Below are positions 1 to 64,000 of a DNA stretch of 64,000 nt, piece after piece; position 1 is the first letter of the stretch; every line of letters begins with the position of its first letter. Source of the DNA: Herbinix sp. (GTDB lineage Bacteria > Bacillota > Clostridia > Lachnospirales > Lachnospiraceae); contig JAQSYO010000007.1 of the NCBI GenBank assembly GCA_029256105.1, forward strand, positions 62,001-126,000. The letters run 5' to 3'. Position numbers and translations under genes: made by a program. Below the pieces are notes generated by a model. It did not search any database, was not told where the DNA came from, and saw only the letters and a program-made list of their open reading frames with translations.

Positions 1-2
1 CT

Positions 3-350
3 TGGATACCTGATATTCTCCAATCCTTAATAGCGGGTCGTCCTTTAGCATTAATTGAAATATATACTACTTCGGTTACGAATGTGCTTGATATGGCTAT
101 CATAGGTCCAGTAGCACTTATTAGTATCTACCAGTTAAAAAAGCGAAGCGGTTTGGGATATATTTTACTTGGTATTTTATTTACTGTTTGTATAACAATC
201 GGTGTAATGGTTCCAATACAGTCAGCGTTTCAGATTGCAGCAGGAATAGATATTCCACTACCTGTCTTAATAACAAAGGTAGCAAGTTTTGTATTGTTAT
301 CATTGTTCGCATTATATTTAGAAATAAGTTTATTTCGGTCAATCAAATAA
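3..350 (+). CDS. C-terminal part of an unknown membrane protein (5' end outside window)
   Basis: The reading frame is open from the left edge of the window to a TAA at 348-350, so this is the 3' part of a longer gene. An internal ATG-like start is not needed. The visible 115 residues carry three hydrophobic stretches (about GPVALISIY, GYILLGILFTVCITIGVMV and a final one around VLLSLFALYLEISLF) and end in a short basic tail. I recognise no catalytic motif. It looks like the end of a small multi-spanning inner membrane protein of unknown function. A strong inverted repeat follows directly. Confidence 0.7.
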   Translation, partial: WIPDILQSLIAGRPLALIEIYTTSVTNVLDMAIIGPVALISIYQLKKRSGLGYILLGILFTVCITIGVMVPIQSAFQIAAGIDIPLPVLITKVASFVLLSLFALYLEISLFRSIK

Positions 351-354
351 ATAT

Positions 355-390
355 AAATCCCGCATTTCAAGAAATAGAAGTGCGGGATTT
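355..390. terminator. bidirectional terminator hairpin
   Basis: AAATCCCGCA at 355-364 pairs with TGCGGGATTT at 381-390, extended inward by about four pairs including one G-U. A-rich DNA before and T-rich DNA after fit use by both the membrane protein gene on the left and the convergent gene at 465-908. Confidence 0.8.
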
Positions 391-464
391 ATAGCACATG
401 ATTCAAAAATGTCTGCGAAGTGACATATTTGAATATCTTTAAAAGTTATATTATACATATAACT

Positions 465-908
465 TTATTCTAAATCCATTAATACCTCGATAGTCTGCGC
501 CGCGTCCCGAATAAAGATGGGGCACAAACTATCCCATAAACCATTTTCCTTTATGTAAGTTAATCCATCTGGAGTACTCAAATCATGTTTTAGTAAATCT
601 TTACAGTTAATAGAACCGTGAATTTCATTAAATTTATCAGTAAATTCTTTAACTAATTGAAAACACTTTTCCTTCGAAGTATTATCTTCGGGTAGATATT
701 TTCCGTATTTTAGACCAATCAACATATAAGCACCGGTTACGGCTCCACAGGTTTCCGCCATCCGTCCCATTCCACTTCCAAAAGGGCCGGCAATCCTTAG
801 CGCAGTTTCCTTATCCAATCCCAGTTGTTCGCTATACGTCGAGAAAATTGCTTGTGAGCAGTTAAAACCACTATTAAAACATTGAACTGCATTATCAGCT
901 TTACTCAT
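465..908 (-). CDS. C_GCAxxG_C_C family protein
   Basis: A 147-aa cytoplasmic protein matching the C_GCAxxG_C_C family, small redox- or metal-linked proteins of anaerobes whose biochemical role is not settled. Visible cysteines are C10 and C17 (FNCSQAIFSTY), C54 in ETCGAVTGAYM, C82 (KCFQLV), C102 (NCKDLL) and C129 (LCPIF). The glycine-rich GPFGSGMGRM before C54 is typical. The start has AGGAGGAG about 8 bases upstream. It is a single gene, convergent with the membrane protein on the left and divergent from tyrS. Family assignment is firm; function is not. Confidence 0.85.
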   Translation of the reverse strand: MSKADNAVQCFNSGFNCSQAIFSTYSEQLGLDKETALRIAGPFGSGMGRMAETCGAVTGAYMLIGLKYGKYLPEDNTSKEKCFQLVKEFTDKFNEIHGSINCKDLLKHDLSTPDGLTYIKENGLWDSLCPIFIRDAAQTIEVLMDLE

Positions 909-1069
909 AGAATACTCCTCCTTTTTCTGTAACGTTATTTAATGCATATGCCAAATAATATTGAAAATGATTGTAGCACTAACATTATGTAAGTGCAAGA
1001 AATAAATTACATGATTTGCCATTGTATAAAATGATGTGACACTTTTGCATATAAGATATGAAATTCCTA

Positions 1070-1098
1070 TTGACAAGATTTAATTAAATAGCTATACT
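1070..1098 (+). promoter_or_regulatory. sigma-A promoter of the tyrS T-box transcript
   Basis: A perfect -35 TTGACA at 1070-1075, a 17-bp spacer and -10 TATACT at 1093-1098. Transcription would start near 1105, just ahead of the T-box leader. Confidence 0.85.
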
Positions 1099-1105
1099 AG
1101 CGTTC

Positions 1106-1463
1106 AAATAAAGAAAAAGCGATGATAAGAACAAGTAAGAATGCAAACTTTTTTACAGAAAGCGACCGTTTGATGAGAGGTGCAAAAAGTTAATTCTGAA
1201 TACATCTTTGAGCTTCACACCGAACAGAGAAATCTAAGTAGGCTGTTGACGGCCCCCTGCACCCGTTATCGTGCTAGAGTATAACCGATATGTAGAATTG
1301 TATCTGTTTCCCATTGCTAACATTTTAAAGATGGGTTACTATGATTAGGTTCAAAGGATAGCGACGTACTCAAAGAGGTTAGCTATGCAAATAGCTGATA
1401 AATATGAGGTGGTACCGCGAGAGTATTCCCGCCCTCTAAGCAATTAGAGGTGCGGGTTTTTTT
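1106..1463 (+). ncRNA. T-box leader, tyrosine specifier
   Basis: A T-box riboswitch in the untranslated leader of tyrS. It senses uncharged tRNA-Tyr and prevents premature termination. The conserved antiterminator bulge TGGTACCGCG begins at 1410. The specifier loop reads GAA-TAC-A with the tyrosine codon TAC at 1201-1203, in agreement with the downstream gene. An intrinsic terminator closes it: CCCGCCCTCTA (1428-1438) pairs with TAGAGGTGCGGG (1445-1456), followed by seven T. The 5' end is placed from the upstream promoter and is approximate. Confidence 0.95.
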
Positions 1464-1493
1464 GATTCAAAAAATTATAAAAGGAGAATGAAA

Positions 1494-2714
1494 ATGATGA
1501 AAGATATCAATGTAGAAGAACAGATTAAGATGATACGAAAAGGAGCAGCCGAGGTAATATCGGAGGAAGAACTAAGAGGTAAGCTTCAAGAAGCAAAGAA
1601 GGTGGGAAGACCGCTGATTGTAAAGCTTGGGCTTGATCCTAGTGCACCTGACATTCATCTAGGGCATACGGTAGTACTGCGTAAGATCAAACAACTTCAA
1701 GACCTTGGTCACCATGCAGTTATTATCATAGGAGATTTTACCGGTAAAATCGGTGATCCCACCGGTAAATCCAAGACACGAAAACCCCTGACAGAGGAAC
1801 AGGTTCTTCAGAATGCTACGACCTATACCGAACAGATATTTAAAATAATTGACCCAAATAAAACTACGGTACGTTTTAACAGCGAATGGCTGTCAAAGCT
1901 TCACTTTGAAGAGGTAATCCAATTAGCTGCAAGTACAACGGTAGCCAGACTACTGGAACGGGATGATTTTCAAAGTCGTTTCAAACGAAATGAGCCAATT
2001 GGTCTTCATGAATTTTTCTATCCCTTAATGCAAGCCTATGATTCAGTAGAAATCAATGCAGATATAGAGCTTGGTGGAACAGATCAAACCTTTAATATAC
2101 TGATGGGAAGAATGCTGCAAAACAGCATGGGAAGAAACAGACAGATTGCAATATTCATGCCAATACTAGAGGGGCTCGATGGAGTTGAGAAGATGAGCAA
2201 AAGTCTAGGAAATTACATTGGTATTTTTGAAGCAGCCGAGGTAATGTTTAAGAAAGTGATGGAGATACCGGATCAATTGATTTTACGCTATTTTGAATTG
2301 GTAACTGACGAACATCCAGATCGTATAGCAGATTTAAATAGACAAATGGAAGAAGGAAGAAATCCAAGAGACTGTAAGATGGAATTAGCTAAAATTATAA
2401 CAGAACTATACCACAGTAAAGAGGAGACGATAAAAGCGGAAGAGTACTTTCGTACCGTATTTCAAAGAGGTGAACTTCCAGAGAATATGACAATAATCAA
2501 TGCGCCTACTCATTGTAACACGTTGATTGAACTAATCCCATTCTTTCTGGAGAAGGGTATGGTTCCCTCTAGTAGTGAATTTCGTCGTTTGGTAAAGCAA
2601 GGCGGAGTTCAGGTAAATCAAGAAAAAATAGAGGACTTGGAGCAGAAATTACAAGGGGAAGACATCGTAATACGTATAGGAAAGAAGAAATTTGTCCGAA
2701 TTATATTTGTTTAA
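1494..2714 (+). CDS. tyrS: tyrosyl-tRNA synthetase
   Basis: Class I aminoacyl-tRNA synthetase that charges tRNA-Tyr. The HIGH-type motif is HLGH in DIHLGHTVVLRK, the KMSKS loop is KMSKS in EKMSKSLGNY, and an S4 RNA-binding domain ends the protein (SEFRRLVKQGGVQVN). Length of about 406 aa is normal. The HLGH form and layout resemble the TyrZ-type branch. An ATG at 1488 is also in frame, but the GGAG at 1483-1486 is only one base from it and 7 bases from 1494, so 1494 is preferred. Expression is controlled by the tyrosine T-box upstream. An AT-rich perfect 12-bp dyad (2702-2713 with 2719-2730) overlaps the stop codon. Confidence 0.95.
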   Translation: MMKDINVEEQIKMIRKGAAEVISEEELRGKLQEAKKVGRPLIVKLGLDPSAPDIHLGHTVVLRKIKQLQDLGHHAVIIIGDFTGKIGDPTGKSKTRKPLTEEQVLQNATTYTEQIFKIIDPNKTTVRFNSEWLSKLHFEEVIQLAASTTVARLLERDDFQSRFKRNEPIGLHEFFYPLMQAYDSVEINADIELGGTDQTFNILMGRMLQNSMGRNRQIAIFMPILEGLDGVEKMSKSLGNYIGIFEAAEVMFKKVMEIPDQLILRYFELVTDEHPDRIADLNRQMEEGRNPRDCKMELAKIITELYHSKEETIKAEEYFRTVFQRGELPENMTIINAPTHCNTLIELIPFFLEKGMVPSSSEFRRLVKQGGVQVNQEKIEDLEQKLQGEDIVIRIGKKKFVRIIFV

Positions 2715-2730
2715 AAACTAAACAAATATA
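2702..2730 (+). terminator. AT-rich hairpin at tyrS stop codon
   Basis: TATATTTGTTTA at 2702-2713 and TAAACAAATATA at 2719-2730 form a perfect 12-bp stem with a 5-base loop. It contains the tyrS stop codon. There is no proper T-tract, so termination may be weak. Confidence 0.45.
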
Positions 2731-2740
2731 ACTTAATACA

Positions 2741-2769
2741 TTGAATTTCAAAATACCGAACTATATAAT
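2741..2769 (+). promoter_or_regulatory. sigma-A promoter of the GH115 gene
   Basis: TTGAAT at 2741-2746, a 17-bp spacer, and TATAAT at 2764-2769, about 55 bases before the start codon. It would let the glucuronidase gene be transcribed independently of tyrS. I see no CcpA-type cre site next to it. Confidence 0.7.
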
Positions 2770-2823
2770 AAGGAAAATACATCCATTATTACTAGAATTT
2801 TATTATACTGGGGAGGAAATTAA

Positions 2824-5730
2824 ATGAGTTTAATTAGGATGAATGCAAATGATACCGGACTGAACAAAAAGATGTGCCATGTTAATGAAAAGGGCTTCTT
2901 TCCATTGGCATATCAGGGAAAGGTTGCTGATATCTGTATTTCAAACAAGGATTTTAAGGGAGTAGCTATCGCCGCGAAGGCTTTGACTAAGGATATAAAA
3001 ATGGTAACAGGACAGTTGCCTTTGTGTAAAAAAGAAGTGGGTAGCGGGCAGGTAGTGATAGTTGGTACTATCGGTTGCAACGAGTGGATTGATGCATTAA
3101 TAGCGAATGGGAGATTAAAAGTCGACACAATAAAGGATACTTGGGAAACTTATATAATGGAGACCATTGAGAATCCGTTTGAAGGTATTGATAAAGCCTT
3201 AGTAATTGCCGGTAGTAACAAGAGAGGAACCATTTATGGTATCTATAAGCTATCTGAGTTGATTGGTGTATCCCCTTGGGTATGGTGGGCTGACAGTATT
3301 CCGAAAAAGGTAACTCAGTTATTGATCGCAGATGGTAGAATCGAAACAAAGGAGCCCTCTGTGAAATACCGTGGAATTTTTATTAATGACGAGAATCCTT
3401 GCTTTGGTGATTGGAGCGTTGCTAAATTTGGTGGTATCAATTCCAAAATGTATGTTCATGTGTTCGAATTAATCCTTCGTTTGAAGGGCAATTATATGTG
3501 GCCGGCAATGTGGGGAAAGAGCATTAATATTGATGATACGGCGAGTCCAAAACTGGCAGATGAATATGGTGTTGTCCTGGGTACTTCTCACCATGAGCCA
3601 ATGATGCGTGCACAAAAGGAGTGGACGGTATTAGGTGACCAATACGGCGGTCATGCCAATTGGAATTATCAGAGGAATCAGGAAGGATTATATCGCTTTT
3701 GGGAAGATAGAATTAGGGAGAATAAAAACTACGAGAAGATTGTAACGGTCGGAATGCGTGGCGATGGTGACGAAGCTATGGTTGAAGGTGGAAAGCTTGA
3801 GGAGATTATTGCTCTTTATGAGAAAATAGTCGCTGACCAAAGAGAAATCCTTGCCAAGCATATCAATTCCGATGTAACCAAGGTTCCTCAGGTATGGTGT
3901 CTTTATAAAGAAGTTGAGGAGTTCTATACAGCCGGAATGAAGGTTCCGGAGGATATTACCCTTATGCTTTGTGATGATAACTTTGGTAACGTTCGACATC
4001 TCCCGGTTGGCAAAATGAAGGAGCATAAGGGTGGCTTTGGTATGTATTATCATTTTGATTATGTGGGTGGTCCCTTCTCCTACAAATGGATTAACAACAT
4101 GCCACTCCAAAAAACCTGGGAGCAGATGACTATGGCATATGAATACGGTGTCGATAAGATCTGGATTGTAAATGTTGGTGATTTAAAACCGATGGAATTC
4201 CCAATAGAATATTTCTTAGACTTAGCTTATGACATTGAGAAATGGGGAGAGAGAAATAGGGTGGACGAATACACCTATCTTTGGGCAAAAAAGGAATTTG
4301 GTGAAGAATTTGCTGCAGATATCGCTGATGTACTTCAAAGATATACGAAATACAACGGAAGAAGAAAACCAGAGAATTTATTCCCTGATGTATTTCATCC
4401 TGTTAATTATGATGAAGCAGATCGCGTTTTGGGAGAGTATGAGGAAGCAGCAAACCTTGCAGAAGCAGTTTATATAAAGCTACCAAAACAGAAGAAGGCT
4501 TCATACTATCAGCTAGTTCTGTATCCTACAAAGGCATCTTATCTAATCTATAAATTACAGATCAGTACGGCTAAGAACCACCTATATGCAAAACAGGGTA
4601 GAAACTCGGCAAACCATTATGCTCGAATAGTGAATGAATGCTTTGTTCAGGACTGGATTATGGCTGACTATTATAACCACACAATGTCTTCCGGCAAATG
4701 GGATGGAATGATGACACAGGCCCATCTTGGACAGACTGGATGGCGCTCCTCTGAAGTGAATTTGATACCTGAGTTAAAGCTCGTAACACCGGTGAGTGGC
4801 CCCAAGATGTTCGTAGCGATACCAAACAGTATTGAAGTCTCTCACGATGGAACAATTAATTTACCCGACTTTACAAGCATTGGTAGAGAAACACATACGA
4901 TTACGGTTGGTAATGGTGGTGATTCAAATGTTTGGTTTAAAGCGGAAGCAAATCAGGAATTTATACTTCTGAAGTTACAACGCAATAATAGGAAAGAAGA
5001 ACAATATGTCACCAGTTATATTCAGGCATCCACTTATGAAGATAGCCTAATCGATATATGTATTGATTGGGAGAAGGTTCCTAGCAACACGAAGAGTGTG
5101 GTAGGTACAATCACAATCAATGGTGCTGGAACGACAGTAATTATTAATATAAAGGCACTTCGTATAGAGGTTGCTCATCTTCCTGCAGAAACCTTTGTAG
5201 ATACACAAGGAGTAATTGCAATTGAGGCAGAGCATTTTGCAGATAATGTATCTTTGGGCGGTGGTGAATGGAAGGTTATTGAGAATTATGGACGTTCCCT
5301 ATCTTCAATGAAGGTATTTCCAGTGGATTTGGAAGCGAAAATCCCAGGACTGGATGCACCCTACTTAGAATACCGTTTTGCGACAAATAGCAGCGGTAAA
5401 ATTACCGTTCAGGTGCAGGGTGCACCTACAAATAATTTATCAGCAGATAGTGGAATGAAGTATGCTATTGCCGTAGATAATGGGAAACCGCAGATTGTGG
5501 ATAGTTTTGAGTGCACGTTTCCGGTTGGTCATGGTAAAGTATGGGATATGGGTGTTATGTTAAACTGCAGAATTATAACGACAGAACATACCTTGTCAAA
5601 GGCTGAAGTCCATACGCTCCGTATTTATATGGTAGATGCAGGGTTTGTACTTCAAAGACTAATAATTGACTGCGAAGAAAGGCTTCTACCAAGTTTCATA
5701 GGACCCATGGAGACCTTTTGTACGAAATGA
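2824..5730 (+). CDS. GH115 xylan alpha-glucuronidase, cytoplasmic
   Basis: Glycoside hydrolase family 115 enzymes remove (4-O-methyl-)glucuronic acid side chains from glucuronoxylan. The 968-aa protein has the family blocks in order: YGIYKLSELIGVSPWVWWAD near residue 140, KYRGIFINDE near 180, LKGNYMWPAMWG near 220, GTSHHEPM near 258, VGMRGDGDEAM near 310 and LCDDNFGNVRHLP near 380. A beta-rich C-terminal region follows from about 650 on and includes IEAEHFADN near 800. No signal peptide or lipobox is present, so it should act inside the cell on imported aldouronic oligosaccharides. GGGGAGG lies 8 bases before ATG. It is followed after 21 bases by the DUF1847 gene. Confidence 0.92.
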   Translation: MSLIRMNANDTGLNKKMCHVNEKGFFPLAYQGKVADICISNKDFKGVAIAAKALTKDIKMVTGQLPLCKKEVGSGQVVIVGTIGCNEWIDALIANGRLKVDTIKDTWETYIMETIENPFEGIDKALVIAGSNKRGTIYGIYKLSELIGVSPWVWWADSIPKKVTQLLIADGRIETKEPSVKYRGIFINDENPCFGDWSVAKFGGINSKMYVHVFELILRLKGNYMWPAMWGKSINIDDTASPKLADEYGVVLGTSHHEPMMRAQKEWTVLGDQYGGHANWNYQRNQEGLYRFWEDRIRENKNYEKIVTVGMRGDGDEAMVEGGKLEEIIALYEKIVADQREILAKHINSDVTKVPQVWCLYKEVEEFYTAGMKVPEDITLMLCDDNFGNVRHLPVGKMKEHKGGFGMYYHFDYVGGPFSYKWINNMPLQKTWEQMTMAYEYGVDKIWIVNVGDLKPMEFPIEYFLDLAYDIEKWGERNRVDEYTYLWAKKEFGEEFAADIADVLQRYTKYNGRRKPENLFPDVFHPVNYDEADRVLGEYEEAANLAEAVYIKLPKQKKASYYQLVLYPTKASYLIYKLQISTAKNHLYAKQGRNSANHYARIVNECFVQDWIMADYYNHTMSSGKWDGMMTQAHLGQTGWRSSEVNLIPELKLVTPVSGPKMFVAIPNSIEVSHDGTINLPDFTSIGRETHTITVGNGGDSNVWFKAEANQEFILLKLQRNNRKEEQYVTSYIQASTYEDSLIDICIDWEKVPSNTKSVVGTITINGAGTTVIINIKALRIEVAHLPAETFVDTQGVIAIEAEHFADNVSLGGGEWKVIENYGRSLSSMKVFPVDLEAKIPGLDAPYLEYRFATNSSGKITVQVQGAPTNNLSADSGMKYAIAVDNGKPQIVDSFECTFPVGHGKVWDMGVMLNCRIITTEHTLSKAEVHTLRIYMVDAGFVLQRLIIDCEERLLPSFIGPMETFCTK

Positions 5731-5751
5731 TAAATGAAAGGATCGATAATT

Positions 5752-6366
5752 ATGTATAATTGTGCTTTGTGTTCTGTACACGCTTGTAGTAGCGGAGAAA
5801 CCGATAGGGCGCCTAAAAATTGCCCAAGCGTTAATGGAAAAATGGAAGAAATAAAGGAAATGTATAAACAAGAAGATATTTATAAAATAGCCCATTATTC
5901 ATCATTGATTACAAGTCAAGGGTATTGTAAAAATACAAGACTAGAAGAAATAATGGATTTTGCAAGGGCGTGTGGATACAAGAATATTGGTCTTGCATTT
6001 TGTATCGGATTAGAGAATGAAGCTAAAATGTTAAGTAAGGTTCTTTCTTATAATGGATTTGAAGTAAATTCAGTAATATGTAAAAATGGCAATATTCCGA
6101 AAGAATATATTGATGTAATAGAAGCTGAAAAAGTGGCCATGTGCAATCCTATAGGACAAGCAATATTCTTAAATGAAGCTAAAACAGAACTTAATATAAT
6201 TTTAGGCTTATGCGTAGGACATGATTCTTTGTTTATAAAGTATTCAGAAGCTCCTGTAACTATATTTGCAGTAAAGGATAGAGTTTTAGGTCATAATCCA
6301 TTAGCTGTTATTTATCAGGCAGAAGCGTACTATAAAAATAAATTATTTCCTCAAAAAGAGAACTGA
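5752..6366 (+). CDS. DUF1847 cysteine-rich, putative metal-binding protein
   Basis: A 204-aa protein of the DUF1847 family, annotated in related genomes as metal-binding but without known reaction. The N-terminus MYNCALCSVHAC supplies closely spaced cysteines, with C24 (NCPSVNG) and later cysteines (GYCKN, RACGY, AFCIG, MCNP, LCVGH). The start at 5752 is chosen because AAAGGA at 5738-5742 is correctly spaced; an in-frame ATG at 5734 has no ribosome binding site. Separated by 21 bases from the GH115 gene, it is probably cotranscribed, although a link in function is not evident. Confidence 0.8.
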   Translation: MYNCALCSVHACSSGETDRAPKNCPSVNGKMEEIKEMYKQEDIYKIAHYSSLITSQGYCKNTRLEEIMDFARACGYKNIGLAFCIGLENEAKMLSKVLSYNGFEVNSVICKNGNIPKEYIDVIEAEKVAMCNPIGQAIFLNEAKTELNIILGLCVGHDSLFIKYSEAPVTIFAVKDRVLGHNPLAVIYQAEAYYKNKLFPQKEN

Positions 6367-6552
6367 TTCTTACTCCAATATTAAAAACTAAAAGAAGTAG
6401 ATATAGGAAAAGCATTATTTCAATTATGAAAATACGTGCTGAGGGAAGGTCATATTGATTCTAGCAAAATTATTACATATTTAACATTAATCTAAAAATA
6501 GCCAATTAATAAAATACTAATAAATCAAAATAACAAAAATAAAAAATCGAAA

Positions 6553-6704
6553 TAGCAAAAGGACAAATTAACAAAACAACAAATTAGCAAAACAACAAAT
6601 TAACAAAATAACAAAAGAACAAAATAGCAAAATAGCAAAAGAGCAAAATAGCAAAATAGCAAAATAGCAAAAGAGCAAAAGAACAAAAGAACAAAAGAAC
6701 AAAA
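6553..6704 (+). repeat. 8-bp tandem repeat array, 19 units
   Basis: Nineteen head-to-tail octamers, consensus (T/G)(A)(G/A)CAAAA, from 6553 to 6704, flanked by looser A-rich sequence. Units vary mainly at positions 1, 3 and 8 (TAGCAAAA, GAGCAAAA, GAACAAAA, TAACAAAA, CAACAAAT). The period is not a multiple of three, so any reading frame over it is a by-product. G is almost absent from the lower-complexity half. No spacers occur, so it is not a CRISPR. Confidence 0.9.
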
Positions 6705-6822
6705 AAGGTATTATAAATAATTATAGTAAGAGATTTATTACATATATATGTTAGAAAAACTGTTAAAAAATGTTTGCATTTATCAAGTAAAAAACACATT
6801 TAGAAATAAAAAGGATCCTATA

Positions 6823-6868
6823 AAAAGGACAGTTAAAAAACCAAGTGGTTTCATATAACTGTCCTTTT
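6823..6868. terminator. long bidirectional terminator hairpin
   Basis: AAAAGGACAGTTA (6823-6835) pairs with TAACTGTCCTTTT (6856-6868), and the loop contains a further AAACC/GGTTT stem. It lies downstream of the minus-strand lipoprotein gene and reads into TTTTTA on that strand. Confidence 0.75.
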
Positions 6869-6930
6869 ACTTTCACGAGATTGACTTAAAGTGTATAATT
6901 TAATATTACCATCGTTATAAATAATGTATC

Positions 6931-7470
6931 CTAATTCTTACTATTACTATAAATAACAGTTCCGTCACTTAATATCCCCTGTTGAATATTAAATATTTTC
7001 TTAGCATCTATAAATGTATACCATACTCTTAAACCATCTAGTTCAATTACTTTTGCAAGTCTATCCTCAAAATCTGTATTATCTGTCATATGTAGATTAA
7101 CATTTTCAATCTTAGAGTCACCTATAACACCAAACTGAAATGAAAATTCCGGAAGTTTATCAGTCTTGTTTTTTAAAAATGCATAAGCCGTCAAATCCTC
7201 ATCATAGTTGAGATTTGATGGTATATCCTGCTGAATAATAAAATTAATATTATCATTCTCTTTGTTAAAAATCCCAACGGATAGAGATCCGGATTTCTTA
7301 TCTTTGAAAAACGCTACTATAATTTTGTCAAAATAATCAGTGTAATATATTTTATCAGTTTCAATATTAGCACTTTTAAGTGAATTCTCAACGGTTTTTG
7401 AACCACCACACCCTGGTAATAGCAATATAAATGGAGTAAAGAATAAAAGAAAAAGTACAGAATTCTTCAT
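6931..7470 (-). CDS. hypothetical lipoprotein
   Basis: A 179-aa protein with a hydrophobic signal peptide and a lipobox LLPGC at residues 17-21, so it should be anchored to the outer face of the membrane. The mature part is acidic and lysine-rich with no motif I recognise. It has AAGGAGGGC directly before the start codon. It appears monocistronic, with a strong terminator downstream. Function unknown. Confidence 0.75.
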   Translation of the reverse strand: MKNSVLFLLFFTPFILLLPGCGGSKTVENSLKSANIETDKIYYTDYFDKIIVAFFKDKKSGSLSVGIFNKENDNINFIIQQDIPSNLNYDEDLTAYAFLKNKTDKLPEFSFQFGVIGDSKIENVNLHMTDNTDFEDRLAKVIELDGLRVWYTFIDAKKIFNIQQGILSDGTVIYSNSKN

Positions 7471-7681
7471 AAAGCCCTCCTTGAAGATTATAGTTTTCCC
7501 ACCCGTTCAAAGTAGTGTTATAAAATGTAAGTATAAATTTTACTAACTATTAAATTAGTAAAATTAAGGTTGTTTATGAAATAAAAGAAACTTAGTCACA
7601 AATATATGTAGAATATTATATGATTCAATTATTGCGTCCTAATAGCTAAGAGTGTTTATTTTGTTAAAGTAATTGCTATAT

Positions 7682-8212
7682 TCACAAGCTTTTCAAAGAA
7701 TAAGTTTTAATATCATAATAGGTGCCATCTACAAGAAAGGGACTTCTATTCACCTCATGAAGTTTCATCCCACATTTTTGCATAACTCGTTCAGAAGCAT
7801 AATTTACAGATTTGCATTTCGCCTCGATACATTTTAAATGTAAATACTCCAATCCAAATTGTAAGCAATTTCCCAAGGCCCAAGTTGCAATCCCTTGATT
7901 TTGATAGGGAGTACTAATATTATATCCCACAGCTGCTTTATTTTTATTCGTCCCAACATAATATAATCCAATATTTCCAATCACCTTTTCTGCAATCTTA
8001 TCTGCTATTGCCCAGGCAATTCCTTTGTCATTTTGGTAAGATGAGGTTAGTGTGCGAATCATGGTTACCGTATCCGCTATCCGAATATGGGGAGGGGTAG
8101 CGGTATATTTCATTAATAAACGATCACTGTAATACTCAAAAATATCGTTGGCATCCTCTGTAGTCATCTCACGCATGAGGTATCTTTCGTTTTCATAAAT
8201 AGGAAAGTTCAT
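7682..8212 (-). CDS. GNAT-family N-acetyltransferase (RimJ/RimL-like)
   Basis: A 176-aa acetyltransferase of the GNAT fold. The N-terminus ERYLMREMTTEDANDIFEYY is typical of the RimJ/RimL type, the central strand VIGNIGLYYV leads to the acetyl-CoA loop around YQNQGIATWALG, and the C-terminal part has NYASERVMQKCGMK, a usual GNAT segment. Substrate could be a protein N-terminus or a small amine; the sequence does not tell. GAGGAG lies 9 bases before the start. It is flanked by unusual repeat DNA on its upstream side. Confidence 0.85.
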   Translation of the reverse strand: MNFPIYENERYLMREMTTEDANDIFEYYSDRLLMKYTATPPHIRIADTVTMIRTLTSSYQNDKGIAWAIADKIAEKVIGNIGLYYVGTNKNKAAVGYNISTPYQNQGIATWALGNCLQFGLEYLHLKCIEAKCKSVNYASERVMQKCGMKLHEVNRSPFLVDGTYYDIKTYSLKSL

Positions 8213-8310
8213 ATATTCAACTCCTCACAATACCAGAATATACCATATATGATACAGATTCAATATAAATATTTCCAAATAACTGACAAAAAATAGTTAG
8301 CTAAAAAATA

Positions 8311-8445
8311 ACTAGTAAAAGCAGAGAAACCACAATAACCAGAGAATCCACAATAACCAGAAAAACCACAATAACCAGAAAAACCAGAAAAACCAGAAAA
8401 ACCAGTAAAACCAGAAAAACCAGTAAAACCAGTAAAACCAGTAAA
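8311..8445. repeat. 9-bp tandem repeat array, 15 units
   Basis: Fifteen nonamers in perfect register, forms ACCAGAAAA, ACCAGTAAA and ACCACAATA, from 8311 to 8445. Because the period is 9, one minus-strand frame reads as a (Gly-Phe-Ser/Thr), (Gly-Tyr-Cys) tripeptide repeat. No ribosome binding site precedes its ATG, so I treat it as repeat DNA rather than a gene. It fills most of the 310-base gap between the GNAT gene and the DUF4179 gene. Confidence 0.88.
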
Positions 8446-8523
8446 ATTAATCATATCAGAAGGATGTTATTAAAGATTTATGCAGATAGAATTTAATAAT
8501 GCTATCTGCCTAAATCATTCCCG

Positions 8524-9864
8524 CTAATTAAGATTTAGTTCTATTTCAATAGGTACATCGAGTTGCTGAGCTAGTGAATAGACCCATACTAATTTGTATT
8601 TATTGTCTTCATAATCTTTGATTGAAAAATTCGTATTAAAATAGGTATCCTCTGGATATAAACTTACATCACTACTCCATAGATCAATGGTATATTCATT
8701 CCCTCCAAAATCATAATAAGTTGAGTTTGCAATTTGCGTTGCACAGTTTAATATATCATATTTTACTTTAAAGGATAGTTCCAGGAGGCTTCCACTTAAA
8801 TTCATTTTTTCAATCGATACGCCTTCAGGTAAGTTTGAAATAGTTTTATGAGCGTAATCAATAATGCCATATAACTTATCTTTTTCAATAATGGAAATAC
8901 CCTCAATACATAATTTCAAGGATTGAGTTTTTGTGAAGTAACTACTTTCGAACAACATGATTATTAAACTGTTTGTTTCTGCATCATGGGATGCAGTCCA
9001 GCCGTTTGTCTTCGAGCCATAACGTTCCCCCTTACTATCTTCGAAATAGATATCAATACCCCTAAGAACTGCACTGTTATTATCATCTGCATGTAGAGTA
9101 AGTTTCGCCTGAGTAGGGTAGATGTCTAACCGATCTAAATAGATACGCTGATCCATTACATCAATCCACTGATCAATTATTACTGTATTTACTATATTAG
9201 TGTATTTAGCCTCTGGGTAAAGCTGAAATTCGAACACATTGCTATTACCATCAGTTGTATTAGAATTATTAATATTACCGTTTTCTTCAGCTAGCTTAAG
9301 CTTTAGAGTGAATACCTCCGGAACTTTTTCGCCTTCTGCCAAATCGATTCTTACTTCTTGTAATACTCCTTCATCATACATATTATTATAGGATATGCAA
9401 GCCACGAAACCAGTACCGTCTGCTTTAAACGCCTCGACCAACTGAGTACTCATTTGTTTCGGTGAATCAACCTTAAAAAAGATTGAAATTCGCCCTGCAT
9501 CAATAATCATATAATCCACAGTTACCGTTATATCTCCTTTCGTCTGTGAAGCTCCAACTGCTTGAATATAGTCATTCTCAACAGCCTTCCTCATACTTGG
9601 ATCAAGGGAAACCGCACGAACCAAGGGTTCTAGGAAGGGAAAATTACACATTGCCTGCGCTACAGCCGGGAATAAATTAACTAAGAGAACAAACGCTAGT
9701 AGGACAGTACCAAAGGATACAACCGGTGCTTTCCAGAGCAGAGATCTTCGTTTATATTGATTTGCTTTTGCAACCCCTCTTGATAGGGAATATTCTAGTT
9801 CAAACGGCGGTACTGTATTTGCCAATTCTTTTTTTAAATCCAAAAATTCATCTAATCGATTCAT
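8524..9864 (-). CDS. DUF4179 membrane protein, putative anti-sigma factor
   Basis: A 446-aa protein with a short cytoplasmic N-terminus (about 45 residues), one membrane segment near residues 47-66 (VSFGTVLLAFVLLVNLFPAV) and a large outer domain of about 370 residues. This architecture and the directly upstream ECF sigma gene match DUF4179 proteins, which usually act as cognate anti-sigma factors or as sigma-controlled cell-surface proteins. The start codon follows the sigma gene stop without any gap, and the ribosome binding site (ATGGAGGTAG) lies inside the sigma gene end, so translation is probably coupled. No zinc-binding HxxxCxxC motif is visible. Confidence 0.8.
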   Translation of the reverse strand: MNRLDEFLDLKKELANTVPPFELEYSLSRGVAKANQYKRRSLLWKAPVVSFGTVLLAFVLLVNLFPAVAQAMCNFPFLEPLVRAVSLDPSMRKAVENDYIQAVGASQTKGDITVTVDYMIIDAGRISIFFKVDSPKQMSTQLVEAFKADGTGFVACISYNNMYDEGVLQEVRIDLAEGEKVPEVFTLKLKLAEENGNINNSNTTDGNSNVFEFQLYPEAKYTNIVNTVIIDQWIDVMDQRIYLDRLDIYPTQAKLTLHADDNNSAVLRGIDIYFEDSKGERYGSKTNGWTASHDAETNSLIIMLFESSYFTKTQSLKLCIEGISIIEKDKLYGIIDYAHKTISNLPEGVSIEKMNLSGSLLELSFKVKYDILNCATQIANSTYYDFGGNEYTIDLWSSDVSLYPEDTYFNTNFSIKDYEDNKYKLVWVYSLAQQLDVPIEIELNLN

Positions 9865-10332
9865 TTATTCTACCTCCATTTCTAATCGTAATATGGATAG
9901 CGCTTTGCGCTGTCTGGTAGCAACAGTTCCCTGTGGTAGTTTCAAGATATTGGCGGTTTCAACCACGGTGAAATCATTAAAATATCGGAGATTTATTATG
10001 ATTTGAAGCTCCTCGGGAAGCTTTGTGATGGCATCCTTTAATGGAAGAGCATCGTAATCTTGATGGGTCTGTTCGGGTAAAGTATCAAGTGGTGCTTCCT
10101 TCTTTAGGCGACGTAATTCTTTCTTACAGACATTAATAAGGATACGTGTTATCCATGTTTTAAAATATTGTGGTTGGCGTAATTTTCTAAGATTTTTATA
10201 TGCAAGAAAGACTGTTTCATCAACTGCTTCTAGGGCAGAGGATTCGCTTTTTAGATATAAATATGCAATGCGATACAGCTGTTCTTTTATTTTATCAAAC
10301 TCTGTTATGAATTTCTCGTCCGGATGCTTCAT
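9865..10332 (-). CDS. ECF-type RNA polymerase sigma factor
   Basis: A 155-aa sigma-70 family factor with region 2 (about residues 10-75, containing YLKSESSALEAVDETVFLAYKNL and the DNA-melting segment QYFKTWITRILIN) and region 4 helix-turn-helix (residues 100-150, LPEELQIIINLRYFNDFTVVETANILKL then GTVATRQRKAL). The ATG at 10332 is preceded by GAAAGGA; longer upstream in-frame sequence lacks a better start. It is the first gene of a two-gene operon with the DUF4179 protein, the usual arrangement of a sigma factor and its membrane regulator. Confidence 0.88.
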   Translation of the reverse strand: MKHPDEKFITEFDKIKEQLYRIAYLYLKSESSALEAVDETVFLAYKNLRKLRQPQYFKTWITRILINVCKKELRRLKKEAPLDTLPEQTHQDYDALPLKDAITKLPEELQIIINLRYFNDFTVVETANILKLPQGTVATRQRKALSILRLEMEVE

Positions 10333-10417
10333 TGCAGGTTTTCCTTTCTCGTACCTTAATCTATCTATTAGAGTCAAAAGTGGTAGAAATTTATTTCGAA
10401 TATGGAAAATTATTTTT

Positions 10418-10426
10418 ATTATACCA
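10418..10426 (-). promoter_or_regulatory. extended -10 element for the sigma/DUF4179 operon
   Basis: On the minus strand TGGTATAAT (complement of 10418-10426) is an extended -10 element about 90 bases before the sigma start. I see no good -35. It could serve housekeeping sigma; an autoregulated ECF promoter was not recognised. Confidence 0.45.
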
Positions 10427-10514
10427 TAATATAGAGAATGATATAATAAATAAACAACCCTAACCTTTGTTGTTAACTTAGTTGCGATCAGCATTAAAAT
10501 TTTGTAAAATACTA

Positions 10515-10545
10515 TTGACTATGACATTAGGTCATAGTGTAAGAT
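10515..10545 (+). promoter_or_regulatory. MerR-type promoter with 19-bp spacer and operator
   Basis: TTGACT (10515-10520) and TAAGAT (10540-10545) are separated by 19 bp, the over-long spacing characteristic of promoters twisted open by MerR proteins. The dyad CTATGAC-5-GTCATAG (10519-10537) fills the spacer. It sits directly before the MerR-family gene, implying autoactivation. Confidence 0.85.
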
Positions 10546-10568
10546 AACATTTGAAGGAGGAAATCAAT

Positions 10569-11411
10569 ATGATGACTATTCATGAATTGGCCAATTTCAG
10601 TGGAAACAGCATTAGAACACTACATTATTATGATAAAATAGGTTTATTAAAACCTCACTGTATAGAGCTAAACGGATATCGGAAGTACAACGAGGATTCG
10701 CTAAGGCGTCTGCAGCAGATTATGTTTTTTAAAGAAATGGATCTGCCACTTGAGAAAATTAAAAGTATTCTGAATCAGCCTGGTTTTGATCAAAAGGAAG
10801 CAATTCGAGATCAAAAAGAATTGCTTACAGCAAAAAGAAATCGTTTAACGAAGTTGATTGAGCAGATGGAACAGATTCTGAAAGGAAATAATACTATGGA
10901 TTTTAGTGTATTTGAACATAATGAATTAGAAGAAGCGTTTAGAAGCAGGATTATGCAATTGGATCCAAAATTACAAAATGAGTTAATCGACAAATATGGA
11001 AATGTTGAGGCTTGTATTGAAAGTATGATGAAAAATGAAGCTACTATCAAAGAATCTGCGTTGAAGTATTATGGGAGCCTGGAAAAGTATATCGAATCTC
11101 TAAAACAGGCACCGTTAACCCAAGAGGGAATGGGTAAATTACAATTGAAACTTGACGGTATTGTTAAGCAGATTGTATCTTATAAGGGGGAAGAAGTAAG
11201 TAATCCAGAGATTCAAAAGCTCGTAGTTGAGTGGAAGATAACAGCTCAAAAGGTTTTTCAAATCGAGGACATCACAGAACTGTTTCGCCAAATATATCAT
11301 GCTTACATGGAGAGTAAAGAAGTGATAAAAGCCATGGATGAAATCTATGGTGAGGGTTCGATTGTTTTTGTAGGAAAAGCAATGGAGTATAATGATATCT
11401 ATTTGTTATAA
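10569..11411 (+). CDS. MerR family transcriptional regulator with TipA-like ligand domain
   Basis: A 280-aa activator. The N-terminal winged helix spans about residues 1-70 (MTIHELANFSGNSIRTLHYY, then DKIGLLKP and NGYRKY), followed by a coiled-coil dimer helix (about 75-115) and a helical C-terminal domain like that of TipA/Mta, which bind hydrophobic drugs or peptides. GGAGG at 10556-10560 lies 8 bases before the chosen ATG. Its own promoter carries the operator described above. No obvious target operon adjoins it, so it may act only on itself and on remote efflux genes. Confidence 0.88.
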   Translation: MMTIHELANFSGNSIRTLHYYDKIGLLKPHCIELNGYRKYNEDSLRRLQQIMFFKEMDLPLEKIKSILNQPGFDQKEAIRDQKELLTAKRNRLTKLIEQMEQILKGNNTMDFSVFEHNELEEAFRSRIMQLDPKLQNELIDKYGNVEACIESMMKNEATIKESALKYYGSLEKYIESLKQAPLTQEGMGKLQLKLDGIVKQIVSYKGEEVSNPEIQKLVVEWKITAQKVFQIEDITELFRQIYHAYMESKEVIKAMDEIYGEGSIVFVGKAMEYNDIYLL

Positions 11412-11530
11412 ATAAGGGATTAAGTAATTTACTATTAAAAGAAGTACAATACGTTAAAACTAGAGAACCACTGCGATAGAGGATTAGTACTCGTTTTCAA
11501 TAGCAGTGTAGTTTAATTAATAGCATATAA

Positions 11531-11572
11531 AAAGAGATGAAAACATTCGAATAACGAAAGGTTCATCTCTTT
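11531..11572. terminator. bidirectional terminator between merR-like gene and aroA
   Basis: AAAGAGATGAA (11531-11541) pairs with TTCATCTCTTT (11562-11572), followed by TTTT on the plus strand and preceded by an A-rich run for the minus strand. Confidence 0.8.
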
Positions 11573-11576
11573 TTTA

Positions 11577-12863
11577 TTAACAAAGTCCTTTTAAATCATT
11601 ATAAAAATTCGGATAGGAAATATCAACACATTCCGCATCCTGAATTACGGTATCACCTTCTGCAAGTAAGCTTGCAATAGCAAAGGACATTGCAATTCGG
11701 TGGTCGGATTTGCTTTCAATCGTAGCGCCAAGTAACGGTTTTCCACCATTAATAATCATTCCGTCCGGGGTGGCTGTGATATCAGCACCCATCTTTGTGA
11801 GGTTCTCTACCATGACATCAATACGATTTGATTCCTTGACTTTTAGTTCGGCAGCATCTTTGATTATCGTTTGACCTTTCGCAAAGCAGGCTAATATGGC
11901 GATAATCGGGATCTCGTCAATCAAGGTAGGGATAATTGCTCCACCAACCTCTGTTCCAAGGAGCTCGCTATATCGAACAACGATATCTGCCACTGGCTCA
12001 CCTCCGTTATCAAGTACGTTCTCTAGACTGATATGAGCTCCCATTTGTCTACATACTTGGATAATACCATCTCTAGTAGGATTTATGCCAACGTTCTTTA
12101 TGATAAGCTCAGAATTCGGTACGATTAAACCTGCGGCAATAAAATAAGCAGCAGAAGAGATATCTCCAGGTACTTCTATCTTTCTTGCCATTAATTTTGG
12201 ATTAGGTACAATTGTAGCAGTATTTGCCACAGAAGTAATTGTTGCACCGAATTGTGTAAGCATCAATTCTGTATGGTTTCTTGAGAGTGTAGGCTCAGTA
12301 ACGGAGGTATTACCTTCAGCGTACAGACCAGCAAGTAATACACAAGATTTTATCTGAGCGGAGGCTACAGGAGAATTATAATGAATTCCTTTTAATTTAT
12401 CCAAAGAGTTATTGATAAAAAGTGGAGCGCAATTATTTTCTTTTACACTTTTGATATCGGCACCCATCATTTGAAGAGGGGTCATAATTCTTCCCATCGG
12501 TCTTCTCTGGATGGATTCATCCCCGGTAAGAGATACAGTAAAGTCTTGACCACTTAATATTCCCGAGATTAGCCGCATTGTGGTTCCGCTGTTACCAACA
12601 TCTAAGATATCTTTAGGCTTGCTTAATCCATGTAATCCTTTACCACGAATGATTACCCTATCTGAGGATGCACGATTATCAATCTCGATCCCAAGTTGAT
12701 TAAAGCAACGTATTGTTGAGAGACAGTCGGCACCCTGTAGGAAGTTAGTAACCTCGGTAGTTCCTTCTGCCAATGCACCAAACATAACTGCGCGATGGGA
12801 AATAGATTTATCTCCGGGTACCGTGATATGTCCTTTTAGTGGCCCTCTTTTTCGATCAATCAT
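11577..12863 (-). CDS. aroA: 5-enolpyruvylshikimate-3-phosphate synthase
   Basis: EPSP synthase, sixth step of the shikimate pathway: shikimate 3-phosphate plus PEP gives EPSP. The 428-aa protein has GDKSISHRA (residues 18-26), NSGTTMRL (near 92-99), SAQIKSC near 168-174, a DEIP segment near 315 and the C-terminal KSDHRIAMS. AAGGAG is 9 bases before the start. It is the last gene of aroF-tyrA-aroA on the minus strand. The sequence is the standard bacterial type; I cannot judge glyphosate tolerance by eye. Confidence 0.95.
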   Translation of the reverse strand: MIDRKRGPLKGHITVPGDKSISHRAVMFGALAEGTTEVTNFLQGADCLSTIRCFNQLGIEIDNRASSDRVIIRGKGLHGLSKPKDILDVGNSGTTMRLISGILSGQDFTVSLTGDESIQRRPMGRIMTPLQMMGADIKSVKENNCAPLFINNSLDKLKGIHYNSPVASAQIKSCVLLAGLYAEGNTSVTEPTLSRNHTELMLTQFGATITSVANTATIVPNPKLMARKIEVPGDISSAAYFIAAGLIVPNSELIIKNVGINPTRDGIIQVCRQMGAHISLENVLDNGGEPVADIVVRYSELLGTEVGGAIIPTLIDEIPIIAILACFAKGQTIIKDAAELKVKESNRIDVMVENLTKMGADITATPDGMIINGGKPLLGATIESKSDHRIAMSFAIASLLAEGDTVIQDAECVDISYPNFYNDLKGLC

Positions 12864-13039
12864 GGATGCAATCTCCTTACTTTTCTACGAGTTGTTTAAC
12901 TTGAATTTTCATTTCCTATTTAGTTCTGTGTTTTAATAAATCGGTATTTCAAATAGATCTTTTTTATAGATTTATATTTCATATAGATGGATGTTCATAA
13001 AAATCATAAATTATAGTAGTATATTATCGTTCGAATCAT

Positions 13040-14164
13040 CTAGGATCTCTCGTAAATCCGATAGTTATATCTGGTTAGAAGTGCACTGGCTTTAACTTGT
13101 GCCTGCTCTTCGTAAAATTCAATTTTAAGCACACCTTCTTCAAACTCCCTGTTATGGATGATTCCAATGTTTTTAATGCTGATTTGGTTACTCGCTAGGA
13201 GAGTAGCGATGGTGGCAATCGCACCCGCCTCATCCATAATATCCAGATAAATCTCAAACAGCCTCTTCATAAGACCAATGGATTTGTTCGGGATGGCACT
13301 GCGATATTCTCCGGCAGTATCAAACATTTGATATAAGAAATCGGCATCCATATTCGAGAGTGCATCGGAAGCGACTTGTAGTGATTCTATATAGCGATCC
13401 AGGGATCGTTTAATCTCACTTGAATTGGTTAAGCAGATATCCTGCCACATAACGGGGGAGGAAGAGGCAATTCGAGTAATATCCTTGAAACCGCCAGCTG
13501 CCAAGGCTCTCATTTTCTCAGAGGAATCATCCGATTCCCGTACAAGATTAACAAGCTGTGCCGCAATAATATGTGGAACATGGCTAATCGCAGCAGTAAT
13601 TCCATCATGTTCCGAAGCATCTAAGATAATGGGAATGGAACCCATTTTCTTTACTAAATGATATAAAACTTGAACCATAGTCTCCGGTGTTTCATCTGTT
13701 GGAGTGAGGATGTAGTATGCATTTTCCAGCAATATAGCGTAGGAATTTAAGTAACCGGTCTTTTCAGATCCGGTCATCGGATGTCCACCGATGAATTGTG
13801 CCTTTAATCCTAATTCCTGCACAGCAGTATGAATATTACCCTTTACGCTACCCACATCTGTTAAGATACAGGTAGATTTTAATAATGGCTTTAATTGCTT
13901 GAGGTACTCGATATTAGATAATACCGGCGCGCATAAGAATAACAGATCACATTCAGGGAAACCTTCTTCTAAGGTGGTAGTGATTGAATTTAGAATACCA
14001 TCCGATAGAGCAGCTCTTAAGTCGGTACTGGGATTGGTTTTATGATAATCGTAAGCATATAGATAATAATCCGGGTTTATTTTCTTTAATGCACGGGCTA
14101 TTGAACCTCCAATTAATCCAAAACCAATAAAACCAATCTTAAAATCACTCTCGAAATCTCCCAT
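13040..14164 (-). CDS. tyrA: prephenate dehydrogenase with C-terminal ACT domain
   Basis: Converts prephenate to 4-hydroxyphenylpyruvate in tyrosine synthesis. The NAD(P)-binding Rossmann motif GFIGFGLIGGSIARALKK is near residues 9-26, the substrate-binding GGHPMTGSEKTGY follows near 128-140, and HVPHIIA near 195-201 is a family block. The last about 75 residues (IMDEAGAIATIATLLASNQI) form an ACT domain, suggesting feedback inhibition by tyrosine. GGAGG precedes the start. It lies between aroF and aroA in the same direction. Confidence 0.95.
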   Translation of the reverse strand: MGDFESDFKIGFIGFGLIGGSIARALKKINPDYYLYAYDYHKTNPSTDLRAALSDGILNSITTTLEEGFPECDLLFLCAPVLSNIEYLKQLKPLLKSTCILTDVGSVKGNIHTAVQELGLKAQFIGGHPMTGSEKTGYLNSYAILLENAYYILTPTDETPETMVQVLYHLVKKMGSIPIILDASEHDGITAAISHVPHIIAAQLVNLVRESDDSSEKMRALAAGGFKDITRIASSSPVMWQDICLTNSSEIKRSLDRYIESLQVASDALSNMDADFLYQMFDTAGEYRSAIPNKSIGLMKRLFEIYLDIMDEAGAIATIATLLASNQISIKNIGIIHNREFEEGVLKIEFYEEQAQVKASALLTRYNYRIYERS

Positions 14165-14272
14165 GAAAGCCTCCTATATGAATAATTAATATAATTGCTA
14201 TTATTAAATATATTTTACTATTATAATTCTTCTGTATCTTTATCACAAACGATAAACAGAGGTAAGTCAAAG

Positions 14273-14287
14273 TGTAATGGCATTACA
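14273..14287. promoter_or_regulatory. TGTAATG-G-CATTACA perfect dyad after aroF
   Basis: A 7-1-7 perfect dyad directly downstream of the aroF stop codon and 109 bases before tyrA. The one-base centre makes it unfit as an RNA hairpin, so a protein-binding site is more likely. It shares the TGTAA/TTACA core with repeats upstream of the aroF promoter. Confidence 0.4.
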
Positions 14288-14289
14288 TT

Positions 14290-15303
14290 TTAGAATTTTT
14301 TACCCATTAATTCAGCTAACGGTCGTAAATCCTTTGTTAAAGCTTCAAACTGCTCAAAGGTCAGTGATTGAGGTCCATCGGACAGAGCCATAGAAGGATT
14401 GGGATGAGTCTCAATCATAAGACCATCTGCACCTACTGCAATAGCACTCATCGAAAGTGGCTTTACATAAGCTCGCACACCGGTGGCATGACTTGGATCA
14501 ACGATAATCGGAAGATGGCTCTTTTCCTTGATGACCGGAACGGCACTGATATCCAAAGTATTTCTTGTCGCCGTCTCAAAAGTACGAATACCTCGTTCAC
14601 AAAGAACAACATTCGGATTACCTTCAGCAATAATATATTCTGATGCATTCAACCATTCATCAATGGTTGCAGCTAGTCCACGTTTTAATAATACCGGAAG
14701 ACCTGATTTACCTGCTTCCTTAAGAAGATAAAAGTTCTGCATATTTCTAGCACCGATCTGAAGCATGTCAACATATTTTACAGCAGCTTCAATCGCATTG
14801 AGACTTGTAACCTCACAGATGACCGGGAGACCTGTTTCTTCGCGAGCTTCCTTCATATACTTAAGTCCTTCTTCTTCTAAACCCTGGAAAGCATAGGGGG
14901 AGGTTCTAGGCTTATAAGCACCGCCACGTAAGATCTGTGCGCCAGCTTTTTTAATTGCATGTGCTGTGGAGAGTAGCTGTTCTTTACTTTCTACGGCACA
15001 AGGGCCGGACATAATGACAAGACTATCACCACCTATAATAACATTACCTACCTTTACCTTTGTAGGCTCTGGATGAAATTTCTTGTTGGCAAGCTTATAG
15101 CTTTCTGTCACGGATACGATTTTATCAACATCTTCAAAGATTTCTAAGTTTTGGTCTTGAAGCTTTGACTTATCACCGACAACACCGATGATAGTAACCT
15201 CCCTACCAGCGGAAATATGTGCATCCAATCCCCTTGACTCGATTATATTCTTAATTCGCTCTATGGATTCAGCTTTAGCCTGAGGTTTCATAACAATAAT
15301 CAT
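14290..15303 (-). CDS. aroF: 3-deoxy-7-phosphoheptulonate synthase (DAHP synthase, type I-beta)
   Basis: First enzyme of the shikimate pathway: PEP plus erythrose 4-phosphate gives DAHP. The 337-aa protein has an N-terminal ferredoxin-like (ACT-like) regulatory domain (about residues 1-68, MIIVMKPQAKAESIERIK) and a TIM barrel with SGPCAVES, RGGAYKPRTSPYAFQG and KSHLPIIVDPSHATG. The extra N-terminal domain is typical of allosteric forms in Firmicutes. GGGAG is 7 bases before the start. It heads the aroF-tyrA-aroA set, and a strong promoter is visible upstream. Confidence 0.95.
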   Translation of the reverse strand: MIIVMKPQAKAESIERIKNIIESRGLDAHISAGREVTIIGVVGDKSKLQDQNLEIFEDVDKIVSVTESYKLANKKFHPEPTKVKVGNVIIGGDSLVIMSGPCAVESKEQLLSTAHAIKKAGAQILRGGAYKPRTSPYAFQGLEEEGLKYMKEAREETGLPVICEVTSLNAIEAAVKYVDMLQIGARNMQNFYLLKEAGKSGLPVLLKRGLAATIDEWLNASEYIIAEGNPNVVLCERGIRTFETATRNTLDISAVPVIKEKSHLPIIVDPSHATGVRAYVKPLSMSAIAVGADGLMIETHPNPSMALSDGPQSLTFEQFEALTKDLRPLAELMGKKF

Positions 15304-15352
15304 GATTTGATCTCCCTTTCTTATCTAGCGGTTTAGCGTTTCTTGTTTTGCC

Positions 15353-15381
15353 ATTATACTCTGTTTATTTTACAGTGTCAA
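15353..15381 (-). promoter_or_regulatory. sigma-A promoter of aroF
   Basis: On the minus strand TTGACA (complement of 15376-15381), a 17-bp spacer and TATAAT (complement of 15353-15358): both hexamers match consensus. Confidence 0.88.
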
Positions 15382-15393
15382 TACTAACACGCG

Positions 15394-15419
15394 TTAAAGT
15401 GTAACGGTTTAAAGTGTAA
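15394..15419. repeat. two direct repeats TTAAAGTGTAA next to the aroF promoter
   Basis: TTAAAGTGTAA occurs at 15394-15404 and again at 15409-15419, immediately upstream of the aroF -35 and also upstream of the EF-G-like gene (which has a TATAAT at 15435-15440 on the other strand). They look like a regulator's binding sites between two divergent genes. Confidence 0.5.
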
Positions 15420-15591
15420 AAGGAATAACTTTGTTATAATTTACACATTACTATTGTAAAAGTTATCTACCTCTAGTAAAATATACTAAGAGGTATTAAT
15501 GGGTGATTACAGGGGACTTTTTCTTGTTATTGTTCCCTTATTCCGTATTATCCTACTACTTACTACTATAAACGTATTGGAGGAAATCATT

Positions 15592-17682
15592 ATGAATGTT
15601 TACACTTCGGAAAAGATTCGCAATGTTGTTTTGTTAGGCCACGGTGGCTGTGGCAAGACTACTTTGGTCGAAGCCATAGCGTACACAACTGGAATACTCA
15701 AACGTCAGGGAAGAGTGGAAGAGGGAAATACAATCAGCGATTACGATAAAGAGGAACAGAAGAGATTGTTCTCCATCAGTACAACAGTAGTGCCTGTCAT
15801 TTTTGAAGACACAAAGATTAATTTATTAGATACACCGGGATATTTTGATTTTGTTGGGGAAATTGAGGAAGCACTAGTAGCAGCAGATGCAGCAGTAATC
15901 GTTGTTTCTGCAAAGGCCGGAGTTGAAGTTGGTACAATTAAAGCTTGGGATTTTTGTGAGAAGTACAACTTACCAAGGATATTCTTTATAACAGATATGG
16001 ATGACGATAATGCAAGTTATCGTGAGGTAGTAGAGAAATTAACCAATCTCTATGGCAAGAAAATTGCACCATTTCATATTCCAATCAGGGAAAATGAAAA
16101 ATTCGTGGGATTTGTCAATGTTGTTAAAATGGCCGGTAGAAGATTTACTACGGCTAGCAATTATGAAGAGTGTGAAATTCCGGATTATAGTAAGGAAAAT
16201 CTTTCGAAGTTTAGAGAAGTATTATTGGATGCAGTTGCGGAAACCAGCGATGAATTAATGGACAAGTATTTCGCAGGTGAAGAGTTTACACAAGAGGAAA
16301 TCTCAGTAGCACTTCGAAATAATGTAATAGATGGATCTGTAGTACCTGTAATGATGGGTTCCGGTGCACATGCACAAGGTACAACAATGCTATTACAGGC
16401 AATAGAAAAATATTTCCCAGATCCTACTAAGAAGAGCGTTAGTGGTAGGAATATTAAGACAAATGATGTATTTGAAGCTAACTTTGACGAGAAGAAACCA
16501 TTCTCCGCAAGAGTATTTAAAACTATTGCAGATCCCTTCATCGGTAAATTTTCTCTTTTCAAAGTATGCTCCGGTGTGATAAAATCAGATTCGTCCGTTT
16601 ATAATGCGGGCAAGGAGTCAGAAGAAAAGGTTAATCGTCTTTATGTTTTAAGAGGAAAAGAGCAAATTGAAGTCACAGAACTTCATGCTGGAGATATCGG
16701 TGCGCTTGGTAAATTAAGTGATACGGTTACTGGCGATACTCTTTCCACAAAGGCAGCTCCAATTGTATATGACCGTGTTGAGGTATCAACACCATATACC
16801 TACCAACGCTTTAAAACCAAGAATAAGGGCGATGATGATAAAGTATCCCAGGCTTTGGCTAAGCTGATGGATGAAGATCTCACCTTAAAGATGGTGAATG
16901 ATAAAGAAAACAGACAAACCTTATTATATGGTATCGGTGATCAACAATTAGAAGTTACCGTATGTAAATTATTTAGTAAGTATAAGGTTGAGATTGAAGT
17001 GATGAAGCCAAGAGTTCAATTTCGTGAGACACTTCGTAAGAAAGTAAGAGTTCAAGGTAAATATAAGAAGCAGTCCGGTGGACATGGGCAGTATGGTGAC
17101 GTTCATATGGAATTTGAACCTTCCGGTGAGATGGAAACACCTTATGTATTTGAAGAGAAGATATTCGGTGGATCCGTGCCTCGTAACTTTTTCCCGGCTG
17201 TTGAAAAAGGAATTGCAGAATGTGTAGTTAAGGGACCAGTTGCAGGTTATCCTGTTGTTGGTTTAAAAGCTACCTTAGTGGATGGTTCTTACCACCCGGT
17301 TGATTCCTCTGAAATGGCATTTCGAATGGCTGCAATTCAAGCCTTTAAGCAAGGATTTATGGAGGCTTCTCCGGTTTTACTTGAGCCGATTGCTTCTTTA
17401 AAGGTAGTTGTTCCGGATAAGTACACTGGTGATATTATGGGAGACCTTAATAAACGTCGTGGTAGAGTTCTCGGAATGAACCCGATTAATGGTGGAAAAC
17501 AAGAAATTATTGCGGATATTCCGATGTCAGAGTTATATGGATATTCCACAGATCTTCGCTCAATGACCGGTGGTATTGGTGATTTCTCTTATCAATTTTC
17601 ACGTTATGAACAGGCACCTTCTGATGTTCAACAAAAAGTAATTGAAGAGAATGCGAAGGAAGAAGAAAACGAAGCTAATTAA
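15592..17682 (+). CDS. elongation factor G-like GTPase (EF-G paralogue)
   Basis: A 696-aa translational GTPase with the EF-G domain order. G1 is GHGGCGKTT (residues 15-23), G3 is DTPGYFDF, and domain IV/V blocks GGHGQYGDVHMEFEP and GDIMGDLNKRRGRVLGM are present. It belongs to the second EF-G-like group found beside canonical FusA in many clostridia, and its role in translation is not defined. The G4 motif is unusual: ITDMDDDNA replaces the usual NKMD. The ATG at 15592 has GGAGG 8 bases upstream; a longer in-frame start at 15499 lacks a ribosome binding site and would add a hydrophobic stretch, so it is rejected. Confidence 0.88.
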   Translation: MNVYTSEKIRNVVLLGHGGCGKTTLVEAIAYTTGILKRQGRVEEGNTISDYDKEEQKRLFSISTTVVPVIFEDTKINLLDTPGYFDFVGEIEEALVAADAAVIVVSAKAGVEVGTIKAWDFCEKYNLPRIFFITDMDDDNASYREVVEKLTNLYGKKIAPFHIPIRENEKFVGFVNVVKMAGRRFTTASNYEECEIPDYSKENLSKFREVLLDAVAETSDELMDKYFAGEEFTQEEISVALRNNVIDGSVVPVMMGSGAHAQGTTMLLQAIEKYFPDPTKKSVSGRNIKTNDVFEANFDEKKPFSARVFKTIADPFIGKFSLFKVCSGVIKSDSSVYNAGKESEEKVNRLYVLRGKEQIEVTELHAGDIGALGKLSDTVTGDTLSTKAAPIVYDRVEVSTPYTYQRFKTKNKGDDDKVSQALAKLMDEDLTLKMVNDKENRQTLLYGIGDQQLEVTVCKLFSKYKVEIEVMKPRVQFRETLRKKVRVQGKYKKQSGGHGQYGDVHMEFEPSGEMETPYVFEEKIFGGSVPRNFFPAVEKGIAECVVKGPVAGYPVVGLKATLVDGSYHPVDSSEMAFRMAAIQAFKQGFMEASPVLLEPIASLKVVVPDKYTGDIMGDLNKRRGRVLGMNPINGGKQEIIADIPMSELYGYSTDLRSMTGGIGDFSYQFSRYEQAPSDVQQKVIEENAKEEENEAN

Positions 17683-18236
17683 TAATACATGACAATGTAT
17701 TGGGAGGCTATTCACTTATACTACCTGCAAAGGAGCGGGGGGTGCAGTTTGCATTTGTTGCTTCTTACCGGTAATATGATGGGGACAGCCTCCCCACTAA
17801 TGTAATTCAGGGTATAATGACAAGATAAAAGGTAACATATACATTATGAATAATAAAACATGTTGTAGTATGAATTAAATACAATAGGTACGATGAATGA
17901 AAAAACAGGATGCAGTAAGAATTAATAACATTATGCACAATGCATTAATAACACTATAAACTATGTGTTAAATGCGAATTTAAAGTGAAATTTGAAGTGA
18001 GTTAAAATAATTCACTGTGAAATAATAAAATACAATATGAATAAAAATTAGTTTATGATGAATTAAAAAAATAATTCATGGCAAATTAATCATGTATACT
18101 GGAATCTCTTACTATCTTACGGACTCATCGCTTCAACAATGGGAATAGGGGCTTGAATTAAAAGCTTGGGGAAGTATATCAAGGGAGTCTTTACAAGATT
18201 TCTCTTTTTATAAAAAAAATAAAAAGGAGAGTATTT
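17683..18236 (+). other. 554-base non-coding region with two possible structured RNA parts
   Basis: A GC-richer block at 17701-17796 is bounded by TGGGAGGCT and AGCCTCCCCA, which can pair over a loop of about 77 bases that itself has CTGCA/TGCAG. Then comes A+T-rich sequence with no ORF. At 18183-18203 GGGAGTCTT pairs with AAGATTTCT (with wobbles) and runs into CTTTTT just before the ribosome binding site of the permease, like an attenuator. I looked for a purine riboswitch and did not find its conserved loops. Confidence 0.45.
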
Positions 18237-19658
18237 ATGGAAAAGTTTTTTAAACTTAAAGCACACGGGACAAATGTTTCCACAGAAATTGTAGCCGGCA
18301 TGACAACCTTTTTTGCCATGGCATACATTATCTTTGTAAATCCTCAGATGCTATCAATGACAGGAATGCCTTATGGCGCAGTATTTTTGGCGACCATTAT
18401 TTCTGCAGTAGTAGGCACATTAGTAATGGGGTTATTTGCAAATGTACCTTATGCACAAGCACCGGGTATGGGATTAAATGCATTCTTTGTATTTACAGTT
18501 GTCTTTGCGTTAGGATTTAAGTGGCAGCAGGCATTGGCTATGGTTTTCTTGTGTGGTATTATTAATATTATCATCACAGTAACTAAGCTTCGTAAACTGA
18601 TTATTAAGGCAATACCGGAAAGCCTACAGCATGCTATTGGCGGAGGTATTGGTATCTTTATTGCTTATATCGGTATTAAAGATGCAGGATTACTCAGCTT
18701 TACTTCTGACCCTGGGAAGAATATTGTATTAGGGGATGGAACAGTAATCGCAGACAGCAGTATCGTTCCTGCACTTGTTAAATTTAACAATCCAGCTATT
18801 ATTTTAGCACTCATCGGCATCATTATTACCTTTGTACTTCTAATTCTTAAAGTTAAGGGTGCTATATTTATTAGTATCATTGCAACAACATTAATCGGAA
18901 TGCCGATGGGAGTTGTGCACTTGGATTCACTTGGTGCAACCGCAGGTTTATCTGATTCCTTTAGTCAATTAGGACAAACCTTTGGAGCTGCTTTTGGTAA
19001 AGAAGGTATGCAATCCTTCTTAGCTGATCCTGCAAAGATACCTTTGATTCTCATGACGATTTTTGCATTCAGCTTATCGGATACCTTTGATACAATCGGT
19101 ACCTTTATTGGAACTGGTAGAAGATCAGGTATCTTTGATGCTGCTGATGAAAAAGCACTTCAGGATGGTAATGGTTTTAAATCAAAGATGGATAAGGCAT
19201 TATTCGCAGATTCCATCGCTACTTCTATCGGCGCTATCTTTGGTACCTCCAATACAACAACCTATGTAGAAAGCGCAGCTGGTATTGAAGCAGGTGGACG
19301 TACTGGTTTAACTGCAGTTGTAACCGCTCTTCTTTTTGTAGCTAGTATGTTCCTTGCTCCTTTCGTGGGCATTGTTCCGATGCAGGCAACTGCACCTGCA
19401 TTAATTGCAGTAGGTATTATGATGTTAGCTTCCTTTAAGGATGTAAAATGGACTGATTTAGAAGATTCCATTCCGGCATTCTTTGCAGCAATCTTCATGG
19501 CTTTCTGCTATAGCATTTCTTATGGTATCGCAGGTGGATTTATATTCTACTGTATTATTAAGGTTATTAAAGGTAAGAGTAAAGAGGTTAGCCCGGTATT
19601 ATGGGTAGCTACCGCATTATTTATTCTTAACTTTGTAATTCTTGCTATAATAAAATAA
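18237..19658 (+). CDS. NCS2-family purine permease (AzgA/PbuG-like)
   Basis: A 473-aa integral membrane transporter with about 12-14 hydrophobic segments. The N-terminal block EIVAGMTTFFAMAYIIFVNP and PGMGLNAFF, and later SDTFDTIGTFIGTGRRSG and GTSNTTTYVESAAGI, are hallmarks of the AzgA branch of the nucleobase-cation symporter-2 family, which takes up adenine, guanine or hypoxanthine. AAAAGGAGAG lies before the ATG. A leader with a terminator-like hairpin suggests attenuation control. A strong terminator follows, so it is monocistronic. Confidence 0.92.
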   Translation: MEKFFKLKAHGTNVSTEIVAGMTTFFAMAYIIFVNPQMLSMTGMPYGAVFLATIISAVVGTLVMGLFANVPYAQAPGMGLNAFFVFTVVFALGFKWQQALAMVFLCGIINIIITVTKLRKLIIKAIPESLQHAIGGGIGIFIAYIGIKDAGLLSFTSDPGKNIVLGDGTVIADSSIVPALVKFNNPAIILALIGIIITFVLLILKVKGAIFISIIATTLIGMPMGVVHLDSLGATAGLSDSFSQLGQTFGAAFGKEGMQSFLADPAKIPLILMTIFAFSLSDTFDTIGTFIGTGRRSGIFDAADEKALQDGNGFKSKMDKALFADSIATSIGAIFGTSNTTTYVESAAGIEAGGRTGLTAVVTALLFVASMFLAPFVGIVPMQATAPALIAVGIMMLASFKDVKWTDLEDSIPAFFAAIFMAFCYSISYGIAGGFIFYCIIKVIKGKSKEVSPVLWVATALFILNFVILAIIK

Positions 19659-19693
19659 CTATATTCCAGATAAGTGGATATAATAAAGAATGA

Positions 19694-19732
19694 AAAGATG
19701 GGGTGCTTAATATAAGCACCCCATCTTTTTTT
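19694..19732 (+). terminator. intrinsic terminator after purine permease
   Basis: AAAGATGGGGTGCTTA (19694-19709) pairs with TAAGCACCCCATCTTT (19713-19728) around a three-base loop, followed by seven T. Usable in both directions. Confidence 0.92.
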
Positions 19733-19750
19733 AAAGAATTATTGCTATTT

Positions 19751-20140
19751 TTATTTTTTCTGACGATAAAAGGTTAGAATTGATATTACAATCTCTGCTA
19801 ATAATGCTGAAACAGTTCCTAAGCCAATCATAAACATAAAGCCCACTAGGCTAGCTAAATCACCCCATCCAGGTGCAGTATCTGCTATGACGACATAAAA
19901 CATATAGAAAATTCCGAATAATATCGAGAGCGAATAAACAATAAAGAAAACACGTTTGCCGAAATATCCACCGATGCAAGGAAGTACGGATGTTCCTAAG
20001 GCTATGCTAAGTAACCGAACAATATAGCCGCCAGTTAAATCACTACCTAATATAACTCTTGATGCAATTAAACTAATTAATACTACTAAGGTATATAAAA
20101 TAAAAACTATAATCCACTTGTTTGATTTTCTTATTGGCAT
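19751..20140 (-). CDS. small four-helix membrane protein, unknown
   Basis: A 129-aa protein with four predicted membrane helices (WIIVFILYTLVVLISLIA; IVRLLSIALGTSVLPCIG; FIVYSLSILFGIFYMFYV; LVGFMFMIGLGTVSALLAEIV) and a basic start (MPIRKSNK). AAAGGATG lies about 8 bases before the ATG. I recognise no family. It lies between the two nucleobase permeases but is separated from the upstream one by a large hairpin, so it is probably its own transcript. Confidence 0.65.
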   Translation of the reverse strand: MPIRKSNKWIIVFILYTLVVLISLIASRVILGSDLTGGYIVRLLSIALGTSVLPCIGGYFGKRVFFIVYSLSILFGIFYMFYVVIADTAPGWGDLASLVGFMFMIGLGTVSALLAEIVISILTFYRQKK

Positions 20141-20354
20141 ACAATCATCCTTTCTTATTTTTTTATTATTAAGTAAGTACTGAATATTAATAACTTGTCA
20201 TAATACCAGAATAACATAAATCCACCCAAGTTTGTGTTTAGGTTATGATATATTCGTGTATTATATTCTTAATTGTATCATTTCAAGATTGATCTGTCCA
20301 TGTTGAGATGTTAACATCGAATTTGAGATTATATTTATAAATTAAGAATGAAAA

Positions 20355-20437
20355 AGCGAGGGTTCCTGTGAAGAGCACTCCAAATGTTAGACAAAACAAT
20401 CTAATATTTAGAAGCTTACATTACAGGAACCCTCGCT
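20355..20437. terminator. long imperfect hairpin with 15-bp perfect base
   Basis: AGCGAGGGTTCCTGT (20355-20369) pairs perfectly with ACAGGAACCCTCGCT (20423-20437), flanked by AAAA and TTTTTT. Within the 53-base loop TCCAAATGTTAG pairs with CTAATATTTAGA at 11 of 12 positions, so the whole 83 bases fold into one rod. It ends the uracil permease transcript; the rest of the 378-base gap holds nothing else I can see. Confidence 0.8.
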
Positions 20438-20518
20438 ATTTTTTATATACAAAATTATCTTATAAGATAAGCTATTTAAAACATGAATAACTTATCTTGT
20501 CCTAAAATTCATACTGGG

Positions 20519-21937
20519 TTATTCGGTAGGAGCTTCATCCTTATCCCCAATGGAGAGTAGAAGATTTAAAACAATACCAGCAACTGCTGCAGTAGCAAGT
20601 GCAGGGAACTCTGTACCAAACATCGGGATCATACCATTTCCTGAAAAACCATAAGTTCCACCAAGGCCAATGATTAAGATTATAGCGATAACAGCTAAGT
20701 TTTTAGAGCTAAACATATCTACCTTGCGATCCATCATAATGGTGATACCTTGAGCTGCAATTACACCGAATAGATAAATGGAAAGTCCACCGATAACTGC
20801 GTTAGGAATGGAATATACAACATTAATCAAAGGTGTAAAGCAGGAGATTATCATTGTAATGATTGCAGCTGCCATTAAAACTGGTATGGAGAATACCTTT
20901 GAAATAGCCATAGTACTGATATTCTCACCATAATTAGTTCCAGCAGGTCCGCCAATTGCACCAGATACGATATCACCGATACCATCACCGATTAAATTAA
21001 GACCTAATTTATCTGCAATGTTATACTTTTTAGTAGCTGCTTTCTTCTTAGCCAAATCATTAACATAAATATCAAGCTGATAAACATGTGCAGTTGATTC
21101 TGGGATAGTTGCGATTGCGATTGGCATAATTGCAGCAACAGCAGCCCATGATGGCTTAGGAAGTGTGAAAATCGGAAGACTGATAATACTATTAGATTCA
21201 ATTGAATTGAAGTTAATAAAATGTACACCAGTAATGAGTCCGATGACTAAAGCAGTAACATAACCTGTCAAAAGGCCAAAAAGAATAGGCAACTGACTAA
21301 GTTTGCCCTTCAGGTATACCGAATATGCAATTGTAGAAATAAGAGTAACGATAGCGATAATCCATGAATAATTAGCATACTGTCCGGATTCGACAGCTGA
21401 TACGATTGAACTAGAAAAATTAGCGGGAGTTTTAAGAACGTCTGCTATAAAACCGGTACTAGCTGCATTTCCCATAGCGTTTGTTGCAAGTGATAAACCA
21501 ATTATCATTGCGATACTACCTGTTACTGTTGCTGGGAGAATCTTATCAATTGTTTTACGTCCGGTTCGTTGGATAATAAGTCCGGCGGCAATGGATACAA
21601 AACCTGACATTACGATACCAAATTGAGCAACTGAGATTTTTTCGTTTAAGCTATAACCGGAGAATTGCTCTGCCGCCATGATGGAAGCGATTGCTGCAAT
21701 GTAGGAAAAGCTAGAACCGTAATACAATGGTATTTTTTTACCGGTGATAAGGATAAAGCAAAGGGTTGCTAATCCGCTGGCAAAAATGGTGGTTGATACA
21801 TGGAATCCAGTAATTAATGCAACTAGAACGGTTGCAGGGAACATTACCACGATTTGCTGTAAAGCAAATAATAACAATTCCACGATCGGGGGTCTTTCAT
21901 CCGGCAAGTAGCCGATAGGTTGTTTCTTTGAAGACAT
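20519..21937 (-). CDS. NCS2-family uracil/xanthine permease (UraA-like)
   Basis: A 472-aa proton symporter of the nucleobase-ascorbate transporter family, a different branch from the AzgA-like protein upstream. Family features are ALQQIVVMFPATVLVALITGF near residue 26, YYGSSFSYIAAI near 73, MPIAIATIPESTAHVYQ near 270 (with the substrate-binding glutamate) and GGPAGTNYGENISTMAISKV near 325 (second binding-site glutamate). Substrate is probably uracil, possibly xanthine. GGAGG is 7 bases before the ATG. A long hairpin terminator follows. Confidence 0.92.
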   Translation of the reverse strand: MSSKKQPIGYLPDERPPIVELLLFALQQIVVMFPATVLVALITGFHVSTTIFASGLATLCFILITGKKIPLYYGSSFSYIAAIASIMAAEQFSGYSLNEKISVAQFGIVMSGFVSIAAGLIIQRTGRKTIDKILPATVTGSIAMIIGLSLATNAMGNAASTGFIADVLKTPANFSSSIVSAVESGQYANYSWIIAIVTLISTIAYSVYLKGKLSQLPILFGLLTGYVTALVIGLITGVHFINFNSIESNSIISLPIFTLPKPSWAAVAAIMPIAIATIPESTAHVYQLDIYVNDLAKKKAATKKYNIADKLGLNLIGDGIGDIVSGAIGGPAGTNYGENISTMAISKVFSIPVLMAAAIITMIISCFTPLINVVYSIPNAVIGGLSIYLFGVIAAQGITIMMDRKVDMFSSKNLAVIAIILIIGLGGTYGFSGNGMIPMFGTEFPALATAAVAGIVLNLLLSIGDKDEAPTE

Positions 21938-22135
21938 ACTATTACCTCCTGGGATTTTTTTTATTTTGACATATTTTCATAGTTTTGTCTAGTGGGTTTC
22001 GTATATATTCGATAAAATATTTTAATTGTCCTTTATAAAACAAGAAAATATTACCAAATATTAACTGGAATTAAATGTAAGAGCTGTACACATTGAATGA
22101 TAATTTAATAATAATGGTAAAAAATGAGGATACTG

Positions 22136-22144
22136 TGGTATAAT
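22136..22144 (+). promoter_or_regulatory. extended -10 promoter element for the DUF4153 gene
   Basis: TGGTATAAT at 22136-22144 is an extended -10 element about 50 bases before the start codon; the -35 is weak. Confidence 0.5.
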
Positions 22145-22190
22145 TATATTGTAGCAAGTCCATAGAATTTCACTAATTGGAGGGATTTAT

Positions 22191-24149
22191 ATGAATCAAA
22201 TTGATAAAATTCGGGTAAGGTGGAAGGGTTATTCAGATACCGTTCTCCGTTTCTCTTTCGCAATAATAATGCTTGTTGCAGCAGCTATCTCCAATAGTTT
22301 TTCAATTAATATTCAAGACAATAATAATTATATGAAATTTTATATAACATTTGTTTTAGGTGCTTCTATCTATATTGTATTTCAATTATTGTATGAGAGG
22401 TTTTTTGAGAAGCCTGTAACAAGGATTAGTTTTATGTTAGTTTCTGCTGCTTTTTCGATTGGGTATTATTTGATAATTAGAAAGTCCAACTGGGAAGTAG
22501 AGATAACAATACGCACTGCGGTGATTTTATTTCTTATAATAATTGCTTTTTTTTGGGTGCCGGTAATAAAAAGCAGAATAAATTTTAATGATAGCTTTAT
22601 GGCGGCTTTCAAAGCGTTCTTTATTTCATTACTTTTTACCGGTGTTCTATTTCTTGGCGTATGTCTTGTTCTTGGAGTTACGGACATGCTTATCGCAAAT
22701 ATCGATGGGAAATCATATCTTCATGCTGCCAATATTATCTTTGTTTTGCTTACACCAATCTATTTTCTTTCTATGATACCAATATATCCGGGGAAAAAGG
22801 AGCTATTGGTAACTGAGACTGACAGAAATAGTTCTCAAGATAGAGACTTAAAACAGGATAGAGACATCGCCTCAGATAAAGTTATTAATAAAGAAAAAGA
22901 TGTAACCCAAGATAGAGGCATTCTCCAGGATAGAGAATTAATCAATCAGGAAAGTGAAATAAAATCCCAAAGTGATACAGTAACAATGTATCAACAAGTG
23001 AATCAAAATGAAGTTTTGTTAAAACTAATTACACCAGCGAGGTTTCTAGAATCCCTAATATCTTATGTTATTATTCCGATAACAGCGGTATTTACTATCA
23101 TATTATTGCTTTATATTATATTGAATATTACAGGCAGTTTTTGGACTGACAATCTTCTGGAGCCATTGCTTGTTTCTTACTCCATTATTGTAATACTTGT
23201 TTATTTGTTGGCATCAACTTTAAAAAATGCATTCGCTAAATATTTTCGAAAAATATTCCCGAAAGTTTTGGTGATTGTTGTTCTATTTCAGACATTGTCC
23301 TCCGTATTAAGGATAGAAGAGTTAGGTATCACTTATGGTAGGTATTATGTAATATTATTCGGTGTATTTGCCACAATCGCAGGTATTATATTTAGTGTGC
23401 TTCCCACAAAGAAGAATGGTATCATTGCTCCTATTTTAATGACATTAGCTTTACTGTCAATAGTACCTCCGATTGATGCATTTACGGTAAGTAAAGCGAA
23501 TCAAATAGGGAGATTGGAAGAGGTATTAAGAAATAATAATATGTTGGTTGAGGATACGATTATTGCCAATCCCAATGTTCCTGTTAATGACAGAAAGATC
23601 ATTATTAACTCAATTCAATATCTAAATAATCTTAATACTACGGTTGACGTGAAATGGCTGTCAGCGTATAATAATTCCTTAGATTTTGAAGGTACTTTTG
23701 GGTTTGCTGAATACGATCAAACTGATGAAAACACAACGGATATTTATTTGAATCGAGATAATAGCTTACCACTTTCGATTGAGGGATATGATTACTTGAT
23801 GAGTTTGAATTATTATAATCAGTCTTCAGATTTAACAGTTGCAGCAATCGAGCATGGTGGGAAATCCTATAAATTGTTATTAACAAACATTAACGATGAA
23901 AAATCAGTTCTTATATTATCAGACGAGGATGGGAATGAACTAATTCAGTTTAATATAAATGAAATTTTTAATAGGTTTACAACATCCGGTTTTAATAAAA
24001 CAAAAATTCCAAATGAGGAATTTACTTTTAGTGTTGATAATGTAGAGGCGTCAATGAAGTTAGTCGTTAATTCTATCTCTATCATTGCATGGGAGGAAGG
24101 AAAGAATCAGCAAGTTGATCTTACAATTTTAATAAAAATAAAAAAATAA
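22191..24149 (+). CDS. DUF4153 polytopic membrane protein
   Basis: A 652-aa protein of the DUF4153 family, function unknown. About residues 15-200 hold a first bundle of membrane helices, 280-450 a second one, and the C-terminal about 200 residues form a soluble, probably external domain. Between the two bundles (about 210-260) is a hydrophilic insertion with repeated QDR units (SQDRDLKQDRDIASD, TQDRGILQDREL), not expected in the family and likely flexible. The start has GGAGG 8 bases upstream. It may be cotranscribed with the cyclophilin lipoprotein 85 bases downstream. Confidence 0.75.
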   Translation: MNQIDKIRVRWKGYSDTVLRFSFAIIMLVAAAISNSFSINIQDNNNYMKFYITFVLGASIYIVFQLLYERFFEKPVTRISFMLVSAAFSIGYYLIIRKSNWEVEITIRTAVILFLIIIAFFWVPVIKSRINFNDSFMAAFKAFFISLLFTGVLFLGVCLVLGVTDMLIANIDGKSYLHAANIIFVLLTPIYFLSMIPIYPGKKELLVTETDRNSSQDRDLKQDRDIASDKVINKEKDVTQDRGILQDRELINQESEIKSQSDTVTMYQQVNQNEVLLKLITPARFLESLISYVIIPITAVFTIILLLYIILNITGSFWTDNLLEPLLVSYSIIVILVYLLASTLKNAFAKYFRKIFPKVLVIVVLFQTLSSVLRIEELGITYGRYYVILFGVFATIAGIIFSVLPTKKNGIIAPILMTLALLSIVPPIDAFTVSKANQIGRLEEVLRNNNMLVEDTIIANPNVPVNDRKIIINSIQYLNNLNTTVDVKWLSAYNNSLDFEGTFGFAEYDQTDENTTDIYLNRDNSLPLSIEGYDYLMSLNYYNQSSDLTVAAIEHGGKSYKLLLTNINDEKSVLILSDEDGNELIQFNINEIFNRFTTSGFNKTKIPNEEFTFSVDNVEASMKLVVNSISIIAWEEGKNQQVDLTILIKIKK

Positions 24150-24234
24150 AGTATATGCATACAATTGTGGGAGCAATTCCCATGGAAAACACTATATTAC
24201 AATGGATACGTACAGGGAGGATTGAAGAGGCGTT

Positions 24235-24924
24235 ATGAAGAAGAAAGTAGTTATTTTATTATGTTGTATTATGTCTGGGATCGTGTTACTAACAGGATGC
24301 AAAAAGGAGGAGGACCAATTTGCAAAGCCTATGAAAGGGGACACGGTTGCTGAGATTGTTGTTCGAGATTATGGTTCGATTTATGTTCGCTTTTTTGAGG
24401 AAGCAGCACCGAAAGCAGTTGAGAATTTCACCACGCATGCAAAGAATGGTTATTATGATGGATTAACTTTTCATCGCATAATTGAGGATTTTATGGTTCA
24501 GGGTGGTGATCCAACCGGAGCCGGAAGTGGTGGTGAGAGTATCTGGGGTGAGAACTTTAAAGATGAATTTTCACCGGATTTACAACCTTATCGTGGAGCT
24601 TTATGTATGGCGAATTCCGGACCTGATACCAATGCCAGCCAATTTTTCCTGGTGCAAGCAAGTACAACGTATACGGAAGAAATCCTGAATCAAATAGAGA
24701 ATCAATATTCAATTAATTTCCCAGAGGAAGCAAGAGTAAAGTATGGTGAAGTTGGTGGAACCCCATGGTTATATAAACTTCATACCGTGTTTGGGCAGAT
24801 TTATGATGGATATGAGGTCCTTGATGCAGTTGCAAAGGTGGAAAAAACTGATGCTGAAAAAGGTGTACCGGCTAAGGATGTAATTATTGAGAAAATTAAT
24901 ATCTTTAAGTTTGGAATAAGTTAA
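24235..24924 (+). CDS. cyclophilin-type peptidyl-prolyl isomerase lipoprotein
   Basis: A 229-aa cyclophilin that isomerises Xaa-Pro bonds outside the membrane, where it would help fold exported proteins. The signal peptide ends in the lipobox LLTGC (residues 18-22). The catalytic domain shows FHRIIEDFMVQGGDPTG with the active-site arginine, and MANSGPDTNASQFF. A loop of about 40 residues (YTEEILNQIENQYSINFPEE and following) is inserted before the final VFGQIYDGYEVLDAV block, as in other Firmicute lipoprotein cyclophilins. It lies 85 bases after the DUF4153 gene and before the lysine riboswitch promoter. Confidence 0.92.
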   Translation: MKKKVVILLCCIMSGIVLLTGCKKEEDQFAKPMKGDTVAEIVVRDYGSIYVRFFEEAAPKAVENFTTHAKNGYYDGLTFHRIIEDFMVQGGDPTGAGSGGESIWGENFKDEFSPDLQPYRGALCMANSGPDTNASQFFLVQASTTYTEEILNQIENQYSINFPEEARVKYGEVGGTPWLYKLHTVFGQIYDGYEVLDAVAKVEKTDAEKGVPAKDVIIEKINIFKFGIS

Positions 24925-24968
24925 AGAATTCCTTTGATTTAAATATTATGGAAATAGATGATTCGGAA

Positions 24969-24997
24969 TTGACAGACTAAGTAGGATGATGTAAACT
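24969..24997 (+). promoter_or_regulatory. sigma-A promoter of the lysine riboswitch transcript
   Basis: TTGACA (24969-24974), a 17-bp spacer, TAAACT (24992-24997). The start would fall near 25004, just before the riboswitch. Confidence 0.8.
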
Positions 24998-25016
24998 TAT
25001 AGCATAATTTCATAAG

Positions 25017-25269
25017 ACCTCACTTTCAAACGTGAGGTAGAGGCGCGATATTTAACAGTCTATAGAAGAGCTTGAGAAGCAGAGAAGCTATAGAGAAGGA
25101 AATGTCGCCGAAGCTTATAATATCCTCGGTATTATTTGCTGGGTCTGCAGTTAAGAATTGCAGGACTGTCTCAATGAGCTTCCCGGCTTATTGAGTTGTG
25201 CTATCTCAGGTAGGGAAGGAAGAGGACTTAAGGGCAATGACGCAACCTGAGGAGACCTCAGGTTTTTTT
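25017..25269 (+). ncRNA. lysine riboswitch (L-box) with terminator
   Basis: The conserved L-box core is present in order: TGAGGTAGAGGCGCGA at 25033-25048, GGAAATGTCGCCGAAG near 25098, GCTGGGTCTGC near 25138, GGACTGTCTCA near 25163, and GTGCTATCTCA closing P1 near 25198. P1 forms between TGAGGTAG (25033-25040) and CTATCTCA (25201-25208). The intrinsic terminator is AACCTGAGG (25244-25252) with CCTCAGGTT (25256-25264) plus T-tract. An extra small hairpin, ACCTCAC/GTGAGGT (25017-25038), overlaps the 5' strand of P1. Lysine binding should terminate transcription of the following ABC transporter operon. Confidence 0.95.
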
Positions 25270-25404
25270 GCTATTTTAAGGAAGTTACCTTAATTATCCA
25301 TGTTGTATTATGAAGAATAAAAAAGTAGATACTGACTTAATTACATAGCAGAGTAACTTTTTCGTTCTGTATATAATAATTTAAGCTACGAGAGGAGAAA
25401 ATTT

Positions 25405-26274
25405 ATGAGAAAGAGAATAACTACACTACTTGTTCTTATGGTAACACTTGGCCTTTTCATGGTAGGCTGCGGAACAAAAGATGAGGACAACACGAACGAT
25501 GTTGCTGAGGGAGGGAACACTTCCGAAACAGCAGATGCAGATAACACCTTTAAGGTTGGTCTTGAAGCAGGATATGCACCCTTTAACTGGACACAGATTG
25601 ACGATTCCAACGGTGGTGTATTAATTGATGGCAGTGCAGAATATGCTGGCGGATATGATGTTGAAATCGCTAAGAAATTAGCTGAGAGCTTAGGAAAAGA
25701 GCTTGTTATTGTGAAGACAGAGTGGGATGGTTTAGTACCTGCTTTAGTATCCGGTAAAATCGATGCAATCATTGCAGGCATGTCACCGACTGCAGAAAGA
25801 AAAGAAACCATTGATTTCTCTGATAATTATTATAAATCAGTCTTAGTAATGGTTGTCAAAAAAGGTGGAGCTTATGAAGGTGCTACTTCAATTCAAGATT
25901 TTAAAGGTGCAAAAATTACAGCACAATTAAATACCTTCCACTATTCCGTAATTGATCAAATTGAAGGCGTTGATAAACAACCTGCAATGGACAATTTCCC
26001 GGCGATGAGAGTTGCATTAGATGCTGGAGTGATTGACGGATATGTATCGGAACGTCCAGAAGGTGTAAGTGCTACAGCAGCCAATGAAAATTATGCTATG
26101 GTTGAATTTACAACAGGATTTGAAACTTCACCAGATGATACTGCAATTGCAGTTGGTCTTAAAAAGGGAAGTGAATTAACTGCAAAAATCAATGAAACTT
26201 TAGCAGGAATTTCAGAAGAAGACCGCATCAGTATTATGGATGCTGCAATCCAGAACCAACCAGCAGCACAATAG
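25405..26274 (+). CDS. amino acid ABC transporter, substrate-binding lipoprotein (lysine predicted)
   Basis: A 289-aa family-3 solute-binding protein. Signal peptide with lipobox MVGCG near residue 22, a short acidic linker, then the two-lobe domain: FKVGLEAGYAPFNWT, GGYDVEIAKKLAESLGKEL, WDGLVPALVSGKIDAIIAGMSPTAERKE and later GAKITAQLNTFHYSVID. Captures a polar amino acid outside the membrane. Lysine is inferred from the riboswitch. GAGGAG is 8 bases before ATG. A 15-bp hairpin separates it from the permease gene. Confidence 0.92.
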   Translation: MRKRITTLLVLMVTLGLFMVGCGTKDEDNTNDVAEGGNTSETADADNTFKVGLEAGYAPFNWTQIDDSNGGVLIDGSAEYAGGYDVEIAKKLAESLGKELVIVKTEWDGLVPALVSGKIDAIIAGMSPTAERKETIDFSDNYYKSVLVMVVKKGGAYEGATSIQDFKGAKITAQLNTFHYSVIDQIEGVDKQPAMDNFPAMRVALDAGVIDGYVSERPEGVSATAANENYAMVEFTTGFETSPDDTAIAVGLKKGSELTAKINETLAGISEEDRISIMDAAIQNQPAAQ

Positions 26275-26285
26275 ATGTAAACTTT

Positions 26286-26327
26286 AGAGGCTGTCCAAAA
26301 TCTTTATTTATCTTTTGGGCAGTCTCT
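26286..26327 (+). terminator. hairpin between binding-protein and permease genes
   Basis: AGAGGCTGTCCAAAA (26286-26300) pairs with TTTTGGGCAGTCTCT (26313-26327), two G-U pairs, followed by a weak T-rich run. Probably a partial terminator or 3' mRNA stabiliser that keeps the binding protein in excess over the permease. Confidence 0.7.
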
Positions 26328-26390
26328 TTATTATGAAAAAGAGAAAGCGCATATAACATATACGCGAAGAATGAAAGGCTTGGTGCACTT

Positions 26391-27170
26391 ATGACTTGGG
26401 AATGGTTAGTTAGAATCATTACCGAATTTTGGCCAATGTTCCTTCGAGGAGCAGGGGTAACGTTATTAATCTCCATCAGTGGTACGATTATAGGATCGAT
26501 AATCGGTTTGTTTATCGGTACAATCCGAACCATTCCTACACCTGAAAAAGGAGTAAAGAAGGTATTTTTAAAGATAATAAACATAATTATGTCCATCTAT
26601 GTGGAATTCTTCCGTGGAACTCCAATGATTGTGCAAGCAATGGTTATTTATTATGGATCAGCGATGGCATTTGGAATTGATATGGACCGAACAGCAGCAG
26701 CAATATTCATCGTTTCTATTAATACTGGTGCATATACCGCTGAAATTGTAAGAGGTGGAATAATATCAGTTGACAGAGGACAATTTGAAGCTGCACATGC
26801 GATTGGAATGAATCATGCAAAAACCATGCTTAATATTGTGTTGCCCCAGGTATTAAGAAATATCCTACCTGCAATCGGCAATGAGTTCGTAATTAATATC
26901 AAGGATACATCCGTATTGAATGTTATTTCTGTATCGGAATTATATTTCCAGACTAAATCGATTGCCGGAAATAATTATCGGTACTTTGAAGCCTTCTTTG
27001 TAGCAAGTATTATTTATTTGGCTATGACGCTAACCGTTACACGAATCCTACGGTTGATTGAACGCAAGTTGGACGGTCCGGAGAATTTCAACATAATTCC
27101 CGGTAATCAAATGCAAGTGGAAAGACCGGAAGACCACGTGAAAAAGACGCAGAAGCCAGTTCGGTTTTAA
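26391..27170 (+). CDS. amino acid ABC transporter permease
   Basis: A 259-aa inner-membrane subunit of the His/Glu/Gln/Arg-type polar amino acid family, with a long N-terminal helix ([21 protein letters not shown]) and the ATPase-coupling loop [20 protein letters not shown] and GMNHAKTML (EAA motif). Five to six membrane helices, and a basic C-terminal tail. The ribosome binding site is modest (GAAAGG, about 14 bases upstream). It lies between the binding protein and the ATPase in the lysine-riboswitch operon. Works as a dimer. Confidence 0.92.
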
Positions 27171-27190
27171 TTAGGGGAAGGAGATATAAG

Positions 27191-27931
27191 ATGGATAGAG
27201 TTATTGATATACAACATTTAAGAAAATCCTTCGGCAAGAATGAAATATTAAAGGACATCGACTTCTCGGTAAATAAGGGTGAAGTCGTATGTATCATCGG
27301 TGCATCAGGCTCCGGTAAATCCACGCTTCTTCGCTGTATTAATTTACTTGAAAAGCCTAACGGTGGAATGATAATTTATAATGGAGAGAATATTCTTGAC
27401 GATAAACATGATATCTACGCTTACCGGACGAAGCTTGGGATGGTATTCCAACAGTTTAATCTGTTCAACAATCACAATGTACTAAGTAACTGTATGGTTG
27501 GACAAATCAAGGTGTTGAAACGTTCCAAGGAAGAAGCTGAAAAGGTAGCGATGAAATACTTAACAGTTGTTGGCATGGATCAATACATTAATGCCAAACC
27601 TAAGCAGTTATCGGGTGGACAAAAGCAAAGAGTTGCAATTGCCAGGGCACTTTCCATGGAACCGGATGTTCTTCTCTTTGACGAGCCGACTTCCGCTCTG
27701 GACCCTGAGATGGTAGGTGAGGTACTCGCCGTTATGAAGGAACTTGCAAAAAGTGGTTTAACCATGCTTGTGGTAACCCATGAGATGGGTTTTGCGAACG
27801 AAGTAGCCAACCGTGTCGTATTCATGGATAAAGGAGTTATTGCCGAGGAGGGCACGCCAGAGCAAATCTTCAATAATCCGGTTCAGGATAGAACAAAAGA
27901 ATTCTTGAAGCGAGTACTAAAAGAGTTATAA
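27191..27931 (+). CDS. amino acid ABC transporter ATP-binding protein
   Basis: A 246-aa ATPase (GlnQ/HisP-like) that drives the lysine-riboswitch transporter. Walker [10 protein letters not shown] (near residue 37), Q-loop FQQFNLF, signature LSGGQKQR, Walker [15 protein letters not shown] and H-loop VVTHEMGFA are all intact. GGAAGGAG lies 8 bases before the ATG. It is the third and last gene of the operon; a long hairpin terminator follows at 28011-28099. Confidence 0.95.
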
Positions 27932-28010
27932 ACTTGCATACATCAATGAATTAATTTAATAACTTTAATCACTATAAAAATAATAATGTATTAGCAGTAA
28001 AATTGGATAT

Positions 28011-28099
28011 AAAATACCCCTGTAATAATGAGATTAGCCTTCAAAACATGAATGTAATATTCTGACTTTGTAAGGTGAATCATTATGCAGGGGTATTTT
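28011..28099 (+). terminator. long-loop terminator of the lysine transporter operon
   Basis: AAAATACCCCTG (28011-28022) pairs with CAGGGGTATTTT (28088-28099), extended inward by about eight pairs with one bulge (to 28031/28080), then T-rich. The loop has further pairing (GATTAGCCTT with AAGGTGAATC). Confidence 0.8.
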
Positions 28100-28156
28100 T
28101 TACTTAATTTAGATAAGTAAGCATCCAGGTATTAAACAAAAGAAGGAAGGCTAAAC

Positions 28157-28315
28157 TTACCTTGAATTACCTGATGAAGGTGCTTTATTCGTTGTAGATT
28201 TAGGATTAGGAGTTTCAACCTTAGGACTATATTTGTAGTCAACAATGTTATCTGAGGTGCTACTTTTCCCTGTTTTTTTAGAGGAAGTGTTATTCATATT
28301 GGTAGTGTTATTCAT
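28157..28315 (-). CDS. 52-aa Asn/Ser/Thr-rich small protein, unknown
   Basis: A short ORF with an AAAGGAG ribosome binding site correctly spaced before ATG at 28315. It starts MNNTTNMNNTSSKKTGKS and ends PSSGNSR. Low complexity, rich in Asn, Ser, Thr, Lys and Pro, with no membrane segment. Nothing like it is known to me. It stands alone, convergent with the lysine transporter operon. A small soluble protein of the same length and bias is encoded at 59992-60150. Confidence 0.6.
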   Translation of the reverse strand: MNNTTNMNNTSSKKTGKSSTSDNIVDYKYSPKVETPNPKSTTNKAPSSGNSR

Positions 28316-28494
28316 AATTTAATACTCCTTTCTTAAATTTGATTATTAGTATTTACAGAAAAGAAAATAGCATGCAAAAAATTATATATTGTTAATTATC
28401 GAATAGTCTCCATTGCCAAATATATATTGAAAATGGTAGAAGATGGGCGTATTATATGTAATATATAAGTCAAATTGCATATGACGAGATAAAT

Positions 28495-28756
28495 AATTAC
28501 ATAGATAAAATAATTACAAAAATAAAATAATTACAAAGATAAAATAATTATATAGATGAAATAAATACAACGATAAAAATTTACAAAGATAAAATAATTA
28601 CAAAGATAAAATAATTAATAGATAAAATAATTACAAAGATGAAATAATTACAAAGATGAAATAATTGTAAAGGTGAAATAATTACAAAGATAAAATAATT
28701 ACAAAAATGAGATAATTACAAAGATGAAATAATTACAAAAGATGTAATAATTACAT
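28495..28756. repeat. 17-bp tandem repeat array, about 15 units
   Basis: Fifteen units plus a partial one of consensus AATTACAAAGATRAAAT from 28495 to 28756, with single-base indels in units 8 and 15 and otherwise strict register. Very poor in G and C, no ORF, no spacers. It lies in a 570-base gap before the small membrane protein gene. Confidence 0.9.
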
Positions 28757-28883
28757 ATGACAATTTAATCATGTATTAAAAGTAAGTACATAATGAATTA
28801 GCAAGAAACGGCAATTTATAAGTGTTTTAATTCTATGATAAGGATTATTGTATTTTATAATTAATTATAAGAAAGTAGGACGT

Positions 28884-29264
28884 ATGAAAGAAAAAAGACC
28901 TGTATTAGTATCCTATATTGTAGATTTAAATTACTTAACTGTTTTTTTATTGGTAGCAACCCTATTTCCTAAAATTACGAAACGATTTGGTGTTATAACA
29001 CCTAATTTCTCCAATGTTACAATAAGAGTATTCATTATTATAATTCTCTTAATAATATCTTATGGATTATTAAGGCTTAAAAGATGGGGCTATTTGTTAA
29101 TGGTTGCCTACAATATGGTTTTTTTAATTTTAGCAATTATTTCTTTACTTAATAATTCGGGGCAATCATTTTATTTTCCTGGCTATATAATACCACCAAT
29201 TTTAGGACTATCACTTACATTTTCAGCGAAACGATACTTTATTAAAGAGAATGTGTCTTCGTAA
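28884..29264 (+). CDS. small membrane protein, unknown
   Basis: A 126-aa protein with about four hydrophobic helices (VSYIVDLNYLTVFLLVATLF; FIIIILLIISYGLLRL; GYLLMVAYNMVFLILAII; IIPPILGLSLTF) and a short basic N-terminus (MKEKRP). The ATG at 28884 has AGGA 5 bases before it; a TTG further upstream in frame is a poorer start. No family recognised. It lies just after the 17-bp repeat array and before the amidase gene. Confidence 0.65.
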   Translation: MKEKRPVLVSYIVDLNYLTVFLLVATLFPKITKRFGVITPNFSNVTIRVFIIIILLIISYGLLRLKRWGYLLMVAYNMVFLILAIISLLNNSGQSFYFPGYIIPPILGLSLTFSAKRYFIKENVSS

Positions 29265-29404
29265 GGTTCATTTTTGACATAACAATAATCAAAAGTATCG
29301 CAATAATAACAGAATGACAAATATGAATTATTTTATTGAAACAGATAAATCGTAGTTTAAAGGGAACATTAGTTGAGAAGAAAAATTACGAGAGGAAGGG
29401 ACTT

Positions 29405-30760
29405 ATGCAGAACATCAATGAATTAACAATTACAAAGCTTCAGGACATGCTAAAGAGCAAGACGATATCAGTAAAGGAATTAGTGCAAGAATATATTAAC
29501 AGAATAAAAGTAATTGACGCTGAAGATAATGGCTTGAACAGTGTTCTTGAGATTAATCCAGAGGTACTAGAGATAGCAGAAGGACTTGACCGAAGGAGCA
29601 ATAGTATCAATCAATTGTTGTATGGAGTACCAATTTTACTAAAGGACAACATAGATACTGCAGATCAGATGCATACATCAGCAGGGTCCCTTGCCTTAGC
29701 TGATTCAAACGCTTCTTCTGATGCAATGCTTGTTACTGCGCTGCGTTCAAAAGGTGCAGTTATCCTTGGAAAAACGAATATGACGGAGTTCGCCAATTAT
29801 ACAACACAGAATATGCCAAACGGATACAGTTCCAGAGGTGGACAAGTGAAAAATCCTTATAACAAAGAAAAGGATCCCTCTGGCTCTAGTTCCGGTTCAG
29901 CCGTAGCGGTTGCTGCAAATCTATGTACTACCTCCATCGGATCGGATACCTGTAATTCAATCGTAGCACCGGGAATAACCAATGGTATCGTTGGCTTACG
30001 TCCTACTACTGGTGTTATAAGTCAAAAAGGAATCATACCGATTAGCTTTACTTTAGATACCGCCGGACCATTTACGAGAACGGTGGCTGATGCGGCGATC
30101 ATGTATGGAGCCTTGACAGATACACCGGTAATAAAGGATATGGCGGAGAGTCTGAGGGGGAAGATCATTGGTTATAATGATTGGAATCATGCGGAGTTGC
30201 CGAAGGAGACAGTTGCTAAGACGGAAGAAGTTATCAGGGAATTGGAAAAGGCTGGAGCAATCATAAAACGATTGGAAATACCGAAGACAAAGAATATTAT
30301 GGACATCATGAAATACGAATTCAAATATGCGATGAACAGCTATCTGAAGACCTTACCGGAAAGCTTTCCAATCCGTTCTTTAAGAGATATTATTGAATTT
30401 AATAACAACAACCCAGAGAAAGCTATCAAATACGGACAAACTTACTTGATTGATGCAGAGGAAAATACCTCAGGCATGATGGAAGAAGCTATTTATCAGG
30501 AGGTTTTAAAAGACAGGGACGACTGCAGAATCAAAATTCGGGAACAAATTAAGGATTTAGACCTTTGTATTATGCTAAGTTATAATAACATTATGCATTA
30601 TACCGCACTGCCTATTATCACGATTCCTTGTGGATTATATAAGGATGGAATGCCGTTTGGTATTATGATGAGTGCAAAAACGGATGTCGAATTAATTGGC
30701 CATGCTTATGCGGTAGATAGAATTATCGGACATAGAGTTGAGCCGAAAATTGTATCGTAA
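29405..30760 (+). CDS. amidase signature family enzyme
   Basis: A 451-aa hydrolase of the amidase signature fold (Ser-cisSer-Lys triad), which cleaves C-N amide bonds; the substrate cannot be told from sequence. Lys80 lies in VPILLKDNIDT, the serine-rich loop is DPSGSSSGSA (residues 158-166), and the probable nucleophile is Ser185 in GSDTCNSIVAPG, where the family normally has GTDTGGSIR. The core segment GIVGLRPTTGVISQKGIIPI follows. GAGGAAGGG precedes the ATG at 29405; an upstream TTG at 29336 has no ribosome binding site. About 115 bases before the MBL-fold gene. Confidence 0.88.
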   Translation: MQNINELTITKLQDMLKSKTISVKELVQEYINRIKVIDAEDNGLNSVLEINPEVLEIAEGLDRRSNSINQLLYGVPILLKDNIDTADQMHTSAGSLALADSNASSDAMLVTALRSKGAVILGKTNMTEFANYTTQNMPNGYSSRGGQVKNPYNKEKDPSGSSSGSAVAVAANLCTTSIGSDTCNSIVAPGITNGIVGLRPTTGVISQKGIIPISFTLDTAGPFTRTVADAAIMYGALTDTPVIKDMAESLRGKIIGYNDWNHAELPKETVAKTEEVIRELEKAGAIIKRLEIPKTKNIMDIMKYEFKYAMNSYLKTLPESFPIRSLRDIIEFNNNNPEKAIKYGQTYLIDAEENTSGMMEEAIYQEVLKDRDDCRIKIREQIKDLDLCIMLSYNNIMHYTALPIITIPCGLYKDGMPFGIMMSAKTDVELIGHAYAVDRIIGHRVEPKIVS

Positions 30761-30875
30761 TGTGGTGTATAATTTATAATCTAAAATAATTAATAGACGA
30801 TTATTAAATTATTTAATTATGTACATTAAATATTTGCAAAATTTAAACTATTTAAATAGAGGATGGAGGATTAAG

Positions 30876-31466
30876 ATGGCAAAACTATTTTATCAAGGAC
30901 ATGGAAGTTTTCGTATAATAACGGAGGGAAATAGGGTGATTTATGTGGATCCATATGTGGGAGAAGGATATGATATACCTGCAGATCTTATACTGGTAAC
31001 ACATCAGCACGGGGATCATAATCAAATAGATAAGGTAACACAGAAAACTGGCTGTACTGTAATACAGAATCAGGAGGCATTAATCGATGGTGTATACCAA
31101 ACTATAGAGATAAATGGTATTCCTCTACAGGCAGTGCCAGCATACAATTCAAATCAAGACAGAGATCAATCAGTAGGGTATATCTTAACCGTGGATGGAA
31201 TGAAAGTATATGCAACCGGGGATACCTCAACAACTGAAGAAATGAAGGAATATGCCGCACTAAGGCTGGATTATGTTCTTTTACCCATTGATGGTGTCTA
31301 TAATATGAATCCAAAGGAGGCTTCTAGTTGTGCTGAGTTAATAGCCGCAAAGCATGCCATTCCAATTCATATGAAACCAGGAGAGCTCTTTGATGAAAAA
31401 ATGGCTGAGAAATTCACAGCAAAAAACCGTCTTATTGTTAAGGCTGGAGAAGAGATTGAGTTGTAA
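30876..31466 (+). CDS. metallo-beta-lactamase-fold hydrolase
   Basis: A 196-aa protein of the small UlaG/UPF0173-like MBL group. It shows the metal-binding HxHxDH motif in THQHGDHN (near residue 46), a following YATGDTS with the bridging aspartate near 109, and a late histidine in PIHMKPGELFD. Probably a cytoplasmic metal-dependent hydrolase of unknown substrate. GGAGG lies 6 bases before the ATG at 30876. It follows the amidase, possibly in the same transcript, and ends at a terminator. Confidence 0.88.
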   Translation: MAKLFYQGHGSFRIITEGNRVIYVDPYVGEGYDIPADLILVTHQHGDHNQIDKVTQKTGCTVIQNQEALIDGVYQTIEINGIPLQAVPAYNSNQDRDQSVGYILTVDGMKVYATGDTSTTEEMKEYAALRLDYVLLPIDGVYNMNPKEASSCAELIAAKHAIPIHMKPGELFDEKMAEKFTAKNRLIVKAGEEIEL

Positions 31467-31566
31467 ATCATGATGTAAAGATATCGATCGAATTCGCATC
31501 ACAACTGGATTATTGGATAGAATTAAGTGACCGAAGTAGGAAGAGGATATGGGATAGACAAAAAGA

Positions 31567-31603
31567 AAGTAGGAACATGTTCGTGTAGGTTCCTACTTCC
31601 TTT
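31567..31603. terminator. terminator after MBL-fold gene
   Basis: AAGTAGGAAC (31567-31576) pairs with GTTCCTACTT (31589-31598), followed by CCTTTT. It also faces the convergent ABC-2 operon. Confidence 0.75.
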
Positions 31604-31653
31604 TGCATATCCATTAATGTGTACATAAATTTACATTAACTCATACAATTCAT

Positions 31654-32448
31654 TTAGATGTTCAAATCACGTTTCTGGTAAAAGTAATAGGTAGAAACAG
31701 TTAAAACAGTAATTAACAATAGTGAAAGAATAACGATAACAAAGCTGAGACCTTCCCCATTTACTATGTCCATATAGCTAAAATATTTAAAAGGCGAAAG
31801 TATATTTAATACACTTAGCGTATCGGTCACGTCAGTTATTTTGGATATCACGTACGCACCAAGTAATATCGATGTGGCAATTGACCCAGATGCTTTTGGA
31901 TTTCGCAGAATGGACGAAATAAAAGAGCCAAGTGTAAAGAATATTAACTGAACGATTAACATACTAACAAGAAAAACAACAATTTCACTTGTAATATTGT
32001 CTCCCTTATTATATGCGGCTACCATAAGAATTGAGGAAAACAGCGTAACAAGATTGACAATCAAGATATTAACCAAGGCTGCCAAGAGCTTTGAAGTAAT
32101 AATTGTGAATCTTGAGACCGGTTTTGTAATAATAAATTCGGTAGTCTTGTCTCGTTCCTCTTTTGCAATAATACCGCTCCCTAACAATACAGCATGTATG
32201 GCGGTTGCAATCGCGAGATAAGGATAAAGAAATGCGAAAAAGCCACTCATGGTTGTAACATCAAAGGAACCAATCCCTAATAGTCCTTTCATTACGGTTG
32301 GCATTTTAGCAAAAACATCATTGCTTGCTCCACCGGAAGAATAAGCGGTATACTTACTCATGCCACTTAAGACAGATAAAACCATACACACGCTCCATAT
32401 GATCAATGCTTTTCGGTTAGCTTTTAGTTCTTTTATAAAAATATTCAT
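31654..32448 (-). CDS. ABC-2 type transporter permease (second)
   Basis: A 264-aa protein with six hydrophobic helices. The opening MNIFIKELKANRKALIIW and the block GIIAKEERDKTTEFIITKPVSRFTIITSKLLAAL, repeated almost identically in the neighbouring permease, are typical of ABC-2 exporters of the NatB/BcrB kind. AGGAGG precedes the ATG. It is the last gene of the TetR-ATPase-permease-permease operon and would pair with the other permease to form a heterodimeric channel. Confidence 0.88.
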   Translation of the reverse strand: MNIFIKELKANRKALIIWSVCMVLSVLSGMSKYTAYSSGGASNDVFAKMPTVMKGLLGIGSFDVTTMSGFFAFLYPYLAIATAIHAVLLGSGIIAKEERDKTTEFIITKPVSRFTIITSKLLAALVNILIVNLVTLFSSILMVAAYNKGDNITSEIVVFLVSMLIVQLIFFTLGSFISSILRNPKASGSIATSILLGAYVISKITDVTDTLSVLNILSPFKYFSYMDIVNGEGLSFVIVILSLLLITVLTVSTYYFYQKRDLNI

Positions 32449-32482
32449 AATCAGACCTCCTATTATTTAATCAGTAAGCATC

Positions 32483-33286
32483 TTAGCTTACAGCATGAAT
32501 ATCCTTCCTACTATAAATGATATAGGTGGCTATCACCGATACAACTACAATGATCATACTAAGAATTAGATATGAAACCTCATAACTTGAGTTTTTTATG
32601 ATATAAGTAATATTAAAATATTTAAAAGGTGAAAGAAAACGAAGTGTTTCAGCATCTTCGCCGGTAGCAAGCAAAGCTCCAATCATGTATAAACCAAAAA
32701 CGATACCAAGCGAGAGTGGAAGTACACTTTTAATTTTATTAAAGAATACGGATACAACAACTCCAACCGCAAGGAAAATAAGTTGGATAAAAAATAAAGT
32801 AAGGTTAATCATGAATAAGACTTTATTGCTGAAATCAACTGTTTTAACACGATTAGCGATAGCGAAGGATGCCAAACAAAATATTATATCAGTAACAACA
32901 ATTGTAGTAAAGGATGCCATAAGCTTTGCAGTTATAATAAACTGACGTGATACAGGTTTAACCAGAAGAAAGTCTGCTGTTCTTTCCCTTGACTCCTTTG
33001 AAAGAATTGAAACGCCAAGATTCATTGCTTGAATAGCTCCGCAAAGTATAATAAAACCGAAAATCATGGAATAGAACCCCAAAATTGATGTAATATAGTC
33101 AAGATCAATGCCAAGCATTGCTCTTACGGTAGGAGGATAGTTGGATAATAGTTCTTTAAATTCCAGTGCATCGCTTGACATGCTCGGATAAATGGAGAAA
33201 TAGAGTGCAGCAAGTGCAATCATGGCGCATATCCATAAGATGGCGGATTTTCTTAATGACTTAAGCTCATACAGATATATATTCAT
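32483..33286 (-). CDS. ABC-2 type transporter permease (first)
   Basis: A 267-aa membrane subunit with about six helices, starting MNIYLYELKSLRKSAILW and carrying LSKESRERTADFLLVKPVSRQFIITAKLMASF, the same block as in the second permease. Start at 33286 is chosen because GGAGG at 33296-33300 is 9 bases upstream; it begins 4 bases after the ATPase stop codon, so the two are coupled. The longer in-frame extension to 33343 would overlap the ATPase and is rejected. Substrate unknown; such exporters often move peptides, drugs or lipids. Confidence 0.88.
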   Translation of the reverse strand: MNIYLYELKSLRKSAILWICAMIALAALYFSIYPSMSSDALEFKELLSNYPPTVRAMLGIDLDYITSILGFYSMIFGFIILCGAIQAMNLGVSILSKESRERTADFLLVKPVSRQFIITAKLMASFTTIVVTDIIFCLASFAIANRVKTVDFSNKVLFMINLTLFFIQLIFLAVGVVVSVFFNKIKSVLPLSLGIVFGLYMIGALLATGEDAETLRFLSPFKYFNITYIIKNSSYEVSYLILSMIIVVVSVIATYIIYSRKDIHAVS

Positions 33287-33290
33287 ACCA

Positions 33291-34172
33291 TTAATCCTCC
33301 TTTGTGTAGTAATGCATGAAGATTTCTTCGAGGTCTGGTTCATCTATTGAGATGTTTACTAACTCGACTTCGGATATTTTCTTCATAATAGAGTTGATAT
33401 TCCCCTTATATATAAAGCTAGCATTATTACCTTTGACTTCGAAATGGTTCACTCCATTGATAGCGAAAGCCTCTTTGGTAATCTTTGATTTCGCTTCGAT
33501 ATTAATCCGCTTATAACTATTCTCCTGAAGAGTACTCATCTTTTCTAATTTTATGATTTTACCTTCTTTAATGAATGCAACGCGACTACACATTTTCTGA
33601 ACCTCACTAAGGATATGAGAGGAGAAGAATATTGTAGCACCTTTTTGGTTTTCCTGTCCAATGAGGTCGAAGAATTTCTGCTGCATCAAGGGATCAAGAC
33701 CACTGGTAGGCTCATCGAGAATGATAAGTTTGGGTTCGTGAAGTAATCCCTGCACGATACCTACTTTCTTCTTATTTCCAAAGGAAAGATCATCGATTTT
33801 CTTCTTCAGATCTAAATCCATAATATCAGCAAGCTCATTGATGCGTTTGGTACAATCCTTTTTATAAAAACTTGCGGAATATTTAAGTAAATCCATAACC
33901 CTCATATTATCGTAATAAAACACCTCGGAAGGAAGGTATCCTAGCTCTTGTCGTACCTCTGGGTGCTCGATGCAGTTTTTACCGAAGATGGTAGCGCTGC
34001 CATTCGTGGGATAGATAAGCCCTAGCAGCGTTCTTATGGTTGTCGATTTGCCGGCTCCATTCGGTCCAATAAATCCGAAGATCTCTCCTTGCTCCACATT
34101 AAGATTCACATCGATAATGCCTCTTGATTTTCTATAATTCTTTGTTAGATTTTTGATTTCAATGACACTCAT
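33291..34172 (-). CDS. ABC-2 transporter ATP-binding protein
   Basis: A 293-aa ATPase of the CcmA/NatA/BcrA type. Walker A GPNGAGKST near residue 38, signature LSFGNKKKVGIVQGL (a relaxed form of LSGGQ), Walker B LIILDEPTSGLDP and H-loop FFSSHILSEV are intact; the C-terminal about 80 residues are the usual regulatory extension. The ATG at 34172 has GGAGGG 7 bases upstream, better than the in-frame ATG at 34187. Supplies energy to the two permeases downstream. Confidence 0.92.
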   Translation of the reverse strand: MSVIEIKNLTKNYRKSRGIIDVNLNVEQGEIFGFIGPNGAGKSTTIRTLLGLIYPTNGSATIFGKNCIEHPEVRQELGYLPSEVFYYDNMRVMDLLKYSASFYKKDCTKRINELADIMDLDLKKKIDDLSFGNKKKVGIVQGLLHEPKLIILDEPTSGLDPLMQQKFFDLIGQENQKGATIFFSSHILSEVQKMCSRVAFIKEGKIIKLEKMSTLQENSYKRINIEAKSKITKEAFAINGVNHFEVKGNNASFIYKGNINSIMKKISEVELVNISIDEPDLEEIFMHYYTKED

Positions 34173-34280
34173 GTATTTACCCTCCATTTTTTAGTGACAA
34201 GTGAATTGGATTACCGCATCATCTTGTATTATAAAACTTAAATATAGAAATCTAGATATAATAAATTGCTTAGGAATCTA

Positions 34281-34895
34281 TCATAGAGCCTCCTCCTTAT
34301 AAAAATTTCGTTTCATTAAATTCATACATTCGAAAAATTCATTACATAGGGCTTCGAAATCCTGTGCGGCTCCATTATTGTAACTACTCATAAATCCATC
34401 GGTTAACCACATAAGCATTTTCACGATAAGTTTCAAATCAATTCCTTCTTTAAATTTTGAGGTATCTACACCTTCGAACGCGATTTTACTTCTGAAGTCT
34501 TCCCCTTGAGCAAACATGGATTTTAAGTCGTCTTTTACCTCACTATTGTCTTCAAAATACACGTTTTTCAAGAAGGTAATGGTAGCAGGATGCTTTTTTA
34601 TAACAGACATTTCTATGTTAGAAGCAAGCATAATCCGGTCAAAGAAATCTGTTACACTGTTATCAAATTTTTCTTTAACTTCATTGATAATTAAATTACC
34701 ACAGTATTCAACTAAATAAAAATATAACGCTTTCTTAGTTCCAAAGTAATGAAAAATCATTGCTTTAGAAATCCCGGCAGCAGTAGCGATATCACTTACT
34801 GATGATTTCTTATAACCATTGGTGCCAAAAGTTAAAAGTGCAGCATCAATAATAGTAGTTTGCTTCTCAACCGGTAAATTTATAAAATTCTCCAC
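34281..34895 (-). CDS. TetR family repressor of the ABC-2 operon
   Basis: A 204-aa one-component repressor. The helix-turn-helix is at residues about 25-50 (GYKKSSVSDIATAAGISKAMIFHYFG), the rest is a helical ligand-binding domain. GTG start with GAGGTG just upstream. It heads the operon (108 bases before the ATPase gene) and its promoter is flanked by two copies of an inverted ACCGA/TCGGT-type site, so it probably represses itself and the exporter until a transported compound binds. Confidence 0.9.
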   Translation of the reverse strand: MENFINLPVEKQTTIIDAALLTFGTNGYKKSSVSDIATAAGISKAMIFHYFGTKKALYFYLVEYCGNLIINEVKEKFDNSVTDFFDRIMLASNIEMSVIKKHPATITFLKNVYFEDNSEVKDDLKSMFAQGEDFRSKIAFEGVDTSKFKEGIDLKLIVKMLMWLTDGFMSSYNNGAAQDFEALCNEFFECMNLMKRNFYKEEAL

Positions 34896-34917
34896 ATAAT
34901 CACCTCACAAACGTATC

Positions 34918-34968
34918 GACCGAATTGGTTTATGAATGGAGTATAGCACTATAAACCGATTCGGTCAA
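34918..34968 (-). promoter_or_regulatory. TetR-controlled promoter with two operators
   Basis: On the minus strand TTGACC (complement of 34963-34968), a 17-bp spacer and TATACT (complement of 34940-34945). Operator-like GACCGAATTGGTTTA at 34918-34932 and TAAACCGATTCGGTC at 34952-34966 are inverted copies of each other with one mismatch, and each contains an ACCGA/TCGGT dyad. One overlaps the -35, the other lies downstream of the -10. Confidence 0.85.
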
Positions 34969-35093
34969 TAGGCTTTTAATTAATATATTATAAGATTAGA
35001 CTAGGAGTTTTGTAATAACAGAAAATGGAAAATATGTAATAAAAAACAGTCAGAGATTGGGTTGATAATGCTTTACAATTGTTCTTATTGTTA

Positions 35094-35122
35094 TGGACAC
35101 AAGTATCACATTGCATTATAAT
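35094..35122 (+). promoter_or_regulatory. promoter of the hybrid kinase gene
   Basis: TGGACA (35094-35099), a 17-bp spacer, TATAAT (35117-35122), about 125 bases before the start codon. Confidence 0.6.
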
Positions 35123-35248
35123 TGAAGTTAGTAGGATGTCGAATAAGTAAAATTTATGAAGAATAAAATTTAAATGAATATAGTTTTTACGAGATAAATT
35201 TTAAAAGCAATAAAGCCATTAAATTCTAAGTATAATAGAGGGAGAACT

Positions 35249-37945
35249 ATGGTATCAATAATATTTTCTACATTATTTTCACACTTTATAATTTACTGTT
35301 TCTTTGGCATCTATATTTTAATCAAGAATGTTAATTCCTTAACAAATAGAATATTCTTTTCTCTTTGCATGAATATTAGTGTATGGGCTTTGGGATATTC
35401 ATTTATGACCATTGCTCCTAATCAAGAAATAGCTAATCATTGGAGAATAATAGCTGCTATGGGGTGGTGCACCTTTTATGGCACTTGGTTAGATTTTGCC
35501 ATCCTAGTAAAAAAAGAAGATAGGAAGTGGATGTCTGATATAAGAAGACTATTTATTTATCTTCCATCAATTTTCTTTTTTATAGGTAATTTATTATATA
35601 AGCCGGAGGAGGTTATTCAAAAATTTGGATACGTTTGGAAAGATTCTTATCCGGTTAGTTATTTTGAAATCCTTTTTAGCGTTTACAGTATTACATTCTC
35701 TATTGCAGGTATTTTTATTATTTATAAATGGGGTATGAATTCAAAATCTAAAAGAGAAAAAAAACAAGCAAAAATTATAGTAATTACTGCTTTGATTTCG
35801 TTTGTGTTGGCAACATCAACCGATATAATTCTTCCAGCAATTGGAGTAACCACATTCCCGTTAGGAATAATATTGCTAACTATAGCGTTGGTAGGTATTT
35901 ATCATGCAATAACGAAATACAAGATGATGTCCCTATCCTCACAAGTAGCGAATGAGTATGTGTTAAAAACAATTAGTGATCCGGTTATTTTAATTGGCAA
36001 CGATTTACTAATTAAGATAGCAAACAGTGCGGCACTTGAGTTGACTAGTTTTGATGAAAAAGAGTTGGTAGGGCGATCCATAAGCAAGTTTATTGCGGAT
36101 ACTGATAATAATCAGGCTTTAATTCAGAAATTAGTCAAAACTGGATTTATTAATAATATTGAAGTAGGATTATTGACAAAAGAGAAAAATAGCATCCCTT
36201 GTTTACTATCCGGATCAACAATAAAGAATGAAATGGATGATATTTTAGGAATCGCTTGTATCTTTCATGATATTACTGATCGCAAAAATACGGAGAATTT
36301 TCTTTTGAATGCGCATAATGAATTAGAAAGAATGGTACGGGAAAGAACAAATGAATTACAGGAAATCAATACATTACTGGAAGAAGAAATTAATGAACGT
36401 ATCAATGCAGAAGAAAGCTTAATCTCAAGTGAAGAGAAGTTTAGAGCATTGATGAAACAGGCTACTGACGGAATTCTTGTTATTGATAAAGAAACCAGAA
36501 AATTAGTTGAAAGTAATGAAGAGGCTCATAAAATACTAGGATTATCTGAGCAACAATTATCAGAACTTGTTAACGAACCTTTTAATCCTTCTTTAGACAA
36601 TGTGATTAAATTTACCATAAACAAGATGATTGATGATGATGCTATAAAATTATTGAAAGAAACGATAAATTACACTCAAAGTAATGGCGAAAGTATGTAT
36701 CTGAAATTTGTTGCATCGCATGTAGGGTATCACAACAAGCAATTTAGTATGATAAAAATCAGGGATATAACGGACGAAGTCATTATGGAAGGGCGAAAGC
36801 AACAAATGGCTAAAATGGAGGCATTAGGCACTCTTTCCGGTGGAATTGCTCATGATTTTAATAATATTCTAGCCGGAATAATGGGATATACTCAATTAAC
36901 TTTGGACGAATTGGAGCCAGAGTCCATTACATCAGATAATCTAAATGAAGTACTAAAGCTTGGTGAAAGAGCGAAAAAGTTAATATTACAAATTTTAAGC
37001 TTTAGTAAAAAATCACTTTTGAAACCGGATTATGTTGATATCCGTGCTATCATTGAGGATGTTATAAAAATGCTCAGGGCAACCTTACCTGTAAATATTG
37101 ACATTGAGTTTAATCTGGGAGAGGATTCTGTTATCGTTTATGCTGATCAGGGAGAGATACACCAGCTTATTATGAATTTATGTGTAAATGCTGAATTGGC
37201 GATGGACAAAGTAGGAGGAATACTGCAAGTATACCTTTCAAAGGTATCAATAAATGAAAATGTTGATATCGGATATCAAAGATTAAAGAGTGGGAATTAT
37301 ATTAAATTAGAAGTAATTGATCACGGGTGTGGAATGGATGATGCTATTGAAAAAAGAATCTTTGAGCCTTTTTTTACCACTAGGAGTGATCAAGGTGGAA
37401 CAGGATTAGGATTGTCAGTTGTGCATGGTATTGTTAGTAGATGCGAAGGGGTAATTATAGTGGACAGTGAGCCGGACAAGGGAAGCACCTTCACTGTATT
37501 TTTTCCTGAAGCTAGTGACAATTATTGTGGAAAAAATTCCTTAGATAGAATAAAAGGCAGCGGTAATTTTCATATATTGTTTGTTGATGATGAAGAGTCT
37601 ATTGTAAAAACGGTTCAAAAACTTCTCCATCGGCAGGGGTACGAAGTTACTGGGGTTTCCAATGCAAGAGAAGCGTTAGAGGTATTTCGTGAGAAGGAGG
37701 ATTTAATTGATATTGTAATAACCGACCAGTCAATGCCAGATTTGTCGGGTGATGCACTATTGCAGGAGATGCGTATCATAAGGCCGAAGCTTCCCGCTGT
37801 GATATGTTCCGGATATCTTCATAATCATAATTATGAGGAGGATAATAATACCGAATTTTTATTAAAGCCAGTATCAATTGATGAATATGTCATGGTAATT
37901 GATAAGTTATTACATAGTAAAGAACCTAATCTTGAGCATAACTAA
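35249..37945 (+). CDS. hybrid sensor histidine kinase (7TM-PAS-PAS-HisKA-HATPase-receiver)
   Basis: An 898-aa membrane sensor. Seven hydrophobic helices fill residues 1-225 (like the histidine-kinase N-terminal 7TM sensor), followed by a PAS domain (about 240-350), a coiled coil (355-400), a second PAS (about 400-510), the HisKA box GTLSGGIAHDFNNILAGIMGY with His535, the ATPase with NLCVNAELAM, DHGCGMD and GGTGLGLSVVHGI (about 640-755), and a C-terminal receiver with Asp826 in VITDQSMPD. Phosphate would pass from His535 to Asp826. The same TDQSMP motif occurs in the lone receiver at 39711. The LytTR regulator follows after 34 bases. Confidence 0.93.
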   Translation: MVSIIFSTLFSHFIIYCFFGIYILIKNVNSLTNRIFFSLCMNISVWALGYSFMTIAPNQEIANHWRIIAAMGWCTFYGTWLDFAILVKKEDRKWMSDIRRLFIYLPSIFFFIGNLLYKPEEVIQKFGYVWKDSYPVSYFEILFSVYSITFSIAGIFIIYKWGMNSKSKREKKQAKIIVITALISFVLATSTDIILPAIGVTTFPLGIILLTIALVGIYHAITKYKMMSLSSQVANEYVLKTISDPVILIGNDLLIKIANSAALELTSFDEKELVGRSISKFIADTDNNQALIQKLVKTGFINNIEVGLLTKEKNSIPCLLSGSTIKNEMDDILGIACIFHDITDRKNTENFLLNAHNELERMVRERTNELQEINTLLEEEINERINAEESLISSEEKFRALMKQATDGILVIDKETRKLVESNEEAHKILGLSEQQLSELVNEPFNPSLDNVIKFTINKMIDDDAIKLLKETINYTQSNGESMYLKFVASHVGYHNKQFSMIKIRDITDEVIMEGRKQQMAKMEALGTLSGGIAHDFNNILAGIMGYTQLTLDELEPESITSDNLNEVLKLGERAKKLILQILSFSKKSLLKPDYVDIRAIIEDVIKMLRATLPVNIDIEFNLGEDSVIVYADQGEIHQLIMNLCVNAELAMDKVGGILQVYLSKVSINENVDIGYQRLKSGNYIKLEVIDHGCGMDDAIEKRIFEPFFTTRSDQGGTGLGLSVVHGIVSRCEGVIIVDSEPDKGSTFTVFFPEASDNYCGKNSLDRIKGSGNFHILFVDDEESIVKTVQKLLHRQGYEVTGVSNAREALEVFREKEDLIDIVITDQSMPDLSGDALLQEMRIIRPKLPAVICSGYLHNHNYEEDNNTEFLLKPVSIDEYVMVIDKLLHSKEPNLEHN

Positions 37946-37979
37946 TTTTACATAATTTATCGGAGGAGATAAAAAGCCA

Positions 37980-38705
37980 ATGCAACAATTCATTATATTA
38001 GATGACGATGATACACATAACAATAATACAAAAAAAAGACTCGAATTAATATTTAAAAGGAATAATCTCCAAGCTCAAATAGCGTTAATCACAACTGACC
38101 CCAATGAAGTTGTTAATTACTGTATAAAAAATAATGCAAAAAACAATGTCTATCTTCTTGATGTAAATGTACAAAAAGGCATCTCGGGTATTGATGTTGC
38201 AGGAATGATTAGGAAGCAGGATGCAAAGGCATACATCGTATTTGTATCAGCTTATCCTGAATATGTTATGTCTTGTCTAAAGACTAAGATCTTTGATTAT
38301 TTAATCAAGCCGGTATCGTTAGAATTACTGGAAGCATGTATTAAATCAATTCATACTGATACTATGAAGTTAAACAATCAAAAGGGTAAGGTCTTAAGCG
38401 TAAAATCGGGATTTGAAGTGTACAACCTATTACCAGATGAAATTATTTATTTTGAAAAATTCGGACACTTATTAATTGTACATACGATTACAGGAAGAAT
38501 TGAAAGCTCAGATTCCCTAGATAGCATAGAGCAAAAATTTGATAAAATGAAATTTTTTCGATGCCATAAATCATTTATTGTCAATGTATCCTATATCTCA
38601 CGAATTGATTATCCCAATAGTACGATTCATTTAATTAATGGGGAATCATGTGTAGTGTCGAAACGATGTAAAAAGGAGTTGAAGACAATATGCAGCAATA
38701 TGTAA
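37980..38705 (+). CDS. LytTR-family response regulator (AgrA/VirR-like)
   Basis: A 241-aa regulator with a receiver (residues 1-125; acidic pocket DDDD at 8-11, phospho-acceptor Asp61 in YLLDVNVQKGISG, K at IKP) and a LytTR DNA-binding domain (about 135-238; KVLSVKSGFEVYNLLPDEII, FFRCHKSFIVNVSYI). AGGAG is well placed before the ATG. Proteins of this type bind direct repeats upstream of peptide-sensing or virulence-type genes. Its last 16 bases overlap the next gene, an AgrC-like partner. Confidence 0.92.
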   Translation: MQQFIILDDDDTHNNNTKKRLELIFKRNNLQAQIALITTDPNEVVNYCIKNNAKNNVYLLDVNVQKGISGIDVAGMIRKQDAKAYIVFVSAYPEYVMSCLKTKIFDYLIKPVSLELLEACIKSIHTDTMKLNNQKGKVLSVKSGFEVYNLLPDEIIYFEKFGHLLIVHTITGRIESSDSLDSIEQKFDKMKFFRCHKSFIVNVSYISRIDYPNSTIHLINGESCVVSKRCKKELKTICSNM

Positions 38706-39385
38706 TTTCCTCATACTTAATAATAATTATTATTTTGAGTATCATAGTAGTTTGTCTAGTACTGAATATGATTCGAATGAAGACGGGGAATCGCAGGAAT
38801 AAAGAATTACTGGAAAGTATAACCTGTAAGGATGTTATACTTGAGGAATATTCAAAAATAAGGCATGAATATAATAATATGTTACAAACAATCACTTGTT
38901 ATATTGAAGCGGAAGATATGGATGAATTAATAAAATATAAGAGTGTATTACTCGAAAAGACGCATTTATATAATCGAAATAGTATTACTCAGTTGAGTAA
39001 GATAATGGATTACAATATACTAAGTGCGGTTTATAAGTTATATTTAGAGGCAAAGCAGGTCGGGGCTATATTAAATATAGCCATTGCAATCAATATACCA
39101 AATCAAAGGTCATTTTCATCAAAACACTATTGCTTGCTTCAGGAGTGTCTGAAACGTGCATATGAGTCAGGTGTAAAAGAAGCAGCAACTGTTAATCTGA
39201 ACATCAGTGGCGATGATAATGGTATAAACTTCTGTTTTCATAGCTCATTGGATGGGGAAGGTAAGAAACTTATATCAAAGTCCATGGTCTCAAAGAAGCG
39301 CCAAGTGTGCGATAATACAATTTTTAATTCATTCATTAAAGATAACCATTACATACAGGAAATTCTTATTTCTAACAAATATTAA
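38690..39385 (+). CDS. AgrC-like sensor protein with degenerate kinase core
   Basis: A 231-aa protein with one N-terminal membrane helix (residues 7-27) and a cytoplasmic part. KIRHEYNNMLQTI carries His59 in the RHxYNNxL context of AgrC-type (HPK10) kinases. The remaining about 140 residues should be the ATPase domain, but the usual N-box and G-boxes are not recognisable, so kinase activity is doubtful. It may act as a phosphatase, adaptor or Spo0B-like phosphotransferase. Starts inside the LytTR gene (16-base overlap), hence translationally coupled. A long hairpin follows at 39504-39570. Confidence 0.7.
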   Translation: MQQYVISSYLIIIIILSIIVVCLVLNMIRMKTGNRRNKELLESITCKDVILEEYSKIRHEYNNMLQTITCYIEAEDMDELIKYKSVLLEKTHLYNRNSITQLSKIMDYNILSAVYKLYLEAKQVGAILNIAIAINIPNQRSFSSKHYCLLQECLKRAYESGVKEAATVNLNISGDDNGINFCFHSSLDGEGKKLISKSMVSKKRQVCDNTIFNSFIKDNHYIQEILISNKY

Positions 39386-39503
39386 AATGTAAATTTATGG
39401 TTTGAATAACTTGATTCATTCATTAGTAAATCAATGCATATACACAACAATTATTACAATAACAATCAAGCTTATGACGTTCGAACCAATTATTATCAAT
39501 AAA

Positions 39504-39570
39504 AAAAGCAGGAAGAAATTGACTACTCACTTTCAAATAGATGAGGTTAGGTCGAGTACTTCCTGCTTTT
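39504..39570 (+). terminator. long-loop terminator after the LytTR/sensor pair
   Basis: AAAAGCAGGAAG (39504-39515) pairs with CTTCCTGCTTTT (39559-39570), followed by ATTTT; the loop is 43 bases. Nothing else is visible in the 325-base gap 39386-39710. Confidence 0.75.
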
Positions 39571-39710
39571 ATTTTCCGCCTTGCCCGTTTAGGTAGGAAA
39601 GTCGTCCGTATGGGAATTCGGTATTGATTGTAAACAATCTAAATGGTATTGTTTGTTTATGGTAAGAGAAATCAATCATTTTAACAAGAAAGGATAGTGA
39701 GGGTTATAAC

Positions 39711-40097
39711 ATGAAGGATAGTGATCAAATGAAAAAGGATAAGCCGCATGTGTTATTCATTGATGATGCTGAGTATCTAGTGAAGATATGGAAACACGTC
39801 ATAATGGGCTGGGGTTATAACGTTACTTGCTATACTAGCGGATTAGAAGCATTAGAGGAATTTCGAAGGAGACCTCAATATTATGATATAGTTATTACCG
39901 ATCAATCAATGCCAGAGATTACAGGGTTTGAACTGACTGATGAAATCATAAAGATACGTTCTGACATGAAAATCATTATATGTTCGGGCTTTATAGGATA
40001 TATAAGTTCTGATATTCGTAATAAAGTAAGTGATATCTTATTGAAACCAATTGACCGAGAAACCCTTTTAGAGGCTATTCAAAGAAGTTTATTATAG
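39711..40097 (+). CDS. single-domain response regulator
   Basis: A 128-aa protein that is only a receiver domain: acidic pocket FIDDAE (residues 17-22), phospho-acceptor Asp64 in VITDQSMPEITGF, and the conserved lysine in LLKPID. It closely resembles the receiver at the C-terminus of the hybrid kinase 2 kb upstream, suggesting duplication or a phosphorelay link. It sits 41 bases before the chemoreceptor gene, which suggests a signal-relay role like CheY, though it could be a phosphate sink. AGGG is 7 bases before the ATG. Confidence 0.88.
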   Translation: MKDSDQMKKDKPHVLFIDDAEYLVKIWKHVIMGWGYNVTCYTSGLEALEEFRRRPQYYDIVITDQSMPEITGFELTDEIIKIRSDMKIIICSGFIGYISSDIRNKVSDILLKPIDRETLLEAIQRSLL

Positions 40098-40138
40098 TGA
40101 AGTAAGAAAAATTATTATACAAACTAAGGAGGAGTATT

Positions 40139-42136
40139 ATGAATTCCATTAAAACAAAATTGATATTATTTATAGGAACATTACTAATAATAATTTGTGT
40201 TGGGTTAGGGGTCATTTCGTTTAATGCCGCATCAAATGCAATAACCACGCAGGCAAATGATAACTTAACAAATTTAGCTCACCAAGGAGCAGATGAAGTA
40301 ACAGCAAGAGTTGATTCAATATATGGAACGTTAGCTGTAATTGCTGCTTCCGATGAAATAGTAGAATCAAGCTTTACCTGGGAAGAAAAAAAAGATTTGT
40401 TAACTGAGGCAATCAAACGAGATGGGCATAACTCTATGCTTATTGCCGATACGAATGGTATTGCGAAGACGGATAAGGGTGAAACGAATGATATCTCTGA
40501 TAGAGAGTATTTTCAAGAAGCTCTAAAGGGGAACAACAGTGTTTCAGATCCAATTGTCAGCAAATTTGATGGCTCACTAATAATCGCATATGCGGTACCT
40601 ATAAAAGATGAGGATAAAGTGATTGGTGTATTAGTTGCATTAAGAGATGGTAATGATTTATCAACACTTATCGAGGATATAACATTCGGAGAATCCGGCA
40701 GAGCATATATGATTGGTAATGAAGGTGCTATGATAGCTCATAGTGACGTGGAACTTGTTAAGAAAAGCTTTAATGCTTTTGATGAAATGCAGAATGACCA
40801 AACGCTTACCTCGCTCGCAAATCTGCATCAACTGATGGTAGAAGGAAATAGAGGAGTAGGTGAATACACTTTCCAGGGAACAGTAAAGTATTTAGGATAT
40901 TCACCAGTTAAGGGGACTAATTGGTCTCTTGCTGTATCCGCTCCCAAATCTGAAGTATTATCCGGTATTCATAAGATGAAAAATATTATGTTTTTAATAT
41001 CTGCAATATTTCTCGTACTAAGCCTTGGTGCTATATATTTGGTAGCAAAGATAATAGTAACTCCGATAAAATTAGCAGCTGATCATATGATGGTAATTTC
41101 GACAGGCGACTTTACAAATGAAGTACCAGAAAAATTTATGAAATTTAATGATGAAATAGGAGTTTTAGCAAAAGCAATGTATGCAATGCAGGAAGCCACG
41201 AAAGAATTGGTGAAAGGTGTTATTAATGAAGCGCACCGGGTAGAGGGATCCGTGAAAGAGACAGGGCAGCATATTGATGAGTTATCACTTCAAATTGAGG
41301 AGGTATCCTGTACCACGGAGGAGCTGGCTGCCGGAATGGAAGAGACTGCTGCATCGGCGGAAGAAATGAATGCAACTTCACTTGAGATTGATCATGCTGT
41401 CGAAACAATTGCTACCAGAGCTCAAGAGGGTGCAATTGCTGCAAATCAAATTAGTAGTAGAGCAGCTCAAATCAAAAAAGATGCAACGAAATCTAAAACA
41501 AATGCAAACGAAGTTTATATAAATACGCAAGAAAAGCTCAGAAACGCAATAGAACAATCTAAAGAAGTTAATCACATTATTCTTTTATCAGATACGATAT
41601 TACAAATTACAGAACAGACGAACCTTCTGGCCCTAAATGCAGCAATCGAAGCAGCAAGAGCAGGAGAGGCAGGAAAAGGATTTGCAGTCGTAGCGAATGA
41701 AGTAAGAAAATTAGCCGATGCTTCAAAGAATGCAGCAAATGAAATTCAAAAAATTACAAAAATTGTGGTAGAATCAGTCCTAAATCTTTCCGACAGTTCT
41801 GAGGCTGTAATGAATTTCATAGATCTACAGGTATTAAAGGATTATGATAAGTTTGTTGAAATCGGTGACCAGTATAATAAAGATGCAGAATTTGTTGACG
41901 AACTCGTAACTGATTTAAGCGCAACCACAGAGGAATTATCGTCCTCTATTCAAGAAATGATTCGAACGATCGATGAAGTGACCATAGCTGCAAATGAAGG
42001 TGCAGAGGGCACAACTAATATTGCAAGCAAGACCATGACGATTGTTGAAAAAGCGGATCTCGTTATGAAACAAGCTGGTGTTGCAGAGGAAAGTTCCGTT
42101 AATTTAATTGAAATTGTAGGAAAGTTTAAATTATAA
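40139..42136 (+). CDS. methyl-accepting chemotaxis protein (dCache type)
   Basis: A 665-aa chemoreceptor: membrane helix at about residues 8-30, a double-Cache sensor outside the cell (about 35-275, with [23 protein letters not shown]), a second helix (about 283-303), HAMP (to about 358) and a long signalling coiled coil with the hairpin tip [21 protein letters not shown] (from about residue 490) and [13 protein letters not shown]. dCache receptors often bind amino acids directly; the ligand here is unknown. AAGGAGGAG is 7 bases before the ATG. A terminator follows. Confidence 0.95.
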
Positions 42137-42205
42137 TTTCCTGATAATATTAATTGAGATGGAATTTATTTATCCCGAAATAGTATATTTTAATGGATTC
42201 ATTTT

Positions 42206-42235
42206 AAGCGCACTCAGATGGGTGCGCTTTTATCT
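42206..42235 (+). terminator. terminator after the chemoreceptor gene
   Basis: AAGCGCAC (42206-42213) pairs with GTGCGCTT (42222-42229) around an 8-base loop, followed by TTAT. Confidence 0.8.
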
Positions 42236-42338
42236 TGAGCTAAGAGTACTTCAACTGATTGTGGACTATTAATTTAGTTGAATACTTATAGAGATCATTG
42301 TATTTTGAAATGAATAAACCATTAAATATATATAATAA

Positions 42339-42406
42339 TAGTTAGAAATAAAACTAATTGACATCATATGAAATATGATATAAAATAATAGTTAGAAATG
42401 TAACTA
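42339..42406 (+). promoter_or_regulatory. MATE/MarR promoter with two identical-type operators
   Basis: TTGACA (42358-42363), a 17-bp spacer and TAAAAT (42381-42386) are bracketed by TAGTTAGAAATAAAACTA (42339-42356) and TAGTTAGAAATGTAACTA (42389-42406). Both are imperfect dyads of the TAGTT...AACTA type, 50 bp apart. They are the likely binding sites of the MarR protein encoded downstream. Confidence 0.85.
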
Positions 42407-42454
42407 AATTAAAAAAATATAGGTTATTGCAAGATGACAGAAAGAGGATACAAT

Positions 42455-43909
42455 ATGACAATACGAAAAAAACGAGAAGATAGAATAATACAAGATGAAA
42501 ATAATCAAAATGTTAATCAATCAAACCAAGAGAGTCAAACGACAAAAGGGCTTGGTACAAAGTCGATTAATAAATTATTACTCCAATTTTCAGTTCCGGC
42601 AGTAATTGCTATGATTGTTAATGCAATCTATAATATAGTTGACAGAATATTCGTTGGAAAGTATGTTGGTGAAACTGCGTTGGCAGGCTTAACGATCTCC
42701 TTTCCAATTATGATGTGTATATTCGCCTTTGCTGGACTTGTTGGAGTCGGTGGGTCTGCATTAATGTCAATTCGCTTTGGTGAGAAAGATATCCGTGGTG
42801 TGAGTCATGTATTAGGTAATATGATGAGTCTTGGGACAATCATAACCGGAATAACATTAATAACAATATTTTTCAATCTTAATGATCTATTGGTTATATT
42901 TGGAGCTACACCGGAGATAATTGCATCTGCAAGTAGTTACATGAAGATTATTTTAGCAGGGTTCATATTCCAGATGCTGGCATTTTCATTAAGTGGGGCT
43001 GTAAGAACAGAAGGGCAGCCAATCCTCTCCATGATATCCATGATGATTTCAGCAGTAACTAATATTATCTTGGATTATATCTTTATCGCAATTTTCAACT
43101 GGGGTGTTGAAGGTGCTGCATATGCGACGATTGCAGGACAATTACTAGGTTTATTAATATTACTATCATTCTATTTTAGAGGGAAGAGTTCACTTCGGTT
43201 TAAGCTTAAAGATTTCCTTCCAGACGGGAAAGTTGTGATAGCAATCTTAAGTATAGGGTTTGCATCACTCATAACGACATTAGGTACTAGTATTGCTATG
43301 ACGTTTTTAAATCGAAGCTTATCCAAGTACGGTGGTGTAGCCGCTATTACTTCCATGGGCGCAATTAACAGCCTATATACGTTATTCATTATGCCAATCA
43401 TGGGATTACAGCAGGGCATGCAGCCGATTATTGGATATAATCATGGTGCTAATCTTCGCAAGCGTGTATATGAAACATTAAAGAAGGGGTTAATAGTAGC
43501 AATTACATTTTCAACGATTGTCTTTCTTGCACTTGAGATTTTCCCCGAATTGTTTATAAGTATGTTTCTAGATCCATCCTCCGCAACGATAGATGGTGCA
43601 GTAAAGGGTCTTAGAATTTTAATCATTATGTTACCATTGCTTAGTATTAATTTATTGGGAGTCGGCTTCTTTCAATCTATTGCAAGAGGTACAGCGTCTA
43701 TTGCATTAGGATTATTACGACAGTTAATACTTCTAGTGCCAATTGTTATGATATTGCCGAAATTTACGGGATTAACCGGAGTATGGGCTGCAACACCCGT
43801 GGCAGATGGAATAGCGATTATTGTTACAGCCATTGTATTAATAATAAATTATAAAAACGAAAAAAGTAACGATAATGACACCGGTGAAAAAGTGGTTATG
43901 GAGGTGTAA
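42455..43909 (+). CDS. MATE family multidrug efflux pump (MepA-like)
   Basis: A 484-aa sodium- or proton-driven exporter with 12 hydrophobic helices after a hydrophilic N-terminal tail of about 30 residues rich in Asn and Gln. Family features include YNIVDRIFVGKYVGETALAG in the first helix pair, GLVGVGGSALMSIRFGE, and GAVRTEGQP. AGAGGA lies 6 bases before the ATG at 42455, preferred to the upstream ATG at 42434. The MarR gene starts 2 bases after its stop. Together they resemble the mepA/mepR pair of Staphylococcus aureus. Confidence 0.92.
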   Translation: MTIRKKREDRIIQDENNQNVNQSNQESQTTKGLGTKSINKLLLQFSVPAVIAMIVNAIYNIVDRIFVGKYVGETALAGLTISFPIMMCIFAFAGLVGVGGSALMSIRFGEKDIRGVSHVLGNMMSLGTIITGITLITIFFNLNDLLVIFGATPEIIASASSYMKIILAGFIFQMLAFSLSGAVRTEGQPILSMISMMISAVTNIILDYIFIAIFNWGVEGAAYATIAGQLLGLLILLSFYFRGKSSLRFKLKDFLPDGKVVIAILSIGFASLITTLGTSIAMTFLNRSLSKYGGVAAITSMGAINSLYTLFIMPIMGLQQGMQPIIGYNHGANLRKRVYETLKKGLIVAITFSTIVFLALEIFPELFISMFLDPSSATIDGAVKGLRILIIMLPLLSINLLGVGFFQSIARGTASIALGLLRQLILLVPIVMILPKFTGLTGVWAATPVADGIAIIVTAIVLIINYKNEKSNDNDTGEKVVMEV

Positions 43910-43911
43910 AT

Positions 43912-44376
43912 ATGTCGAACGTAGAAGAGAAGGAATACTTAAAGAGTATTTTAGATTTGCGATCCATGATAGAGAAGGTCTATTTTAAAGAATTTGAAGG
44001 GACTTTCGATTTTCCCTTTCGGTTAAATCATACTCATATTAAAACCTTGATGACACTAAAATTTGACGGTGAAAAACCGATGTCAGTAATTAGCGATAAA
44101 TTGAATTTAGAAAAAGGTTCGTTTACACCAGTTGCAAATAATCTGATTGAGTTGGGATTTATTGAAAAGGTGCTTGATCGTAAAGATAAAAGAGTATTTA
44201 ATTTATACCTTACTGAAAAAGGTAGAGATTTTACAATGGATTTTTGTCAAAGACATCATGATTATGTAAATAAATTATTAGAAGCATTATCAGAGGATGA
44301 AAAAGAGCGTTATTTTACGGCGATTGAGTTGATTAATGATATTACGAGTAAAGTACACACTAAAAAAGTTGAATAA
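43912..44376 (+). CDS. MarR family regulator of the MATE pump
   Basis: A 154-aa winged-helix repressor: MRSMIEK-like dimer helix first (LRSMIEKVYFKEF), HTH around MSVISDKLNLEKGSFTPVANNLIELGFIEK and wing VLDRKDKRVFNLYLTEKG with the conserved DxR. Begins two bases after the pump gene (TAA-AT-ATG), so is coupled to it. Expected to bind the paired operators at 42339-42406 and to be released by drug-like ligands. Confidence 0.92.
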   Translation: MSNVEEKEYLKSILDLRSMIEKVYFKEFEGTFDFPFRLNHTHIKTLMTLKFDGEKPMSVISDKLNLEKGSFTPVANNLIELGFIEKVLDRKDKRVFNLYLTEKGRDFTMDFCQRHHDYVNKLLEALSEDEKERYFTAIELINDITSKVHTKKVE

Positions 44377-44411
44377 TAACTATTTAAGTTTGGTAAAGTG
44401 GGGGGATTACA

Positions 44412-44627
44412 ATGAGCGATAAAGAAAAAATATATAACATATTAAAATGGCTCTTACGAATTCTTATAATAATCATGATTTTTGCGTTAATGCTTGATTT
44501 TATAGAAAGAGCGAAATATATATCAGTAAGCATAGATAATGTAATCGAATGTGATTTTATAATTTTAATACATGTGTTTATATTAGGATTATTTACTTAT
44601 GGACTAGTTAATTGTAAAAAATTGTAA
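44412..44627 (+). CDS. 71-aa membrane protein, unknown
   Basis: A small protein with two hydrophobic helices (LLRILIIIMIFALMLDFI and FIILIHVFILGLFTYGLV). GGGGGA precedes the ATG by 6 bases, which supports translation. It lies 35 bases after the MarR gene and could be part of that transcript. No family recognised. Confidence 0.6.
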   Translation: MSDKEKIYNILKWLLRILIIIMIFALMLDFIERAKYISVSIDNVIECDFIILIHVFILGLFTYGLVNCKKL

Positions 44628-44794
44628 GTCGGTATATAATAAACAAATATTGCTCGAATATAAAGTCAGCTGTGAACTCAAGAACAATAAAGTTGTAGTA
44701 TTTCTATAAAAATTCCAGTTGCATTATTTTTACATTAGTACTATAATAAGCCAAGTGAATTAAAATTATCAGATAATTGTATGTTTTGACATCT

Positions 44795-45050
44795 ATTGTT
44801 CAGCATAACTTATGTTATACAACATTGAATATTAGATGGAAACGAAAGGGTTTCAACAATTATCAATGATTATCGAAACGATAATTATTGATAGGGGCTG
44901 AAGCCCTTTTTGTATTACTAATTAAATATTGTCCAGCATATCTTATTCTAATGCAATACTAAAAATTAGATGGAAACGAAAGGGTTTCAACATTTATCAA
45001 TGATTACCTAAAAGATAATCATTGATAAGGGCTGAATCCCTTTTATTTTA
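44795..45050 (+). ncRNA. tandemly duplicated structured leader with two terminators
   Basis: Two copies of a module of about 120 nt, starting at 44795 and 44928 (period 133-134). A 27-nt core beginning TTAGATGGAAACGAAAGG is identical in both (44832-44858, 44966-44992). Next comes a 15-bp AT-rich stem (TATCAATGATTATCG with CGATAATTATTGATA in copy 1) whose sequence differs between copies but still pairs. Each copy ends in a terminator: AGGGGC-TGAA-GCCCTT at 44893-44908 followed by TTT, and AAGGG/CCCTT plus TTTTATTTT in copy 2. GGAAAC in the core can pair with GTTTC, competing with the outer stem. TTGACA at 44786-44791 could be a -35. No known riboswitch class recognised. Confidence 0.75.
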
Positions 45051-45073
45051 CAATTATAAGGAGGTAGAGATTT

Positions 45074-46270
45074 ATGAAAAAAAAGTTGTTATCTTTAATG
45101 CTTGTTACCGCAATGATTGGAACGATCCTAACAGGATGTGGCAGTTCAAAAACATCCGAAACTTCAGAAACTCCAAAGACTGCAGGCGATTCTAAAACTG
45201 CTTCTTCTACAACAGGGGAAGAAGACAATATCGTCCGTATTGGTGTTGTTTGTACACTTACAGGCGGTAGCGCTATTTATGGTGAAGGTGCTAAGAATGC
45301 AGTTACTATGGCAGCAGAGGAAATCAATAACAGTGACAGCGAATTTAAAGTTGAAATCGTTGATATTGTTGATGATGCAAGTGATTCTAAACAGGCAGTG
45401 AACGCATATAATAGTTTAGAGCCAAGTTCACCGGAAGCTGTGATCGGTGCCTTCTTCTCCTCTGTAACATTACCGATGGCTGAGATAGCGAAAGAGCAAA
45501 ACATGTTATTACTTGCCACTGGAGCTACTAATAAAAAAGTAACAGAAGTTGGACCTACAATTTTTAGAGATTGCTTCATAGATCCATACCAAGGTAAAAT
45601 GGCAGCACAATTCGCAAAAGAGAAGGGTACTACGAAAGCAGCTATTATTTATGCTAAGGATGATGATTATTCCAATGGTCTTAAGGATGCATTTGTAGAA
45701 AATGCAGCAGCAAATGGTTTTGAAATTGTATATACCGGTGAATGTACTACAAAGGATACTGACTTTACAGCTCAGGCTTCACAGGCAGTGGCAGCTGGAG
45801 CAGACTTCTTATTCTATCCTGCTTTTCTTGATACAGTTCCTTTGTTAGTACAGCAGGTAAGAGATGCTGGATATGAAGGTGTCATTATGGGTGGTGATGG
45901 TTGGGATGGTTCCGATACCACCGGACTTGAATCCTACTTTGATAATTGTTATTTTACAAACCATTATTCCTCAGAGGATTCAGCACCGGCGGTACAGGAA
46001 TTTGTTACAAAATATACAGAGGCGTATGGTGTAGAAAGCTTAACCGCTTGTGCAGCACTTTACTATGATGCAATCTATATGTTAGTAGAAGCGGCTAAAA
46101 ACGGCAGTGGTTCGGATACGGCTTCCTTGGTGAAAGGCATGACCGGTATGACATTTACCGGAGTTGGCGGTACCTTTACTATGGATGCAGATCGTAACGC
46201 GGTGAAGAGCGTTGTTATCAATACGTTCGATGCTGGTAAGGTTAAGTGGTTAAAGACTTTAGAGCCATAA
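45074..46270 (+). CDS. livJ: Liv-type (HAAT) ABC transporter substrate-binding lipoprotein
   Basis: A 398-aa periplasmic-binding type I protein. Lipobox ILTGC near residue 22, then a Ser/Thr-rich linker to about residue 50, then the two-lobe receptor: IVRIGVVCTLTGGSAIYGEGAKNAV, EAVIGAFFSSVTLPMAEIAKE (typical of branched-chain or amide/amino acid binders) and TACAALYYDAIYMLVEA. Family members bind Leu/Ile/Val but also amides, urea or other amino acids, and the operon content points to another ligand here. GGAGG is 9 bases before the ATG. First gene of a 12-gene operon behind the duplicated leader. Confidence 0.9.
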   Translation: MKKKLLSLMLVTAMIGTILTGCGSSKTSETSETPKTAGDSKTASSTTGEEDNIVRIGVVCTLTGGSAIYGEGAKNAVTMAAEEINNSDSEFKVEIVDIVDDASDSKQAVNAYNSLEPSSPEAVIGAFFSSVTLPMAEIAKEQNMLLLATGATNKKVTEVGPTIFRDCFIDPYQGKMAAQFAKEKGTTKAAIIYAKDDDYSNGLKDAFVENAAANGFEIVYTGECTTKDTDFTAQASQAVAAGADFLFYPAFLDTVPLLVQQVRDAGYEGVIMGGDGWDGSDTTGLESYFDNCYFTNHYSSEDSAPAVQEFVTKYTEAYGVESLTACAALYYDAIYMLVEAAKNGSGSDTASLVKGMTGMTFTGVGGTFTMDADRNAVKSVVINTFDAGKVKWLKTLEP

Positions 46271-46298
46271 GTTTTAGAGGAATAAAAAATAGAATATA

Positions 46299-46342
46299 GA
46301 ATAACATACGACACAGGATTGAGCCTGTGTCTTATGTTATTC
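46299..46342 (+). other. strong hairpin between binding-protein and permease genes
   Basis: A 19-bp stem with one mismatch (46299-46317 with 46324-46342, core GACACAGG/CCTGTGTC) and no T-tract, so more likely an mRNA 3'-end stabiliser or processing site than a terminator. It separates livJ from livH. Confidence 0.7.
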
Positions 46343-46371
46343 CTATATATTCAGAAAGAAAGGTGTTTGAC

Positions 46372-47259
46372 ATGTCGTTATTTATTCAAAGTATGGTGAA
46401 TGGCTTAAATCAAGGTGCAATCTACGCATTAATAGCCCTTGGGTATACCATGGTGTATGGTATCATCCGTATGATTAATTTTGCACACGGTGACTTTATA
46501 ATGGTTGGTAGCTATACCTTGTTTTATACAATACCATTAATGATTAATGCTGGAATGCCGCCATGGATGTCAGTATTCATCGCAATTGCAGTTTGTACCT
46601 TTGTTGGTATTACGGTTGAGGTTGTAGCCTATAGGCCGGTTCGTAAGGCAGGTTCCATGACAGCCTTGATTACAGCCCTAGCAATGAGTCTTTTCTTAGA
46701 GAATTTAGCGATGGTATTATTTGGAGCAAATCCAAAGTCAGTTCCAGCTATTTTTGATCGTGCTTCCATTGATATACTAGGAGCGAAGCTACAAGTGAAA
46801 TATTTGCTTACCTTTGGTATCGGTATCATCATAATGATTGCACTTCAATTATTTGTTAGGAAGACAAAACTTGGTAAGGCTATGAGAGCAGTTCCACAGG
46901 ACAAACAGGCTGCAACCTTGATGGGGATTAAAGTAAATACTATAATAACGATTACCTTTGGCATTGGTTCTGCACTTGCGGCTGTAGCAGCTCTTATGTA
47001 TTGTAGTACCTATCCAAGATGCACAACAGATATGGGAAGCATGATGGGACTAAAAGCTTTTGTTGCAGCTGTTCTTGGCGGTATCGGTAGTATTCCGGGT
47101 GCTATGATTGGTGGTTTGATTGTAGGTTTAGTAGAAATTTTTGTAAAGGTGTATATTGCTCCAGGTTGGTACGAAGCGATTACCTATAGTCTTTTAATCA
47201 TCGTATTAATTGTAAAACCATCTGGTATTCTTGGTAAAAATATTGGTGAGAAAGTGTAG
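46372..47259 (+). CDS. livH: Liv-type ABC transporter permease LivH
   Basis: A 295-aa inner-membrane subunit with about eight helices. GLNQGAIYALIALGYTMVYGIIRMINFAHGD (split here as two family blocks, GAIYALIALGYTMVYG and INFAHGD) and MGIKVNTIITITFGIGSALA are diagnostic for LivH. The ATG at 46372 is chosen because AAAGGTG lies 8 bases upstream. Followed after 8 bases by livM. Confidence 0.92.
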   Translation: MSLFIQSMVNGLNQGAIYALIALGYTMVYGIIRMINFAHGDFIMVGSYTLFYTIPLMINAGMPPWMSVFIAIAVCTFVGITVEVVAYRPVRKAGSMTALITALAMSLFLENLAMVLFGANPKSVPAIFDRASIDILGAKLQVKYLLTFGIGIIIMIALQLFVRKTKLGKAMRAVPQDKQAATLMGIKVNTIITITFGIGSALAAVAALMYCSTYPRCTTDMGSMMGLKAFVAAVLGGIGSIPGAMIGGLIVGLVEIFVKVYIAPGWYEAITYSLLIIVLIVKPSGILGKNIGEKV

Positions 47260-47267
47260 GTGGGAAA

Positions 47268-48272
47268 ATGAATCTATTTAAAAATAAAAAGTGGACCTAT
47301 TTAATCAATTTAATAGGAATCTGTTTGATCTTTTTTGCGTTTATGATACTTTTTAAATCAGGAGTATTGGGAACGAGAACCAACTACATAAAAGGTATTT
47401 TTACTACTGCATGTTATACTATTATCATGGTATCTTCACTTAACCTATTAACGGGGTTTATGGGTGAATTTTCACTTGGTCATGCAGGCTTTATGTCCGT
47501 GGGAGCATATAGCTCAGCGATTGTAACGAATATGCTTGTTGATAAAGGAATACCCAATATATTGCTCTTTGTTATAGCTCTGCTTGTAGGTGGAATCGCT
47601 GCCGCAATAACAGGAACGTTGGTTGGTATACCCGCATTAAGGCTTAGAGGCGACTATTTAGCGATTGTTACAATTGCATTTGCAGAAATAATAAGAGTTG
47701 CGTTTTGTAACTTTGAAATTACCGGTGGGGGAAAGACAATGAGCGGAATCACGAAGCTTTCTAACTTTTACTGGTGCTTTTGGGTAATGGTAATTTGCGT
47801 AACATTTATGTATATGTATGTTCGCTCCAGATTTGGCCGCACGGTAACAGCCATTCGGGAGGATTACATCGCTGCTGCCTCAAGCGGAATCAATGTAACC
47901 TTTTATAAGGTGCTGACATTTACTGTCTCTGCTTTTTTTGCCGGAATCGGTGGAGCAATGTATGCGCATTATATGACGGCAATGATACCTACAAACTTTA
48001 ACTTCATGTATTCAGCAGAGTTTTTAACCGAGGTTATCATTGGCGGTACCGGATCCTTAACCGGTTCTATTATCGGAGCCACCTTATTATCCGCTTTACC
48101 GGAGGCAATGAGACAATTTGCAAATTACCGTATGCTTGCATATGCAATCATATTGGTATTGGTAATGATATTCAAGCCAAGCGGTATTTTTGGAACTTAT
48201 GAATTCTCTTTAACAGGTACTCTTTCTAAGTTATTTGGTAATAAGAAAAAGAAGGAGGTAAGTAAAGGATGA
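47268..48272 (+). CDS. livM: Liv-type ABC transporter permease LivM
   Basis: A 334-aa permease, partner of LivH. Family blocks are NLLTGFMGEFSLGHAGFMSVGAY near residue 60, GDYLAIVTIAFAEIIRV near 130, and the cytoplasmic coupling segment AIREDYIAAASSGIN near 197. A basic C-terminal tail (GNKKKKEVSKG) ends the protein. Its last 4 bases overlap livG. Confidence 0.92.
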   Translation: MNLFKNKKWTYLINLIGICLIFFAFMILFKSGVLGTRTNYIKGIFTTACYTIIMVSSLNLLTGFMGEFSLGHAGFMSVGAYSSAIVTNMLVDKGIPNILLFVIALLVGGIAAAITGTLVGIPALRLRGDYLAIVTIAFAEIIRVAFCNFEITGGGKTMSGITKLSNFYWCFWVMVICVTFMYMYVRSRFGRTVTAIREDYIAAASSGINVTFYKVLTFTVSAFFAGIGGAMYAHYMTAMIPTNFNFMYSAEFLTEVIIGGTGSLTGSIIGATLLSALPEAMRQFANYRMLAYAIILVLVMIFKPSGIFGTYEFSLTGTLSKLFGNKKKKEVSKG

Positions 48273-49048
48273 GTGTAGAACAACCTGTATTGCAAGTATC
48301 ACATCTGGGAATTTCATTTGGAGGACTTAAGGCAGTAAGTGATTTTAATATTGAAATAGGAAAAAGTGAATTGTATGGTTTAATTGGTCCAAATGGTGCC
48401 GGAAAAACAACGGTATTCAATTTGCTTACTGGAGTATACAAGCCTACGGAAGGTGCATTTTTCCTGAATGGTGAGAAAATGAATGGAAAAAAGACGCATC
48501 AGGTAGTGCAGGAGGGTATTGCGAGAACCTTTCAAAACATACGTCTCTTCAAGAAAATGACAGCACTTGAGAATGTAAAAGTTGCTATGAATATGAAGAT
48601 GAAATATTCGCTGGTTGCAGCGGCTTTCCGCTTACCAAGTTATTGGGCACAAGAAGCTGAGATAGATGCAAAAGCGAGGGAACTTTTAGAAGTGGTAGAT
48701 CTTGGAGATAAAGCCGATGTTATCGCCCAGAATCTTCCCTACGGACAACAAAGAAGACTTGAAATTGCAAGAGCACTTGCAACCGGAATGAAATTACTGC
48801 TCTTAGATGAACCTGCAGCTGGCATGAATCCTACTGAGACTGCTGAATTACTTGACATTATTAATGTCATTCGAAAAAAATTTAATATCTCTGTATTACT
48901 AATCGAACATGATATGAGCTTAGTTATGAAGATATGTGAAAAAATCCAAGTTATTGACTATGGTGAAACAATCGCATTTGGAACACCGGAAGAGATTGCT
49001 ATTAATCCAAGAGTTATTGAGGCGTATCTCGGAAAAGAAGACGAATAG
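48269..49048 (+). CDS. livG: Liv-type ABC transporter ATPase LivG
   Basis: A 259-aa ATP-binding subunit. Walker A GPNGAGKTT near residue 37, FQNIRLFKKMTALENV Q-loop, LPYGQQRRLEIARAL signature (the LivG form), Walker B LLLLDEPAAGMNP and H-loop LIEHDMSLVM. AAGGAGG is 10 bases before the ATG, within the end of livM. Works with LivF as a heterodimeric motor. Confidence 0.93.
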   Translation: MSVEQPVLQVSHLGISFGGLKAVSDFNIEIGKSELYGLIGPNGAGKTTVFNLLTGVYKPTEGAFFLNGEKMNGKKTHQVVQEGIARTFQNIRLFKKMTALENVKVAMNMKMKYSLVAAAFRLPSYWAQEAEIDAKARELLEVVDLGDKADVIAQNLPYGQQRRLEIARALATGMKLLLLDEPAAGMNPTETAELLDIINVIRKKFNISVLLIEHDMSLVMKICEKIQVIDYGETIAFGTPEEIAINPRVIEAYLGKEDE

Positions 49049-49061
49049 GGGGAGAGTACTT

Positions 49062-49769
49062 ATGTTATCAATTAAAGATTTACATGTTTCATATGGTGCT
49101 ATTCACGCCATTCATGGAGTTAGCTTAGAGGTCAATGATGGAGAAATAGTCACATTAATCGGCGCTAACGGTGCTGGAAAAACAACAATTTTACATACGG
49201 TTACCGGTCTTAAGATAGCAAATAGCGGCACAATAAGCTATGGAGATTTAGATTTACGCGCTACGGATGCCAGTAAATTAATAAAATATGGTATTAGCCA
49301 TGTTCCGGAAGGAAGACATATATTCCCCGATATGACAGTTTTAGAAAATCTGGAGATGGGTGCTTATTCTACGAAAAAAAATAGAAGAGAGTTAGAAAAA
49401 AACTTTACACTCGTATTTGAACGGTTCCCGAGATTAAAGGAAAGATATAAGCAGCTTGCTGGCACTTTATCAGGTGGCGAGCAACAGATGCTGGCCATGG
49501 GAAGAGCATTAATGGCAGATCCTAAAATATTATTGCTGGATGAACCTTCCATGGGACTCTCGCCTATCTTGGTAAAGGAGATATTTAGTATTATTCGATA
49601 TTGTCATGAGATAGGGATAACCATACTTTTAGTGGAACAAAATGCAAAAATGGCACTTGGTATTGCAGATAGAGCATATGTTTTAGAAACCGGTAATATT
49701 ACAATCAGTGGTAAGGCCAAGGAGTTGCTGGAAGACGATAGAGTCCGTAAGGCATATCTTGGTCAATAA
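49062..49769 (+). CDS. livF: Liv-type ABC transporter ATPase LivF
   Basis: A 235-aa ATP-binding subunit. Walker A GANGAGKTT, LSGGEQQMLAMGRALM signature, Walker B ILLLDEPSMGLSP and LVEQNAKMAL in place of a canonical H-loop, all as in LivF. The ATG at 49062 follows GGGGGAGAG by 6 bases. Longer in-frame sequence upstream overlaps livG and is not used. A small hairpin (CTCACAA/TTGTGAG at 49770-49788) follows the gene. Confidence 0.93.
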   Translation: MLSIKDLHVSYGAIHAIHGVSLEVNDGEIVTLIGANGAGKTTILHTVTGLKIANSGTISYGDLDLRATDASKLIKYGISHVPEGRHIFPDMTVLENLEMGAYSTKKNRRELEKNFTLVFERFPRLKERYKQLAGTLSGGEQQMLAMGRALMADPKILLLDEPSMGLSPILVKEIFSIIRYCHEIGITILLVEQNAKMALGIADRAYVLETGNITISGKAKELLEDDRVRKAYLGQ

Positions 49770-49844
49770 TCTCACAAATAGCTTGTGAGTCGAGCCATTT
49801 ATTATTAGTGATGCCGCCGATAGGCGACGGAATGGAGGTAAGTT

Positions 49845-50468
49845 ATGGAACATTTTATTCTTGCTATTACAAGAACCTGTGGTAGTGGTGCAACCACCAT
49901 AAGTAAAATGCTTGCGAAGGACTATGGGATTGCACTATATGACAGGCAGCTTTTACGCTTAGCTTCAGAAGATAGTGGTATTAATGAGAGCTTATTTTCA
50001 AATGTGGATGAAACGGTTAAAAACACCATTTTGTATCACGTTTCTAAAAAGGTATATAAAGGAGAGTTAATCCCTCCGGAAAGTGATAATTTTACATCAG
50101 ACAGTAATCTTTTTAATTATCAGGCCAAAGTGCTTAGGGAACTTGCTGAGATAGAATCCTATATAGTAATTGGAAGATGTGGTGATTATATTTTACAGGA
50201 TAGGAAAAACATGATCTCCATTTTCCTTACTGCAGAGGAAGAAACTTGCATCCAACATGTGATGGAGAGACTTGTCTGCAATCGAAAAGAAGCCAAGAAA
50301 TATATCACTAAAAATAATAAATTTAGAAGTAATTATTATACTTATCACACGGGTAGAAAATGGAAAAATCCTGATAATTACGATTTGTGTCTAAATACCG
50401 GGAAATTGGGATATGAGAAGACAGTCGAAATTATAAAGGATTATGTTTCCTTAAGACTGGCAGAATAG
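49845..50468 (+). CDS. cytidylate-kinase-like P-loop protein
   Basis: A 207-aa protein of the cytidylate kinase-like family (PF13189 type), widespread in Clostridia and of unknown substrate. The nucleotide loop RTCGSGATTIS (residues 10-20) lacks the lysine of a classical Walker A. Other family features are YDRQLLRLASEDSGI and IVIGRCGDYIL. GGAGG is 7 bases before the ATG. It sits between the transporter and the D-amino acid genes and shares their direction and spacing, so it is part of the operon; its role there is open. Confidence 0.8.
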   Translation: MEHFILAITRTCGSGATTISKMLAKDYGIALYDRQLLRLASEDSGINESLFSNVDETVKNTILYHVSKKVYKGELIPPESDNFTSDSNLFNYQAKVLRELAEIESYIVIGRCGDYILQDRKNMISIFLTAEEETCIQHVMERLVCNRKEAKKYITKNNKFRSNYYTYHTGRKWKNPDNYDLCLNTGKLGYEKTVEIIKDYVSLRLAE

Positions 50469-50553
50469 AAGCTATTAATTATAAAAGTAACAGGGTACTC
50501 TTTAATTACACATAATAAAACATACTAAATAATTAGAAATCAGGGGTAGGATA

Positions 50554-51402
50554 ATGGAAAACTTAGGATACTATGATGGTAAATATGATTTAATCGAAAA
50601 TATGACAGTACCATTTGATGACAGAGTTCATTATTATGGGGATGGAGTGTATGATGCCACCTGTGCGGGTAATCATATTATTTTTAATTTAGAGGAACAT
50701 ATTGATCGGTTTTACAACAGTGCCGAATTACTGCAAATTAAAATTCCTCATACCAAGGAAGATCTAAAGAAAATTCTTCTTGAAATGGTAAGTAAGGTTG
50801 AGGGAAATGAACTTTTTGTTTATTGGCAGGTTACCAGGGCGGTTGCGCCAAGAAAGCATGTATTCCCTGAAAAAGATGCAAAAATATGGATTATGATTCG
50901 ACCATCAAAAATAGGTGATCCCAAAAATCTTTTAAAACTTATTACAGTTGAAGATACCAGGTTTTTACACTGTAATATAAAGACACTGAATTTAATACCC
51001 AATGTTATGGCTTCACAAAAAGGTGAACTAGCTGGTTGTGATGAGATTATCTTCCACCGCGGGGAACGCGTAACGGAATGCTCTCATAGCAATCTACATA
51101 TCATTAAGGACGGTAAATTTATTACACCTCCAACAGATCATTATATACTGCCTGGAATCGCTAGAGATCATTTGATCAAAATGAGTAAACAATTGGGTAT
51201 TCCGGTAGAGAAGACTATTTTTACTTTACAGGATATGATGGAGGCAGATGAGGTTATTGTGAGTTCTTCTAGTAATTTCTGTTTGTCCGCTTATGAAATA
51301 GATGGTTTGAAAGTTGGAGGAAAAGCGCCGGAACTACTTCATAAATTGCAGGAGGCGCTTATGGAGGAATACTTGGTAGCCACGAAACAGAAGGAGGCTT
51401 AA
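50554..51402 (+). CDS. dat: D-amino acid transaminase (PLP fold-type IV)
   Basis: A 282-aa class IV aminotransferase. The segment CNIKTLNLIPNVMA with the PLP-binding Lys143 is the signature of D-amino acid transaminase rather than of branched-chain or aminodeoxychorismate enzymes, and YYGDGVYDA near residue 28 is also typical. It interconverts D-alanine, D-glutamate and their keto acids. AGGGGT lies 7 bases before the ATG. The next gene starts 6 bases after its stop. In this operon it could form D-glutamate from 2-oxoglutarate and another D-amino acid, or drain it. Confidence 0.85.
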   Translation: MENLGYYDGKYDLIENMTVPFDDRVHYYGDGVYDATCAGNHIIFNLEEHIDRFYNSAELLQIKIPHTKEDLKKILLEMVSKVEGNELFVYWQVTRAVAPRKHVFPEKDAKIWIMIRPSKIGDPKNLLKLITVEDTRFLHCNIKTLNLIPNVMASQKGELAGCDEIIFHRGERVTECSHSNLHIIKDGKFITPPTDHYILPGIARDHLIKMSKQLGIPVEKTIFTLQDMMEADEVIVSSSSNFCLSAYEIDGLKVGGKAPELLHKLQEALMEEYLVATKQKEA

Positions 51403-51408
51403 TGATCC

Positions 51409-52482
51409 ATGACGAATGAGGAATTGACAATATATAACATAGGAGAGAACTTAGACTCACTGATGAACCTGGATCCCAGAGGTTATGGAGTCTGCCGTAT
51501 TTTGTATGCAGGCAGCAGAGCATATACAGGCGAGCCATTGACAATGCATAGTGCAAAAAAAATGGTAGAGCATATTAAGGCCAATGACTTTGTATTTATT
51601 CTTACCGGTTTTATATTGCTTCCTCATAAATCACCGGAAATGGATGGTATTGTAAGCTCAATGTTACTTGCCCGTTCCTTGGTACAGGCATTTGATGCAA
51701 AACCTATTATTATTTGCCCGGAAGAGAACTTAGAAGCTGTCAAAAAATGTGCAAGTGTTGTTGGACTCCATTGCTATGAAAATGTGGATAAGGTAGCGGA
51801 GCTGCCCATTTCCATGGGAGTAATTACTTTTACGAAGGATAAAAGGAAAGCAGAGGAACAAGCAGAGCAGATAATTGCAAAGATACTCCCTAAGGCAGTT
51901 ATTGCTATTGAGGCACCTGGAGCAAATGAATGTGGTGAGTATCATAATGCGATAGGTGTAAATGTCACTGAGTTTGAGGCAAAGACAGATGTTTTATTTC
52001 AAAAATTAAAGGATAGAAATGTTCTGAATTTTGCCATAGGTGATTTGGGAAATGAGATAGGAATGGGTACCATAGGGGATCATATCAAAAAATATATTCC
52101 TTACACTGCTGAAAATCAATGTAAGTGTGTATGCCAAAATGGTATTCTGGCAACAACAAAGGCAGATAATATTATCACTGCAACGGTATCAGATTGGGGA
52201 TGCTATGGGCTTATGGCAGCAATCGCATTTCTAAAAAAGGATTTGGATATTTTCCATGAGGGAGATATGGAAATGGAAGTTATGCGAGTTGCTACAAGAA
52301 GCGGCATGATCGATATGAATGGTTCCCTTATCCCTGGAATTGATGGCTTTAATACAAAAATGAATGTTAATATTGTCGAGCTAATGCGCCAGTGTGTAGG
52401 ATATGCAATCAAGTTCGAGGGAAGAACGGAGCATTGGTTTGAAAATGTTTTAACAAAGGGATTTTTTCAGGAATGGAGGTAG
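51409..52482 (+). CDS. DUF4392 protein (D-glutamate cyclase C-terminal-type domain)
   Basis: A 357-aa protein matching DUF4392, now called D-glutamate cyclase-like C-terminal domain. Features: GTGEPLT-type phosphate-binding-like segment (AYTGEPLTMHSAKKM), IAIEAPGANECGEYHNAIG near residue 165, FAIGDLGNEIGMGTIGDHI near 210, and TVSDWGCYGLMAAIAFL near 262. In animals this domain is the second half of mitochondrial DGLUCY, which turns D-glutamate into 5-oxo-D-proline; here it is a separate gene. GGAGG is 11 bases before the ATG. The stop is followed after 2 bases by pxpB. Confidence 0.85.
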   Translation: MTNEELTIYNIGENLDSLMNLDPRGYGVCRILYAGSRAYTGEPLTMHSAKKMVEHIKANDFVFILTGFILLPHKSPEMDGIVSSMLLARSLVQAFDAKPIIICPEENLEAVKKCASVVGLHCYENVDKVAELPISMGVITFTKDKRKAEEQAEQIIAKILPKAVIAIEAPGANECGEYHNAIGVNVTEFEAKTDVLFQKLKDRNVLNFAIGDLGNEIGMGTIGDHIKKYIPYTAENQCKCVCQNGILATTKADNIITATVSDWGCYGLMAAIAFLKKDLDIFHEGDMEMEVMRVATRSGMIDMNGSLIPGIDGFNTKMNVNIVELMRQCVGYAIKFEGRTEHWFENVLTKGFFQEWR

Positions 52483-52484
52483 TA

Positions 52485-53204
52485 ATGCGTATATTACCGT
52501 CAGGAGATTTAGCACTTGTTGTGGAGTTTGGGAATGAAATAAGTACTGCTTGTAATGATAAAGTGAGACAATTAAATCAATGCTTAAAACGAAATGAAAT
52601 AAAGGGCGTTATCGAGACAGTACCCACCTTTCGTTCTTTATTGGTGTATTACGATCCTTTAAAAATTACATATAAAAAGCTTTGTAACTATATCGAAGCT
52701 GTTGCGAATGCAGAGGGAGATATCAAAGTAAAGTCAAATAGAATTGTTGAGATTCCGGTATGCTATGGAGGACAATACGGCGAAGACCTGGTAGAGGTAG
52801 CTGAATATGTTGGGATGAGTGAAACTGAGGTAATTCGTATTCATTCGAGCGTAGATTATTTGATCTATATGTTGGGATTTCTACCCGGATTTCCTTATCT
52901 TGGTGGACTTGATAAAAGATTGGAGACACCAAGGCTGTCGAATCCGAGAACATCGATTCCTGCAGGTTCAGTTGGAATTGGCGGAGAACAAACCGGTGTT
53001 TATCCGATCGATTCACCGGGAGGATGGAGACTTATCGGAAGAACACCATTAAGGCTTTATGACAGTAAACGTGAGAAGCCAACCCTTTATCAGGCGGGGG
53101 ATTTTATTCATTTTCAACCGATTAACGAAGACGAATTTGTACGTATAGACGAACTGGTTAAAAATGGACAGTATCAGTGCAAGATAAGAATTGGAGCTTC
53201 CTAG
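52485..53204 (+). CDS. pxpB: 5-oxoprolinase subunit PxpB (KipI-like)
   Basis: A 239-aa protein of the KipI/PxpB family, with PVCYGGQYGEDLVEVAEYVG near residue 87, MLGFLPGFPYLGGLD near 128 and IPAGSVGIGGEQTGVYPIDSPGGW near 157. PxpB and PxpC form the subunit pair that, with PxpA, hydrolyses 5-oxoproline to glutamate using ATP. In Bacillus the homologue KipI also inhibits sporulation kinase A, but the operon here points to metabolism. The ATG at 52485 is 5 bases after GGAGG. Confidence 0.92.
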   Translation: MRILPSGDLALVVEFGNEISTACNDKVRQLNQCLKRNEIKGVIETVPTFRSLLVYYDPLKITYKKLCNYIEAVANAEGDIKVKSNRIVEIPVCYGGQYGEDLVEVAEYVGMSETEVIRIHSSVDYLIYMLGFLPGFPYLGGLDKRLETPRLSNPRTSIPAGSVGIGGEQTGVYPIDSPGGWRLIGRTPLRLYDSKREKPTLYQAGDFIHFQPINEDEFVRIDELVKNGQYQCKIRIGAS

Positions 53205-53259
53205 TGGACCCTTTCTTTGAATATTTTTGACGCTGCATAGCGGCGGAATGGAGCTTAAT

Positions 53260-54207
53260 ATGAGTATTCAGATAATATCTCCAGGTGCCTTAACCACCAT
53301 ACAGGATTATGGGAGAATTGGTTATGGCGAAATAGGCTTCTCACCATCAGGAGCGGTTGATACGGATGCCATGGAAACCGCCAATTGTTTAGTTGGAAAT
53401 GAGATGAGAGAAGCAGTATTCGAGTGTACCCTTTTTGGTCCCACAATTCATTTTACGAAGGATAATGTGATAGCTGTTACCGGTGCTGATATGATGCCAA
53501 AGGTAAACGACAAAGAGATTTCCATGAACACAGCTGTAGTTGTAAAAGCGGGTGAGGATCTAGTACTTGCTTTTGCAGTAAAAGGATGTCGAAGTTATAT
53601 TGCATTTTCCGGTGGGCTCCAGATCGAAGATTGCTATGGCAGTAAATCTACTAATTTAAAATGTGAAATTGGCGGATTTAAGGGCAGGGCCTTAAAGGCA
53701 AATGACGAAATATTATTTGCGGAGCCTAAAAGTATTCTGCCTGACATGGAGAAACGCACCTATAAACAATCGGAAATAGATCGTTCACCAAAGATAGTCA
53801 GGGTAGTTATGGGTCCCCAGGACGATTACTTTACTAGCGAAGGGATTCATATTTTTGAAACTGGAAGCTATAAATTGACTAATGATTCTAACCGGATGGC
53901 ATGTAAACTTTCCGGTCCTGTTATAGCCTGCAAACAGGCTACGGATATTATTTCGGACGGTATATCGCTGGGTTCGATTCAAGTTTCCTCAAACGGACAG
54001 CCTATGGTGATGCTTTCAGATCGGCAAACAACGGGTGGCTATGCCAAAATAGGAACTGTAATTTCCACTGATATTCCAATTATTGCGCAGTGCAAACCGG
54101 GAGACGAAATAAGATTTCAAAGAATTACACTAAAGGAAGCTCATAAGATTTATAAAAAATATAATAGAAATAGAAAGAAATTTCAGAAGAAAATGAGATT
54201 GAAATAA
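53260..54207 (+). CDS. pxpC: 5-oxoprolinase subunit PxpC (KipA-like)
   Basis: A 315-aa KipA/PxpC family protein: IISPGALTTIQDYGRIGYGEIG at the N-terminus, SGAVDTDAMETANCLVGN, then YIAFSGGLQ near 118, and GSIQVSSNGQPMVMLSDRQTTGGYAKIGTV near 245, as in biotin-dependent carboxyltransferase-like subunits. The ATG at 53260 follows GGAG by 6 bases. A lysine/arginine-rich tail ends the protein. Partner of PxpB. Confidence 0.92.
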   Translation: MSIQIISPGALTTIQDYGRIGYGEIGFSPSGAVDTDAMETANCLVGNEMREAVFECTLFGPTIHFTKDNVIAVTGADMMPKVNDKEISMNTAVVVKAGEDLVLAFAVKGCRSYIAFSGGLQIEDCYGSKSTNLKCEIGGFKGRALKANDEILFAEPKSILPDMEKRTYKQSEIDRSPKIVRVVMGPQDDYFTSEGIHIFETGSYKLTNDSNRMACKLSGPVIACKQATDIISDGISLGSIQVSSNGQPMVMLSDRQTTGGYAKIGTVISTDIPIIAQCKPGDEIRFQRITLKEAHKIYKKYNRNRKKFQKKMRLK

Positions 54208-54257
54208 ATGTAATATTTAAATGTGTGATCTGCCATCACAGTGAAAAGGAGGTAAGT

Positions 54258-55043
54258 ATGGATTATAGAAGTTATCACCCCTCAGAGGTAAGGAGTCTGA
54301 TTAGAAAAAGTGAAATTACTACCCCAACTGCAGGTATGTGTGGTGGCTATGCTCAAGCGAACCTGGTGATTCTACCGAAGGAGCTGGCCTATGATTTCCT
54401 GCTTTTTGCACAAAGAAATCCGAAGGCGTGCCCTATCTTAGAGGTTATGGATGAAGGGGAGAGAGCTGTTAAATATATGGCCAAGGATGCGGATATTGCT
54501 ACCGACCTCCCCAAATACAGAATTTATGAATATGGGAAGTTAACCGGTGAATATACCGATGTAGAAAAGTTCTGGAAACCTGATTTTGTAAGCTTCTTAA
54601 TCGGATGCAGTTTTTCCTTTGAGGAGGAACTACTAGATGCAAATATTACGGTTAGGCACATTGAAGAGCAATGTAATGTTCCGATGTACATAACTAACCT
54701 GGAATGTGAAAGAGCTGGACTATTTTCAGGAAACATGGTAGTAAGCATGAGGCCGATTCCGTACAAGGATGTTCCCAAGGCAGTTTCGGTCACGGCTGCA
54801 ATGCCCAAAGTTCATGGTGCACCAATCCATATTGGAAGTCCCGAAGTGATTGGCATAAATAACATTGATAAACCTGACTTTGGTGATCCTGTAACAATAA
54901 AAGAAGGAGAAGTGCCGGTATTCTGGCCTTGTGGTGTTACGCCTCAAGCAGCACTCATGGCAACAAAACCGCCTTTTGCTATAACACATGCTCCGGGCCA
55001 TATGTTTATCACGGATGTAAAGAATGTAGAATTGAAATTTTAG
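54258..55043 (+). CDS. DUF1445 protein (D-glutamate cyclase N-terminal-type, YcsI-like)
   Basis: A 261-aa member of the DUF1445/UPF0317 family (putative hydro-lyase; D-glutamate cyclase family). Blocks: TPTAGMCGGYAQANLVILP near residue 22, FLIGCSFSFEEEL near 110, and FWPCGVTPQAALMATKPP followed by ITHAPGHMFITD at the end. This domain is the first half of animal DGLUCY. In Bacillus subtilis the homologue ycsI lies in the same cluster as the pxp genes. AAGGAGG is 6 bases before the ATG at 54258. It lies between pxpC and pxpA. Confidence 0.88.
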   Translation: MDYRSYHPSEVRSLIRKSEITTPTAGMCGGYAQANLVILPKELAYDFLLFAQRNPKACPILEVMDEGERAVKYMAKDADIATDLPKYRIYEYGKLTGEYTDVEKFWKPDFVSFLIGCSFSFEEELLDANITVRHIEEQCNVPMYITNLECERAGLFSGNMVVSMRPIPYKDVPKAVSVTAAMPKVHGAPIHIGSPEVIGINNIDKPDFGDPVTIKEGEVPVFWPCGVTPQAALMATKPPFAITHAPGHMFITDVKNVELKF

Positions 55044-55109
55044 AGAATTTAATAGAAGCACATTTGATTAGATGGCGTTATGCTTATATAAGCATATGGA
55101 GGTGAACAA

Positions 55110-55865
55110 ATGCATCAGATAGATTTAAACTGTGACTTGGGTGAAAGCTTTGGCATGTATACGCTCGGAAGGGATGAAGAGGTGATTCCCTATATTTCAT
55201 CTGCGAACATAGCCTGTGGATATCATGCTTCCGACCCCGTAATTATGGAGAAGACAGTGCAATTGGCAAAAGCAAACGGTGTACACATCGGAGCACATAC
55301 GGGCTTTCCGGATTTGCTTGGATTTGGACGTAGAAATATGACTCTGTCACCGAAAGAGGCAAAAACCTATACAATGTATCAAATTGGTGCGTTGGAAGGC
55401 TTTTGTCGGGCGGTAGGTGTATCGTTATACCATGTAAAACCTCATGGAGCTTTTTATAATATGGCAGCAAAGGATTATGAATTAGCATGTGCAATATGTG
55501 AGGGTATTGCATCAATTGATGCTAATATAATTTTACTGGGACTAAGTAACAGTCAGATGGAAAAAGCTGCAAAGACGGTAGGAATAACCTTTAAACAAGA
55601 GGTTTTCGCAGATCGAGCATATGAAGATGACGCAACTTTGGTAGCAAGAAGTAAACCAGGAGCAATGATCGAGGAGGAAGAACTAGCAATTAGTCGTGTT
55701 GTGAGCATGATAAAAAAGGGAGCCGTAACATCAATTAACGGAAAAGAGATAGAAATTAAGGCTGATTCTGTTTGTGTCCATGGAGATGGTGCGAAAGCTT
55801 TAGCATTTGTTAAACTGATTCGTCAGACACTAAAGGAAGAAGGAATTGAAGTGAAGGCTTTATAA
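55110..55865 (+). CDS. pxpA: 5-oxoprolinase subunit PxpA (LamB/YcsF family)
   Basis: A 251-aa LamB/YcsF family protein with [16 protein letters not shown] at the N-terminus, [13 protein letters not shown] near residue 31, [15 protein letters not shown] near 61, [11 protein letters not shown] near 108 and [10 protein letters not shown] near 227: aspartates and histidines typical of this metal-dependent TIM-barrel-like fold. Completes PxpABC, which opens the lactam of 5-oxoproline. GGAGG is 7 bases before the ATG. Last gene of the operon, directly before a strong terminator. Confidence 0.93.
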
Positions 55866-55868
55866 TGT

Positions 55869-55914
55869 AGAAGAGCTACAAACCCTGTTTTGTGATAGGG
55901 CTTGTAGCTCTTCT
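55869..55914 (+). terminator. terminator of the liv-dat-pxp operon
   Basis: An 18-bp stem with one mismatch: AGAAGAGCTACAAACCCT (55869-55886) with AGGGCTTGTAGCTCTTCT (55897-55914), then T-rich DNA. It is the first strong intrinsic terminator after the leader. Confidence 0.85.
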
Positions 55915-56078
55915 TATATATATTTCGTTTTTTTTAAACTTTTACAATCGGAAAAAGGTGTAAATTAAAAACGATTTGTGATATACTGGAAAATAAAATA
56001 ACGAGAATTCAAGGTCTGGTTCCATAGTGATAACGATCTAAATTAAGCTATAGTTTCAGTGGAAAGGGGAGAATCGTT

Positions 56079-56684
56079 TTGGCAAAATGGTTCATAAAAA
56101 ATCGGTATAGGTTAATATTTGCAATACTTGTATTGATAGTTGTTTCTACAATATTATCGCTTCAATTTCCAGGGAATCAATTACCCACTGAAGACGAATT
56201 ACAATCTTTTATTAATGAAAAAGAAATTATACCAATCTTCATTAGTAATATAGGTAATTCATACTCCATTATTTTAGCTGATGATGCTAAATATAATGGA
56301 ACAAATGAGTTCATCGTTTATAAGAATAGAAGAAAAAAACTAAAAGTGAAACAATATGATTTTTATGAATCTTCAAGGGCCAATACAGTTGATGTTGAAT
56401 ATTGGGGTCAGGCGCCGTATGGATATAATTTAATTGGTTTTGTAGGAATAGAGATAAGGAATGACGAAATTGCTTCTAAAGCTAAGACTGCTAAAGTGAT
56501 TTTCGATAATGGTAGTGTTGAGTATGCAAGCTTTGATGGATCAAAATTATTATTGATTCCAGCAACACGAAAGTTTTTTTGGGAGAAACCACGTTTGGAA
56601 ACTATAGAGATTTATGATGTTAATGGAGTTGTACTTCATGGATTTTATACAAATTACGATAAATGGTCGCTGAGAAGCCAATAA
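56079..56684 (+). CDS. hypothetical protein with N-terminal membrane anchor
   Basis: A 201-aa protein with one N-terminal hydrophobic helix (LIFAILVLIVVSTILSL) after a basic start, then an external domain of mixed strands without motif known to me. The TTG at 56079 is taken as start because AGGGGAG lies 7 bases upstream and no in-frame ATG is near. Single gene. The 307-base gap after it holds a 14-bp hairpin (56894-56907 with 56918-56931) and nothing else I recognise. Confidence 0.65.
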   Translation: MAKWFIKNRYRLIFAILVLIVVSTILSLQFPGNQLPTEDELQSFINEKEIIPIFISNIGNSYSIILADDAKYNGTNEFIVYKNRRKKLKVKQYDFYESSRANTVDVEYWGQAPYGYNLIGFVGIEIRNDEIASKAKTAKVIFDNGSVEYASFDGSKLLLIPATRKFFWEKPRLETIEIYDVNGVVLHGFYTNYDKWSLRSQ

Positions 56685-56893
56685 TTCTTTATGTTAGAGG
56701 AAATGAAACAATAGATAAATTTACACATTTATCTATTAGTGAAAAACAAATCTTCAATCAATGATTAGATTTCGTAAGTAATGTTAAATTTAATTTTATT
56801 AGGAGAAAGTGCTTGCATTTTTATTTTTCTGTGGTAAATTATTTAATAGAATATTGGATAGCTGATGTATCAATGCTAGCGTTACATAAGAAG

Positions 56894-56931
56894 TACCCAG
56901 ATATTTACTCATGAAAATAAATATCTGGGTA
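56894..56931. terminator. hairpin upstream of the LTA-synthase-like gene
   Basis: TACCCAGATATTTA pairs perfectly with TAAATATCTGGGTA around a 10-base loop. No T-tract on the plus strand; role as terminator or leader structure is uncertain. Confidence 0.5.
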
Positions 56932-56991
56932 TTGCGTATATAAAGTTAATTATTACATTTATTAATAAAGGCTGGAATTGGAGATATCAAA

Positions 56992-59172
56992 GTGAAATTT
57001 TTTCAAAAGAAAATAAATAATAAAACAATAAAAGAATTCTTTGGTAAGAAAGAAACAACAGTTAATAGTAATAAGAATTCAAATAATATTGAAGCTTCTG
57101 ATGAGTCCGAACAACTAGAGTCACATGCAACTAAGAAAATCAATATCGTAAAAATCATTGAAAAATATTCACTGATTGTATATGTGATGTCAGCATTCAT
57201 TATCAATTTTATGATTGAGACAATTAGCAGACATTCGTTTGTAGCAGCATATAATTTTTTCTTTGAGAGAGGGCATGTATTTCTTTATAATTCATTTATA
57301 ATTTTCGTGACTTTGACATTAAGCTATCTGGTTAGGAAAAGAGTATTCGCTTTCATGGTGATAGGTGGAGTTTGGCTGATTGGAGGTATTACCAACGGCG
57401 TGATTCTGTCTTTTCGAACAACACCTTTTACAGGAACAGATTTGAAGTTGATTAGTAGCGCAGCATCAGTAAGCACAAAATATATGTCTATTGATCAGAT
57501 AATATTAGCATTCTTATTGGTGGTTGTAGCAATTGGGTTTTTCGTTTTTTTAGGAATTAAGGCTCCGAAATATAAAGGTAAAATGAGATATAGGAGAAAT
57601 ATTGTATTTATAATACTAATGTTTGCTTCAATTGTTCCAGTTACTAAGTACAGTATTGATGCTAGAATTCTTTCTACCTATTTCGGCAACATCGTTATTG
57701 CGTATGAAGATTATGGATTTCCGTACTGTTTCTGGTGTACGGTAATTGCAAAAGGTATGGATTGTCCCAATGATTATGATGAACGTGAAGTAAAGAACAT
57801 CGTCCGTATGGATGGGAAAGACAGCTATGATTCGGAAAAGACACCAAACATAATAATAGTACAGCTAGAATCCTTTATTGATCCAAAGCTTATAAAAGGC
57901 TTGGAATATTCTGAAGACCCAATTCCTAATTTTAGGAAATTAAAAAAGAATTTTACCTCAGGATATATTACTGTTCCAGTAGTTGGTGCTGGGACGGTCA
58001 ATACCGAATTTGAAATACTTACGGGTATGAGTCTACGTTATTTTGGACCGGGAGAATACCCATATAAAACGGTTATGTCGGATAATGTATGCGAAAGCGT
58101 TGCCTATGATCTAAAGAATATAGGATATTCAACCCATGCAATTCATAATAATGTGGCAAGTTTTTATGGAAGAACGGGTGTATTCGCAAAATTGGGATTT
58201 GATTCCTTTACTTCTTCGGAGATGATGAATATTACAAATTATACTCCGATTGGATGGGCGAAGGACGCAGTGCTTACTAATTCAATTATGGACTCTCTAA
58301 ATTCATCGGAGGGGCAGGATTTTGTGTATACGATAACAGTACAGTCTCATGGTGGCTATCCGACGGAACAGATTCTTGAAAATCAGAAGATTTCAGTCAG
58401 CGGAACAAATGACGATGCGAAAAGCAATTCAATAGAATATTATGTCAATCAAATAAATGAAGTCGATCAATTTATCGGAGATCTCGTTGAAGAACTCTCA
58501 AATTATGATGAGGACACAGTACTTATTTTATTTGGTGATCACCAACCTTCTCTTGGACAGAAAGCAAAAGAACTTTCTAATGGGTCATTATTTAAGACAG
58601 AATATGTGATCTGGGATAATATGGGCCTAAAGAAAAAGGATAAGAACATAAAAGCGTATCAGATGTCAGCGTTAGCTTTGGATAAGGTAGGAATGCATAT
58701 TGGAACTCTTATGAAGTTTCATCAAAAAAGAATGGGAACAAAGTATTACTATTCTGATTTAGATGTCCTCCAGTATGACATGCTTTATGGCGAAAAGTAT
58801 GTATATGGCGGCGAGAGCCCATATGAAGAATTAGACTTACAGATGGGTGTTAAGGATATAACCATTTCTTCCATTGAAGTTGGTACACAAGACAGTGTTA
58901 TAGTAAAAGGTGAAAATTTCAACACCTCCAGCAAAGTGAAAGTAAATGATAAGGATGTAGATTTTGAATATGTTAATGTGAATACACTTACATTGCCGGA
59001 ATATAGCATTTGTAACGGAGATGTTTTTGAAGTAGACCAAGTATCATCCACAGGGGAAATATTGAGAAAAGGTATTACGTTTACCTATGAGATAGAATTA
59101 CCTGAGTTGCCACCTCTAACTTTTTCTTTTTTAGATTCCAATATTATTACTGATCATCGGAGGAAACACTAG
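56992..59172 (+). CDS. LTA synthase family sulfatase-fold membrane enzyme with IPT/TIG-like tail
   Basis: A 726-aa protein of the lipoteichoic acid synthase / phosphoglycerol transferase family. Hydrophilic N-terminus (about 60 residues), five membrane helices (about 60-225), then the external alkaline-phosphatase-type domain with Glu293 (QLESF), nucleophile Thr335 in GAGTVNTEFEILTG and metal ligands Asp516-His517 in LFGDHQPS. From about residue 620 a beta-rich segment (TISSIEVGTQDSVIVKGENF, NDKDVDFEYVNVNTLTLP) looks like an IPT/TIG domain, not usual for LtaS. GTG start with GGAG 9 bases upstream. The gene ends 17 bases before a tmRNA-like fragment. It would polymerise or decorate a glycerophosphate polymer. 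Confidence 0.85.
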   Translation: MKFFQKKINNKTIKEFFGKKETTVNSNKNSNNIEASDESEQLESHATKKINIVKIIEKYSLIVYVMSAFIINFMIETISRHSFVAAYNFFFERGHVFLYNSFIIFVTLTLSYLVRKRVFAFMVIGGVWLIGGITNGVILSFRTTPFTGTDLKLISSAASVSTKYMSIDQIILAFLLVVVAIGFFVFLGIKAPKYKGKMRYRRNIVFIILMFASIVPVTKYSIDARILSTYFGNIVIAYEDYGFPYCFWCTVIAKGMDCPNDYDEREVKNIVRMDGKDSYDSEKTPNIIIVQLESFIDPKLIKGLEYSEDPIPNFRKLKKNFTSGYITVPVVGAGTVNTEFEILTGMSLRYFGPGEYPYKTVMSDNVCESVAYDLKNIGYSTHAIHNNVASFYGRTGVFAKLGFDSFTSSEMMNITNYTPIGWAKDAVLTNSIMDSLNSSEGQDFVYTITVQSHGGYPTEQILENQKISVSGTNDDAKSNSIEYYVNQINEVDQFIGDLVEELSNYDEDTVLILFGDHQPSLGQKAKELSNGSLFKTEYVIWDNMGLKKKDKNIKAYQMSALALDKVGMHIGTLMKFHQKRMGTKYYYSDLDVLQYDMLYGEKYVYGGESPYEELDLQMGVKDITISSIEVGTQDSVIVKGENFNTSSKVKVNDKDVDFEYVNVNTLTLPEYSICNGDVFEVDQVSSTGEILRKGITFTYEIELPELPPLTFSFLDSNIITDHRRKH

Positions 59173-59184
59173 GAATGATCGGAT

Positions 59185-59213
59185 TGGCAGGGGTTCAACT
59201 CCCCTAGCTCCAC
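59185..59213 (+). pseudogene. ssrA: 3'-end fragment resembling tmRNA (ssrA) or tRNA
   Basis: AGGGG-TTCAACT-CCCCT at 59189-59205 is a standard T-arm (5-bp stem, 7-base loop), followed directly by AGCTCCA and CTG where a mature tRNA-like end would have CCA. T-loop and acceptor strand match bacterial tmRNA 3' ends (TTCAACT and AGCTCCAC also occur in the E. coli one). No matching 5' part is found upstream, where an intact coding gene lies. Such isolated 3' ends are left by integration of islands into ssrA. Confidence 0.6.
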
Positions 59214-59246
59214 TGTTTTCAAAAAATGCTGAAAGAATTGTTCTAA

Positions 59247-59283
59247 AGGCTTTGCGACATAATAATGTGGCAGAGCTTTTTTT
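59247..59283 (+). terminator. terminator after the tmRNA-like fragment
   Basis: AGGCTTTGC (59247-59255) pairs with GCAGAGCTT (59270-59278) with G-U pairs, then seven T. It shares AGGCTTTGCGA with the terminator at 60226. Confidence 0.75.
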
Positions 59284-59418
59284 ACAATCTCATTTCGATT
59301 TCTTTATGTAATTAACAGAATAAGAACAATCTTTGATTATAATGGGCTTACAGCACTGTGGGTTGAATGTTCTTTCAACCAAAACTGGACATATATTTAT
59401 AAAAAACTGGTGTTTATT

Positions 59419-59919
59419 ATGAGAAAAATTATACAGTTTTTAATAGGTTTTATATTATTTCTGATTTTTATTAGTAATCTTGTGAATAATATTATTAATA
59501 AAATCGAAGAAAATCGAAGGAATGCACATGAAGAAGTTTATAGAGTAATTCAAGATGAAAAAAATATAGAAAATACTGATGTATATATTGAATTTTTAAA
59601 GAATTATGCTTCTCAAGGAGAAGAGTATTATTACTCTTTAATAGAACTAGATGGTTATAATTACCCGATTCTTTTACTGTCGGATGGTACTTATAAGGAT
59701 GAAAACAGTCAAAATGTTGCAATGTGCACGGATGTTTATTATCCTATTAATTATAATGTGACTCTGTTTGGAAATATATGTTCGAATGGAACAGCATATC
59801 CCATTTCCGCTAATACAACTGGCATTTATACCGCAGGTGGGCATGAAGTAACGAAGTATAATTTAGATATTCATATTGTAAGATTAAAAATTATTAAAAA
59901 ACATAAGGATGATATATAG
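59419..59919 (+). CDS. hypothetical membrane-anchored protein
   Basis: A 166-aa protein with an N-terminal helix (IIQFLIGFILFLIFISNLV) followed by a Glu/Asn-rich region and a small domain (YYYSLIELDGYNYPILLLSDGTY) of a type seen in orphan clostridial proteins. The ribosome binding site is poor, so translation is less certain; a GTG at 59410 is an alternative start. It lies in the stretch between the tmRNA-like fragment and the esterase gene, where all genes are unknown. Confidence 0.5.
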   Translation: MRKIIQFLIGFILFLIFISNLVNNIINKIEENRRNAHEEVYRVIQDEKNIENTDVYIEFLKNYASQGEEYYYSLIELDGYNYPILLLSDGTYKDENSQNVAMCTDVYYPINYNVTLFGNICSNGTAYPISANTTGIYTAGGHEVTKYNLDIHIVRLKIIKKHKDDI

Positions 59920-59991
59920 CTAAATTCTGCCTGCATTATTCTAAAAGAATTACAAATAATATTTAATAAATCAGGAAGGGAGGATAATCAA

Positions 59992-60150
59992 ATGCCAAAA
60001 AAACGCAGTACACGTAATTCGAATAATACAAGCATTAATACAAGTAATGATGCAAGTATTAATACAAGCAATAATACAAGTAATAATGCGGCTGGAAATG
60101 AAGGTAAGGATAAGAAACATAAAGAAAATCCGTATTACTCATGGTGGTAA
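59992..60150 (+). CDS. 52-aa Asn/Thr/Ser-rich small protein, unknown
   Basis: A short ORF with AAGGGAGGA 6 bases before the ATG, a very strong ribosome binding site. It starts MPKKRSTRNSNNTS, has repeated INTSN units, and ends KENPYYSWW. Strongly basic at both ends and low in complexity. Same length and bias as the ORF at 28157-28315. Function unknown. A perfect 22-base palindrome (60157-60178) follows. Confidence 0.65.
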   Translation: MPKKRSTRNSNNTSINTSNDASINTSNNTSNNAAGNEGKDKKHKENPYYSWW

Positions 60151-60156
60151 AATTAT

Positions 60157-60178
60157 AGGGTTATAAATTTATAACCCT
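60157..60178. terminator. perfect palindrome after the 52-aa ORF
   Basis: AGGGTTATAAA followed directly by TTTATAACCCT, 11+11 bases. It can fold with a four-base loop, but a protein site is also possible. No T-tract. Confidence 0.45.
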
Positions 60179-60225
60179 GAGAAATAGGAGCATAATTTAA
60201 ATAAAAATATATTAATATAGATTAT

Positions 60226-60261
60226 AGGCTTTGCGATATCATGATATTGCAAAGCTTTTTT
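60226..60261 (+). terminator. terminator upstream of the esterase gene
   Basis: AGGCTTTGCGATA pairs with TATTGCAAAGCTT (60226-60238 with 60245-60257) with wobbles, then TTTTTT. Similar in sequence to 59247-59283. Confidence 0.8.
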
Positions 60262-60350
60262 ATGCTTATACCAAATATTCTGAGAGAAGTCAATATAGGT
60301 GGTTATGGTGATATAGAATTAATGAGAGTCAATTTAATTTATAGCATAAA

Positions 60351-60379
60351 TTGACATTCTTGACTTTCAGTATTATATT
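60351..60379 (+). promoter_or_regulatory. promoter of the esterase gene
   Basis: TTGACA (60351-60356), a 17-bp spacer, TATATT (60374-60379), 55 bases before the start codon. Confidence 0.7.
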
Positions 60380-60433
60380 TTAGAGAGACGATGTGAAATT
60401 GAAAGATAATTAATAATACTAGGAGGGTATAGA

Positions 60434-61216
60434 ATGGCTTTATTACATGTTAATTTTTTCTCGGATGTTTTAGGAATGTGTATGCAGATGGATGTTATAT
60501 TACCACAAAGGACTCAAGGCCAAATTGGTATGGAAGGGAAAACGACGGAAGGCAAGATACCTACACTTTATCTACTTCATGGAATGAGCGATGATCATAC
60601 CATTTGGCAAAGAAGAACCTCAATTGAACGGTATGTCAGTGAAATGGGAATTGCAGTTGTTATGCCTACTACCCATTTGGCTTGGTACACCGATATGGTT
60701 CATGGCAATAAGTATTGGACCTTTATATCGAAAGAATTACCGCAAATATGCCACTCGTTTTTCAACAATCTATCTGACAAAAGAGAGGAAACCTTTGCGG
60801 CTGGTTTATCCATGGGAGGTTATGGAGCACTAAAGATGGGACTTGCAGCTTCGGAGACGTTTGGTGCAGTAGCAACCTTATCAGGAGCGATGGATGTAAA
60901 CGATATCTGTACGAATTTAACAAAAGAAGAGGATATTGAATATTGGGGAAATATATTTGGTCATAAAGATCAAGTAGCGAATAGTAATAATGATTTATTT
61001 GCGTTAGCAAGTAAGTTAAAAGACTCCGGAAAGGCATTGCCGAAAGTTTATATGTGGTGCGGAACAGAAGATTTTCTTTATCAGCAAAATGTGAAAATGA
61101 AAAACCATCTTACAGAGTTAGGCTTTGATTTGACTTATGAAGAATCTCCAGCGGATCATCAATGGAACTATTGGGATGAAAAAATTCAGACTGTTTTAAA
61201 ATGGCTGTATGCATAA
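60434..61216 (+). CDS. alpha/beta-hydrolase esterase (putative esterase, EstA/FrmB-like)
   Basis: A 260-aa serine esterase of the PF00756 type. LLHGMSDDHTIWQRRTSIERY gives the oxyanion part, GLSMGGYGALKMGL carries the nucleophile Ser (near residue 126), the aspartate lies in WCGTEDFLY near 206 and the histidine in ADHQWNYWDE near 239. No signal peptide, so cytoplasmic. Close relatives are tributyrin esterases and carbohydrate deacetylases, which would suit intracellular deacetylation of imported xylo-oligosaccharides, but this is inference. AGGAGGG is 7 bases before the ATG. Confidence 0.88.
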   Translation: MALLHVNFFSDVLGMCMQMDVILPQRTQGQIGMEGKTTEGKIPTLYLLHGMSDDHTIWQRRTSIERYVSEMGIAVVMPTTHLAWYTDMVHGNKYWTFISKELPQICHSFFNNLSDKREETFAAGLSMGGYGALKMGLAASETFGAVATLSGAMDVNDICTNLTKEEDIEYWGNIFGHKDQVANSNNDLFALASKLKDSGKALPKVYMWCGTEDFLYQQNVKMKNHLTELGFDLTYEESPADHQWNYWDEKIQTVLKWLYA

Positions 61217-61259
61217 AAAAAATGGGAAAACCTTTAAAATAAGGCTTTCCCATTTTTTT
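61216..61259 (+). terminator. terminator of the esterase gene
   Basis: AAAAAATGGGAAAACCTT (61216-61233) pairs with AAGGCTTTCCCATTTTTT (61241-61258) with one mismatch; the T-tract is part of the stem. Confidence 0.88.
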
Positions 61260-61811
61260 ATGTCCTCCTATGCTAGGTTCAAGTTTTCGGAATAAAGAAG
61301 GAAAAGGAGTTCGTGCATTAAATATCTGTTATATAGAGGATAACAGTTCTAAATAATAAATTGGTTTTATATATTTTGTATATGAAGTGATTAAAAAAGA
61401 TCATTTATCTAGCAAAATAAACAAAAAAGTATGATGATTTTCAATGAAAATTATGTATGGGTATACGGGTTCGGTGGGAAGTTGCAGCTATAAAATATAA
61501 TCAGGTTAGAACTGGACAGGTATCCTTTGGGTGTAGAAGGTTCAGAATAAAATTTTAAAATGCGGATATTAAAGTGCGGATATTAAAGTGCCCCCAAAGG
61601 TGGAATGAACACCAGAAGTACAGGTAATATGAAATTAAAAATCGCCTCCAAGCCGGAAGAACAAAATATATTTTATAGGCGCCACCGTTAATTTCAGAGG
61701 ATTAGCTAGATGTTATCGGTAATAGTGGGTGATTTTTAAATATAGGAATGGAAGATTTTGATATAGAAGAATCGGAAATTCCGGGAATTTATATTAAAAG
61801 GAGGGTTTTCT
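61260..61811 (+). other. 552-base non-coding leader of the peptide-type ABC operon
   Basis: No ORF with a ribosome binding site. It contains a direct repeat of TGCGGATATTAAAG (61561-61574 and 61575-61588) and possible long-range pairing GGTGG (61599-61603) with CCACC (61682-61686) enclosing CGCCT/AGGCG. Composition is richer in G and C than other gaps here, which suggests a structured leader, but I recognise no class and no clear promoter. Confidence 0.4.
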
Positions 61812-63812
61812 ATGAAAAAGGTAATGCGTGCTATGCTGGCTTACGTCGTAGCTTTTGTTCTTGTGGCTACCATGCTTGCAGGTTGCGGAAGTCCGAAGAA
61901 CGACACGACGACCGAGACGGAGACAGAGACTGCTACTCCGACGGAGAAAGCAGAAGTTAAAACAGGGGATGAGGCAGAACCTGCGCCGACGGGAGAGATG
62001 ACGGAGGTTGGAACTCCGAGAAATGAAACACTTATCGTTGAGTGCCAGTCACCTACTGACACACCAGGACAATTTAATTCCTATATGCAGGGAACTACGA
62101 TGGGCTTCGGTATTCATCAGCTTATGTCAGCGATGATGTGGGAGATCGATACTGTAAAAGGTGAGCAGTTCGGCGAAGTTGCGGATGGTATGCCCGTATC
62201 AAATGCTGATTTTACTGAGCATACAGTCAAGATACGTCAGGGTATTAAATGGTCAGATGGCGAAGACTTAAATGCTGACGACGTTGTATTTACATTTAAT
62301 ATGATAATGACCAACCCTGGTATAAACCAGAATGCTTATTTCAATCAGGTATTCAAATCTGTTGAAAAAGTAGACGATTATACCGTTAAGTTTGTTACGA
62401 ACGAGTCTTTCCCGCGTTTAGCACAGAAATTCGGCGTTACCATCTGGGGTAATGATTTAAGAATCGTTCCGGAGCACATCTACTCAAAGCAGACGGATGT
62501 TACAGAGTTTAAGGATTCGGAGCCTGTTGTTGCCGGTCCATATACGGTAAAGGCTTATGACGAATTAGGAAAATGGATTCTATATGAACGTCGTGAAGAC
62601 TGGCAGGCTAGTACGGTTGGGGTTGTAACTGGAAAACAGCCGCTGGCTAAATACGTATGGTTCCGAAATCTTGGCGATGATACTACCCGTCAGATGAGTC
62701 TTATCAACAATGAAGTTGATATTCTTTGTGAGGTAACACCGGAAATGCTGGAAGTTATGACTGCACAGAATCCGAATATTGCATGCTGGTACAAAGATTT
62801 TCCGTATGCTACGAGTGATGATCCCTGCTCAAAAGGCTTAGCTTTCTCTATGGGTAAGGGTGCGCCCTATGACAATAAAGATTTCCGTTGGGGGATTGCA
62901 CTTGCTATGAATTTTGACGAGATATCACAGAATATATTTGACGGGGTCGGCCGTTCTTCACCATTCCCTATTATTACTAACACAAGTGCCGCTCAGGAGC
63001 TTTATGTTAAACCCATACTTCCATGGCTTGAATCGTTCACTCTTGATTTGGGAGATGGTACTACTGTGAAGCCATTCGACACTGGTTATGCAGAGAGAAT
63101 TGCTGGAGTTCTCAGGGACAAAGGCTATGATATCACCACAGATCACAATGCGCTTATCGATATGTTTGGTGTAGGCTGCTGGAAATATGATACTGCAGCA
63201 GCAGAGAAGCTATTTATTAAAGCAGGTCTTGAGAAAAAAGCCGACGGCTGGTATTTTAATGGGAAACCGTTCACCTTTAACATGACATATCTTGCGGATA
63301 CAGAGGCTCAAGCAGGTCGTGGTACTCAGGCAGCTTATGACCAGCTGACCAAGTTCGGATTCAAAATTAACCTTGTCAGTGAATCCAGTGCAACCTGGAG
63401 CACCAATGATTTTACAGGACAGTTTGATATAGGCGGATACTGGCCTACCGGTTTCATAACCAAAGATATTTACTCACAGATCAATGGTTGGGATGCCGAT
63501 CTTATCGTTCCGATCGGAGAGAGAGGTTCGGGTCAGGGTACTCGTTGGAATAATGCCAAAGCTACCGATATCATTCACGAATTGGCGAAACTTTCACCGG
63601 ATGATCCGAAATCTTATGAGTTGGGTCTCGAATTTTTCAAAGTATCGATAGAAGAGCTTCCATTTATTGGTTTCCATTCAGGCGTTAAGTTCGTTCCGAC
63701 GAACAGTACTTACTGGAATAACTACCCAAGTGCTGACAATCCCTATAATGGTCCTTGGTGGTGGTGGAGCTGCTTTAAATATATAACAACAGAGATTTCA
63801 CCGGTTCAGTAA
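61812..63812 (+). CDS. family-5 ABC transporter substrate-binding lipoprotein
   Basis: A 666-aa binding protein of the SBP_bac_5 (peptide/nickel/oligosaccharide) family, somewhat longer than usual. Lipobox MLAGC near residue 25, a Thr/Glu-rich linker to about residue 60 (TTTETETETATPTEKAE), then the family core: IRQGIKWSDGEDLNADDVVFTFN near 138, YTVKFVTNESFPRLAQ near 195 and KGLAFSMGKGAPYDNKDFRWGIALAMN near 340. Aromatic-rich C-terminus (YNGPWWWWSCFKY). Ligand may be an oligopeptide or an oligosaccharide, as in hemicellulose-using bacteria. AAAGGAGG is 7 bases before the ATG. First gene of an operon continuing to the right. Confidence 0.9.
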   Translation: MKKVMRAMLAYVVAFVLVATMLAGCGSPKNDTTTETETETATPTEKAEVKTGDEAEPAPTGEMTEVGTPRNETLIVECQSPTDTPGQFNSYMQGTTMGFGIHQLMSAMMWEIDTVKGEQFGEVADGMPVSNADFTEHTVKIRQGIKWSDGEDLNADDVVFTFNMIMTNPGINQNAYFNQVFKSVEKVDDYTVKFVTNESFPRLAQKFGVTIWGNDLRIVPEHIYSKQTDVTEFKDSEPVVAGPYTVKAYDELGKWILYERREDWQASTVGVVTGKQPLAKYVWFRNLGDDTTRQMSLINNEVDILCEVTPEMLEVMTAQNPNIACWYKDFPYATSDDPCSKGLAFSMGKGAPYDNKDFRWGIALAMNFDEISQNIFDGVGRSSPFPIITNTSAAQELYVKPILPWLESFTLDLGDGTTVKPFDTGYAERIAGVLRDKGYDITTDHNALIDMFGVGCWKYDTAAAEKLFIKAGLEKKADGWYFNGKPFTFNMTYLADTEAQAGRGTQAAYDQLTKFGFKINLVSESSATWSTNDFTGQFDIGGYWPTGFITKDIYSQINGWDADLIVPIGERGSGQGTRWNNAKATDIIHELAKLSPDDPKSYELGLEFFKVSIEELPFIGFHSGVKFVPTNSTYWNNYPSADNPYNGPWWWWSCFKYITTEISPVQ

Positions 63813-63898
63813 ATATAATTGGGTTGAGAAATCGATTTATTTATCATGAATAACAAAACATCACAATATTGAATTAAAACATAAGTTTATAGATATTT

Positions 63899-63933
63899 TG
63901 TTACTGCCTGGTGGCACTCACCGGGCAGTAACA
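63899..63933 (+). other. strong hairpin after the binding-protein gene
   Basis: TGTTACTGCCTGG (63899-63911) pairs with CCGGGCAGTAACA (63921-63933) around a 9-base loop, no T-tract. Third case in this window of a hairpin between a binding-protein gene and the next transporter gene. Confidence 0.75.
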
Positions 63934-63980
63934 GTATTAAAGAAAAATTATCACGAATATACAAAAAAGGAGTGAAGCCG

Positions 63981-64000
63981 TTGAAATTTCGCAAATATTT
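63981..64000 (+). CDS. start of next gene (probable ABC permease), cut by window end
   Basis: GGAG at 63969-63972 stands 8 bases before a TTG at 63981 that opens a frame (L/M)KFRKY and runs off the window. Position after a family-5 binding protein suggests the first permease of a DppB/DppC-type transporter. Only six codons are visible, so identity is inferred from context alone. Confidence 0.45.

Follow-up and report, generated by a model that had tools for sequence, protein, structure and literature searches.

What would a clostridium do with both halves of the animal D-glutamate cyclase when they are encoded beside a Liv-type importer, a D-amino acid transaminase and a 5-oxoprolinase? A gene block of this content lies in a 64,000-nucleotide stretch of a Herbinix sp. 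contig (the window). The bacterial counterparts of the animal cyclase have no physiological role assigned in the literature covered here, and with the two halves lying between genes for a D-amino acid transaminase and an ATP-dependent 5-oxoprolinase, their role becomes directly testable. The block also bears on how 5-oxo-D-proline re-enters metabolism. Its genes and the elements around them are as follows.

44612–44640, + strand: candidate promoter TTGTAA-17-TATAAT (consensus scan, 10/12), upstream of both leader elements
44836–44915, + strand: leader element 1, long intrinsic terminator stem (fold z −9.3)
44970–45050, + strand: leader element 2, tandem copy of the same architecture (fold z −6.3)
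45074–46270, + strand: livJ, substrate-binding protein (Peripla_BP_6, Pfam 171 bits; PDB relatives 3td9 and 4gnr)
46300–46341, + strand: long livJ/livH intercistronic hairpin (z −7.8), without a clean U-run
46372–47259, + strand: livH, permease (BPD_transp_2; start at the ATG at 46372)
47268–48272, + strand: livM, permease (from ORF, position and phmmer matches to relatives)
48269–49048, + strand: livG, ATPase (from ORF, position and phmmer matches to relatives)
49062–49769, + strand: livF, ATPase (best NCBIfam match LivF)
49845–50468, + strand: Cytidylate_kin2 protein (PF13189, 173.5 bits)
50554–51402, + strand: Dat-like class IV aminotransferase (PF01063)
51409–52482, + strand: DUF4392 of the long type, which bears a CxCxC insertion (GLUCM-like_C; PF14336, 305 bits)
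52473–53204, + strand: pxpB (TIGR00370, 240.4 bits, cut-off 145.55)
53227–54207, + strand: pxpC (TIGR00724, 295.7 bits, cut-off 230.2)
54225–55043, likely start 54258, + strand: DUF1445 (Pfam D-Glu_cyclase; PF07286, 233 bits; NF003969, 421.5, cut-off 324)
55110–55865, + strand: pxpA, LamB/YcsF (PF03746, 343 bits; NF003814, 372.6, cut-off 226)
55866–55925, + strand: operon terminator directly after pxpA (−30.5 kcal/mol, z −8.6)

The first-pass annotation had described twelve closely packed genes, and the open reading frames agree: livJHMGF, Cytidylate_kin2, the Dat-like transaminase, DUF4392, pxpB, pxpC, DUF1445 and pxpA all run on the + strand over 45074–55865. The gaps remain under the roughly 105 bases it gave (the largest, 101 bases, separates the livJ stop at 46270 from the livH ATG at 46372), and livM/livG and DUF4392/pxpB overlap, in line with the several overlaps it mentioned. 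Its single terminal terminator was right in that a strong one lies 3′ of pxpA, but the hairpin between livJ and livH was not counted, and the two tandem terminator/antiterminator leaders 5′ of livJ, with their terminator stems, were overlooked. The twelve genes are probably co-transcribed.

The names of these genes hold at the level of family, in a block that is conserved and tightly linked. The Pfam scan covered 9 of the 12 proteins and the NCBIfam scan 10, with livF added; livM and livG take their names from position and phmmer matches. LivJ (105.6 bits against a cut-off of 477), LivH (230.5 against 379), LivF (269.6 against 441), Dat (227.7 against 277.45 for TIGR01121) and PxpC under its own equivalog model (NF045499, 244.8 against 500) all fall short of NCBIfam cut-offs, so that their names are family-level. 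PxpA, PxpB and a PxpC-type protein are nevertheless encoded together, above the curated cut-offs listed, and a search of the genome for PF03746 found pxpA and no further match.

The block is more than a chance neighborhood, since 18 of the 80 sampled loci from relatives with a long DUF4392 repeat all twelve genes in the same order, and since DUF4392 and DUF1445 co-occur: among 291 genomes of the same class, 10 of the 11 with DUF4392 also have DUF1445 (Fisher p about 1e-12, kinship ignored). The occurrence is nested, with DUF4392 in 11 genomes, DUF1445 in 19 and PxpA in 32, and 18 of the 19 DUF1445 genomes have PxpA. Forty-five of the 80 loci had enough flank for neighborhood counts, and in 37 of these DUF4392, dat, pxpB, pxpC, DUF1445 and pxpA lie on one strand within 9 kb. 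The set is incomplete in the remaining 8: three have no pxp genes beside the long DUF4392 (L066, L103, L126), one lacks pxpABC (L119), one lacks DUF1445 and pxpA (L135), and three lack dat (L099, L121, L134). The joint unit of importer, D-amino acid transaminase, cyclase halves and 5-oxoprolinase proposed by the first-pass annotation is conserved across relatives.

At roughly even odds (about 0.5), judged from sequence, we read the block as an operon for salvage of D-amino acid nitrogen, and carbon, with D-glutamate and 5-oxoproline as intermediates. The Liv-type importer would bring an alpha-amino acid into the cell; the likeliest cargo is a D-amino acid, for example D-alanine, which in sister operons may be supplied by alanine racemase or an AGCS carrier. 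Dat would pass its amino group to 2-oxoglutarate, yielding D-glutamate and a 2-oxo acid (pyruvate if D-alanine, the probable donor, is used). DUF4392 together with DUF1445 would then cyclize D-glutamate to 5-oxoproline. This cyclization is downhill. PxpABC, with ATP, would open the lactam and release glutamate, the ATP step rendering the reversible transamination one-way. Substrates, reaction direction and stereo-inversion are all predicted here. The route from D-amino acid through D-glutamate and 5-oxoproline to glutamate, which had been suggested before, fits the gene set; the nested genome distribution and the 37 complete loci favor it, whereas the 8 incomplete loci and the sub-threshold Dat and PxpC scores count against it.

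The enzymes themselves lean in the same direction. The best PDB relatives of Dat are the D-amino acid aminotransferases 3lqs and 1daa, and across 70 sequences the positions Y33, R100, H102, K143 and E175 show at least 97% conservation. Aligned to 1daa, the protein has what we take to be the carboxylate-binding R-x-H motif, the tyrosine and the catalytic lysine. The DUF4392 model (pLDDT 96.4) has the fold of TON_0340, and E77, D79, E168, D212, E216 and D312, invariant in 46 sequences, correspond to the six metal ligands of that protein named in the available text of PMC5132392. By these ligands we propose that DUF4392 is a two-metal enzyme. DUF1445 and DUF4392 are both present and linked, as separate genes (51409–52482 and 54225–55043) and not on one chain. 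The mouse protein, which carries both domains, converts D-glutamate to 5-oxo-D-proline according to the portion of PMC5339696 consulted.

Stereochemistry is where the first-pass annotation was incomplete. PxpABC acting on 5-oxo-D-proline had been offered as one solution, yet with the carbon unchanged D-glutamate would return and ATP would be burnt in a circle; because such a loop is futile, an inversion step is needed, which we would place somewhere between cyclization and the PxpABC step. The first suspect would be DUF1445, since it accompanies PxpABC even without DUF4392. Against this, a fold search with its model (pLDDT 91.9) matched nothing but the DUF1445 family and, weakly, an NrpR domain; no racemase-like fold appeared, so inversion is not assignable to it from fold. 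The genome also encodes two MurI-type glutamate racemases above cut-off, which speaks against the salvage reading, as these could convert D-glutamate to L-glutamate without ATP. A bolder, and doubtful, extension would be an ATP-driven chiral ratchet, in which Dat makes D-glutamate from any D-amino acid, DUF4392 cyclizes it, DUF1445 acts as a hitherto unrecognized 5-oxoproline epimerase and PxpABC releases L-glutamate. Three cysteines of DUF1445 do not vary across 82 sequences, and two of the three lie in the motifs IGCSF and FWPCG. In the Liv form, antitermination leaders in tandem that respond to nitrogen would act as the switch, and the genome's single ANTAR protein, which is encoded behind glnA, may mediate it. 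If true, nitrogen from D-amino acids could reach L-glutamate in Clostridia without oxygen and without a glutamate racemase.

What enters the cell bears on the choice between readings. The Liv importer lies near the core genes in 17 of the 45 full loci, 15 of which, all holding five liv genes, have the Cytidylate_kin2 gene within 9 kb; full-length Peripla_BP_6 matches number four in the genome. Alanine racemase is nearby in 19 of the 45, always on the operon strand, and an AGCS alanine symporter in 3, once on the opposite strand; a Pfam check of neighbors covered two of the racemases and one AGCS. Both variants favor D-amino acid salvage, while the 13 full loci with neither five liv genes nor alanine racemase do not. 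These variants lay outside what the first-pass annotation could see.

That annotation had also considered import of 5-oxoproline, and a related alternative is that the block scavenges it: Liv would import both hands, PxpABC would take the L form, and DUF1445/DUF4392 with Dat would run in reverse, from the D form to D-glutamate and 2-oxoglutarate. Every part sits in one gene block, and C. glutamicum PxpABC is a 5-oxo-L-proline enzyme in the available part of PMC13274462. Import of this kind nonetheless became less likely, as NRAMP/PxpT-type carriers were found in none of the 80 loci and none of the window's twelve genes, whereas the same queries match all 6 sampled clostridial pxp loci without DUF4392 (L051, L053, L058, L060, L061 and L062; in L053 the match is just a 102-aa piece adjoining a PanF-like SSS carrier). 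Single TRAP and TAXI queries also gave 0/80. Moreover, 5-oxoproline use needs neither dat, retained in 40 of the 45 full loci, nor alanine racemase. LivJ keeps a motif, seen in alignments to relatives, that presumably holds the free alpha-amino acid in LivJ-type proteins, and opening the 5-oxoproline ring without ATP is uphill. We consider scavenging unlikely.

Similarly improbable is a role in cell-wall D-amino acid balance, in which Dat and alanine racemase would set D-alanine and D-glutamate pools, the cyclase and PxpABC would drain surplus D-glutamate to glutamate during peptidoglycan turnover, and the importer would recover wall fragments or free D-amino acids. D-glutamate and D-alanine are cell-wall amino acids, and Dat and alanine racemase share gene blocks; the points against it are weak, namely that by eye no muropeptide enzymes were seen among neighbors in loci with printed ORFs and that the two MurI copies lie elsewhere in the genome. 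The least probable alternative has DUF4392/DUF1445 acting on another small molecule, such as a phosphorylated or other lactam-forming amino acid, the cyclase names having been transferred from the animal fusion. At least 81 of the 82 long DUF4392 sequences carry the CxCxC insertion, SDWG replaces the SNWG of the short type, and the window protein is 20–28% identical to aligned short-type members; TON_0340 is itself reported as a Mn-dependent phosphatase in the available text of PMC5132392, a point against salvage. All six metal ligands are retained, however, the association with Dat and PxpABC suggests glutamate chemistry, and the mouse fusion acts on D-glutamate. The first-pass interpretation stands in part, and as several carriers of the block are gut or rumen Clostridia, the block is relevant to what becomes of D-alanine and D-glutamate in those habitats.

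Independently of the enzymes, the leader RNA gives another way to learn when the pathway is turned on. The candidate promoter is weak (55 promoter-like sites in the region against 48.6, sd 6.8, in shuffles). In element 1 the 3′ arm of a mini-hairpin, GAAAC-GAAAGG-GUUUC, forms part of the terminator's 5′ arm, and the motif with a terminator occurs at these two places only on both strands of the window. Terminator/antiterminator elements are present in 21 of 24 Liv-type leaders, 6 of the 24 having two hairpins with a terminator behind each. The leaders of the window and seven relatives gave no Rfam match above threshold.

Several known systems resemble parts of this locus. The leader elements resemble ANTAR half-sites, in the window incompletely: as in the eut, nas and ami leaders there is a mini-hairpin with a six-base loop and a C-G closing pair that overlaps the terminator, but both window loops, GAAAGG, have G1 and A4 in place of A1 and G4. 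Among 15 distinct elements 10 have A1 and 13 have G4, part of the relatives having both, in a search pattern that admitted only A or G at these positions. Each hairpin here has one terminator, apparently in contrast to the dual-hairpin form described in the available part of PMC3369931. Dat resembles the D-amino acid transaminase of PDB 1daa in its best matches and catalytic positions, though under the TIGR01121 cut-off. With TON_0340 of Thermococcus (PDB 4fc5, 5gl2), DUF4392 shares the metal ligands and, with TM-scores reaching 0.89 on the target, the fold, at 22–24% identity in the structural match; archaea lack DUF1445 according to the accessible text of PMC5132392.

The pxpTABC and pxpA-ycsG-ycsI-pxpBC operons of C. 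glutamicum and B. subtilis likewise hold pxpA, pxpB and pxpC together. The B. subtilis control matches PF07286, in a gene we take to be ycsI of the pxp region, and a DUF1445 gene also occurs in five of the pxp loci without DUF4392 (L051, L053, L060, L061, L062). Relative to those operons, DUF4392 and Dat are added here, and a Liv importer, alanine racemase or AGCS lies nearby instead of the NRAMP/PxpT carrier. Among gut bacteria, a table in PMC12547972 counts 6 with split D-glutamate cyclase homologues and 0 with full ones. The animal enzyme (DGLUCY/GLUCM) has DUF1445 and DUF4392 together, as here, but in the window they form two genes surrounded by three pxp genes, with a long, CxCxC-bearing DUF4392 and a predicted cyclase function.

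The most likely role of the twelve-gene operon is a route from a D-amino acid through D-glutamate and 5-oxoproline to glutamate. In the first step, Dat would convert a D-amino acid and 2-oxoglutarate to a 2-oxo acid and D-glutamate. DUF4392 acting with DUF1445, the two halves of a split D-glutamate cyclase, would then cyclise D-glutamate to 5-oxoproline, on the analogy of the mouse enzyme as described in the accessible part of its report (PMC5339696), and PxpABC would use ATP to turn 5-oxoproline into glutamate, making the whole route one-way. We found no published description of this operon in the literature covered, mostly outside subscription journals, on its enzymes, on the operon and on ANTAR. 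For gut bacteria, a 2025 table puts the number of split homologues of D-glutamate cyclase at six, on which the accessible part of that paper holds no further comment (PMC12547972).

All twelve genes, from livJ (45074) through pxpA (55865), are open reading frames on the + strand of the window. With the start of livH placed at 46372 the widest intergenic gap is 101 bases, in agreement with the first-pass annotation, which had described a same-strand block with gaps under about 105 bases. Its single terminal terminator needs amending: folding predicts a strong terminator 3' of pxpA, but two more terminator elements lie in the leader before livJ. From spacing, strand and terminators we infer that the twelve genes are co-transcribed. 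A long hairpin between livJ and livH (46300-46341) is without a clean U-run. A Pfam scan of ten proteins assigned the nine from the operon to Peripla_BP_6, BPD_transp_2, Cytidylate_kin2, Aminotran_4, GLUCM-like_C (DUF4392), CT_C_D (PxpB), CT_A_B (PxpC), D-Glu_cyclase (DUF1445), and LamB_YcsF (PxpA); the tenth, encoded downstream of the operon, received no family. Among NCBIfam models, PxpA, PxpB and DUF1445 scored above their cut-offs, as did PxpC with a related domain model; with its equivalog model PxpC fell below, and so did Dat and the Liv proteins LivJ, LivH and LivF. Genome-wide, the only matches to PF14336, PF07286, and PF03746 are those in this operon. It is not the sole importer of its type, as the genome has four full-length Peripla_BP_6 matches.

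The closest PDB matches of Dat are D-amino acid aminotransferases, and its alignment conserves the positions that we take to be diagnostic for these enzymes: an R-x-H motif, a tyrosine and a lysine. The predicted structure of DUF4392 (pLDDT 96.4) has the fold of TON_0340, whose metal ligands are given as Glu59, Asp61, Glu115, Asp157, Glu161, and Asp246 in the accessible part of PMC5132392. These six correspond to E77, D79, E168, D212, E216, and D312, none of which varies among 46 sequences. DUF4392 proteins come in a short type, which lacks a CxCxC segment and reads SNWG, and a long type with a CxCxC insertion and SDWG, to which the operon's protein (51409-52482) belongs. C238 and C242 occur in 82 of 82 long sequences and C240 in 81, and the insertion (residues 238-242) may form an extra metal site.

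A profile search of genome contigs, built on seven aligned DUF4392 proteins of the long type, gave 234 relatives, the best 80 of which were kept, a choice that biases the sample towards close relatives. The exact twelve-gene order was present in 18 of these best 80 (fetched loci L063, L064, L068, L070-L073, L076, L078, L081, L082, L087, L090, L091, L097, L104, L108, and L110), including loci of two further genomes in the family (L063 and L110, the same records as L020 and L022) and L078 (the same record as L043). Because the full order recurs in 18 of the 80, we reject the reading that Liv and pxp operons lie side by side here by chance.

Gene content was counted within 9 kb in the 45 loci with at least 8.5 kb of left and at least 6.5 kb of right flank, the 35 short-flanked loci standing outside the counts. 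Dat was found in 40, pxpB, pxpC, and DUF1445 in 41 each, and pxpA in 40, and the complete set was present in 37, always on the operon strand. Among these 45, long DUF4392 occurs without any pxp gene in L066, L103, and L126, L119 lacks pxpABC, L135 lacks DUF1445 and pxpA, and L099, L121, and L134 lack dat. In the wider set, L065, L066, L067, and L127 have neither dat nor pxp genes, only L066 being a clear case, as the other three lie near contig ends. The accessory genes are more varied: the five liv genes in 17 of 45 (in 15 they share the operon strand and in 2 they are divergent), alanine racemase in 19, an Lrp-type regulator in 10, biotin carboxylase with its carrier in 4, and an AGCS symporter in 3, one of them on the opposite strand. 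Of the 17 full Liv-type loci, 15 keep a Cytidylate_kin2 protein (49845-50468 in the window) near the liv genes. A tendency of the Liv importer and alanine racemase to exclude each other was considered (both in 4 loci, Liv only in 13, racemase only in 15, neither in 13) and is not significant (Fisher p 0.065, kinship ignored). In six Clostridium loci (L044, L093, L100, L106, L111, and L123), pxpB-pxpC are followed by genes for a biotin carboxyl carrier and a biotin carboxylase, hinting at a biotin-linked lactamase variant.

The first-pass annotation had suggested a search for genomes in which DUF4392, DUF1445 and pxp genes co-occur. Among the 291 genomes covered in the class, 11 passed the cut-off for DUF4392, 19 for DUF1445, and 32 for PxpA; DUF1445 and PxpA were each present in 10 of the 11 genomes with DUF4392, and PxpA in 18 of the 19 with DUF1445. 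The Fisher values for these associations (p about 1e-12 for DUF4392 with DUF1445) take no account of kinship. Within 150 genomes of the family, 10 passed the cut-off for DUF4392 and 12 for DUF1445, and 8 of those 10 have both; one of the two exceptions, G045, has a contig-end fragment of DUF1445 (L021). DUF4392 and DUF1445 lie on separate contigs in five genomes (G169, G203, G258, G283, and G417), where DUF4392 is of the short type.

The substrate of the operon could in principle be 5-oxoproline itself, as the first-pass annotation had allowed. Growth of C. glutamicum on 5-oxoproline requires the NRAMP-like carrier PxpT, according to the accessible part of PMC13274462, and PxpT-related sequence is present in all six fetched pxp loci without DUF4392 (L051, L053, L058, L060, L061, and L062). 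In L053 this is only a 102-aa piece (L053:9353-9661) between pxpA and DUF1445, adjoined by a PanF-like SSS carrier; amidohydrolase genes and this carrier beside the pxp genes, a hint at D-amino acid chemistry, were set aside as not diagnostic. In contrast, phmmer with the same queries (four proteins) found no NRAMP/PxpT-type carrier in any of the 80 long-DUF4392 loci, and two further query proteins found no TRAP/TAXI carrier either. These loci have Dat, often with an alanine racemase gene, a Liv importer or an AGCS symporter for alanine; by Pfam, L044 and L045, from other families, encode alanine racemases, and a Na_Ala_symp protein is encoded in L024. A short DUF4392 without dat lies beside divergent TRAP/TAXI-like genes, named by eye, in L046. 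We read this gene content as 5-oxoproline that would be formed inside the cell and not imported; in place of PxpT, Dat could supply the D-glutamate. Uptake of 5-oxoproline is less likely than a D-amino acid that is imported or supplied internally. The gene block is real and conserved, and comparative evidence backs the pathway idea.

If ring closure and opening kept the carbon without inversion, D-glutamate would be regained in an ATP-burning loop. The candidates for an inversion are DUF1445, PxpABC itself, or the two MurI-type glutamate racemases encoded over cut-off in the window's genome (G000:C9:156593 and G000:C76:8599; listed contamination 7.48%). DUF1445 is also found in pxp loci without DUF4392; counting against its being an epimerase, a PDB structure search found no racemase fold, and the model (pLDDT 91.9) matched only its own family and, weakly, an NrpR domain (3nek, E 1e-4, TM 0.38 on query). 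Counted from 54225, three of its cysteines (Cys69, Cys128, and Cys236) do not vary among 82 sequences. Also against an epimerase role, 5-oxo-D-proline and no glutamate racemase activity are reported for the mouse fusion, with an L-oxoproline product unmentioned in the accessible part of the paper (PMC5339696).

Expression of the operon may be controlled in the leader, where folding predicts two elements:

44836-44915, + strand, leader element 1, a mini-hairpin overlapping a terminator
44970-45050, + strand, leader element 2, a tandem copy of the architecture of element 1

The 3' arm of the mini-hairpin, GAAAC-N6-GUUUC, is also part of the 5' arm of the long terminator, so the two folds are mutually exclusive. 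A pattern search recovered 27 elements in 21 of 24 Liv-type leaders (the window and 23 loci), a fit that is partly by construction because these leaders also supplied the pattern; Markov-resampled leaders gave 1 element in 10 rounds over the 24. The pattern matches the whole window, both strands, at these two places only, and the 80 loci 49 times in 2.70 Mb of strand, 25 of these being livJ-leader elements. Across groups the terminator stems vary and the hairpin is constant, its third pair being A-U in 7, G-C in 5, and mispaired in 3 of 15 distinct elements. A DNA query found the element nowhere else in the window's genome, and a short-pattern search was at chance level. All Rfam matches in the window's leader fell below threshold and were mostly to microRNA families, arguing against a known riboswitch or T-box. 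In seven related loci, the six matches above threshold were tRNAs and, on the opposite strand farther upstream, glycine and fluoride riboswitches, none inside the livJ leader. A leader peptide from an ATG at the motif was dropped because no ribosome-binding site was seen.

The genome search returned one ANTAR protein (L148:6513-8440, in a locus of the window's genome), encoded directly behind the glutamine synthetase gene glnA. Together with the ANTAR-like shape of the elements, this makes a nitrogen-responsive antitermination switch a reasonable guess, not a result. ANTAR sites are described in the accessible part of PMC3369931 as having six-base loops with A1 and G4. The leader elements are similar in shape, and A1 is present in 10 and G4 in 13 of the 15 distinct elements, under a pattern that admitted A or G, but the loops in the window, GAAAGG in both copies, depart from this consensus. 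Where ANTAR sites have a dual hairpin, 6 of the 24 leaders have two elements, each followed by its own terminator.
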